The notes beneath the pieces are model-generated. The model saw only the letters and a program-made list of their open reading frames with translations. It did not search any database and was not told where the DNA came from. From IMG/VR virus record IMGVR_UViG_3300003178_000025, positions 1 through 30,323 of that record: a stretch of 30,323 bases of DNA. One strand, 5' to 3'. This document shows positions 1 to 30,323 of this stretch, piece after piece (the stretch's first letter is position 1; each line of letters opens with the position of its first letter). This DNA is from a virus. The position numbers and the translations under genes were made by a program.

Positions 1-225
1 GGCCGGATCCGCTTGTGGTGAACCGGTCGCGGTGGCCGTGCCCGTGACGACGCCCGTACCAGATCCGGTTGCAGGATCAGATTGCGGAGCACCGGAAACG
101 CCGACGATACGGACCGCCGAGCCGGCGCCAGTGCCCGAGTCGGCTTGCGGAGAACCGGAGGCAGTGACCGCGCCGCCGGCGGAAAGCGTTGAAGCGGCCG
201 CCGCTTGTGACAGCCAGAAAAACAT
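1..225 (-). CDS. Partial repeat-containing virion-associated protein (C terminus off the window)
   Basis: The first 75 codons of a leftward gene are visible, starting at ATG 225 in a TGATG overlap with the stop of the gene before it. After a short hydrophobic start (MFFWLSQAAAA) the protein is low-complexity, rich in Gly, Ala, Ser and Thr. It contains three copies of a G-(S/A)-P-Q-(A/S)-D box 21 to 23 residues apart, and the DNA repeats with the same 63- to 69-base period. Position at the end of the structural gene run suggests a tail, fibre or surface protein; this is inference from context only. I do not recognise a family. Confidence 0.65.
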   Translation of the reverse strand, partial: MFFWLSQAAAASTLSAGGAVTASGSPQADSGTGAGSAVRIVGVSGAPQSDPATGSGTGVVTGTATATGSPQADPA

Positions 226-572
226 CAGGGGCTATCCACCGACCAGTTGAATGCCTTTGCTGTCCCTGCCGTCTGATTGATGCTCAAAAGGTATTGGTGC
301 TCCGAATGGATCGGCGGCAGCTCGATGATCGGCGTCTCCTGCGAGTCCTGATAGACAAACGACGCCTGATAGACGATCCCGGCGACTGCGCCAACGGCGA
401 TTGTCTCGGTGGGTAACACCTTTTTGCGGATTGTGAGCGTCACCTCGTCGCCGTCAGCCATGTTGGAGAGATTGATCGCGGCGTGATAGTACCCCGCCGT
501 AGTCTGGCTCGTGATTTGCTCATCTGTGCCGATTGCGGCCGGTGTGATTGCGCCACTTGCTATGACTGCCAT
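225..572 (-). CDS. Hypothetical small virion protein
   Basis: A 115-residue protein starting at ATG 572, which overlaps the previous stop as TGATG; a TTG lies one codon upstream but the coupled ATG is preferred. It reads as a beta-rich domain (segment ADGDEVTLTIRKKVLP, then alternating hydrophobic stretches) with no signal peptide or membrane segment. The phrase DGDEVTL resembles DGDEVYLF in the second domain of the neighbour at 572-1417, so the two may share a fold. It is probably a structural or fibre-associated protein, inferred from location. No catalytic motif is seen. Confidence 0.7.
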   Translation of the reverse strand: MAVIASGAITPAAIGTDEQITSQTTAGYYHAAINLSNMADGDEVTLTIRKKVLPTETIAVGAVAGIVYQASFVYQDSQETPIIELPPIHSEHQYLLSINQTAGTAKAFNWSVDSP

Positions 573-1417
573 CAATATTCTCCAGCGTTATACATCGACC
601 ACATGCAGGTCAACGTGTATGCCGTGTGCGCAACAATATTGTCGGATTGCGCGCGCACCGCGAGACGAGATCCGGCAGGTACGCGCGTCTTGATACGCCA
701 GACACACGGATCAGGGTAATCGTCCCAGCTTGCAAGATATGCCATAGACGGCTCGCCGATGGCAACCTCTGATCCGGCGGCGCCGATGCCAAGCTGGAAG
801 ATGCAGTTTTCCGCACCTTCGCCGCCGGTTCTTCCCTCTGTAGAAACAAAAAGATACACCTCGTCCCCGTCTTTTGCAGTAGCGGATGACAACTGCGACC
901 ACGCCCCCCATGAATTGTCTGCTGTCGGCAGGGTAATCGAGTCGGTTGCAGTAACATCACTACCGCCAGACACATAGGTGGAATCTGCCAGATATCCGTT
1001 GCCAATACCGCGCTCATGCCACGTCTCGGCGCTCATGTAATAGATCTGCCAGTCCTGATCGGAGCCGGCTTGTACGGCGACACGCGCACCGCGAGGGATC
1101 CTGCAAGGGATCGTCTGGAAGGCTGCGCCGGGCACCGCGTTGAACGAAATTCCCTCTACGATGATCCGCTCAGATCCAGCCGCGCCGATACCGATGTTCA
1201 CATGACACCGGCGAGATGTGGCGATCTGCGGCTTCCACCCGAGCTTGATCATGTTCGTGTCTGCATGGTTCGCCGCGATCAGCTCGACCCAGCTACCAAA
1301 AACTCCGTTGGTTGCCGATGCGCCAGTGGCAACCTCCGTGCCTTGCGTCGTCGCCAGATCCACACCACCACCTTCCGGCATATGGGCGATTCCGGCCAGA
1401 AGGTCTAGGCGGCTCAC
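572..1417 (-). CDS. Two-domain repetitive virion protein (internal duplication)
   Basis: A 281-residue protein with two similar halves. The box GIGAAGSE occurs at residues 76-83 and again at 210-217, and IPRGARVAVQAGSDQ (107-121) matches VPAGSRLAVRAQSDN (246-260), so a beta-rich domain of roughly 130 residues is duplicated. The start is GTG 1417, preceded by GGAG about 8 bases upstream and overlapping the previous stop as GTGA. It lies among structural genes downstream of the capsid gene, which suggests a decoration, fibre or adhesin-type protein; that role is inference. No enzyme motif is visible. Confidence 0.75.
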   Translation of the reverse strand: MSRLDLLAGIAHMPEGGGVDLATTQGTEVATGASATNGVFGSWVELIAANHADTNMIKLGWKPQIATSRRCHVNIGIGAAGSERIIVEGISFNAVPGAAFQTIPCRIPRGARVAVQAGSDQDWQIYYMSAETWHERGIGNGYLADSTYVSGGSDVTATDSITLPTADNSWGAWSQLSSATAKDGDEVYLFVSTEGRTGGEGAENCIFQLGIGAAGSEVAIGEPSMAYLASWDDYPDPCVWRIKTRVPAGSRLAVRAQSDNIVAHTAYTLTCMWSMYNAGEY

Positions 1418-1842
1418 GTCCGAATCTCCACCGCGCGGCCAGCCGCGATCAGCCCTTGCGCTTCGAGATAAGCGAGGCCATCGATGATCCGTTGCGAGTC
1501 AAGATGAACCTCTTGCGCCGTCCACAGACGCTCAAAAAAGCCCTTGAGTGTGATCTGCACATTTTGGTCTGCCGAATTGTCCCGCGCATTGATGATCGCG
1601 CCTAGTTCGGCATCAGTGAAGCGATCAAAAAAAGCCTGCACCGAAATCGGCGCACGCGGAATCGGCAAAATGTCGAATGCCAGTGTTGCAGGATTCCACT
1701 GAAAGCCGGGTTGACGTGGGTCGAAACTGAAAGGCCCGGCGGCGGCGAGGCCCTTGGCGCTCAGATCGGCGTCTGGCGCAACGGTCTGGCCGATACTGAC
1801 CAGTGCGCCATCGGCGGTTCGATATACGGCATACCAAGCCAT
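1414..1842 (-). CDS. Hypothetical tail-region protein
   Basis: A 142-residue protein starting at ATG 1842 behind GGAGGGCGTC. The N-terminal half begins WYAVYRTADGALVSIG, a beta-strand pattern seen at the start of many small phage tail-region proteins. The C-terminal half is helical (FFDRFTDAELGAIINA, then VHLDSQRIIDGLAYLEAQGLIAAGRA) and resembles small proteins often encoded beside tail-fibre genes. I cannot give it a named function. It overlaps the next gene by four bases, so the two are probably translationally coupled. Confidence 0.7.
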   Translation of the reverse strand: MAWYAVYRTADGALVSIGQTVAPDADLSAKGLAAAGPFSFDPRQPGFQWNPATLAFDILPIPRAPISVQAFFDRFTDAELGAIINARDNSADQNVQITLKGFFERLWTAQEVHLDSQRIIDGLAYLEAQGLIAAGRAVEIRT

Positions 1843-1854
1843 GACGCCCTCCGT

Positions 1855-2157
1855 TTACGCCGAAGCATTGTAGGTAAACGAAGACAACTCCACAGTATCG
1901 CCAGCAGAGATAGTCAGAGACGACATCTCAATGTCACCGCCACCACCGGTGACAGTGGCCGTCCCACGGAAAACCTCGGTGTTGTCGCGGTCTTCGACGG
2001 TGAAATGATCTACCGTGCCACCGGCAGCATTGGTGTCTTGCAACGGCGTGCCGTTGATCGACATTGCACCGGAGGAATTGGTCGTGCCCGCATCGACGGC
2101 GCTCGAAACGGCAGAGCAAAGACTGTTACGGGTCGCGGTTGAATGGGTCAGTGCCAT
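1855..2157 (-). CDS. Small phage structural-type protein (LTHST family start)
   Basis: A 100-residue protein starting at ATG 2157 with AGAGAGGT about 8 bases upstream. The start MALTHSTATRNSLCSAV and the Gly/Thr/Ser-rich beta segments after it (TVEDRDNTEVFRGTATVTGGGG) recall a widespread small protein found near tail genes of environmental phages, which usually begins LTHSTAxRNAL and has no assigned role. Its start overlaps the upstream gene by 32 bases. Structural role is inferred from location. Confidence 0.7.
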   Translation of the reverse strand: MALTHSTATRNSLCSAVSSAVDAGTTNSSGAMSINGTPLQDTNAAGGTVDHFTVEDRDNTEVFRGTATVTGGGGDIEMSSLTISAGDTVELSSFTYNASA

Positions 2158-2338
2158 TGGCTTGTACCTCTCTCAGTTTGTCTCGCATCCGGATCAGCAC
2201 GTCCCGTACATCGTCCTCGGAAAGAACTTGAATGAACTCGTCTGTGATGGACGCCAAATCGTCGATCTTCACCTTGCCATCGGCGCCGCGAACGACGCCG
2301 ATCAGCTTCGGCATCACATCAGAAGCGGCGACATCCAT
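2126..2338 (-). CDS. Hypothetical small protein downstream of capsid gene
   Basis: A 70-residue, mainly helical, charged protein. ATG 2338 overlaps the stop of the gene before it as TGATG; a GTG one codon earlier is possible. The segment ASITDEFIQVLSEDDVRDVLIRMRDKLREV is a likely amphipathic helical pair. The spacing and order suggest a minor head-connector or assembly protein, but there is no recognised motif. Confidence 0.65.
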   Translation of the reverse strand: MDVAASDVMPKLIGVVRGADGKVKIDDLASITDEFIQVLSEDDVRDVLIRMRDKLREVQANGTDPFNRDP

Positions 2339-2676
2339 CACTCGCCCACTACGACGCCATCATCCGGCGACGCTTGGCCGGCCTCTTCTTCCGGCGCATC
2401 TTTTTCCTCGGTTTCTTCGTCTCGCACGTCATCGACTTCCTCCTTGGGGCCGGGCTTCTTGACGACCTTTACCTCCACGTCAGCGTCTTCGTAGGCTTCG
2501 ACCAACTTCGGGTACTCGCCCACCACGACACACACATCGCACGGTTCGACCTCGCCGGCCCAACGATCCGGGTTGCGGTGCAGTACACGCGCAACATCAC
2601 GCTTCGGAGCGGCAGCCTTGCCGGCATTGATCGCGGCCTCGACATTCTGACGATAGATAATAACGGTTCGGCTCAT
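2338..2676 (-). CDS. Hypothetical protein with acidic C-terminal tail
   Basis: A 112-residue protein starting at ATG 2676 with AGGGAGATCC upstream. The first 75 residues are mixed alpha/beta. From about residue 80 the chain becomes a Glu/Asp-rich tail (EEVDDVRDEETEEKDAPEEE). It is the first gene after the capsid terminator, so its expression may depend on read-through or a separate start. Possible roles include a head-completion or accessory head protein; no family is recognised. Confidence 0.7.
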   Translation of the reverse strand: MSRTVIIYRQNVEAAINAGKAAAPKRDVARVLHRNPDRWAGEVEPCDVCVVVGEYPKLVEAYEDADVEVKVVKKPGPKEEVDDVRDEETEEKDAPEEEAGQASPDDGVVVGE

Positions 2677-2708
2677 GACAAAGGATCTCCCTTATCGAAC
2701 GAAAAGAA

Positions 2709-2730
2709 GGGCCGAGCTTGCGCCCGGCCC
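2709..2730 (-). terminator. Rho-independent terminator after the major capsid gene
   Basis: GGGCCG at 2709-2714 pairs with CGGCCC at 2725-2730, with a further GC/GC pair inside around a TTGC loop. Read leftward it is followed at once by a T-rich run (TTCTTTTC, 2708-2701). It sits 11 bases past the capsid stop codon and would limit transcription into the small genes to the left. Confidence 0.7.
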
Positions 2731-2740
2731 ATTTTACGGA

Positions 2741-3709
2741 TTACTGGGTGTTGACCATCACGCCGGCGGCGGACTTGACATCGGAAGCGGCCAGAGTCCA
2801 GTTGGCACCGGTGGCAACGGCGGCATCGGCCGGGTTGGCCCCGCCATTGGTGATGTCCCACGCAAACCCGCGAATCCGCAGATTGAAGGCGTATTCGCCT
2901 TGTACGCGAATCATCAGGTTTTCGTTGCCGGTGACCGGTTCCGCGAGGATCTCCCGTTCCTCGGACTCGACCACGGACACGGCGTTCTCAACGAGGCCGA
3001 GACAGTGGTAGGTGTCCGGGGTTCCAGCGGTGATCAGATCCGGCGAATCGGTCACGATGACCGGACGGTTGAAGGTGGCGACGTTGCCGGTGTAGATGGT
3101 GACGCCTGCGACCTCGACGATCTTGTCGGCGACGGCTTGCTTGACCAGATCGAAGTATTGCTTCGAGTGCATCACGAAGGCCACGATCCGGTTGGAAGCG
3201 TCGCCGAGCTTCGCCATGCCGTCGATCAGAGCGGTGTGGTTCACGGTGCCGGCGGTGCCATCATGAACGAGCGATGCCTGACCGCCAATGGCAGCGGTGG
3301 TGCCGGCAACGAGCGTGTTCACGTAGTCGATGGCGACCGCTTGACCGATCTGCTCACCGAGGATGAAGGACAGTTCACGCGGATCGCGGGAAATCTTGCG
3401 GAACGAATCCATCGTGTTTGCGATCGGACCGATCTTCCGGTTGAGCTTGACCGACACGAACTCGCCGGCGGTCAGCGGGTTGTCGGCGGCGGCGGCCGTG
3501 GAAGTCACATCGCGGCGCGACACGAGGCCGGAAATGGACTTGAAGAACGCTTCTTGCTCGAACTGGCCCTTCATGCTCTCGGTGGACAGCACGATGGCGT
3601 TGTTCGACGCGCCATTGAAAACGTTGGCGTTCTGTTCGAGAGCTTCGATGTAGCCCCCGTAGAACTGCTCTTCGTAGATTTTGAAATCGGCAAGAGTACC
3701 TGCGGCCAT
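2741..3709 (-). CDS. Major capsid protein
   Basis: A 322-residue protein that is most likely the major capsid subunit. Support is positional and structural. It directly follows the scaffold gene in the standard portal, head-morphogenesis, scaffold, capsid order. It is followed by a terminator, and its length is right for a capsid protein of HK97-like or related fold. Its middle contains a pattern common to such proteins: HSKQYFDLVKQAVADKIV, then a segment on the alternative surface conformation (RPVIVTDSPDL), then a beta-rich C terminus (EYAFNLRIRGFAWD). The start is ATG 3709 behind GAGGT. The fold assignment is inference; a fold search would settle it. Confidence 0.85.
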   Translation of the reverse strand: MAAGTLADFKIYEEQFYGGYIEALEQNANVFNGASNNAIVLSTESMKGQFEQEAFFKSISGLVSRRDVTSTAAAADNPLTAGEFVSVKLNRKIGPIANTMDSFRKISRDPRELSFILGEQIGQAVAIDYVNTLVAGTTAAIGGQASLVHDGTAGTVNHTALIDGMAKLGDASNRIVAFVMHSKQYFDLVKQAVADKIVEVAGVTIYTGNVATFNRPVIVTDSPDLITAGTPDTYHCLGLVENAVSVVESEEREILAEPVTGNENLMIRVQGEYAFNLRIRGFAWDITNGGANPADAAVATGANWTLAASDVKSAAGVMVNTQ

Positions 3710-3720
3710 GACGGATTACC

Positions 3721-4494
3721 TCACGAGTTAAGGGACGTGGGCAGTTTCAAATACGCCTCCATCCCATGTTCTTCGATAAACGCGCTCTTTTCCGCCGGAG
3801 TTTTCAGTTCCGACCGAGCACGGACCTTTGTAGCGGTTCCCCCGCTGTTACCGGAGGCACCACCAGCAGATCCCCCGCCAGAGTTGCCTTTGAACAAATG
3901 CGGAGCGTTACTCCGCAAATCCTCCAGCCATTCGGAAATGGTCAGAGGAGAAACACCGTCTTTACCATAGACGACATCGCCGTCCTTGTCTACAGCCTTG
4001 ACCTCGCCGTCCACCACCTTGAACAACATCGAAGCGCGGAGCTTGATGTCTTCGAGCGCGGTATCCACGGCGCCGGCCTCGGCAGCGGCCTTGGAAACAG
4101 AGTCCCCGATCAGAAGTTCGCCGAGCCGCTTGTCGCGTTCGGCCACCATCTGTTCGTACTCGGAGAGCTTGCGTTTGTTTTCCTCGGTGAAACGCTGCAA
4201 CCGTTTCTGGACCTCGGATTCGATGACTTCCTCGGGGGGCGTCTGCTTCTCGAACTGTTCCGCCTTTTCCAGAAGTTCTTGGTACTTCTCCGGGTCGATG
4301 TCCGCGTAATTGCGCAGCTTTTGCTTGTACTCCTTGACGGCTTGACGTTCTTTCTGGAGCGCGGACTTGAGGCCGGCCACGTCGGGAAAACCTCCCTCCA
4401 CGTCCAGCACATACCCGTCGTCAGATTCGACATAGAAATCACGAAGGTTCTCATCGACAGATTCGATGTCTTCGACTTTCGGCGGTAAAGGCAT
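3721..4494 (-). CDS. Capsid assembly scaffolding protein
   Basis: A 257-residue, highly charged protein just upstream of the capsid gene. Residues about 40-130 form a long coiled coil rich in Glu, Lys and Gln (KSALQKERQAVKEYKQKL to YEQMVAERDKRLGEL). This is followed by an Ala-rich helix, a Gly/Ser linker (about 205-222) and a short basic-to-acidic C terminus. This is the layout of phage scaffolding proteins, which direct capsid assembly and then leave the prohead. The start ATG 4494 has a strong site, GAGGAGGGGCAAG. Family membership (for example DUF4355 or Gp20-like) cannot be decided here. Confidence 0.8.
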   Translation of the reverse strand: MPLPPKVEDIESVDENLRDFYVESDDGYVLDVEGGFPDVAGLKSALQKERQAVKEYKQKLRNYADIDPEKYQELLEKAEQFEKQTPPEEVIESEVQKRLQRFTEENKRKLSEYEQMVAERDKRLGELLIGDSVSKAAAEAGAVDTALEDIKLRASMLFKVVDGEVKAVDKDGDVVYGKDGVSPLTISEWLEDLRSNAPHLFKGNSGGGSAGGASGNSGGTATKVRARSELKTPAEKSAFIEEHGMEAYLKLPTSLNS

Positions 4495-4554
4495 CTTGCC
4501 CCTCCTCGGTTTGTTGTTGAACAGAAAACGATTTTTGGCTGTTCGGTCGATAGT

Positions 4555-5142
4555 TTAGGCGCGTTCCCGCAGTTGTGCAAGGGTCAACGGCCGGCCGGAC
4601 GCCGGGTCCACCATGTCGCGCAACGATGCCTTGCCGGAAGACCATAGCTCGAACCTACCTTTGCCGAGCACTTCCCGTTGCACGGTTTCCGGCTGGCGCT
4701 TTAGCCACTGCTCATAGGTCAGATCCTCCGGCACGAGGCCATCCATCGACGCTCGTACAGACGGCGGCGGCTCGGGCACGTCCGACCGGGAAAGCTCGGC
4801 CCACGACTTGAGGACAGCCGACAAAATCGTCCGGCAGTTCCAGTGCCACGGCGGTCGGCCGGGGAACGGAATGTTGGTCGGCGTGCCCGGCATCGGATCG
4901 CCGTCAGTTGTCCACGCGAAACCGGACCGGGACCGGCAGATCGGCGACGTGCGCGTGTCCAGAGTCACCACTGCCTTCAGCCCCTTGATGAACTTGCTAT
5001 TGCGCTTGAACGACCGCATCCGTGCCTCATTCGCCACGGCCATGACGGACGTGCGTGCCAACGCCCGCGCGTCGCGGTACGACCGGGCGATGCCCAGTTC
5101 GTTCACGTCCTTGGCGATTTGCTGTGGAGTGCGGTCCACCAC
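4555..5142 (-). CDS. Phage head-morphogenesis protein, C-terminal part (Mu F / SPP1 gp7-like)
   Basis: A 195-residue reading frame that carries the diagnostic part of the minor head protein family: RALARTSVMAVANEARM, then LDTRTSPICRSRSG with its conserved Asp/Thr and Cys, and HWNCRT. These form the region typical of SPP1 gp7 or Mu gpF C-terminal domains. Such proteins sit inside the prohead next to the portal. The only start is GTG 5142 (or 5139), with no good ribosome site; GAAGG lies too far upstream. The N-terminal half of the same protein is encoded in another frame at 5103-5534. Either translation restarts here, the ribosome shifts, or the gene is broken. Confidence 0.8.
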   Translation of the reverse strand: MVDRTPQQIAKDVNELGIARSYRDARALARTSVMAVANEARMRSFKRNSKFIKGLKAVVTLDTRTSPICRSRSGFAWTTDGDPMPGTPTNIPFPGRPPWHWNCRTILSAVLKSWAELSRSDVPEPPPSVRASMDGLVPEDLTYEQWLKRQPETVQREVLGKGRFELWSSGKASLRDMVDPASGRPLTLAQLRERA

Positions 5143-5534
5143 TCGGCGGACGGTGCGCCTTCAATAATCGCGCGCGACATGACGGAATCGACCATGTCTG
5201 ACGAGAACGGCTGTCTGGCGATGGACACCTTGAGCACGGACGATAGGGCGTTTTCGACGGCGTCGTTCTCTGATACCGCAATCTGCCGCAGCTCTTCGTT
5301 GGTGTACTGACTCATGTTGTCCATGACCGTTTTCGTCACGGTCTTGATACGGGCCAGCAAATCGTTGAGCGCGTACAACCGGTGAATGTCCTTGGTGTCG
5401 GCGATCTCCTTGCGGATCTCTTTCGCCAACAATTTGAAGTCGCGCAAAATCCGGCGCCGCAAGCCCTCGTCATAGCGCAACAGATCCAACGTGCGCAAGA
5501 TCATCGCATCGTCGAACTGTTCGTTTACGGTCAT
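5103..5534 (-). CDS. Phage head-morphogenesis protein, N-terminal part (out of frame with its C-terminal part)
   Basis: A 143-residue, helix-rich frame starting at ATG 5534, overlapping the portal stop as ATGA. Its last conserved piece, SRAIIEGAPSAEWW, is the family box that normally precedes a 25- to 30-residue helix before the QIVRRI-like segment. Here that helix is absent and the frame ends in ALHSKSPRT after only 11 further residues, while the adjacent frame continues with TPQQIAKDVNELGI. The 40-base overlap and the missing helix argue for a small out-of-frame deletion rather than two normal genes. It could also be a sequence error. Confidence 0.7.
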   Translation of the reverse strand: MTVNEQFDDAMILRTLDLLRYDEGLRRRILRDFKLLAKEIRKEIADTKDIHRLYALNDLLARIKTVTKTVMDNMSQYTNEELRQIAVSENDAVENALSSVLKVSIARQPFSSDMVDSVMSRAIIEGAPSAEWWTALHSKSPRT

Positions 5535-6925
5535 TGCTGCACGTCGTCCGTCGTATCAAGCGGCCCGGCTTGCTCCAACGCGGCTTGTTCTTCTTCCTTC
5601 GACCGGCCGGGCGGAATCGTCTCACCGCGCTTGAGAAGATAGAACAGCGTGTCATAGGAGATGCCGCCGGACTGATAAGCGGCGATGTAGCTCATCACCT
5701 CGGCCGCCGACAACCGCAAATCGACGTAGTCCGTGTTCAACGTGACCGTTGCAGAAATGTCGTCCACCGTACCGCCAGCTTGAGCCCACCACATCGCCCA
5801 TCGCACGCAATTCGACAACGCCGACGCGATATTCATGGCGATACCGGACAACACGGAAACATCCCCGGCTTGAGCAATTCGCGCAGTCTCGGCCGCTTCG
5901 ACGCCCTTGCGCGGCGGTTCGAGAATCTTGGCGCCGATACGGGCCATCGCGTTTTCCTTGCGCGCCATTGCGTTCTCAAGCGACGACAGCCCGGAGCCGG
6001 TGAACTCCAGATACCCGGTACGGGCGTCTGGATGGTCGGTGACCCATGCTCGTTGCGAACCAATCACCATCGGGTTGTCCTCGTCGAACTGGAACCCGGC
6101 CGCCCACGGGGTAGGCAGCCCGGTGTAGTGCAAGCCGTGCTCAAGGTCGGCAGAGTTCATGTAGTGCGAATTGTTGATCTCGATCAAGTCTAGAAGCGGC
6201 GGAAGGTCAGGAGAGGCAGCCGACGAATCGGGGCCGACAAACTGGAACGGGATGAAGTCCAACCGTTCGCCAACCCGTTGCGGAAATGTCTCCTCGGACA
6301 TATTGCCTTCCTCGTCATACAACCGCACCCGGTACACGGCCGGGCCGCCGTCCTCGGAGAACAAGTCCAGAACGCGGTACTGCTTGACAGTGTCAGCCTC
6401 GAACTCGTCGTTGTCCGGGCTTGCGATCTGTTCGACCAACACGACCATCGTCAATGTCTGTTGCCCGTTGATGATCTCCACTCGCCAGTTGATGATTTCC
6501 TCGGCCGTATAACCAACGAGAACCGGCCGCTGGTAGTTGTCGTTCCAGTCGGTGAGTACGCCGTACCGACCGACAGTGACCACTTCGGACACGATTTGCT
6601 TGGCGAACGCGTCGATGTCGTTGCCAGCCAGATCGACGTTCTGGAATACCGGGTCTTCGGTCGTGTCCTCGTCGTCCACTGTCACAGTAACGGGTTTGCG
6701 CATGACCGCGCCAACAAGCGCCTTCACTGTTCGACCGGTGGCGCCGTAGAACATGGCGCGTTTCTTGTACGCCTCGTATTCGTCCGGCTCCTGCCCGCCG
6801 AGCTTCGGCAGGTATTTCTCGCCGGCCTTCTTGACCGCCTCGGATCCGGCGGCAAAATCCCGGCACTTTTGCCACCGCGTCCGATTGGCGTCGTAGTCTT
6901 TGTGCGTCGTGGTCACTTCAGCCAT
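5531..6925 (-). CDS. Portal protein (DUF4055-type)
   Basis: A 464-residue protein placed directly after the large terminase. It has the features of DUF4055 phage portal-like proteins: an N-terminal helical domain with KKRAMFYGATGRTVKALVGAVMRKP, then FAKQIVSEVVTVGRYGVLTDW, a wing segment (YRVLDLFSEDGG, VGERLDFIPFQFVG), and the helical stem region with GFQFDEDNPMVIG and LENAMARKENAMARIGAKIL. A Gln/Glu-rich C terminus follows. Portals form the twelve-subunit ring through which DNA enters and leaves the head. The start is ATG 6925 behind GGAGGGATTGTGAC, one base after the terminase stop. Confidence 0.88.
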   Translation of the reverse strand: MAEVTTTHKDYDANRTRWQKCRDFAAGSEAVKKAGEKYLPKLGGQEPDEYEAYKKRAMFYGATGRTVKALVGAVMRKPVTVTVDDEDTTEDPVFQNVDLAGNDIDAFAKQIVSEVVTVGRYGVLTDWNDNYQRPVLVGYTAEEIINWRVEIINGQQTLTMVVLVEQIASPDNDEFEADTVKQYRVLDLFSEDGGPAVYRVRLYDEEGNMSEETFPQRVGERLDFIPFQFVGPDSSAASPDLPPLLDLIEINNSHYMNSADLEHGLHYTGLPTPWAAGFQFDEDNPMVIGSQRAWVTDHPDARTGYLEFTGSGLSSLENAMARKENAMARIGAKILEPPRKGVEAAETARIAQAGDVSVLSGIAMNIASALSNCVRWAMWWAQAGGTVDDISATVTLNTDYVDLRLSAAEVMSYIAAYQSGGISYDTLFYLLKRGETIPPGRSKEEEQAALEQAGPLDTTDDVQQ

Positions 6926-6926
6926 G

Positions 6927-8462
6927 TCACAATCCCTCCACCTTGACGGAGCGCAAAACGCGCTTCACTTGTTGGACGCGGTATCGTGTCTCGTCGGCAA
7001 TGTGATCCTCGGCCGTCGTATCCACGTCGTCGATGTCCCGCGAATCCCTTGGCAACAAGGGTACTGTACGGATGAACTGCTGGCAATTCGGCGTTACGTA
7101 CAAGGCCGGTTCCTCCGGGCGCTCCTTGCTCGCTTCGGCAATCATCCCCCGCATCCGGTCCCATCCGGTGACGCGCGACCCCGGCCGCTTGTCGGCACGT
7201 GTCCACTTCACGCCTTCCTTCGCCATGTCGTCAGCGATACACACGCCGTTCTCGGCGGAAAAAATGTTTGTGTCCGCCGGGCCGGGCATGACCTTTCTGG
7301 AGCCGAACATTTGCCGCTCACGTTCAACGATGCCGCGTGCAATGTCACGGGCCAGCATACGAATCCCGGTGTTCGGCGTGCCGTCCCACCCGTACCACTC
7401 GGCGATACGGATGATCGATCCGCGCGGCGGGCAGAACACGGAACCGTCCTTGCGCTTCGCCTCCGTGCCATCAGCCTCGGCCCACCATCCAACGGAAAAC
7501 GGCGCGGACGAGCCCCAATCGAACGACCGATCGACGCGCCATGTACGCGGCAGAATGAACGGCCGCACGATGTTTTTGTCGTTGCGCCATACGTCATCGA
7601 ACATGCCGCCGGCGACGATGTTCCAGTCGCCGTCGATCCATGCCTTGACGAGCCATTCCGGACCTGACGCGCGGAGACGGTCGATGTAGCCGGGGTCGCG
7701 CGACAACAACGCCTTGTTGTCCTCGATCTTGGACGGAATGAAAATGCGCGTTGTCTTGGTGCTCTTTGAACGGATCGGCGTCAAACCCAGTGGGGCAGGG
7801 TCAATGAACCGCGACTTGACCCAGTTGTGGCCGGGGCCGCCGGGGTTGCCGGTCATGACGAGTCGAAGTTCCTTGCCGTCACGGATCGTCGCACGGATCT
7901 TGTTGATGGCATCCGGCGACGCCCAGTTGGGCACTTCATCGAACCCGGCCCACTGGTACTGATGCCCTTGATACTTGTCAGCATCATCCGGCCGATCAAG
8001 GTGACGCAATTTCAACGTGGCGCCGTTTGGCAAAACATAGGTGCGCGAACTGGCATGGAAACGTGATCCCTTGATACCGCCGATGATGATGCGGTCAGCC
8101 GTTGCCTTCACTTCGTCGAGTTCCGGGTAGGTCTTGCGGAACAGAATGCCTCGGGCGTGCTTGTTGCGGTCTGCGAAGCTGACAAAATCGAGAATCAAGG
8201 CGAACGTCTTGCCACCGCCACGCGCCCCACCGAAAAAGATCTCGAAAAACGGACACGTGACCAAGATCGTTTGCGGGCCGGGTTGCGGTTCAATGTACCC
8301 ATCGACGTTTGCTGCTTCCTCGGCCAAGCGACGTTTTTCCTCGCGTTTGCGGCGCGTCTCTTCGACTTGCTCGCGGTACGCTTTCAGTTCTTCCGGTGAC
8401 CGCTTGTGCTTGTAGTAGTCAATCGGCCGTTTCTTGCGCGGCCGCTTGGCTTTATCAGTCAT
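6927..8462 (-). CDS. terL: Terminase large subunit (ATPase/nuclease)
   Basis: The DNA-packaging motor. The chosen start, ATG 8462, gives 511 residues beginning MTDKAKRPRKKRP. The longer frame begins at a TTG inside the upstream gene and is rejected. After a basic, coiled N terminus comes the ATPase: Walker A GGARGGGKT, adenine/coupling region GILFRKTYPELDEV, Walker B QWAGFDE, and motif III LVMTGNPGGPGHNW. The C-terminal RNase H-type nuclease shows its first Asp in SFDWGSSAPFSVGWW, followed by further acidic positions (GPADTNIF, then DDVDTTAEDHIADETRY). The gene overlaps the small-subunit gene by 8 bases. Confidence 0.95.
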   Translation of the reverse strand: MTDKAKRPRKKRPIDYYKHKRSPEELKAYREQVEETRRKREEKRRLAEEAANVDGYIEPQPGPQTILVTCPFFEIFFGGARGGGKTFALILDFVSFADRNKHARGILFRKTYPELDEVKATADRIIIGGIKGSRFHASSRTYVLPNGATLKLRHLDRPDDADKYQGHQYQWAGFDEVPNWASPDAINKIRATIRDGKELRLVMTGNPGGPGHNWVKSRFIDPAPLGLTPIRSKSTKTTRIFIPSKIEDNKALLSRDPGYIDRLRASGPEWLVKAWIDGDWNIVAGGMFDDVWRNDKNIVRPFILPRTWRVDRSFDWGSSAPFSVGWWAEADGTEAKRKDGSVFCPPRGSIIRIAEWYGWDGTPNTGIRMLARDIARGIVERERQMFGSRKVMPGPADTNIFSAENGVCIADDMAKEGVKWTRADKRPGSRVTGWDRMRGMIAEASKERPEEPALYVTPNCQQFIRTVPLLPRDSRDIDDVDTTAEDHIADETRYRVQQVKRVLRSVKVEGL

Positions 8463-9048
8463 CGACCTCGACAGCCTCGCCTTCGATGTACTGCCCCTCG
8501 AAAGATTCCTCGTCCAGTTTTGCCGGCATACGGACAAGCATGCGTTTCTCTTCCGTAACGTCGATCATCTCGCGCTTGCCAAGGCGCGTCATCTCGAACC
8601 ACTTGATGTGCGCGATGCTGCCTTTCTTGGCTTCCTCGAACAACGCCTTGCCCACCATCGCCTCGGCTTTGGCAAGGCCGTTTTCCAATGCTTGACGCAA
8701 CCGCTCGTCCTCGCGCTTGTACGCGTAGAACGTTGAAGGCGAAAGGTCCAAGGCTCGCGCAATCTTGTCTTGCGTCATCCCATACCCAGCCATCGCCTCG
8801 ACCATCTGGTAGTGGGTGTCGTTCAAAATCACTTTGCGCCTCCCGACATTGCCCGCCCGGCCTTTGATGTTCACGCCTTGGGCGCCATGCCGCCGGCCGT
8901 CCTTCGGCGGCACATACTTCCAGTTCTTCTTGCCCGCAGCAACCTTCTTCGGGTCTTTCGGCTTCTTGTAGTCGAGCGGCTTGAGTTCTTCACGCGGGAC
9001 TTGCACACGGTCGAACGCCCGCTTGTCAGCCATAGGGTCTTGGGGCAT
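8455..9048 (-). CDS. terS: Probable terminase small subunit (helix-turn-helix)
   Basis: A 197-residue protein immediately upstream of the large terminase. Residues about 70-110 hold a helix-turn-helix, MVEAMAGYGMTQDKIARALD-LSPSTFYAYKRED, followed by a helical oligomerisation region (LRQALENGLAKAEAMVGKALF) and EEAKKGSIAHIKWFEMTRLG. This is the usual order in small terminase subunits, which recognise the packaging site and load the large subunit. The N terminus is Lys-rich and unstructured. ATG 9048 has GGAG 9 bases upstream. The assignment rests on HTH plus gene order; a general regulator is the alternative. Confidence 0.8.
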   Translation of the reverse strand: MPQDPMADKRAFDRVQVPREELKPLDYKKPKDPKKVAAGKKNWKYVPPKDGRRHGAQGVNIKGRAGNVGRRKVILNDTHYQMVEAMAGYGMTQDKIARALDLSPSTFYAYKREDERLRQALENGLAKAEAMVGKALFEEAKKGSIAHIKWFEMTRLGKREMIDVTEEKRMLVRMPAKLDEESFEGQYIEGEAVEVDD

Positions 9049-9079
9049 GTCTCATGTCTCCAAGCAATAGAACAATGGT

Positions 9080-9100
9080 GCCGGGGCACGAGGCCCCGGC
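9080..9100 (-). terminator. Strong hairpin upstream of terS, possible terminator
   Basis: GCCGGGGC at 9080-9087 and GCCCCGGC at 9093-9100 form a perfect 8-bp stem with a 5-base loop. It lies between the stop of the small basic gene and the terS start. Read leftward the following bases (ACCATTGTTCTATTG) are only mildly T-rich, so termination would be partial. Processing or mRNA protection is an equal possibility. Confidence 0.4.
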
Positions 9101-9110
9101 GAACGGCGCA

Positions 9111-9305
9111 TTAACGACGCGGACGACGAGCGCGGGAAATGGCGCGACGAGTGAAACTGATCGCTTCCTGCGCGCCTTCTTCTGCGGACACGATTCCGGC
9201 GCGTGACTGGATACGATTCACTTGCGCCCGAGAAATCCGGCCCCGGTTGAACGCTTCTGACAGCAGAGCACGGACACGGTTTCGACCAGTAGTCAGACCA
9301 CCCAT
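9111..9305 (-). CDS. Small basic protein next to terminase genes
   Basis: A 64-residue, strongly basic protein with 13 arginines. It has an amphipathic helical middle (LLSEAFNRGRISRAQVNRIQ) and an Arg-rich C terminus (RRAISRARRPRR). The start ATG 9305 has an excellent site, AAGGAGAC six bases upstream, so translation is likely. Nucleic-acid binding is suggested by composition. Its place just upstream of the small terminase hints at a packaging or DNA-condensing role, but there is no family match I can name. Confidence 0.75.
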   Translation of the reverse strand: MGGLTTGRNRVRALLSEAFNRGRISRAQVNRIQSRAGIVSAEEGAQEAISFTRRAISRARRPRR

Positions 9306-9337
9306 GATTTTGTCTCCTTCGGTTGAAGATTGACGGA

Positions 9338-10588
9338 TTACTTGAGCACGCTACGCGCTTCGTGGTCGGAAATGTCACTACGCATCGCAACCGACCGGTT
9401 CAGCACGCCGACGTACTCGACGTTGTGGCGTTCCGCGATCTCCGCGCCGAGCTTGACCCCAAACTCACCGCCGTACACGACCAAGCATAGCGGCTTTACC
9501 CGCTCAAGTACAAGTCCAAGCTCAGCCCGAACGCGATCCGCGATTTCGTCTTGCCCGGACTGCCGGCCGTAGGTCTGGATCTGCTTGGCAATGGCCGGCA
9601 GTCCTTCGGGGATGCCGTCGAGCACCCATTCAAGGTCTTCCGTCTTGCCCCATTCGATGTCAGGCACAACGTCCAACCCGGCCTCTTGCCAGTACCGGGC
9701 GCAGTAGCGCGAGCGATACGTGTTCCAGATCCGTTCCGCAAGCGGCATGTCGTTCCACAACGAGAAATTGGGCGAGATTAGCTGTGTGATGCCGGCCGCG
9801 ATGAACTGCTCGGTGACCTTGGGCAGATTGTTCCAGACGCGCTCGAACCGGCCATCGTCGGTGTAGAACGCGACCGTGGTTCGATCAGCCGGCATCCCCC
9901 GCGTCGAATCCGACCCGTAGATGTACCAGAACGACCGGTCACGATCCGGCGTTCGATGGGCGCCGACCCACACGTCATAGCCGCCTCGATCGGGGTCAAA
10001 AACCCGCGTTTCTTGCAGCCCCGGCCACTCATAACGTTCCGTTATGCTTTCTGGCGGAACGATAAGATTTTCTGATAGTCGGTACTGGGACAGCCCCTCT
10101 AGCCCGTCGTTGTCGAGCGGATCGTCCAACGGCGCCTCTTCCTCGGTGGCGAGCAGTTTGTCGATTTCCTCTGCCTTGAAGCCGGTCAAGCCAAGGTCGA
10201 AGTTCTCTGCCTGCAACGACTCAAGCTCAAACTTGAGCATTCCGTCGTCCCACCCGGTATTCATCGTCCACTGGTTGTGAGCAATGGTGTAGGCCCGCTT
10301 CTGAGCCTCTGTGAGCCCCGAAAGCACGATCACCGGTACTCGGACTAGGTTCAGACGTTTCGCCGCCAGAAGCCTTCCATGGCCCTCTAAGACCATACCG
10401 TCCTCATCGACAGCAATCGGGTCGTTCCACCCGAACTCCCGAATGCTCTGCACGATCCCGTCAATCTGGCTCCGGGGGTGCTCCTTGGCGTTGTTCGGGT
10501 TGGGCTTGATGTCCGTCAGGTCACGAAGCTCGATCTGCTCCGGGCGAATCTTGATGTCTTCGATGTGCACGTTCATGCCGGCAAGCAT
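9338..10588 (-). CDS. ParB-like domain fused to DUF4417 domain
   Basis: A two-module protein of 416 residues from ATG 10588, chosen because AAGG stands 8 bases upstream; ATG 10576 is the alternative. The first 105 residues are a ParB/sulfiredoxin-like domain: IKPNPNNAKEHP, QIDGIVQSIREFGWNDPI and the nucleotide-binding-like box LEGHGRLLAAKRL, ending GLTEAQKRAYTIAHNQ. In phages this domain is usually followed by an adenine methylase. Here it is followed, after an acidic linker, by a domain matching DUF4417 (ISPNFSLWNDMPLAERIWNT, RYCARYWQEAGLDVVPDI, then a C-terminal GGEFGVKLG loop). Its activity is unknown. Transcription probably begins in the control region to the right. Confidence 0.75.
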   Translation of the reverse strand: MLAGMNVHIEDIKIRPEQIELRDLTDIKPNPNNAKEHPRSQIDGIVQSIREFGWNDPIAVDEDGMVLEGHGRLLAAKRLNLVRVPVIVLSGLTEAQKRAYTIAHNQWTMNTGWDDGMLKFELESLQAENFDLGLTGFKAEEIDKLLATEEEAPLDDPLDNDGLEGLSQYRLSENLIVPPESITERYEWPGLQETRVFDPDRGGYDVWVGAHRTPDRDRSFWYIYGSDSTRGMPADRTTVAFYTDDGRFERVWNNLPKVTEQFIAAGITQLISPNFSLWNDMPLAERIWNTYRSRYCARYWQEAGLDVVPDIEWGKTEDLEWVLDGIPEGLPAIAKQIQTYGRQSGQDEIADRVRAELGLVLERVKPLCLVVYGGEFGVKLGAEIAERHNVEYVGVLNRSVAMRSDISDHEARSVLK

Positions 10589-10615
10589 AGCACGCGCCTT
10601 GCGACAAGACAATCA

Positions 10616-10644
10616 ACGCGCGCGCGTATTATGCGCACGCGCGT
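10616..10644. repeat. CG-rich inverted repeat 1
   Basis: ACGCGCGCGCG (10616-10626) faces CGCACGCGCGT (10634-10644) across the loop TATTATG, pairing at 10 of 11 positions. It resembles the second copy at 10761-10780. It lies 28 bases upstream of the ParB-like gene start and could bind a regulator or form a cruciform. Confidence 0.6.
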
Positions 10645-10760
10645 AAGACCTAACGTCCACGATATTCCCTCGCAAGTTTTCGAAGTGCTTTGTTAAGAGG
10701 GGGCGGGGGCGGCGCCGGCAAATGGTTAATAAAAAATCGTAATATTCCAGTCCTCCCGTG

Positions 10761-10780
10761 CGCGCGCGTATATGCGCGCG
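10761..10780. repeat. CG-rich inverted repeat 2
   Basis: CGCGCGC (10761-10767) pairs with GCGCGCG (10774-10780) around GTATAT. Sequence and layout match the first copy 145 bases to the left (CG alternation around a TAT loop), so both may be sites for one protein. Confidence 0.55.
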
Positions 10781-10811
10781 TGAAAATCAGCCTTTTTGCC
10801 GCAAAAATATA

Positions 10812-11083
10812 CCCCTTTTGGGATATAAAACCGGCGTCGGCACGAAAAAATCTGCCGCCCCCTTGACGAATATTCCACTAAATAACCCGTTCGCTACCGC
10901 GATCTGCCGCCCCCTTGTGGAATTATGCGGTTCGGAATGCGCTGTCTGCCGAACGTGCCGCCCCCGTTTTGGAATAACACGGTCCAAAACGCGACACCGG
11001 TCGCCGAGTGCCGACGCCGTTTCGTGGAATAATACGGTTTTTTACGAGTGTTCCACGGCCGCCCCCGCCCCTTTGTGGAATCT
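10812..11083 (+). repeat. Array of six related direct repeats, possible iterons or operators
   Basis: The unit reads about GCCGCCCCCTTGTGGAAT followed by WATACGGT. The clearest copies are at 10906-10931, 10957-10983, 11010-11037 and 11058-11083; partial copies are at 10854-10877 and 10812-10834. The GG of the core GGAAT (or its equivalent) falls at 10821, 10867, 10919, 10971, 11026 and 11077, that is, every 46 to 55 bases, close to five turns of the helix. The last copy supplies the -35 region of the rightward promoter. This suits binding of one protein to one face of the DNA, as at origins or operators. Confidence 0.65.
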
Positions 11084-11100
11084 TCCAATCATGATATACT
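11073..11100 (+). promoter_or_regulatory. Rightward promoter for the three-gene operon
   Basis: TTGTGG (11073-11078) and TATACT (11095-11100) are separated by 16 bases, a fair sigma-70 pair. Transcription would begin near 11107, about 28 bases before the first ATG. The -35 element lies inside the last copy of the direct-repeat array, so a repeat-binding protein could control it. Confidence 0.55.
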
Positions 11101-11134
11101 CCGTTTTCCACTCACAACGACGGGAGAAACCACC

Positions 11135-11524
11135 ATGTCAGACCACGAAAAGCTGTCGGAACGCTTCCACGCGGCCGCCGTTTTCTGCTTCTCCGGCGCC
11201 GATGCGGTGCGCTCGTTCATGCTTCACAACGACCTTCCTTCTGCGTCGCGGGTAATTCAGAGCATCACCTTGGCGATCGCCCGTTCCGGCTTGTCCGTGC
11301 ACGAACAAGACTTGTTGGCGCACGCGTTGATCGAGGGCACGAAACCGACGCCGGAGGACGCCCCGATCGAGACTGACACGTTCTTTGCCTACACGCTGCA
11401 CGAGTGTTTTCCGTGGGTGCCGGGCAACATGCCGGAGCGGTGGCGCGGGTGCCTTCAACACTGGCGCGAGGCGGTAATTGCGGAAAGGGCTGAAGAAGCC
11501 AAGAAAAACAAGGAGTTACACTAA
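11135..11524 (+). CDS. Hypothetical early protein
   Basis: A 129-residue helical protein, first in the rightward operon. ATG 11135 is preceded by GGGAGAAACCACC; the longer frame has no ribosome site and runs into the repeat array. It contains paired hydrophobic helices (AAVFCFSGADAVRSFM, RVIQSITLAIARSGLSVHEQDLLAHALI) and a Trp-rich segment (FPWVPGNMPERWRGCLQHWRE). No family is recognised. Its stop overlaps the next start as TAATG, so the genes are coupled. Confidence 0.75.
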   Translation: MSDHEKLSERFHAAAVFCFSGADAVRSFMLHNDLPSASRVIQSITLAIARSGLSVHEQDLLAHALIEGTKPTPEDAPIETDTFFAYTLHECFPWVPGNMPERWRGCLQHWREAVIAERAEEAKKNKELH

Positions 11525-11808
11525 TGGCGCGTCCAAAACGAAACTCGGCGCTTGTCGATGTGCGTTTGTGGAATCGCCGGTGGCCGTTCTCCAAGGCGGA
11601 ACTTCGCCGGCGTCTCGGCCTTGAGGAGAAGATGTCGCAACAGACCTTCAACCGGGCACTGGAAGGCGCCTACGTCTCTCAGGCCGCCGCAGACGCCATT
11701 GACGCGGCGTTCGAGGTCGAGTGGTTCCGTCCCATGGAAGCTCTGGACGCGGCCATAGCGGCCTCTGAGGACCGCAAGACGGACAACGACGAGGAGAGCG
11801 GAGAATGA
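11524..11808 (+). CDS. Probable helix-turn-helix regulator
   Basis: A 94-residue protein. Residues about 22-62 (FSKAELRRRLGLEEKMSQQT, then a second helical stretch to AADAIDAAFEVEW) have the spacing of a small XRE/Cro-like helix-turn-helix. The tail after residue 80 is acidic. It sits second in the operon next to the repeat array and is a reasonable candidate for the protein that binds those repeats, but this is inference. An HMM search for HTH_3 or a structure prediction would test it. Confidence 0.65.
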   Translation: MARPKRNSALVDVRLWNRRWPFSKAELRRRLGLEEKMSQQTFNRALEGAYVSQAAADAIDAAFEVEWFRPMEALDAAIAASEDRKTDNDEESGE

Positions 11809-12152
11809 CTGGCACGTTGCTGAAAAAGAACGAGACGCTACAGAAAATCGACTATTGCGGGCTCGCCACGGACGCGAGCAACGAAGACTACGCCAAGGCG
11901 CAGAACGCGTGCGGACTGTGCGTTGGCGACAATGTGATGGTAGTTCGGCGTGCGCACGCCGGGGAACGCGGATGGGCGGACTCGTGGATCCCGGACATGG
12001 ACGAACGCCTCTTTGATCGCGGAACTGTGCCGGCATTGGATCCTGTGCGCGGCGTGCGTGTCGAGTTTCTTGCGCCCGACAATCCGCTCACTGGGTCCGT
12101 GGCATGGAACTTCCCGTTCTTCGCCCTTGCCAAGATCGTCAAAACGGAGTAG
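11805..12152 (+). CDS. Hypothetical phage protein with SH3-like beta core
   Basis: A 115-residue protein overlapping the previous gene by ATGA. It shows a pattern met in many phages: LLKKNETLQKIDYCGL, then YAKAQNACGLCVGDNVMVVR, GWADSWIPDMDE, and a C-terminal beta strand FPFFALAKIVK. The alternation of strands and the phrase VGDNVMVVRRA suggest an SH3-like barrel of unknown job. Its last 14 bases overlap the end of the convergent nuclease gene. Confidence 0.7.
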   Translation: MTGTLLKKNETLQKIDYCGLATDASNEDYAKAQNACGLCVGDNVMVVRRAHAGERGWADSWIPDMDERLFDRGTVPALDPVRGVRVEFLAPDNPLTGSVAWNFPFFALAKIVKTE

Positions 12153-12540
12153 CCGCGCGTTCGATCATCGTCGCCAGAACGTTGCGCACGTCGTTCGAGA
12201 CGAGCAGCGCAGTGTCGAAGAACACGAACTCGCTGGCCGTCTGGTACGCAAGGTCGGCGCCACGGAACAACCCGTACTCCGCCGCGTCGATGGCGTACCA
12301 GACAACGTAGGCCGGAACGTTGTGTTTGGCCGCGTCACGCATCCAGAGGCTTTGCGCCGGCCGCAAAACGTCGCGTGACGTGTCGAACCGGAGCGACTTC
12401 AGTTCGAGCCAGCCAAACAGGCCGTTGTTCTGCATCCACCAAACATCGGGGATGCCGTGACCGACGCGGTTTTCGATGCGCGTAGCGTAGTGCAGAATGC
12501 CGGTGGTTCTGATCTGTTTCCAGAGTGTTGTTTCTTTCAT
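12139..12540 (-). CDS. VRR-NUC-like nuclease (PD-(D/E)XK)
   Basis: A 133-residue protein with the compact core of VRR-NUC/Holliday-resolvase-type nucleases: E in RIENRVGHGIPDVWWM, Asp in GIPDV, and the E-x-K pair in GWLELKSLRF, giving the pattern E...PD...ExK. Stand-alone VRR-NUC proteins are common in phage replication modules and are thought to cut branched or flap DNA. The start ATG 12540 has GAGGGACGGC upstream. It is convergent with the rightward operon, so antisense transcription through this gene is expected until the terminator at 12622-12652. Confidence 0.8.
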   Translation of the reverse strand: MKETTLWKQIRTTGILHYATRIENRVGHGIPDVWWMQNNGLFGWLELKSLRFDTSRDVLRPAQSLWMRDAAKHNVPAYVVWYAIDAAEYGLFRGADLAYQTASEFVFFDTALLVSNDVRNVLATMIERAATPF

Positions 12541-12558
12541 GCCGTCCCTCGGTGGTTG

Positions 12559-12567
12559 TGTTATACT
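12559..12567 (+). promoter_or_regulatory. Extended -10 promoter candidate
   Basis: The sequence TG-T-TATACT at 12559-12567 is a good extended -10 element pointing right, without a clear -35. Its start would lie near 12574, only about 80 bases before a strong terminator, so the transcript would be a small untranslated RNA. This may be chance. Confidence 0.25.
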
Positions 12568-12621
12568 TGCGGGGAACCGTTTATCTTTTAACGGCTAGTT
12601 GTTCTCCTGTTGTGTGAGGTT

Positions 12622-12652
12622 GGCCGGTCGTCCCCCACGACCGGCCTTTTTT
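12622..12652 (+). terminator. Strong Rho-independent terminator of the rightward operon
   Basis: GGCCGGTCGT (12622-12631) pairs perfectly with ACGACCGGCC (12637-12646) around CCCCC and is followed by six T (12647-12652). It stops rightward transcription just before the polymerase gene, whose stop codon lies inside the T run. On the other strand the hairpin lacks a T run. Confidence 0.85.
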
Positions 12653-14525
12653 ATGTGCGCGTGAAGACCTTGCGCACGTGACCCCAATCCGGGCCGATTT
12701 CCAAGTCAGCCAGTAACGGAACGTCAAGATCGACAACCGTTTCCATGATGTGCTTGGCCTCGCCCAACGCTTCCTTGCCGGCCGGTGTGCGCGGATAGGA
12801 AAAGTCATTCTCGTCGTGCACGGTCAACAACAGCGTGATCACATCGAGAACCCCGGCTTCGTGGATTTCGACGAGCGCCTTTTTCAGAATGTCGGCCGCG
12901 CCGCCTTGAATGATCCGGTTCAATGCCTTGTAGCAAAAGGCCCGTCGAACAACGCCGTATTTCTCAAGCGCCGTTTCACGTGGAGCAGCAACGGCGCCCG
13001 GCGTCCATTCTCGCGGCTCCCACAGATCGAACCGGGCACGTCGGCCGAGCAGTGTTTTGACGAAGCCGCGAGCCTCGGCGGCACGGGTCGCTTGATTGGC
13101 GAGCATGTGGATAAAGGGCAGGTTACTCTTGAACGTGTCACGAAGCGCTTTGGCCTCTTGTTCTGTCACGCCGAGTTGCGCGGCCAGTTTGGCAACGCCC
13201 ATGCCGTAGGTGATGCCAAGATAAATAATCTTCATCATGAAGTACGCCATCGCACCGCCCGGCAACAACGACATGAACGATTTGTAACAGTTCATCGACG
13301 GGTTTTCAGCATAAAGACGCTTCAACCGCATGGCGACCGGGTGCTTGGAGTAATGCACGGTCAGACGCGGTTCGATCTGCGAATAGTCGATCTTGGCCCA
13401 CCGTTCGCCGGGTTCCGGCAAGAACAATCCGCGCACCAACGGCGCCAATACCTTGTTGCGCGACGGGATGTTTTGCAGATTCGGGTTGGACGACGACAAC
13501 CGGCCGGAAACAGCGCCGTTGTGGCCGTTCGGCAACGGATGATACTCGGTGTGCAAGCGCCCATCGACCGCGCGGTCGATGATGTTGTCGATGAACGTGC
13601 CGGAAATCTTCTCGGCCTCGCGAATGTTCAAAACCGTCTTGGCAGCCGGATGGTCAACCGTTTCCAGAAATTGTTTGGTGAATGACGGGTTGCCCTTGTC
13701 GGTGGACGGATAGGCAAGGCCGATTTCGTCGAACAACCGGGCGAGGGACGCGGAGGCGTTGACGTTCACATCGAAGCCGGCGAGTTTGCGGAGGCGTTGC
13801 TTGTTGGTTTTGACCGTGTTGTCGAGTTGGCGTTTGACCTTTTCAGCGTTGTCGATGTCTACACGCGCCCCGGTCTTGCGCATGTACCAAAGCACCTTGA
13901 GCGTCCGGCATTCAAGATCGAACACGTCGAGCAAGCCTTGTTCTTCGAGGATCGGCCGTTGTTTTTCAAGGATCTGTAGCGGCAACAACGCGTCGTCCTC
14001 GGCATAGTCGTTCACGACCCACGCCGGCGCCCGCCAGATGTTCCCGATTTGCGCCCGGCGTGTCGGTTGTCCGCCAAAATGTGCAGCGCACCACTGATAG
14101 AGCGCGTCTTCGGTCTTGGTCACGCCGAGATACCGCGTTGCGAGCGAGTTCAACGAGTACGTGTGGCGGTTCTCGTCGATCAATGCCTCGACGCCGGCCA
14201 CGTCGATCCACGTGCCGCCGAGTTCGATGTTGTCCTTTGCCAGAAACCCTACGTCGTACATGATCGCCGCGCCGACCTTTGGCATTGGCCGGGCCAGCAA
14301 CTCGCGCAAGTCGGCCAACGTTTCTTCCAACGGAAGATTGCCGCCGCCTTCGTGCCGAAGCGGCAGATACACCTTCTTGCCGTCCGGCGAGGCGAGCGAC
14401 ACGCCGACCATGTACGCATCAGGATCAAAATGGCCGGGGCCGTATTTACAAATGTGCGGATCTTTCGTTTCTGTATCGACGCCAAGGATCGGGGCGTCCA
14501 TGAATTGCGCAATTTTCGGATTCAT
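12651..14525 (-). CDS. polA: Family A DNA polymerase with 3'-5' exonuclease
   Basis: A 624-residue replicative polymerase. Exonuclease motifs: D17-T-E19, Y90-D91 and Y174-x3-D178. Polymerase motifs: SGRLSSSNPNLQNIP (340-354), motif A D380-Y-S-Q-I-E, motif B around K432 and Y440-G, LLGRRARF, and motif C H570-D-E. There is no 5'-3' exonuclease domain, as in T7-like polymerases. In the O helix the residue equivalent to E. coli Phe762 is Leu436, and the residue equivalent to Arg754 is Tyr428. A Leu at 762 is known from environmental phage polymerases and is thought to change speed and fidelity; the missing Arg is less usual. The start overlaps the previous gene as ATGA. Confidence 0.95.
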   Translation of the reverse strand: MNPKIAQFMDAPILGVDTETKDPHICKYGPGHFDPDAYMVGVSLASPDGKKVYLPLRHEGGGNLPLEETLADLRELLARPMPKVGAAIMYDVGFLAKDNIELGGTWIDVAGVEALIDENRHTYSLNSLATRYLGVTKTEDALYQWCAAHFGGQPTRRAQIGNIWRAPAWVVNDYAEDDALLPLQILEKQRPILEEQGLLDVFDLECRTLKVLWYMRKTGARVDIDNAEKVKRQLDNTVKTNKQRLRKLAGFDVNVNASASLARLFDEIGLAYPSTDKGNPSFTKQFLETVDHPAAKTVLNIREAEKISGTFIDNIIDRAVDGRLHTEYHPLPNGHNGAVSGRLSSSNPNLQNIPSRNKVLAPLVRGLFLPEPGERWAKIDYSQIEPRLTVHYSKHPVAMRLKRLYAENPSMNCYKSFMSLLPGGAMAYFMMKIIYLGITYGMGVAKLAAQLGVTEQEAKALRDTFKSNLPFIHMLANQATRAAEARGFVKTLLGRRARFDLWEPREWTPGAVAAPRETALEKYGVVRRAFCYKALNRIIQGGAADILKKALVEIHEAGVLDVITLLLTVHDENDFSYPRTPAGKEALGEAKHIMETVVDLDVPLLADLEIGPDWGHVRKVFTRT

Positions 14526-14767
14526 TCGTTGTCCAGTTCGATTTTTCCGTTGTCTTGAACCGCGATACCGTGCTCACGCAACAGATCGCGCTGTCTTGGA
14601 AGAGTGCGCACCCGATGAAGTGCGCCGGTTTCTTCGTCAATGTACGCAACCGCGACCGGCTCTTGCTTGCCTTCCTTGTTTGTAACAACCAAAAACAACG
14701 TCAAATCACCTTCAACGGATAGAAAAGCACGCACCGGCTTCGTGTCGTTCGTGATGAATACTGGCAT
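14522..14767 (-). CDS. Hypothetical small protein coupled to polymerase
   Basis: An 81-residue protein starting at ATG 14767 with AAAGGAGAAACAATT upstream and ending in an ATGA overlap with the polymerase. It is beta-rich at the start (FITNDTKPVRAFLSVEGDLTLFLVV) and helical later (RDLLREHGIAV). It is unusual in that the gene before it now runs 67 bases into its N-terminal codons in another frame, because of a duplication. Function unknown. Confidence 0.75.
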   Translation of the reverse strand: MPVFITNDTKPVRAFLSVEGDLTLFLVVTNKEGKQEPVAVAYIDEETGALHRVRTLPRQRDLLREHGIAVQDNGKIELDNE

Positions 14768-15282
14768 AATTGTTTCTCCTTTGTCGAAAGTTTACGCGTC
14801 AATAGCGCCGTTTTGGCACAATAGCGCCGTTTTGGCAACGGCGCTTCACCGAACAGAACGTCACGGCGCCACCATGCGCACGCTTGCCAAGCATCGTGCG
14901 AATAACGTTTACTGGCAACGGCGTCCAGCCAACGACAAAAATCACGGTTGGTGCGAGTCATCACGCTCAACAAGGCACGAAACCCGATGTTTTGACCCGT
15001 ACCCCAACGATTTGCCGCACGTGATTTGACGGCGTGCCACAGAGTTTTGTGTACGCTGTCGGGGTACTGGGACAGCAATTCCTGAACGGTTATGATCCGC
15101 TCTAGGTTGACGAATACCGGTCGGCCGTGGTCGGGCCCCTCCCCGTATAAAAACCCGAACTTCGGGGCGGACGTGTCGTCGTCTTCAACGAGAGTCAATA
15201 GCGCCGGCAAGAAGTAATGCGTGGACAGGAGAAAAACCGGATCGCCAAGGGCCAAGCCACGTTGTTCTGTCGGTGTTCTCAT
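14701..15282 (-). CDS. Hypothetical protein with C terminus extended by tandem duplication
   Basis: The frame encodes 193 residues from ATG 15282 (ATGA overlap with the gene before). The first 154 residues, ending PLPKRRY, look like an ordinary soluble alpha/beta protein, with Trp-rich segments (FCRWLDAVAS, WQACAWWRRDVLFG). After that the chain reads through the second copy of a perfect 19-base tandem repeat at 14800-14837. With only one copy the codons would read TAT-TGA and the protein would stop at Tyr154, a few bases before the ribosome site of the next gene. The last 39 residues are therefore probably new and non-functional. No family recognised. Confidence 0.7.
   Translation of the reverse strand: MRTPTEQRGLALGDPVFLLSTHYFLPALLTLVEDDDTSAPKFGFLYGEGPDHGRPVFVNLERIITVQELLSQYPDSVHKTLWHAVKSRAANRWGTGQNIGFRALLSVMTRTNRDFCRWLDAVASKRYSHDAWQACAWWRRDVLFGEAPLPKRRYCAKTALLTRKLSTKEKQLCQYSSRTTRSRCVLFYPLKVI
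14800..14837. repeat. Perfect 19-base tandem duplication
   Basis: CAATAGCGCCGTTTTGGCA occurs twice head to tail, at 14800-14818 and 14819-14837, with no mismatch. Since 19 is not a multiple of three it shifts the frame of the gene at 14701-15282 and removes its stop. Confidence 0.95.
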
Positions 15283-15614
15283 CGGCGTTCATCCAACAAG
15301 CATGTGATTACGTCCGGCGCAACGGCGGCGAGTTCTTCCTTGGACGCCGTAGCGATTTTCAAGACACTGCTAAAAAATGTGTACGCGGAACCCCTGCCGT
15401 ACCCGATGTCGAGATCGTTTTCATCGGCGATACCGAACAACGGCCGCCATGCCGGACAATCTGTGCCGTCATCGTGCGCGAGTTCCAACAACGCCCCGCG
15501 CTTGAAAAGGCGACTGTCAAACGCACTAACGACCACGCCGAGATCGCCGACTTTCCATCCTGCTTTCTCGCACGGAGTCTGAAACGGCTCGTTAGCTTCA
15601 TCTGAAAACATCAT
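15279..15614 (-). CDS. Hypothetical protein
   Basis: A 111-residue protein. The start is ATG 15614 (or the adjacent ATG 15611), with AAGGGG upstream and an ATGA overlap with the previous stop; the longer frame upstream lies inside that gene and is rejected. The segment CEKAGWKVGDLGVVVSAFDS followed by KRGALLELAHDDGTDCPAWRPLFG resembles small SH3-like beta barrels that phages encode in series. The C terminus is helical and acidic. No function can be given. Confidence 0.7.
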   Translation of the reverse strand: MMFSDEANEPFQTPCEKAGWKVGDLGVVVSAFDSRLFKRGALLELAHDDGTDCPAWRPLFGIADENDLDIGYGRGSAYTFFSSVLKIATASKEELAAVAPDVITCLLDERR

Positions 15615-15805
15615 ACCAACCCCTTGTTTTCTGCCAACCATACCGGAACAACGATCACAACGTCGTTGCCGATGGCGAGCGGCCCGTCGGAATCGAAAAC
15701 TTGGCTTCGTGGCAACCATACTTCCTTGTCGCCGTCCCACACCAGAACGGCAGCGTCGGTGGCGTGCTTGACTTCCACGGCAATGTTAATCGTTTCTGCG
15801 TTCAT
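15611..15805 (-). CDS. Hypothetical small beta-rich protein
   Basis: A 64-residue protein with a strong site, AAGGAGGGCGTT, before ATG 15805. It reads as five short strands (TINIAVEVKHATDAAVLVWD, KEVWLPRSQV, NDVVIVVPVWLAENKG) and looks like a small OB- or SH3-like fold. The phrase EVWLPRSQV resembles small phage proteins thought to bind nucleic acid, but this is tentative. Confidence 0.75.
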   Translation of the reverse strand: MNAETINIAVEVKHATDAAVLVWDGDKEVWLPRSQVFDSDGPLAIGNDVVIVVPVWLAENKGLV

Positions 15806-15815
15806 AACGCCCTCC

Positions 15816-15974
15816 TTATTTCACCGTAAGAACGTGTTTGATAATCGGCGGCTCACCGGCCGGTCCGTCAATTTTACGCACGGCAACGATGGCCCGCCAC
15901 TTGTACTGAACGTGCGTCGCGCCTTGGCTCTTTGCAACTTGCAGCGCCGCAATCAAAGCATCAATGCTCGTCAT
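15816..15974 (-). CDS. Hypothetical 52-residue protein
   Basis: A short gene from ATG 15974 to TAA 15816. AAGGTGG stands 9 bases upstream of the ATG, and the gene overlaps the previous one by 14 bases and leaves only 10 bases to the next, which fits the packing here. The protein starts MTSIDALIAALQVAKSQGAT and ends PPIIKHVLTVK. It has a helix followed by strands and no recognised motif. Confidence 0.65.
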   Translation of the reverse strand: MTSIDALIAALQVAKSQGATHVQYKWRAIVAVRKIDGPAGEPPIIKHVLTVK

Positions 15975-16206
15975 CGTCTTTCACCACCTTGTACCCGGCA
16001 ACCATAAGAACGTACTCGTCTATGCCATAGCCATGCTTGTTGCGCAACGCAACAAGGTCGTATTCGACCGTGATGACCGGCGCTTTGCCCACGTCAATGT
16101 CGATTGTTGCGCGACGAACGCAATCCACGTCAGGCACTTTGAACACTTCCAGTATTCGCGCCCCGACCATGTGCGGCGGCTCATCGCCGATCTTGTAATC
16201 ACTCAT
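15961..16206 (-). CDS. Hypothetical small protein
   Basis: An 81-residue protein starting at ATG 16206 behind AGAGGAG, in an ATGA overlap with the micro-gene before it. The frame is open further upstream but those codons belong to that gene. The protein is beta-rich (RRATIDIDVGKAPVITVEYDLVAL) with a C-terminal acidic DDDEH. Function unknown. Confidence 0.7.
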   Translation of the reverse strand: MSDYKIGDEPPHMVGARILEVFKVPDVDCVRRATIDIDVGKAPVITVEYDLVALRNKHGYGIDEYVLMVAGYKVVKDDDEH

Positions 16207-16337
16207 GGCAACAACTCCTCTTCGTGTGCACGATCGAGATCCGAGCGCAAGGCGTTCCATGCACGACGCTCATTGACGCGGTGATACAACCCGATTGCCG
16301 CCACGGCGACAGCCATTGCGTAACGAAACACGTTCAT
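16203..16337 (-). CDS. Micro-protein with N-terminal hydrophobic segment
   Basis: A 44-residue gene from ATG 16337, overlapping genes on both sides by ATGA. The ribosome site AAAGGAGA is strong. The protein starts MNVFRYAMAVAVAAIGLYH, a likely single membrane-spanning or signal-anchor segment, followed by a charged tail (RVNERRAWNALRSDLDRAHE). Coupled overlaps on both ends make translation likely. No family recognised. Confidence 0.65.
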   Translation of the reverse strand: MNVFRYAMAVAVAAIGLYHRVNERRAWNALRSDLDRAHEEELLP

Positions 16338-16516
16338 TCTGATCTCTCCTTTCTTTGTTTACACATGGATTTGATCGCCGCCTCGCGGGCACGGTCCCAT
16401 TCACGAAGAATACGGGACGCCGTTAGGCCGTCACAATGCTTATGCACGGCAGCAATCAACGTCGGCAACGCTTCGTAGTGCGCCGCCATGAGACACTTTT
16501 CATGGTCGGTTTTCAT
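16334..16516 (-). CDS. Hypothetical small helical protein
   Basis: A 60-residue protein from ATG 16516 with GGAGGCGGGAGA just upstream. It contains CLMAAHYEALPTLIAAVHKH and a basic C-terminal helix (REWDRAREAAIKSMCKQRKE), so it is probably all-helical. It overlaps the previous gene by 17 bases. Function unknown. Confidence 0.65.
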   Translation of the reverse strand: MKTDHEKCLMAAHYEALPTLIAAVHKHCDGLTASRILREWDRAREAAIKSMCKQRKERSE

Positions 16517-16760
16517 TCTCCCGCCTCCAGTGTTGTGATTTGAGGAACGAGCTAACGCGGTTGTTGGTTCTGTCTCTTGTTCTGTACGTCCCTCCGTACC
16601 CGTCACGAAACAGATACTTGCGCCTATGCAGCCCAACCCTTCGCCGCGACGCCATGTTCAACCGTTCAACGAAAAAATCCCTTTTGATCATCGTTCCGTG
16701 CCGGTGCCGCCATCTGATTTTGCGCATGGCGGGCAAGTACAACTCTCTGAACAAAAGCAT
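16500..16760 (-). CDS. Hypothetical Arg-rich protein
   Basis: An 86-residue protein from ATG 16760, just past the helicase stop, with GGAGG ten bases upstream. It is very basic (IRWRHRHGTMIKRDFFVERL, MASRRRVGLHRRKYLFRDG), suggesting nucleic-acid binding or a small zinc-free ribosomal-like fold. The longer frame upstream lies within the helicase and is rejected. The good ribosome site supports it, but no family is recognised. Confidence 0.55.
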   Translation of the reverse strand: MLLFRELYLPAMRKIRWRHRHGTMIKRDFFVERLNMASRRRVGLHRRKYLFRDGYGGTYRTRDRTNNRVSSFLKSQHWRRENENRP

Positions 16761-16761
16761 T

Positions 16762-18456
16762 TCACGCGCCCTCCAAAATCTCAGGAAACGGATACCCGTC
16801 CCCGTGTACCAGATAAAGGTTCTGTTTCGCCCTCGACGCACCGACAAACCAAACGCGGTGCTCGGCGTCCGGGTCATCGTGCAACGTCAACCGCGACTTT
16901 GCGGACATGGCCGGCAGCAGAACGACGTTGTCCGCTTCCTTGCCCTTGGCCGAATGGATCGTGCCGATGCGGACGCGCGGGTTGCGCGTCAATCGCTCGC
17001 CGTTCGCCTTGCATCGACGGATATACTCGATCTTGCGTGCCGGAATCCCGGTCAACGCATCGAACCACGGCAAATGCAACGGCGCACCGTTAAAATCAGC
17101 CTTGGTAATTTTCCCACCGGATCGGTTTATCATGATCCGGTGCGCAAGATATTTAGCGACTTGCGTGGCTTGAGAATACCACACCTCGCCGCCCTTGCGC
17201 AATGTTTCCCATGCGACAATGGCCTCGACGTATTTTTGCAACACGTTATGATGCGTCGTCGTGCCGTAGAACACGCCGGCCGCTTCCAATACGTTGCGCA
17301 CATCGGAAAGGTACTGGTGGTTGCGCGTAAGAATCAGCCACGTGCCGTCGCTCAGCGGTAAGCCTTCGATCCCGCCAGTGTATGTCACGGCGCCGCCTTC
17401 AGAATGCGGCGACCATTGCGTATCGTAGCGGGCACCGATACGGTCTGAAATCGCCGTTGAAAACGCCCACACTTCGCGCGGTAGTCGCCACGAAGTCTCC
17501 AGCACGTCCATCGAATCAACATCGAGCGACAAAAACGCCGCTACGTCGGCGCCACACCACGCATGGATCGCTTGCTTGTCGTCGCCGGCGAAATAAACGC
17601 GTTTAGCAACGCGCGCGATTCGTTCGATTGCCGCCCACTGTAGCTTGGACAGGTCTTGTGCCTCGTCAACAATCAACACGTCAACGTCTGGCACGTCGCC
17701 GTGATCGACAAACCGTTCCAACAGATCCGTGAAGTCAATCACGTGCTTTGCTTCCTTGTAGGCGTTCAATGCCTTGGCATACGACCGTAATTGCCACGGG
17801 TCCACCGCGTTGCCAAGCAGCACGTTTGCCTCTTCCAACGACACCATGCGGATACGCGCTTGCTCTTCGATCATTTTCAGTTGGTTGCCGACGGCGCCGG
17901 TTTCCAGTGTGTCCGGATCATCAGCCTCACGCGAAAACGCCACCCCGACCGACGCGCAAACCTCGCAATAATCCTCGTACCGCATCAGTTGCTTTGCCGA
18001 TACCGGTAAAGCGCGAAGGGCGAGCGCGTGAATGGTCTTGAAGTACCAGAGCTTCTTTGCGTCAATACCGAACTTCTGTTCGACGCGTTGTGCTACTTCG
18101 TGCGTTGCTGCTCTCGAAAATGTAAGGAACGCGATGTCTTTCCACACCCCGGTGATCCCAGTATCAGCTTTCGCATCGTTATACACCTTGTCGATTGCAT
18201 AAAGGTTATGTTTCATGTGTGCCAGACCTTGCCACTTGACATACGGCACGCCGTTTGTCGTTCGTTGCAAACGCAACATCGCCACTCCCGGTAATGCCAC
18301 CTTGCCCGTAACGATCACCTCCTCTGCAAGCACGTAGCCAAGATCGTCAAACAAGGCCGCGACCTTCTCGATTGGGAGATTGTGTCGCCGCGCCATACGA
18401 CGAATCAGGTTCTTTGCGTGCGGGTTGTCTGTCGGTTTTGTGCAGGGTTTGTTCAT
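16762..18456 (-). CDS. UvrD-like SF1 helicase with HU-like N terminus, Walker A missing
   Basis: A 564-residue protein. Residues about 15-86 match an HU/IHF-type DNA-binding domain: LIRRMARRHNLPIEKV, then VIVTGKVALPGVAMLRLQR and a final YVKWQGLAHMKHNL. From about residue 87 it is a UvrD-like helicase: motif Ia FLTFSRAATHEVAQRV, FKTIHALALR, motif II LIVDEAQDLS (261-270), motif III YFAGDDKQAIHAW, motif IV TSWRLPREVW, motif V RIGTIHSAKGKEADNVVLL and motif VI VWFVGASRAKQNLYLV. The Walker A loop (GxxGxGKT) that should stand before motif Ia is absent in every frame. The HU domain replaces it, so ATP hydrolysis is doubtful. The start overlaps the primase stop as TGATG. Confidence 0.85.
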   Translation of the reverse strand: MNKPCTKPTDNPHAKNLIRRMARRHNLPIEKVAALFDDLGYVLAEEVIVTGKVALPGVAMLRLQRTTNGVPYVKWQGLAHMKHNLYAIDKVYNDAKADTGITGVWKDIAFLTFSRAATHEVAQRVEQKFGIDAKKLWYFKTIHALALRALPVSAKQLMRYEDYCEVCASVGVAFSREADDPDTLETGAVGNQLKMIEEQARIRMVSLEEANVLLGNAVDPWQLRSYAKALNAYKEAKHVIDFTDLLERFVDHGDVPDVDVLIVDEAQDLSKLQWAAIERIARVAKRVYFAGDDKQAIHAWCGADVAAFLSLDVDSMDVLETSWRLPREVWAFSTAISDRIGARYDTQWSPHSEGGAVTYTGGIEGLPLSDGTWLILTRNHQYLSDVRNVLEAAGVFYGTTTHHNVLQKYVEAIVAWETLRKGGEVWYSQATQVAKYLAHRIMINRSGGKITKADFNGAPLHLPWFDALTGIPARKIEYIRRCKANGERLTRNPRVRIGTIHSAKGKEADNVVLLPAMSAKSRLTLHDDPDAEHRVWFVGASRAKQNLYLVHGDGYPFPEILEGA

Positions 18457-19952
18457 CAGAAATCGTCCTCTTCAAACTCCGGCGTATCGAAATCCTCGTT
18501 TTGTACGTTTTCCGGTACGTCCGTCCCCCATGTACGAAAAGACTTGCCGTGAATCTTCCATTTCTTCTGTGTCGCTCCAATATCAGCAAGCCGCGAATAC
18601 ACCCATGTCATGCTCGGGAAATGAAACTTTTTATCCGACAAGAACGCGCGCAAATCTTCAGCACGAAAATAAATCTTGTCGCCTTCGATAAATGCGAGTC
18701 CGCGCATCAAATCCTCCGGCGAATTGCCGATTTGTCTTCGTGTAAGGAAATCGTCAAGTAACTGATGGAACTGCCCGACGAACGACGCGTCAGAAGGCGC
18801 GACATGCTCCTCCAGCTTTTTGTAAAGGTCGGAGACGATCTGTTGCCAATCCTCATGTGGAACGTCCGGCACGAACAACGACGTTTGCGTCATGACGGCG
18901 CGCTTGAACCGGCGAAAATAGTTTAGGTCATCGACGTTCATCAGTTCGACGCGGTTGCCGTCAACATTGACCCACCATATCGGCTCGTCTGAAATGATCT
19001 TGGTCAGATGATCGATTGCTGGGAGCGTCATCGACCCGCCAGACGCGATACCGTGTTGGCGCTTGCGACACAACTCACGGTTGCAGTAGTTCGACAACAA
19101 TGGCGATTTGCACTTGTAAAAGTATTCCTTGCGCGATACGGATTTGACGACCGTGGCAACTTCCTTGTCCGGCAACGGCGGGTCAAGATGTTCAGCGTTA
19201 AAATCGAGCACCGAATCCAAGGCGTCTTGCATGTTGTAGTACACGGCCGCGTTGAACAAGATCTCGTTACGGGAACCTTCAGGCACCGGGCCGGCACGCA
19301 TGATCGCTTCAAGGCACGGCGGACCGTCTGAAAACAAGGCGTCCGTGTTCAACCACCCATTCAACGTTTCAAGCGATACTTGAACGCTTGTCGCGTGTTC
19401 GATGAACTCGTCAGCATCAAGGAACCTTCCGCCGACCCATGCTCGGCGCGACGTGCCACCGAAGTAAGGCATGTTCAACCAGTTGCCGGTATCGTCCTCG
19501 GACCCGAGCCGCGCTTGCTTTGGGAAAATCTCGATGCTCGGAGGGTAGCCGAGAAGCACGCACCACTCCATGAGCCGCAACCGTACAAGATCAGCCGGCG
19601 CCGGTTCGGAAAGGAACAAGGTAACGTGCGCACCGCCGGATTTCGTTTGCAAAATCGTTAGCGGCAGATTGTGCGCGGCGATCTTGTCTTCAAGTTCGCG
19701 TAGATCGAGCGGGTAGGTATCTATGTCGATCGCGCCCCACTGGCACGTGGCGTCGTCAGTGATAGGTACAACGCCCAGCCCAACCTCGCCATCAAGGTGC
19801 CGTTGCCATAACTCAACTGTCGGCCCGCCGATCTGCGTTGTGGCGGTGCCTTTCTGTTTTCCGGTGTCCGGGTCTTTGTCGTCAAGTATGAATTGTCCGT
19901 GCGCCCGGTCCAGTCCGGCATAAAGTAAATGGAACCGTTCAGCGAGTGACAT
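18456..19952 (-). CDS. Archaeo-eukaryotic-type primase with PriCT domain
   Basis: A 498-residue primase. The catalytic domain shows the D76-I-D78 metal motif in WGAIDIDTY, the S105-G-G-A-H109 nucleotide-binding motif, and the third acidic residue E141 in SIEIFPKQ, followed by GNWLNMPYFGG, a signature of TOTE-type primases. A PriCT-like helical domain follows (PEGSRNEILFNAAVYY, LPDKEVATVVKSV). Four Cys (YKCKSPLLSNYCNRELC) could bind zinc. The C terminus has a winged-helix-like stretch and ends acidic (EFEEDDF). There is no helicase domain, so helicase action must come from a neighbour. Confidence 0.88.
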   Translation of the reverse strand: MSLAERFHLLYAGLDRAHGQFILDDKDPDTGKQKGTATTQIGGPTVELWQRHLDGEVGLGVVPITDDATCQWGAIDIDTYPLDLRELEDKIAAHNLPLTILQTKSGGAHVTLFLSEPAPADLVRLRLMEWCVLLGYPPSIEIFPKQARLGSEDDTGNWLNMPYFGGTSRRAWVGGRFLDADEFIEHATSVQVSLETLNGWLNTDALFSDGPPCLEAIMRAGPVPEGSRNEILFNAAVYYNMQDALDSVLDFNAEHLDPPLPDKEVATVVKSVSRKEYFYKCKSPLLSNYCNRELCRKRQHGIASGGSMTLPAIDHLTKIISDEPIWWVNVDGNRVELMNVDDLNYFRRFKRAVMTQTSLFVPDVPHEDWQQIVSDLYKKLEEHVAPSDASFVGQFHQLLDDFLTRRQIGNSPEDLMRGLAFIEGDKIYFRAEDLRAFLSDKKFHFPSMTWVYSRLADIGATQKKWKIHGKSFRTWGTDVPENVQNEDFDTPEFEEDDF

Positions 19953-19978
19953 TCCTATTCCCCTTGCGTGGATTGTTA

Positions 19979-20006
19979 TTAAAAAGCCCCCGGCGTGAAG
20001 CCGGGG
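19979..20006 (-). terminator. Rho-independent terminator between ssDNA-binding protein and primase genes
   Basis: CCCCGGC (19988-19994) pairs with GCCGGGG (20000-20006) around a 5-base loop; leftward it is followed by GCTTTTT. It lies 27 bases past the stop of the gene at 20034. Confidence 0.75.
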
Positions 20007-20020
20007 TAAGTACCTTACCC
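20004..20020 (-). promoter_or_regulatory. Hairpin overlapping the terminator stem
   Basis: GGGTAAG (20004-20010) pairs with CTTACCC (20014-20020) around TAC. It is transcribed first and shares three bases (20004-20006) with the terminator stem. The two cannot both form completely, which suggests partial attenuation before the primase gene. Confidence 0.4.
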
Positions 20021-20033
20021 ACTTGCAAGGAGA

Positions 20034-20828
20034 TCAGAAAGCGATGTCGTCATCGTCGAACGTATCAGCCGCGTTGCCGGAAGGCGCCGGCTCTTCCTCC
20101 ATCTGCGCTTGAACCATGCCGGCCTTGGCGTCTTGATAGAGCTTCTTGGCGGCTTGGAACTCGGCCGACTTCGGATCAACAAACCCGATCCGTTCGATGC
20201 TCCACCCGAACCATGACCCTTTCTTGTTCGATTCCGGCACAGTGGTCAGCTTGTAGATCGACGAGAACATAGGCGGCGTGTACTTGCCATTGGTGCCTTC
20301 CAACTGGATCGAATTGATCAACGAGTTCCACTGACGCGCCTTTTTCGCTTGGGTGGACGTGAAATTGATCACGGCCGGCGCCACACCGTCCTTGGTGATT
20401 TGGACAACGAAAAATGTCCGCGTGTCCACGATCTGAGTGTTGTTCTCGGTGATGTTGCGGCCACGGTCGTCTTTCGTGGTCGGAATGTCCGCGTTCCACG
20501 GATGCACCGCAACCAGCCCGCCGCCCTCTTCACGAAGGTTCCATTCGACCTTCGACTTGGTGTAGAAGCACGGAATGACCGTGATGCCTTCGTCGCCGTC
20601 CATCACGTCCTTGGTGACGTTGTTGTAGATCATCCCTTCCGCCGCGCCTTCGATATAGGCGCCGTCAGCTTTCTTCACTTGCGGCGACAACGCTTGAAGG
20701 ATCGAGATATACGGGACCGCGAGGTCTTCGATGCCGCCGACTTCCTCCATGCCGGCGTTGGCGAACTCCTCGAACGCGCCGTATTCCGCCATTTCGGTCT
20801 GTTGCTTTTCAGCCATTTGCTTGCTCAT
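20034..20828 (-). CDS. Probable single-stranded DNA-binding protein
   Basis: A 264-residue protein ending TFDDDDIAF, the acidic tip with a terminal hydrophobic-Phe that ssDNA-binding proteins use to recruit partners. The body contains VPYISILQALSPQV, GMIYNNVTKDV, ITVIPCFYTKSKVEW and TFFVVQITKDGVAPAVINF, a beta-rich pattern common in a phage family found beside replication genes. The start is ATG 20828 with AAGGAGAACGACC upstream. It precedes the primase gene and is separated from it by a terminator, so it can be made in excess, as expected for such a protein. The fold assignment is tentative; a recombination mediator is possible. Confidence 0.65.
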   Translation of the reverse strand: MSKQMAEKQQTEMAEYGAFEEFANAGMEEVGGIEDLAVPYISILQALSPQVKKADGAYIEGAAEGMIYNNVTKDVMDGDEGITVIPCFYTKSKVEWNLREEGGGLVAVHPWNADIPTTKDDRGRNITENNTQIVDTRTFFVVQITKDGVAPAVINFTSTQAKKARQWNSLINSIQLEGTNGKYTPPMFSSIYKLTTVPESNKKGSWFGWSIERIGFVDPKSAEFQAAKKLYQDAKAGMVQAQMEEEPAPSGNAADTFDDDDIAF

Positions 20829-20846
20829 GGTCGTTCTCCTTGTGGG

Positions 20847-21386
20847 TTACTTGATGAATGCACGGTTGATGATGTGTACGCCGAACAAATCGGACGGGGG
20901 CGGATTGCCCTTGTCCATCTGCTCACGCACAAACGCGCGGAGGGTTTGCCAATGCACCGTTTCGGTATCCTTGAACGGAACATTGTGGGCAGACAACAGC
21001 GCCTTGACGCCTTCCGCGCGTTCTTCCTCGCCACGGCCGAACACGGTCTTGATCTCGTGCTTGATCAGATCGTCGTGGCCGTGTTTGCGAAGCCAATCGA
21101 ACGCCTCCGGCTTGTTGCGTTCTGTGATACTGGCGACGACCTTGGTTTCATAGCCCAGCACACGGTCGTCGATGAGCTTGATTTCCTTGACGCCCTTTTC
21201 CATGAGGGCTTCCGGCAATGTCACTTCCACCAACTGCCGGTGCCGCTCCTTGGCCTCGTTTAACCGCTCTTCCAACGCGGCGATCTCGTTCTCCATCTGG
21301 ACGGCTTGCCGTGCCAGCTTGGTCAGTTCTGCCACGTCGTCGTTATCGACTTCGGGCACGTCATCCTCGTAGTTGAAGGTAGCCAT
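20847..21386 (-). CDS. Conserved phage coiled-coil protein (unknown role, replication module)
   Basis: A 179-residue protein. ATG 21386 is chosen because GAGGT stands 8 bases upstream; ATG 21392, overlapping the previous stop as TAATG, is possible. A coiled coil (LARQAVQMENEIAALEERLN to RHRQLVEV) is followed by LPEALMEKGVKEIKLIDDR, KPEAFDWLRKHGHDDLIKHE, and FGRGEEERA, ending DLFGVHIINRAFIK. The same order of motifs occurs in a widespread phage protein usually placed next to ssDNA-binding or recombination genes; no biochemical role is established that I know of. Confidence 0.75.
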   Translation of the reverse strand: MATFNYEDDVPEVDNDDVAELTKLARQAVQMENEIAALEERLNEAKERHRQLVEVTLPEALMEKGVKEIKLIDDRVLGYETKVVASITERNKPEAFDWLRKHGHDDLIKHEIKTVFGRGEEERAEGVKALLSAHNVPFKDTETVHWQTLRAFVREQMDKGNPPPSDLFGVHIINRAFIK

Positions 21387-21391
21387 AATCA

Positions 21392-21718
21392 TTACCTCAT
21401 GTCAACAAGTGTGGGTACGTATTTGCCGGCGCGATTGTCCCAATGCAGAATGTTCACGCGCCAGTTGTTGTTGCGAGCCGCGATCGTGGTAACCATTCCG
21501 ATTAGCAACGGCTTCCCGGTCAAGATCAAAAAATCATCGTCCGAAAACTCCGCCAACCGTCTTTCCGCCTCTCGCATCGCTTCTCGCGGGTGCCACTCGC
21601 TCGCATTTATAGGGAGCACCGGCACAACCTCACCATACGCCCATGCGTCGGAAAAGTCAATATCGTGCCGTTCTTGCGCGACAAAACACCGTCGTTTCTT
21701 TTCGTCGATCAAATCCAT
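21392..21718 (-). CDS. Hypothetical protein
   Basis: A 108-residue protein from ATG 21718, overlapping the end of the SF2 helicase gene by 10 bases; GGAGG stands unusually close to this ATG, so a TTG two codons later cannot be excluded. It has a helical segment (EWHPREAMREAERRLAEF) followed by two strands (DDFLILTGKPLLIGMV, WRVNILHWDN). Function unknown. Confidence 0.7.
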   Translation of the reverse strand: MDLIDEKKRRCFVAQERHDIDFSDAWAYGEVVPVLPINASEWHPREAMREAERRLAEFSDDDFLILTGKPLLIGMVTTIAARNNNWRVNILHWDNRAGKYVPTLVDMR

Positions 21719-23433
21719 TCCTCCAGTTTGTCTTTCGTGATCAGCGAAGCCAGTTCACGTTTTTCCCGCAAGGCACGGATAATCTTCTCGTCGATTGTGT
21801 TTTGCGCGACGATGTCGATATACACAACGTCGCCGGTCTGTCCGATCCGGTGTGCCCGGTCCTCTGATTGCAACCGCGACTCAAGCGAAAAATCGTTCGA
21901 GTAATAAACGACCGTATTGGCAGCGGTAAGCGTCAAACCAATGCCGCCGGCCGACGGGTTGCCAACGAAAAACCGCAACGGATCGTCGGGGTCTTGGAAC
22001 CGCTTTCTGATCTCGGTGCGTTCGTCTTGTTTAACGGCTCCATAGAACGCCGCCGCAGAATCGTGGCCGTACTTGTCGCGCAACGTGTCCGTGATCGCTT
22101 GGATCTCAGGCGTGAACCTCGCCCAGACAATCACCTTGCCGTCAACGTCTTCCAGAATGTCCATTAACGTACCGATACGGTTGCTTGGCAGTGTGTGAAT
22201 GACGCCTTCCTCGTCCGGCACAAACCCGCCTATGATCTGTTGCAACCGCAATAATTTCGACAACGGGATCTTTGCTTGCAGATCGAAATCCTCGAACTCG
22301 ACCAACAGCTTCTTGCGCATGTCCCGATACGCAAGTTCTTGTTCCGGTGTCAGTGGCGTGTATGCCTTTTGGTAAATCTTCTCTGGCAGATCGAGACAGT
22401 CTTTTTTCAACACCCGGAACGAATGCGCGTCAACCAACGCGTGCAACTCGTCCAGATTCTTGTAGGCGACAATCTCCTTGTTGTCATAGCCGCCCATAAC
22501 AGCGAAATGGTTGCGGAACGTGTAATACGACCCGAACCCTAGCACGTGTTCATCGAGAAACATCATTTGTGCGTACACGTCCAACGGTGCCTTGGTCACC
22601 GGTGTCCCGGTTAGAATACGACGATATGCTGCACGCCGGCCGACCGCGACAATGTTCTTTGTACGGTTGGCGGACGGGTTCTTGATCCGGGTCGATTCGT
22701 CAACGACCATCATCGGACGCATAAACGACGTGACAAACTTCTCGGCGAACTTCGCGCCTTCGCCGCGTGAAAACGCCTCGACGTTCATGACAAGAATCGG
22801 CAACGCGCCGTCGGTGCTCCACAACGCGTCCAGCCCTTCAGTCACGGCCTTTGTCTGGCGCGAGTCCCACACGGCCACGCGATACGGGATATTGTCCGGC
22901 ATGTGCGTCGGCAATTCGTCAAGCGCCCAATTCGACTTTACGGAATTGGGAGACACGATCAGAACAGCGTCAATCTCACCTTTCGCATAAAGCCACGCGA
23001 TTGTGTCCACAATGATCTTTGATTTGCCGGTGCCTTGCTCCATGAACAACGCGAACACGTCACGATCGCGCGACAGATAAAATGCCTTGCGTTGATGCTC
23101 GAACGGTTTTGTCTTGAACGCAAAATCGTCCGCAGGCACGTTCCCGGCGTGCTTCGCCTCACGGTAGAGCCGTTCTTGTTCGCCTAGTTCACGGAACGTG
23201 CGGATCATCTCGGCCATGCCGTCGTCGAAAACGGCGTCGCTAAACATATCAGCAAGGTACAAAACATTGCGCCGCGTCAACTCGAAGACCCAGACCTTTC
23301 GTTTCGCGTCCCATTTGCGTTGCCCCGGCATCGCGCGGATCTGGTTGACGGTGTACGGGTCATATCGACACTGAATCGTGCCGCGCTTGTCAGTTACCTT
23401 GGAGATACGCATGACGTGTGCTTTTGAACTCAC
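21709..23433 (-). CDS. SNF2-like SF2 helicase
   Basis: A 574-residue SF2 ATPase. The start is GTG 23433 with GAGGGG about 7 bases upstream. Motifs: Q-like KPFEHQRKAFYL, Walker A MEQGTGKSKI, motif Ia LIVSPNSVKSNW, motif II VVDESTRIKN, motif III LTGTPVTKAPLD, motif V GGIGLTLTAANTVVYY and motif VI QSEDRAHRIGQTGDV, the last a hallmark of SNF2 proteins. Residues 1-60 form a small domain with IQCRYDPYTVNQIRAMPGQRKW, like the HARP-type or PINc-less N termini of phage SNF2 helicases that rework forks. Since the UvrD-like protein lacks Walker A, this is the only clearly active helicase in the window. Confidence 0.92.
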   Translation of the reverse strand: MSSKAHVMRISKVTDKRGTIQCRYDPYTVNQIRAMPGQRKWDAKRKVWVFELTRRNVLYLADMFSDAVFDDGMAEMIRTFRELGEQERLYREAKHAGNVPADDFAFKTKPFEHQRKAFYLSRDRDVFALFMEQGTGKSKIIVDTIAWLYAKGEIDAVLIVSPNSVKSNWALDELPTHMPDNIPYRVAVWDSRQTKAVTEGLDALWSTDGALPILVMNVEAFSRGEGAKFAEKFVTSFMRPMMVVDESTRIKNPSANRTKNIVAVGRRAAYRRILTGTPVTKAPLDVYAQMMFLDEHVLGFGSYYTFRNHFAVMGGYDNKEIVAYKNLDELHALVDAHSFRVLKKDCLDLPEKIYQKAYTPLTPEQELAYRDMRKKLLVEFEDFDLQAKIPLSKLLRLQQIIGGFVPDEEGVIHTLPSNRIGTLMDILEDVDGKVIVWARFTPEIQAITDTLRDKYGHDSAAAFYGAVKQDERTEIRKRFQDPDDPLRFFVGNPSAGGIGLTLTAANTVVYYSNDFSLESRLQSEDRAHRIGQTGDVVYIDIVAQNTIDEKIIRALREKRELASLITKDKLEEWI

Positions 23434-23687
23434 TCGTCGTCCCCTCGTACTGCCTCGATGGCTGCGAACTGGAAACGCGTTTTCAACGCCTCTAACGCGC
23501 CGACTAGCGCGAATGCCCGATGGTTATTTGCGAATCCGTCGATGACGTATCCGTCCTTGGTTATCAGAACAACAGCCGCATTAACTACCGCGTGCTCCTC
23601 GCACATTTTATTGATCTGTGAAACAAGATCGTTGACCGTGCCGTCCGTGCTATCGGCCCCAAGCTCCACGACTTTAAGATCCGTCAC
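23430..23687 (-). CDS. Hypothetical protein coupled to SF2 helicase
   Basis: An 85-residue protein from GTG 23687 with AGGAG 9 bases upstream, overlapping the helicase start by four bases (GTGA). It is alpha/beta: NDLVSQINKMCEEHAVVNAA, VVLITKDGYVIDGF, then NNHRAFALVGALEALKTRF. It may be a partner or regulator of the helicase by position only. Confidence 0.7.
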   Translation of the reverse strand: MTDLKVVELGADSTDGTVNDLVSQINKMCEEHAVVNAAVVLITKDGYVIDGFANNHRAFALVGALEALKTRFQFAAIEAVRGDDE

Positions 23688-23690
23688 GTG

Positions 23691-24008
23691 CTAGACTCCT
23701 CTTTTTCGTGTACCGCACTTGAACTCGACAATTTCAGGCCTGTGTTCTGTGCTTAGCGAAATGTCTTGTTCGTGCACCCATTCCTTGAAAATCAATCCCT
23801 TGTGCTCGATAAACAAGGTCGTGTCAAGAATCGTTCCGTTGTCGGCCAGCACACGCTCAAGTCGCCATCTCCCGGTAGGACGTAATTTTTTCCACGTCGT
23901 GTGACTTAGCCCGTTGTAATCAATCGGCCGTTGTTTTCGGAAGACGTAAATCTGTTTGACTGGCAGTCCTTTATCAACCACCGTTCCGCACGAAGCTGGC
24001 CTTTTCAT
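23691..24008 (-). CDS. Hypothetical protein
   Basis: A 105-residue basic protein from ATG 24008, overlapping the methylase stop as ATGA. It shows strands and loops around WKKLRPTGRWRLERVL and TTLFIEHKGLIFKEWV, possibly a small beta barrel. No recognised motif. Confidence 0.7.
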   Translation of the reverse strand: MKRPASCGTVVDKGLPVKQIYVFRKQRPIDYNGLSHTTWKKLRPTGRWRLERVLADNGTILDTTLFIEHKGLIFKEWVHEQDISLSTEHRPEIVEFKCGTRKRGV

Positions 24009-24556
24009 TCATTAATGTCCTCGTGATAGTCCATCAGCCAACGCGCCTCTACGCTATCCACCATCGGAAGCGGCGCGAGGCGCCTACCGAACTCCACGAC
24101 AATACTGTCGTGTCGCGGCGAACCTGCAAGCGCCCATTTGCCGTTAGCCGTTTCTTGTTCAAACGCGATTCGTCCTTTCACGAAGACAACACGCGTTGCT
24201 CTCGCCATGACAACATCATGAAACCATCGTGTCGAAACAGACGCCGGCAAGAGCATGACGACGGGGGCGGGCTGGTCCACTACCCATCGGCACCATCGCA
24301 ATAGGGAGGCGCCCGGTTGGCGGTATGGCGGGTTCAACCAACCGACGTAACCGCTAGGCAAAGTTTTCGTGAACGTGTTGTCATCAGGCGTCCACCACCC
24401 TTTGAAAAACTGCCGACGTTCAACGGTCATTTGCGTATTGTCCGCCGCGCAATCAATCAAAGGAATATCCTGATGAACGTATCCAAACACTGCGAGCGCG
24501 TTACGGATCACGTTGAACGGCGTGCGCCAACGGTTCGTATCAAATGTGTTGCCCAT
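24005..24556 (-). CDS. DNA N6-adenine methyltransferase (phage Dam type)
   Basis: A 183-residue protein with the layout of the phage Dam family (PF05869 type): N-terminal WRTPFNVIRNALAVFG, IPLIDCAADNTQ near the cofactor pocket, and the catalytic N-P-P-Y in GYVGWLNPPYRQPG. These are followed by the VVMLLPASVSTRWFHD segment and GRIAFEQ. Such enzymes add a methyl group to N6 of adenine and are thought to protect phage DNA or set timing. The start ATG 24556 has AGGAGGATAC upstream. Confidence 0.88.
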   Translation of the reverse strand: MGNTFDTNRWRTPFNVIRNALAVFGYVHQDIPLIDCAADNTQMTVERRQFFKGWWTPDDNTFTKTLPSGYVGWLNPPYRQPGASLLRWCRWVVDQPAPVVMLLPASVSTRWFHDVVMARATRVVFVKGRIAFEQETANGKWALAGSPRHDSIVVEFGRRLAPLPMVDSVEARWLMDYHEDINE

Positions 24557-24577
24557 GTATCCTCCTAGTCAAGATTG

Positions 24578-24787
24578 TTACTGCCTGTCGTTCCACGCCT
24601 CCAAAGCGCGTTCGTGCCACGCCGCCCCCGGTCTGTTCGTGTAATCCGTCCTAACCTCCGGGCCTTTTGCGTTACACGATAGACAGACGACGTGCCCTAC
24701 TAATGTTGTAACAAAGCCTGTGTCTGGTAAGCCGCATTCCGAAAGTCCTAACCTTTTTCTACCTCGGTTTCTTTGCAGACAACGCAA
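24578..24787 (-). pseudogene. Lar-like zinc-ribbon remnant
   Basis: The frame ends with GHVVCLSCNAKGPEVRTD and a last helix HERALEAWNDRQ, the C-terminal half of Lar-type restriction-alleviation zinc ribbons (second Cys pair, then an AWN helix). The first Cys pair (normally CPFCG) is missing: only ECGL stands in its place. The only start is a TTG with no ribosome site. A frame two codons away reads YRETCVVCKETEVEKG, with a C-x2-C, and ends at 24755. The gene is therefore probably damaged or has diverged beyond recognition. Confidence 0.4.
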
Positions 24788-24852
24788 GTTTCGCGGTAGT
24801 CGAACAAGTCATCTTCTGGTTCGTTTCCCGCCTTCTATACATGGTTCCCTAC

Positions 24853-25134
24853 TTAGCGTTGATGCGTGGCCCAATTTTCTAACTGTTCCTCCGTCATCTC
24901 TTCCGGGCAGTATTCCAGCATGATGCGGTCAATCTTGGCTTGCTGAGATTCCACAACAGCCATCAGCCCATTGACATGTTTTTTAAGCATGCCGATTTGC
25001 TTATCTCGCCAAGCCAGTTCCATAGCGATATCGCCTTTCCAATGGAGATCTTCAGCTGTCATCGCCTCCATGTGGCGGGAGAACCATGGCTCAAGTTCGG
25101 AAGGGGTACGTTTTGCGTAGAGTTTATCTGTCAT
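24853..25134 (-). CDS. Hypothetical helical protein
   Basis: A 93-residue protein; ATG 25134 has AGGAG 7 bases upstream, and a TTG two codons earlier is rejected. It is helical and charged (LHWKGDIAMELAWRDKQIGM, then LKKHVNGLMAVVESQQAKID), a likely short coiled coil. The C terminus (CPEEMTEEQLENW) is acidic. No family recognised. Confidence 0.7.
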   Translation of the reverse strand: MTDKLYAKRTPSELEPWFSRHMEAMTAEDLHWKGDIAMELAWRDKQIGMLKKHVNGLMAVVESQQAKIDRIMLEYCPEEMTEEQLENWATHQR

Positions 25135-25155
25135 TATCAATCTCCTGCTTTTTCC

Positions 25156-25359
25156 TCAGCACTTATACCCTAAAAACCAATCCAGAAAACGGCGAACGAC
25201 ACCTCGCCGTGGAATCCATCCGTGTTCGTAGTTCCTCCCGCAGACAGTTGGATACTTACGCTCAGTGGAGCAGTAATGGCTACTGTATCCACAACGACTC
25301 CAGTACCTTCGGTCGCACGTGCGACAGTTTTTGTGAGTAACGGAATCAGGAGCGTTCAT
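25156..25359 (-). CDS. Cys-rich small protein
   Basis: A 67-residue protein from ATG 25359, which overlaps the previous stop as ATGA and has AGAGGAG 9 bases upstream. It has seven Cys (NCRTCDRRYWSRCGYSSHYC, then VCGRN and a C-terminal YKC), enough for one zinc site. The C terminus holds a hydrophobic patch (VVRRFLDWFLGY). Zinc binding is inferred. Confidence 0.65.
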   Translation of the reverse strand: MNAPDSVTHKNCRTCDRRYWSRCGYSSHYCSTERKYPTVCGRNYEHGWIPRRGVVRRFLDWFLGYKC

Positions 25360-25775
25360 TTTAACCACTCCTCTTTGATTTCTACGTCAGGGGCAAGACG
25401 ACATTGAGGCATCGCTTTCGGAAGTCCATGTGGCGGGTAATAGACAAGATATTGCCAAGACCCTACCGGGTACTTATTCTTATCAAGAAAAACTAAAAAA
25501 CTTACGTTCTCCCACGGTTTTGCGATGGAGTCACGCGCCTGCACCGGGGTCTTTGGGGGAACCTTGGACCAGTCTATCTCCGATACGGGCTTTTCCGGAC
25601 TGGGAAGTTCTACTTCCTGATAAAACAGTTCCCACCAACCTCTACGATAAACAGGAATGTCTTCGTCGAACTTGACTTTGTATGCACGCAAGCTGGGCGT
25701 TTTCTTTATTATCGTTCCCCAGCCTTGCTCCGGGTGCCAAACCCGGTCACCTGCTTGAAACTCTGGTTTATTCAT
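25356..25775 (-). CDS. Hypothetical protein with KOW/SH3-like N terminus
   Basis: A 139-residue protein from ATG 25775, preceded by CGGAGGTAGCG and overlapping the previous stop as TAATG. Residues 1-55 read FQAGDRVWHPEQGWGTIIKK and YKVKFDEDIPVYRRGW, the strand pattern of small SH3-like domains of the kind found in CarD and UvrD C termini. The rest has no clear family. Location suggests an accessory early gene. Confidence 0.7.
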   Translation of the reverse strand: MNKPEFQAGDRVWHPEQGWGTIIKKTPSLRAYKVKFDEDIPVYRRGWWELFYQEVELPSPEKPVSEIDWSKVPPKTPVQARDSIAKPWENVSFLVFLDKNKYPVGSWQYLVYYPPHGLPKAMPQCRLAPDVEIKEEWLK

Positions 25776-25951
25776 TACGCTACCTCCGCTAGTATGGCGT
25801 CAATAATAGCTTTTGCCCATTCAATTTTCTCGTGATCTGAGAGGGTATTATTATCCACTTCTCGTAACCACCGTTCAGCCTCTTTGAATGGGTTCGGCTC
25901 GTCTTCGTAAGGGCTGGCCGTTTTCCATTGGTCATATCCACGGATAGGCAT
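25775..25951 (-). CDS. Hypothetical 58-residue protein
   Basis: A short gene from ATG 25951, with TAGGAGGAACC just upstream, ending in a TAATG overlap with the next. The protein is acidic and helical (MPIRGYDQWKTASPYEDEPN, then FKEAERWLREV and WAKAIIDAILAEVA). The strong ribosome site and coupled stop make it credible. Function unknown. Confidence 0.65.
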   Translation of the reverse strand: MPIRGYDQWKTASPYEDEPNPFKEAERWLREVDNNTLSDHEKIEWAKAIIDAILAEVA

Positions 25952-26099
25952 GATTGGTTCCTCCTAAAAGGGCGGCGATCCACTGACCGGCCGGTCCCGA
26001 GTCGGGTCTCGCTCCCGATACCGCCGCACTGCTCTGACCGGACCTCCTGCACACCATCGCGGCCAGCTTCACGCCATCGAACTTATATCGTTTCGTCAT
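25932..26099 (-). CDS. Possible small HTH-like protein
   Basis: A 55-residue frame fills the gap between the genes at 25775 and 26083, starting at ATG 26099 inside the end of the membrane-protein gene and ending at 25932. It begins KRYKFDGVKLAAMVCRRSGQ, like the first helix of an XRE-type domain, and ends QWIAALLGGTNHAYP. There is no good ribosome site, so translation would depend on coupling. The evidence is weak. Confidence 0.3.
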   Translation of the reverse strand: MTKRYKFDGVKLAAMVCRRSGQSSAAVSGARPDSGPAGQWIAALLGGTNHAYPWI

Positions 26100-26292
26100 T
26101 TATCAACGACACCAAGCCTAGCACACTTTCTACTGCTCCCGCAACAATGGCGAGTGTCGAAATTATTAACGCGCCTTGCTGCCATGTTAGCCAAGGCAAA
26201 AAAATAGCTTGAGCCGGCCACGCGACCCCGAAAAGGATCACGGCGACCAACTCAAGCGCAAGGGCATCAATAACCAAACGGGTATGAGTCAT
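26083..26292 (-). CDS. Small membrane protein, two predicted spans
   Basis: A 69-residue protein with two hydrophobic segments, ALALELVAVILFGVAWPAQA (residues 10-29) and GALIISTLAIVAGAVESVLG (40-59), separated by a short loop with a Trp. The start ATG 26292 overlaps the previous gene by 26 bases; its ribosome site is weak. Two-span proteins of this size include some holins, but nothing nearby points to lysis, so I do not call it one. Confidence 0.6.
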   Translation of the reverse strand: MTHTRLVIDALALELVAVILFGVAWPAQAIFLPWLTWQQGALIISTLAIVAGAVESVLGLVSLINDETI

Positions 26293-26467
26293 TATCTTTC
26301 GTTGAAACCTCGCGTACTTCCCAAAAAGTCGCTACGGCATGTTCATTAAACAATTCTAACGAACCAGCATAATCATACATTTTCTTGATGGCCTCGGACG
26401 GCGAGTCGCCTTCCCATTTGCCGTAATAGCTTCCGGTTCCTTTGGCCCACACATCGTAGATCGGCAT
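26267..26467 (-). CDS. Hypothetical small protein
   Basis: A 66-residue protein from ATG 26467 with AGGGGGATGAAACC upstream. It begins PIYDVWAKGTGSYYGKWEGD and continues with a helix (SPSEAIKKMYDYAGSLELF); this fits a small alpha/beta fold with a Gly-Ser/Tyr-rich loop. No family recognised. Confidence 0.7.
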   Translation of the reverse strand: MPIYDVWAKGTGSYYGKWEGDSPSEAIKKMYDYAGSLELFNEHAVATFWEVREVSTKDNDSYPFGY

Positions 26468-26486
26468 GGTTTCATCCCCCTATCTA

Positions 26487-27068
26487 TTATGTGCGATTGA
26501 ACGGATGCGGATACTTCGCAAGAAACCAACCTAGCTCGTCTTCCGCTTCAGCCTTTTTCGTTTCGATGTGATCGATCATCTGTCTCGGTGTTTTCCACTG
26601 TAGCAGGTAATCCACGTCATAATCACGTCTCACCATCAGATAGGCGTCGTGAGTCTGCCCGTCCAACGCGGCGACGAAGCCCAGAGGAACGGCCGTCGGG
26701 TCGTACAACAACGCAACGCGCCACGGAGCATCGGCGACATCAGCAAGGGTGTCCGCGAACTTGTCGATCTGTTCAAGCATATCGTCATACTGTTCGACCT
26801 TGGTTACCAGATAAACGCCAACTTCAAAGGCGTTGTCATAGAACGCGTCTTCAACAGCCGGGCACTCCAGAAGACGTGCATTACCGCACTCAACAGTAAC
26901 GCGCGGCACGTACCGATCACCGTAAGGCTCACGGTCAACCGTTCTGTGATTAAATTGACAGTCGTCACAGAACGACGTGCCTTCTGCCTGCGCTTTCTCG
27001 AACACGGCTTCGTAGAAATCGCGGCACCTTGCCTCGCGTTCGAGTGGTTTGTAATGAACAAGCATCAT
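26487..27068 (-). CDS. Hypothetical Cys-containing protein, first of the leader-linked genes
   Basis: A 193-residue protein from ATG 27068 (or the next ATG), with AAAGGAGAAACGACT from structured leader copy A. It has two possible zinc-ligand groups, FCDDCQFNH and VECGNARLLEC, then a domain with YLVTKVEQYDDMLEQIDKFA and YDPTAVPLGFVAALDGQTH. No family is recognised. The reading frame stays open upstream through the leader and joins a micro-ORF that starts at 27266, so a longer product is possible. Confidence 0.75.
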   Translation of the reverse strand: MMLVHYKPLEREARCRDFYEAVFEKAQAEGTSFCDDCQFNHRTVDREPYGDRYVPRVTVECGNARLLECPAVEDAFYDNAFEVGVYLVTKVEQYDDMLEQIDKFADTLADVADAPWRVALLYDPTAVPLGFVAALDGQTHDAYLMVRRDYDVDYLLQWKTPRQMIDHIETKKAEAEDELGWFLAKYPHPFNRT

Positions 27069-27266
27069 AGTCGTTTCTCCTTTGTTGTGGGTTTGGTTTG
27101 ATGGCATAGCAGCCATCTGGATGCCCCCTCGTAGGGAAGGGGCATCGGGTTGGCTACTCTCCGAAATACCAGTCACGATCCGGCAAACGCGCGGTGACCG
27201 TTTCCGATACCTTTTGCGCGGAACAACCGCCATGAACGGGATCAAAAACACACGTAGCTTTTTCAT
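27069..27266 (-). CDS. Micro-ORF running in frame through leader A into the next gene
   Basis: ATG 27266 has a strong site (GAAGGAGGTACGGC) and overlaps the previous stop as ATGA. It encodes MKKLRVFLIPFMAVVPRKRY, a hydrophobic start with a basic follow-on, then continues without a stop through leader copy A into the gene at 26487-27068. A 37-residue peptide would be normal here, but no stop follows; the TAG that usually ends genes inside this leader is out of frame. Confidence 0.4.
27074..27158 (-). repeat. Structured leader copy A
   Basis: An 85-base element upstream of the gene at 27068. Read leftward: AGTAGCCAACC, hairpin 1 (27146-27139 with 27127-27120, GATGCCCC/GGGGCATC), hairpin 2 (27117-27112 with 27105-27100, GATGGC/GCCATC, loop of six), then AAACCAAACCCACAAC and AAAGGAGAAA. 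There is no T run, so it is not a classic terminator. Confidence 0.85.
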
Positions 27267-27556
27267 GCCGTACCTCCTTCGCCATGCTCCAACCGATACA
27301 ACAGCCGCTTGATGCGCATGTGCGAATAGGCCCATTCTCGCAGAACGTCGGTGAGGAGTTCTCGCGTGGCCGGGTCGTCTTCGCTCGCCAGATGTGTGCG
27401 CAGCACGTCGATGTCGCATTCGATCTCGTTCTTCTGCCGCAACAAAAGCGCGATCGCCTTGCGACGGTTGTACGACAACGCCGCCGCGCACGTTAGAACC
27501 TGTTGCTCGATCTGCGCGATGAACGACGTAGTATCGTTTCTGTGTTGTGGACGCAT
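27263..27556 (-). CDS. Hypothetical helical protein
   Basis: A 97-residue, largely helical protein from ATG 27556, fed by leader copy B. Segments SFIAQIEQQVLTCAAALSYN, KAIALLLRQKNEIECDIDVL and REWAYSHMRIKRLLYRLEHG suggest a helical bundle or short coiled coil. The frame is open further upstream through the leader but the leader ribosome site fixes the start. Function unknown. Confidence 0.75.
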   Translation of the reverse strand: MRPQHRNDTTSFIAQIEQQVLTCAAALSYNRRKAIALLLRQKNEIECDIDVLRTHLASEDDPATRELLTDVLREWAYSHMRIKRLLYRLEHGEGGTA

Positions 27557-27561
27557 TATTG

Positions 27562-27647
27562 TTTCTCCTTTTCTTGTGGGTTTGGTTTGATGGCATAGCA
27601 GCCATCTGGATGCCCCCTCGTAGGGAAGGGACATCGGGTTGGCTACT
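27562..27647 (-). repeat. Structured leader copy B
   Basis: Same layout as copy A. Its AGTAGCC supplies the TAG stop of the gene to its right (27643-28092). One base in the hairpin 1 stem differs (GGGACATC), leaving one mismatch; hairpin 2 is intact with loop ATAGCA. Confidence 0.85.
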
Positions 27648-28092
27648 TTCTAACAATGCGATCAAGGAACGTCGTCATGCTTTCTTTGTCCCATGACGGC
27701 TGCCCCCATGTGCCGTATGCTTCACGATCGCAAGTAACTTCCCAATCCGCAGCTACTCTGTCCACCACGTGAAAGATGCGGGAAAGATCCGCAGCGACAC
27801 TTGCCACAATGAAGCGGTCTTGGTGAATGGCGCTCTCACGGACGGTTGACACAATCGCGCCGACCAGACGTTTGCCGGCGCCGACAAACTTGCTTTCCAG
27901 CAAACGGAAAACATTGTGTTGGTTGGCATAGGTTGTCTCTGCGATAAAGGAATGAATCTTTCCGCATTCCTCAACAAAAACCGTTACCACGCACGCCTTG
28001 CCGTGTACGAGCGAGGACAAAGACCTTCCACGCAGCACTTGTAAATGGTTATCTATCGCATCGAATAGACGCTCTTTTGTTAAATAGCTCAT
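27643..28092 (-). CDS. Hypothetical protein
   Basis: A 149-residue protein from ATG 28092, fed by leader copy C; its stop is the TAG at the start of copy B. Segments KACVVTVFVEECGKIHSFIA and VGAIVSTVRESAIHQDRFIV are beta strands of a soluble alpha/beta domain; a C-terminal stretch is Trp-rich (WEVTCDREAYGTWGQPSW). It shares the general pattern of length and charge with its neighbours but not their sequence. Function unknown. Confidence 0.75.
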   Translation of the reverse strand: MSYLTKERLFDAIDNHLQVLRGRSLSSLVHGKACVVTVFVEECGKIHSFIAETTYANQHNVFRLLESKFVGAGKRLVGAIVSTVRESAIHQDRFIVASVAADLSRIFHVVDRVAADWEVTCDREAYGTWGQPSWDKESMTTFLDRIVRK

Positions 28093-28099
28093 AAGCACG

Positions 28100-28182
28100 T
28101 CTCCTTTGTTGTGGGTTTGGTTTGATGGCAGGACAGCCATCTGGATGCCCCCTCGTAGGGAAGGGGCATCGGGTTGGCTACT
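28100..28182 (-). repeat. Structured leader copy C
   Basis: Full copy with hairpin 1 intact and hairpin 2 with the same GATGGC/GCCATC stem but a different loop (AGGACA on the plus strand). It supplies the TAG stop of the gene at 28178-28870. Confidence 0.85.
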
Positions 28183-28870
28183 GCGTAGGGCCGCTGATCC
28201 GCGCCTCGAACTCGGCGACTTCCTCCGGCGACGTGACAAACTGATAAAGCTCGTCCTCTATCAGCAACGAAAGCTCATCCTCCGCCGGTCTGGCACGTTG
28301 CGCAAAACGCGGCGTGGTTTCCGTCTTGATCAAGTTCCATTGCGCGTCGATCAGGACAATGGACTCAAAAACATGGTACGGATCACATGCAATCGTGATC
28401 ACCGAAAACAATCGAGCGCGTTTCTGCAAGGCGTCCAGCGTTTCGACCGTCTCCTTGTCCAGAGCCTTGTCATCAAGCTCCGTGGAGTGGAGCACGTGTT
28501 GCACCCCGCCGCTGTTGATTGAACGCCCGCCAGAGGACAACTGTTGGAGGGCCTCCCGCTCTTCTGACGTGAACATATCCGGCGTGAACACGGCTGCGAG
28601 ACGTGACACCGCTACCATCGGGGCGACGCCGTTGTGTTCCCTGACGGCTCCGACGGTATCCTCCAACACGCCCATGACAGTTTTTCTGACAGATTCAGCA
28701 ACCAGCAACGGCGGCATGGTCTTGTGTTGCCCGTCGTCACGTTCAATAGCATAGGTCACCATTCGCGTTGCTTCTTCGATCAAAAAGCTAGGCGGCACCT
28801 TACCAGCAAGTTGCGCGAGGTGCTCTGCGACCAACGACTTGAACGCGGGCTTTGTGAGCATGTACGGCAT
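28178..28870 (-). CDS. Hypothetical protein
   Basis: A 230-residue protein from ATG 28870, with AAAGGAGAAACAATT from leader copy D. It is mostly helical: FKSLVAEHLAQLAGKVPPSF, VAVSRLAAVFTPDMFTSEER and AEDELSLLIEDELYQFVTSP. It has an acidic C terminus. It is the longest gene of the leader-linked series. The N-terminal 91 bases of its coding region are overlapped by the extended frame of the gene to its right. No family recognised. Confidence 0.75.
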   Translation of the reverse strand: MPYMLTKPAFKSLVAEHLAQLAGKVPPSFLIEEATRMVTYAIERDDGQHKTMPPLLVAESVRKTVMGVLEDTVGAVREHNGVAPMVAVSRLAAVFTPDMFTSEEREALQQLSSGGRSINSGGVQHVLHSTELDDKALDKETVETLDALQKRARLFSVITIACDPYHVFESIVLIDAQWNLIKTETTPRFAQRARPAEDELSLLIEDELYQFVTSPEEVAEFEARISGPTQ

Positions 28871-29118
28871 AATTGTTTCTCCTTTGTTGTGGGTTTGGTT
28901 TGATGGCACAGCAGCCATCTGGATGCCCCCTCGTCATGCAGCCTTTCCGCCTTGTTTTGGATCTCGGACACAATGGCATACGCGTCTTCGAGACGACGTG
29001 CCAGCTCCTTGACTTCGGGATGCGAACGATCCACGGCGCGCAAAAGCTCCGTCATGGTCATATAACGCATCTCGTCAGCAGAGAGGGCGACGTTTTGATC
29101 TTGATTGATGTCAACCAT
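28780..29118 (-). CDS. Hypothetical small protein whose 3' end was fused into leader D
   Basis: From ATG 29118 (leader copy E) the first 57 or so residues look ordinary: VDINQDQNVALSADEMRYMT and VKELARRLEDAYAIVSEIQN. At about 28934 the gene runs directly into the middle of leader copy D, whose right third and the normal stop are missing. The frame then translates leader sequence (GASRWLLCHQTKP) and the start of the next gene out of frame, to a stop at 28780. The intact form was probably about 60 residues. The tail is likely non-functional. Confidence 0.6.
   Translation of the reverse strand: MVDINQDQNVALSADEMRYMTMTELLRAVDRSHPEVKELARRLEDAYAIVSEIQNKAERLHDEGASRWLLCHQTKPTTKEKQLCRTCSQSPRSSRWSQSTSRNLLVRCRLAF
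28876..28934 (-). repeat. Structured leader copy D, truncated
   Basis: Keeps the ribosome site, linker and hairpin 2 (loop ACAGCA) and one arm of hairpin 1, but the other arm and the AGTAGCC end are gone, replaced by the coding sequence at 28935 onward. Confidence 0.8.
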
Positions 29119-29123
29119 GTGAA

Positions 29124-29211
29124 TCTCCTTTGTGTTTATTGGGGTTTGGTTTGATGGCATAGCAGCCATCTGGATGCCCCCTCGCAGGGAAGGGGCATCG
29201 GGTTGGCTACT
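29124..29211 (-). repeat. Structured leader copy E
   Basis: Full copy with both hairpin stems kept. Loop 1 has CTCGCAGGG in place of CTCGTAGGG and the linker near the ribosome site has diverged (TGTGTTTATTGG on the plus strand). It precedes the gene at 29118. Confidence 0.85.
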
Positions 29212-29226
29212 TTGGCGGTTCCCATG

Positions 29227-29496
29227 TCATGCTTGGCGACGCCTTGTAACTTTGCGGTATATGGCAATGGCAACGGCGGTGATGACTAGGAACATGCCAC
29301 TTATTGGCCACGTACCTGCCACGATTACCGATGCGATGAACGATACTGCAACGTCCTCTACAGAGTCATCATGTTTCCGAATACGGCGCATTGCTGCGCC
29401 ATACACAACGGAGAAACCGACTACATAAACCATAGTGATAGCCGAGAAACGCGGCTCGATGAACCACTGCCAAATACTCAAAAGAAAATCGTGCAT
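29227..29496 (-). CDS. Small membrane protein
   Basis: An 89-residue protein from ATG 29496 with AAAGGAGAAAGTAA from leader copy F. It has hydrophobic segments at FSAITMVYVVGFSVVYGAAM (about 18-37) and from VAVSFIASVIVAGTWPISGM on to the LVITAVAIAIY stretch (about 49-80), long enough for one or two more spans, separated by a charged loop (RRIRKHDDSVED) and ended by a basic tail (RKVTRRRQA). The basic loop and tail would face the cytoplasm. Function unknown. Confidence 0.7.
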   Translation of the reverse strand: MHDFLLSIWQWFIEPRFSAITMVYVVGFSVVYGAAMRRIRKHDDSVEDVAVSFIASVIVAGTWPISGMFLVITAVAIAIYRKVTRRRQA

Positions 29497-29858
29497 TTAC
29501 TTTCTCCTTTGTTGTGGGTTTGGTTTGATGACTTAGCAGCCATCTGGATTATCGGGTTGGCTACTGCGCAAAGAAAAGAAAATACGCAACGATGGCGAGC
29601 GTAATAAAGTAACTCGCCCAGAACAACGGTCTGATCATGGGTCTGATCATGGTTCAGCCCTCCGTTTTCGATTGGCGACGTACAAGCGATCTCAGATTCA
29701 ACAAAGACCGACGTGGTGAGAATCACCGGTCTGCCGTTTAGCGTTCCGGTGATTCTCAGATGCGAACGTCCTTGTTCAATATGGATGCTTGTGACCCCTT
29801 CGTTCTCCAGCATCTTCACCACCTCGCCACGCCATTTCTTGATGCTACTCACGGTCAC
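29478..29858 (-). CDS. Hypothetical protein, HicA-like segment, tail uncertain
   Basis: The frame starts at GTG 29858, overlapping the previous stop as GTGA. The first 60 residues, VVKMLENEGVTSIHIEQGRS-HLRITGTLNGRPVIL, are strand-helix-strand with a conserved-looking His after Gly-Arg-Ser, recalling the small double-stranded RNA-binding fold of HicA-type proteins; this is tentative and no antitoxin is seen. After about residue 70 the frame overlaps the micro-protein and runs through leader copy F to 29478; that part is probably not native coding. Confidence 0.5.
   Translation of the reverse strand: MTVSSIKKWRGEVVKMLENEGVTSIHIEQGRSHLRITGTLNGRPVILTTSVFVESEIACTSPIENGGLNHDQTHDQTVVLGELLYYARHRCVFSFLCAVANPIIQMAAKSSNQTHNKGESKCTIFF
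29501..29565 (-). repeat. Structured leader copy F, hairpin 1 deleted
   Basis: The ribosome site, linker, hairpin 2 region (one stem mismatch, GATGAC) and AGTAGCC end are kept, but hairpin 1 is cleanly missing: the sequence goes from CATCTGGAT to TATCGGG. Confidence 0.8.
29561..29650 (-). CDS. 29-residue membrane micro-protein
   Basis: ATG 29650 is preceded by GGAGGGCTGAACC, a strong site, and the frame ends at the TAG of leader copy F, exactly as neighbouring genes do. The peptide starts MIRPMIRPLFWASYFITLAI and ends in a hydrophobic run (VAYFLFFAQ), a likely single membrane span. The first eight codons hold a 12-base duplication (ATGATCAGACC twice). It lies wholly inside the frame of the gene at 29478-29858. 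Confidence 0.6.
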   Translation of the reverse strand: MIRPMIRPLFWASYFITLAIVAYFLFFAQ

Positions 29859-30229
29859 AACTCGTCAAGTATCGCCGCAGCGTGGCCCGTATAACCTTCG
29901 ACGAACAACGCCTCTCGGCCTTTAACATCAAGATCCGGCACGTGTGTCAAGCGCAATGCTTTTTCGATAAGCGCCGGCGAATCGGCCTCTTTCGGATCGC
30001 TGCTCAAGTCAAGCACGTAAACCGGAGCACGCCCGCGTTTCAGAACCGCCTCGCCGCTGGCCGTGTAGTCGTAAGACTTCCCGAACAACAACACCAGAAA
30101 CACGTGCGTTATGCGGCCATCGTCGTCCAAAAACGCTTCCGACACACGAAGAACGGAACCGTACTCAAAAGGCCCGTCTTTCTTTACAGCGACAAAGCTT
30201 TGTCCGATCTTTAGCTCGTTATTGCTCAT
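29855..30229 (-). CDS. Hypothetical protein
   Basis: A 124-residue protein from ATG 30229 with TAGGAGAAAACATC upstream, fed by the leader at the right edge. It starts LKIGQSFVAVKKDGPFEYGS and continues with beta strands (VFLVLLFGKSYDY, APVYVLDLSS), then a helix (ALIEKALRLTHV) and a Gly-rich end. An SH3- or OB-like small fold is likely. Function unknown. Confidence 0.75.
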   Translation of the reverse strand: MSNNELKIGQSFVAVKKDGPFEYGSVLRVSEAFLDDDGRITHVFLVLLFGKSYDYTASGEAVLKRGRAPVYVLDLSSDPKEADSPALIEKALRLTHVPDLDVKGREALFVEGYTGHAAAILDEL

Positions 30230-30235
30230 GATGTT

Positions 30236-30323
30236 TTCTCCTATTTAGTGGGTTTGGTGTTGGTGCCATTCGGCACCCTTGATCGCCCTCGTTTATCGAA
30301 GACGATCAAGGGTGCCGGCCCAC
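30236..30323 (-). promoter_or_regulatory. Structured leader copy G with alternative hairpins
   Basis: A related leader for the gene at 30229, sharing the linker and ribosome site of copies A-F but with different stems. Arm 1 GGCACCCTTGATCG (30272-30285) pairs with CGATCAAGGGTGCC (30303-30316), 14 bp. The same GGCACC (30272-30277) can instead pair with GGTGCC at 30262-30267 across ATTC. The two pairings exclude each other, and the copy runs to the window edge. Confidence 0.65.

Follow-up and report, generated by a model that had tools for sequence, protein, structure and literature searches.

A repeated leader with competing predicted folds before seven small genes of an uncultured phage, with the layout of a candidate RNA processing site

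The uncultured, siphovirus-like phage record IMGVR_UViG_3300003178_000025 carries a leader unit of about 90 nt that stands directly before seven small genes on the minus strand, as six near-identical copies (A to F) and one diverged copy (G). The repeat is real. Although the chance falls somewhat short of even, the unit may well be an intergenic processing site of the RNase III type, the product of which would refold into a protective 5' hairpin, and which would have been copied by recombination. Phage early regions contain many fast-changing small genes, the joint regulation and turnover of which are poorly understood. The window analyzed here is the whole stretch of 30,323 bases; it has no end repeats, and the record is probably a fragment. 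Its main genes are located on the minus strand and encode a terminase, a portal, a major head protein, a DNA polymerase, two helicases, a primase, and a Dam methylase. The contig is an orphan because the best identities of its portal and helicase to known phages are below 50%.

The 3' ends of the leaders abut the ATG codons at 27068, 27556, 28092, 28870, 29118, 29496, and 30229 (all features are on the minus strand unless stated otherwise). The presence of the element before these seven genes, diverged in the last case, had been proposed in a preliminary description of the sequence and was confirmed by a DNA search and by a covariance model. Copy A as a DNA query against the record recovered copies A to F with E values of 7.5e-45 to 1.5e-18. 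The covariance model, which was built from A to F only with G excluded, independently recovered G in the window (E=1.5e-4) and found nothing else there, the next match having E=2.8. Copies A (27069..27158, before gene A, ATG 27068-27066), B (27557..27647, with a G.U pair in hairpin 1, before gene B, ATG 27556), C (28093..28182, with a changed loop 2, before gene C, ATG 28092), and E (29119..29211, with a rearranged linker, before gene E, ATG 29118) are full. Copy D (28871..28934, before gene D, ATG 28870) is missing the 5' half and keeps hairpin 2, the linker, and the ribosome site, and in copy F (29497..29565, before gene F, ATG 29496) the upper hairpin-1 palindrome is deleted. Two hairpins, a linker, and a ribosome site had been ascribed to each copy; this holds from hairpin 2 onward, but not for the 5' half of D or the hairpin-1 palindrome of F, and only hairpin 2, the linker, and the ribosome site are common to all seven copies. 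The diverged copy G (30230..30323, before gene G, ATG 30229) reaches the contig end, which falls inside it. Repeats are frequent break points of assemblies, and more G-type copies may lie beyond this end.

The genes that follow the leaders show no significant mutual similarity and no family matches of note. Genes A (26487..27068, 193 aa), C (27643..28092, 149 aa), D (28178..28870, 230 aa), and F (29227..29496, 89 aa, hydrophobic) had no family match, gene B (27263..27556, 97 aa) had no significant one, and neither a family nor a phage homologue was found for gene G (29855..30229, 124 aa). Gene E (28780..29118) comprises 112 aa as read; its frame crosses leader D and enters gene D, which is read in a different one. 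Paralogy between the seven genes is unsupported as the source of the repeat, because they are mutually unrelated. A coding repeat was rejected by inspection, as the changes between copies alter residues and the frames join the downstream genes inconsistently. The seven genes are not consecutive, contrary to what had been stated, since leaderless small ORFs with starts at 27266, 29650, and 29858/29813 intervene. On the other hand, at copies B, C, and F the upstream gene does take its TAG stop from the AGTAGCC edge, as reported earlier: TAG at 27645-27643 in copy B terminates gene C (stop 27643), TAG at 28180-28178 in copy C terminates gene D (stop 28178), and TAG at 29563-29561 in copy F ends a 29-aa ORF (29650->29561). 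The ORF starting at 27266 passes through copy A in frame, with a 259-aa fusion with gene A as a possible product. Gene E enters copy D in the middle of hairpin 1 and, lacking a stop there, runs on into gene D, though not in its frame. All three sense frames of the element are open except for the TAG edge, and the plus strand also reads open.

In copy A, the sequence places the X edge at 27152-27158, the hairpin-1 core at 27120-27146, the Y arm at 27112-27117, and the Z arm at 27100-27105; the fold region from the X edge to the Z arm (27100..27158) rests on sequence and fold energies, and the A/C-rich linker and the Shine-Dalgarno GGAG occupy 27077..27099. The 5' part of the RNA consists of the X edge AGUAGCC, AACCC, the hairpin-1 core GAUGCCCCUUC-CCUAC-GAGGGGGCAUC, and CA, and the 3' part of the Y arm GAUGGC, the loop UGCUAU, the Z arm GCCAUC, the linker AAACCAAACCCACAACAAA, GGAG, and the start codon. 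The X:Y and Y:Z pairings are mutually exclusive: either Y and its loop pair with X and extend hairpin 1, or Y pairs with Z as hairpin 2, in which case hairpins 1 and 2 are just two bases apart. The favoured fold was predicted to be the single X:Y hairpin in A, B, E, F, and G. The two hairpins described earlier are accordingly one of two competing folds, but not the minimum-energy fold of these copies. X:Y was predicted to be better than Y:Z by 2.5 kcal/mol in A, B, and E, by 1.5 kcal/mol in F, and by about 10 kcal/mol in G; copy C, with its changed loop 2, prefers Y:Z. In A, B, and E, the arms of the predicted X:Y helix are 23 nt long and are interrupted by a 4/4 internal loop; in G it is a perfect helix of 21 bp made of other bases throughout, with a perfect 6-bp Y:Z hairpin still possible; the arms (23/23 nt in A, 21/21 in G) are unrelated in sequence. 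The favoured long hairpin of F is predicted to be a short remnant, and the long helix is absent in two of the seven copies (D and F). With X removed, the 5' hairpin was predicted to form in A, B, C, E, F, and G at -9.1 to -11.6 kcal/mol, and in copy D, which has no X, hairpin 2 was predicted to form directly (P(Y:Z)=1.00). Copies A, B, C, E, and G fold far beyond their shuffles (z of -5.3 to -9.1), with none of 200 shuffles as stable.

Two near-isoenergetic and exclusive folds could also constitute a translation switch, in which an RNA-binding protein of phage or host, an sRNA, or a ribosome passing the upstream stop chooses between the X:Y and Y:Z states and tunes initiation downstream. The linker ACCAAACCC, which is invariant beyond what pairing explains, would fit such a switch, and the A/C linker may simply offer the ribosome an unstructured place to land, or be a site for a protein. 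However, the ribosome site is not clearly masked in either fold, copy D lacks X, the upstream frame reads through in A and D, and G is heavily biased to X:Y, which makes a switch rather improbable.

Hairpin 2 is paired in 42 of 42 cells in all seven copies. Two of its six pairs are compensated, both in G only, and F has a G.U pair. The observed covariation was reached by 10 of 500 column shuffles, and a perfect 6-bp Watson-Crick stem at the place of hairpin 2 is expected in about 0.6% of random sequences. Compensatory change keeps the hairpin-2 pairs, for which the single diverged copy G provides modest evidence. From the X edge to the linker core, copies A to F differ by eight substitutions in all (the deletions in D and F aside). 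Six of the eight are in loops, which make up 16% of the compared sites (binomial p=3e-4, or p=7e-3 if the triple change of copy C is counted as one event). The earlier view that stems are kept while loops change agrees with this excess, but the hairpin-1 loop is nearly invariant, its one change being in E. Two stem changes among A to F leave G.U pairs, which is weak evidence because G.U is the inevitable result when a C that faces G becomes U.

Outside the unit, the upstream 30-nt flanks are 20-40% identical between copies and the gene starts downstream are 18-38% identical, both of which correspond to the chance level. DNA identity extending equally over loops and flanks had been named as a sign of recent duplication; the flanks do not have it, yet the near-identity of A to F does indicate recent spread or homogenization. 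Judging from the sequence, recent copying or gene conversion is needed for this near-identity, which could be the result of recent duplication alone. The sharp borders and the unrelated genes argue that it is the unit itself that was copied. Structure and recent copying both apply.

The same borders bear on a DNA-level joint, bounded by a stop on one side and by a ribosome site on the opposite side, that serves for the swapping or duplication of cassettes and the RNA folds of which are incidental or secondary. Such a joint is fairly unlikely but has support: the unit is nearly identical inside and at chance level outside, the genes are unrelated, and copies D and F resemble products of recombination or palindrome deletion, the loss of a hairpin palindrome as in F being typical of the latter. 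Gene E, moreover, loses its stop at copy D, and ORF 15282->14701 reads through a junction that has the same 20-nt ribosome block as copy D. In contrast, the diverged copy G retains both competing pairings with different bases, and it shares little stretch usable for homologous recombination. Furthermore, substitutions avoid the stems, and no element-bearing relative was found in which a swapped cassette could show. RNA control and a homology joint had been offered as alternatives in the preliminary description; the data are compatible with this pair, and the hairpin-2 pairing together with the sharp borders between unrelated genes favours both together.

The preferred reading, that of a copied RNase III-type processing site, builds on what is established here, namely the repeat and its borders, the edges that carry the stop and the ribosome site, the alternative folds as predicted, and the pairing constraint on hairpin 2; from these, we infer transcription as one mRNA, cleavage and the nuclease, a stabilizing role, and the mechanism of copying. 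The element would be a transcribed, self-contained gene-junction module in which the TAG of the 5' edge can end the upstream frame, the middle is an RNA processing site, and the 3' end provides the following gene with its ribosome site. While the polycistronic mRNA is still being made, the X edge would pair with the Y arm into one two-turn double helix with the size and layout of a T7-type RNase III site. A cut at the helix would separate the transcript and free Y from X, and the freed Y would pair with Z to form hairpin 2 at the new 5' end, guarding the mRNA against 5'-end-dependent decay. The A/C linker would keep the ribosome site open; part of GGAG is predicted to be weakly paired in the favoured fold of several copies, so that an open ribosome site is only an approximation. 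By homologous recombination or gene conversion, the unit would have been copied between unrelated early genes, placing them under one RNA-level control. Because no promoter-like or terminator-like sequence was detected in the copies, a polycistronic early mRNA that is cut at each junction is the simplest reading. Processing cannot be required for all copies, since D and F lack the long helix. The more specific arrangement of "process and refold", in which Y serves initially as the 3' strand of an RNase III substrate and, after the cut, as the 5' strand of a protective 5' hairpin within a portable unit of stop and ribosome site, is doubtful. If true, any gene inserted between two copies would fall under the same control. 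A portable junction with a stop, a processing site, and a ribosome site would explain the immediate expression of newly acquired small genes. Any reporter with RNase III would allow a test of the three competing arms, thus making the function of "start-associated" repeats, open since the description of cluster K, directly testable.

Early RNase III sites of T7 are likewise intergenic two-turn imperfect hairpins of a polycistronic early region, often with an internal loop, and an unstructured stretch leads from each of them to the ribosome site downstream (PMC4858673, PMC6121014). The R1.1 site is 60 nt long, and its internal loop is 4/5 (PMC6121014). The T7 intergenic regions, when folded here, looked alike to the present leaders. 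A two-turn helix of the T7 type was found in A, B, E, and G; copy C favours hairpin 2, and D and F do not have this layout. Unlike the T7 sites, the present unit has been copied nearly verbatim and has a third arm, with which a 5' hairpin can be formed once the first arm has been released. By analogy, the leader appears to resemble a T7-type processing site in layout and to be a member of neither the ESAS nor the PeSL.

The SAS and ESAS of cluster K are also multi-copy units just before the starts of small non-structural genes, with a Shine-Dalgarno sequence and an upstream inverted repeat (PMC3203893, PMC11373665), and there, too, the downstream genes are unrelated and the upstream stop codon is sometimes inside the unit. 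A DNA-binding or promoter element of this kind, with each copy starting the transcript of its own gene, would match the present unit in the general layout of the ESAS, namely the position before the start, the inverted repeats, and the small early-type genes (PMC3203893). ESAS contain SigA-like promoters with -35/-10 hexamers (PMC11373665), whereas the scan for sigma-70-like promoters, limited to sigma-70, found no site in any copy and a total not above shuffles. For the SAS/ESAS, Pope et al. saw little evidence of RNA hairpins (PMC3203893), whereas RNA pairing is supported here, with three competing arms. The 13-bp SAS GGGATAGGAGCCC was not found within 3-9 bp of the start codons, the start-proximal blocks being AAAGGAGAAA-like, and inverted repeats are present at the position of the 17-bp imperfect inverted repeat of cluster K, with another sequence and size. 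Membership in the cluster K family, to which the element had been compared, is not upheld on these grounds (no sigma-70-like site, a different sequence, and supported RNA pairing), and a promoter element is quite improbable.

The T4-type PeSL (promoter early stem-loop; Arbiol 2010, Comeau 2014), described as promoter-terminator composites where they are cited in PMC4503421, are, as far as that account goes, similarly repeated stem-loop units between small early genes that are thought to mediate gene shuffling. The present copies differ from them, so described, in having no sigma-70 promoter-like or T-tailed terminator-like site, the T4 consensus being outside the scan. No T-tailed terminator-like site was found in or near the leader copies, and an intrinsic terminator was rejected for want of a T run. 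An integron attC-like site was discarded, as inspection by eye showed no core boxes.

An RNA antitermination signal comparable with the HK022 put RNA was also considered. The put RNA consists of two adjacent stem-loops that modify RNA polymerase, and hairpins 1 and 2, two bases apart in the Y:Z fold, are similar to it. However, one hairpin is favoured in most copies, seven copies in 3 kb would be redundant, there are no terminator-like sites nearby, and there is no Rfam match, which leaves such a signal very unlikely indeed.

Rfam covariance models gave no match above the gathering cut-off in the window. The model of the leader gave no full match in 23 distant relatives; matches with E<=0.05 in 2 of the 23 records covered the hairpin part only, over 16-20 bases, and were taken as chance. 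Searches with the helicase, a gp34-like protein, and TerL retrieved only distant relatives (at most about 50% identity) with no full model match, and the portal and PolA had no relative in IMG/VR. Element words and core patterns gave no match, or matches without leader context, in viral and genome contigs, and DNA searches of phages and plasmids gave no meaningful match. One genome match places the core word ahead of a bacterial amidase-like gene; it is a lone copy and was attributed to chance. The absence of further copies or covariation in relatives had been named as a refutation, and it applies in part: no copies were found there, and the covariation observed lies within this genome only. 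The kind of leader has known phage analogues, and its sequence and three-arm fold appear, from these searches, to be without a counterpart elsewhere. A distant terminase relative, IMGVR_UViG_3300047646_000007 (locus L086), carries a 39-nt hairpin unit before two consecutive small genes. In contrast to the present leader, this unit is unrelated in sequence, has two copies only, and holds the ribosome site inside the 3' arm of the hairpin. By comparison of the two, its presence suggests that copied hairpin leaders arise repeatedly.

Reading frames run through leaders A and D, two of the repeated folding units that precede the small genes A to G on the minus strand. An ORF at 26487-27266, which starts at 27266 and has a strong ribosome site (AAGGAGG), remains in frame across leader A and on into gene A, and is predicted to encode a 259-aa fusion besides the 193-aa gene A product. 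At the truncated leader D, the stop of gene E (28780-29118) is lost, and about 90 bases of this gene are shared with gene D in a different reading frame.

A junction region at 14522-14845 carries the ribosome-site block of leader D, as an exact 20-nt block (ACAAAGGAGAAACAATTATG) is common to this leader and the gene 14767->14522. The hairpin upstream of that gene, GCGCCGTT/AACGGCGC, differs from that of leader D and has a second 3' arm in tandem, giving three competing segments here too. The upstream ORF 15282->14701 continues through the junction. In contig IMGVR_UViG_3300047646_000007 (L086), a distant terminase relative, two consecutive small genes are each preceded by a copy of one hairpin (CTCCCGGCCGGGACATAGACCGGGAG, identical at 2744-2782 and 2954-2992), the 3' arm of which contains GGAG.

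The contig ends inside leader G (30230-30323), as could happen if the assembly broke at a repeat, in which case more G-type copies may lie beyond the contig end.

The non-coding stretch at 10640-11130, which separates gene groups of opposite orientation, contains repeats that resemble iterons (TATTCCAcaAaGGGGGCGGCa, on the minus strand around positions 10922, 10974, and 11080) and CG-rich palindromes, and is possibly an origin or promoter region. In a 424-aa protein at 9338-10612, the C-terminal half contains DUF4417 (E 5e-33), and the N-terminal part appeared ParB-like by eye. At 24005-24787, a Dam-type adenine methylase adjoins a weak match to Lar (restriction alleviation) that scored below the curated cut-off; the two possibly form an anti-restriction pair.
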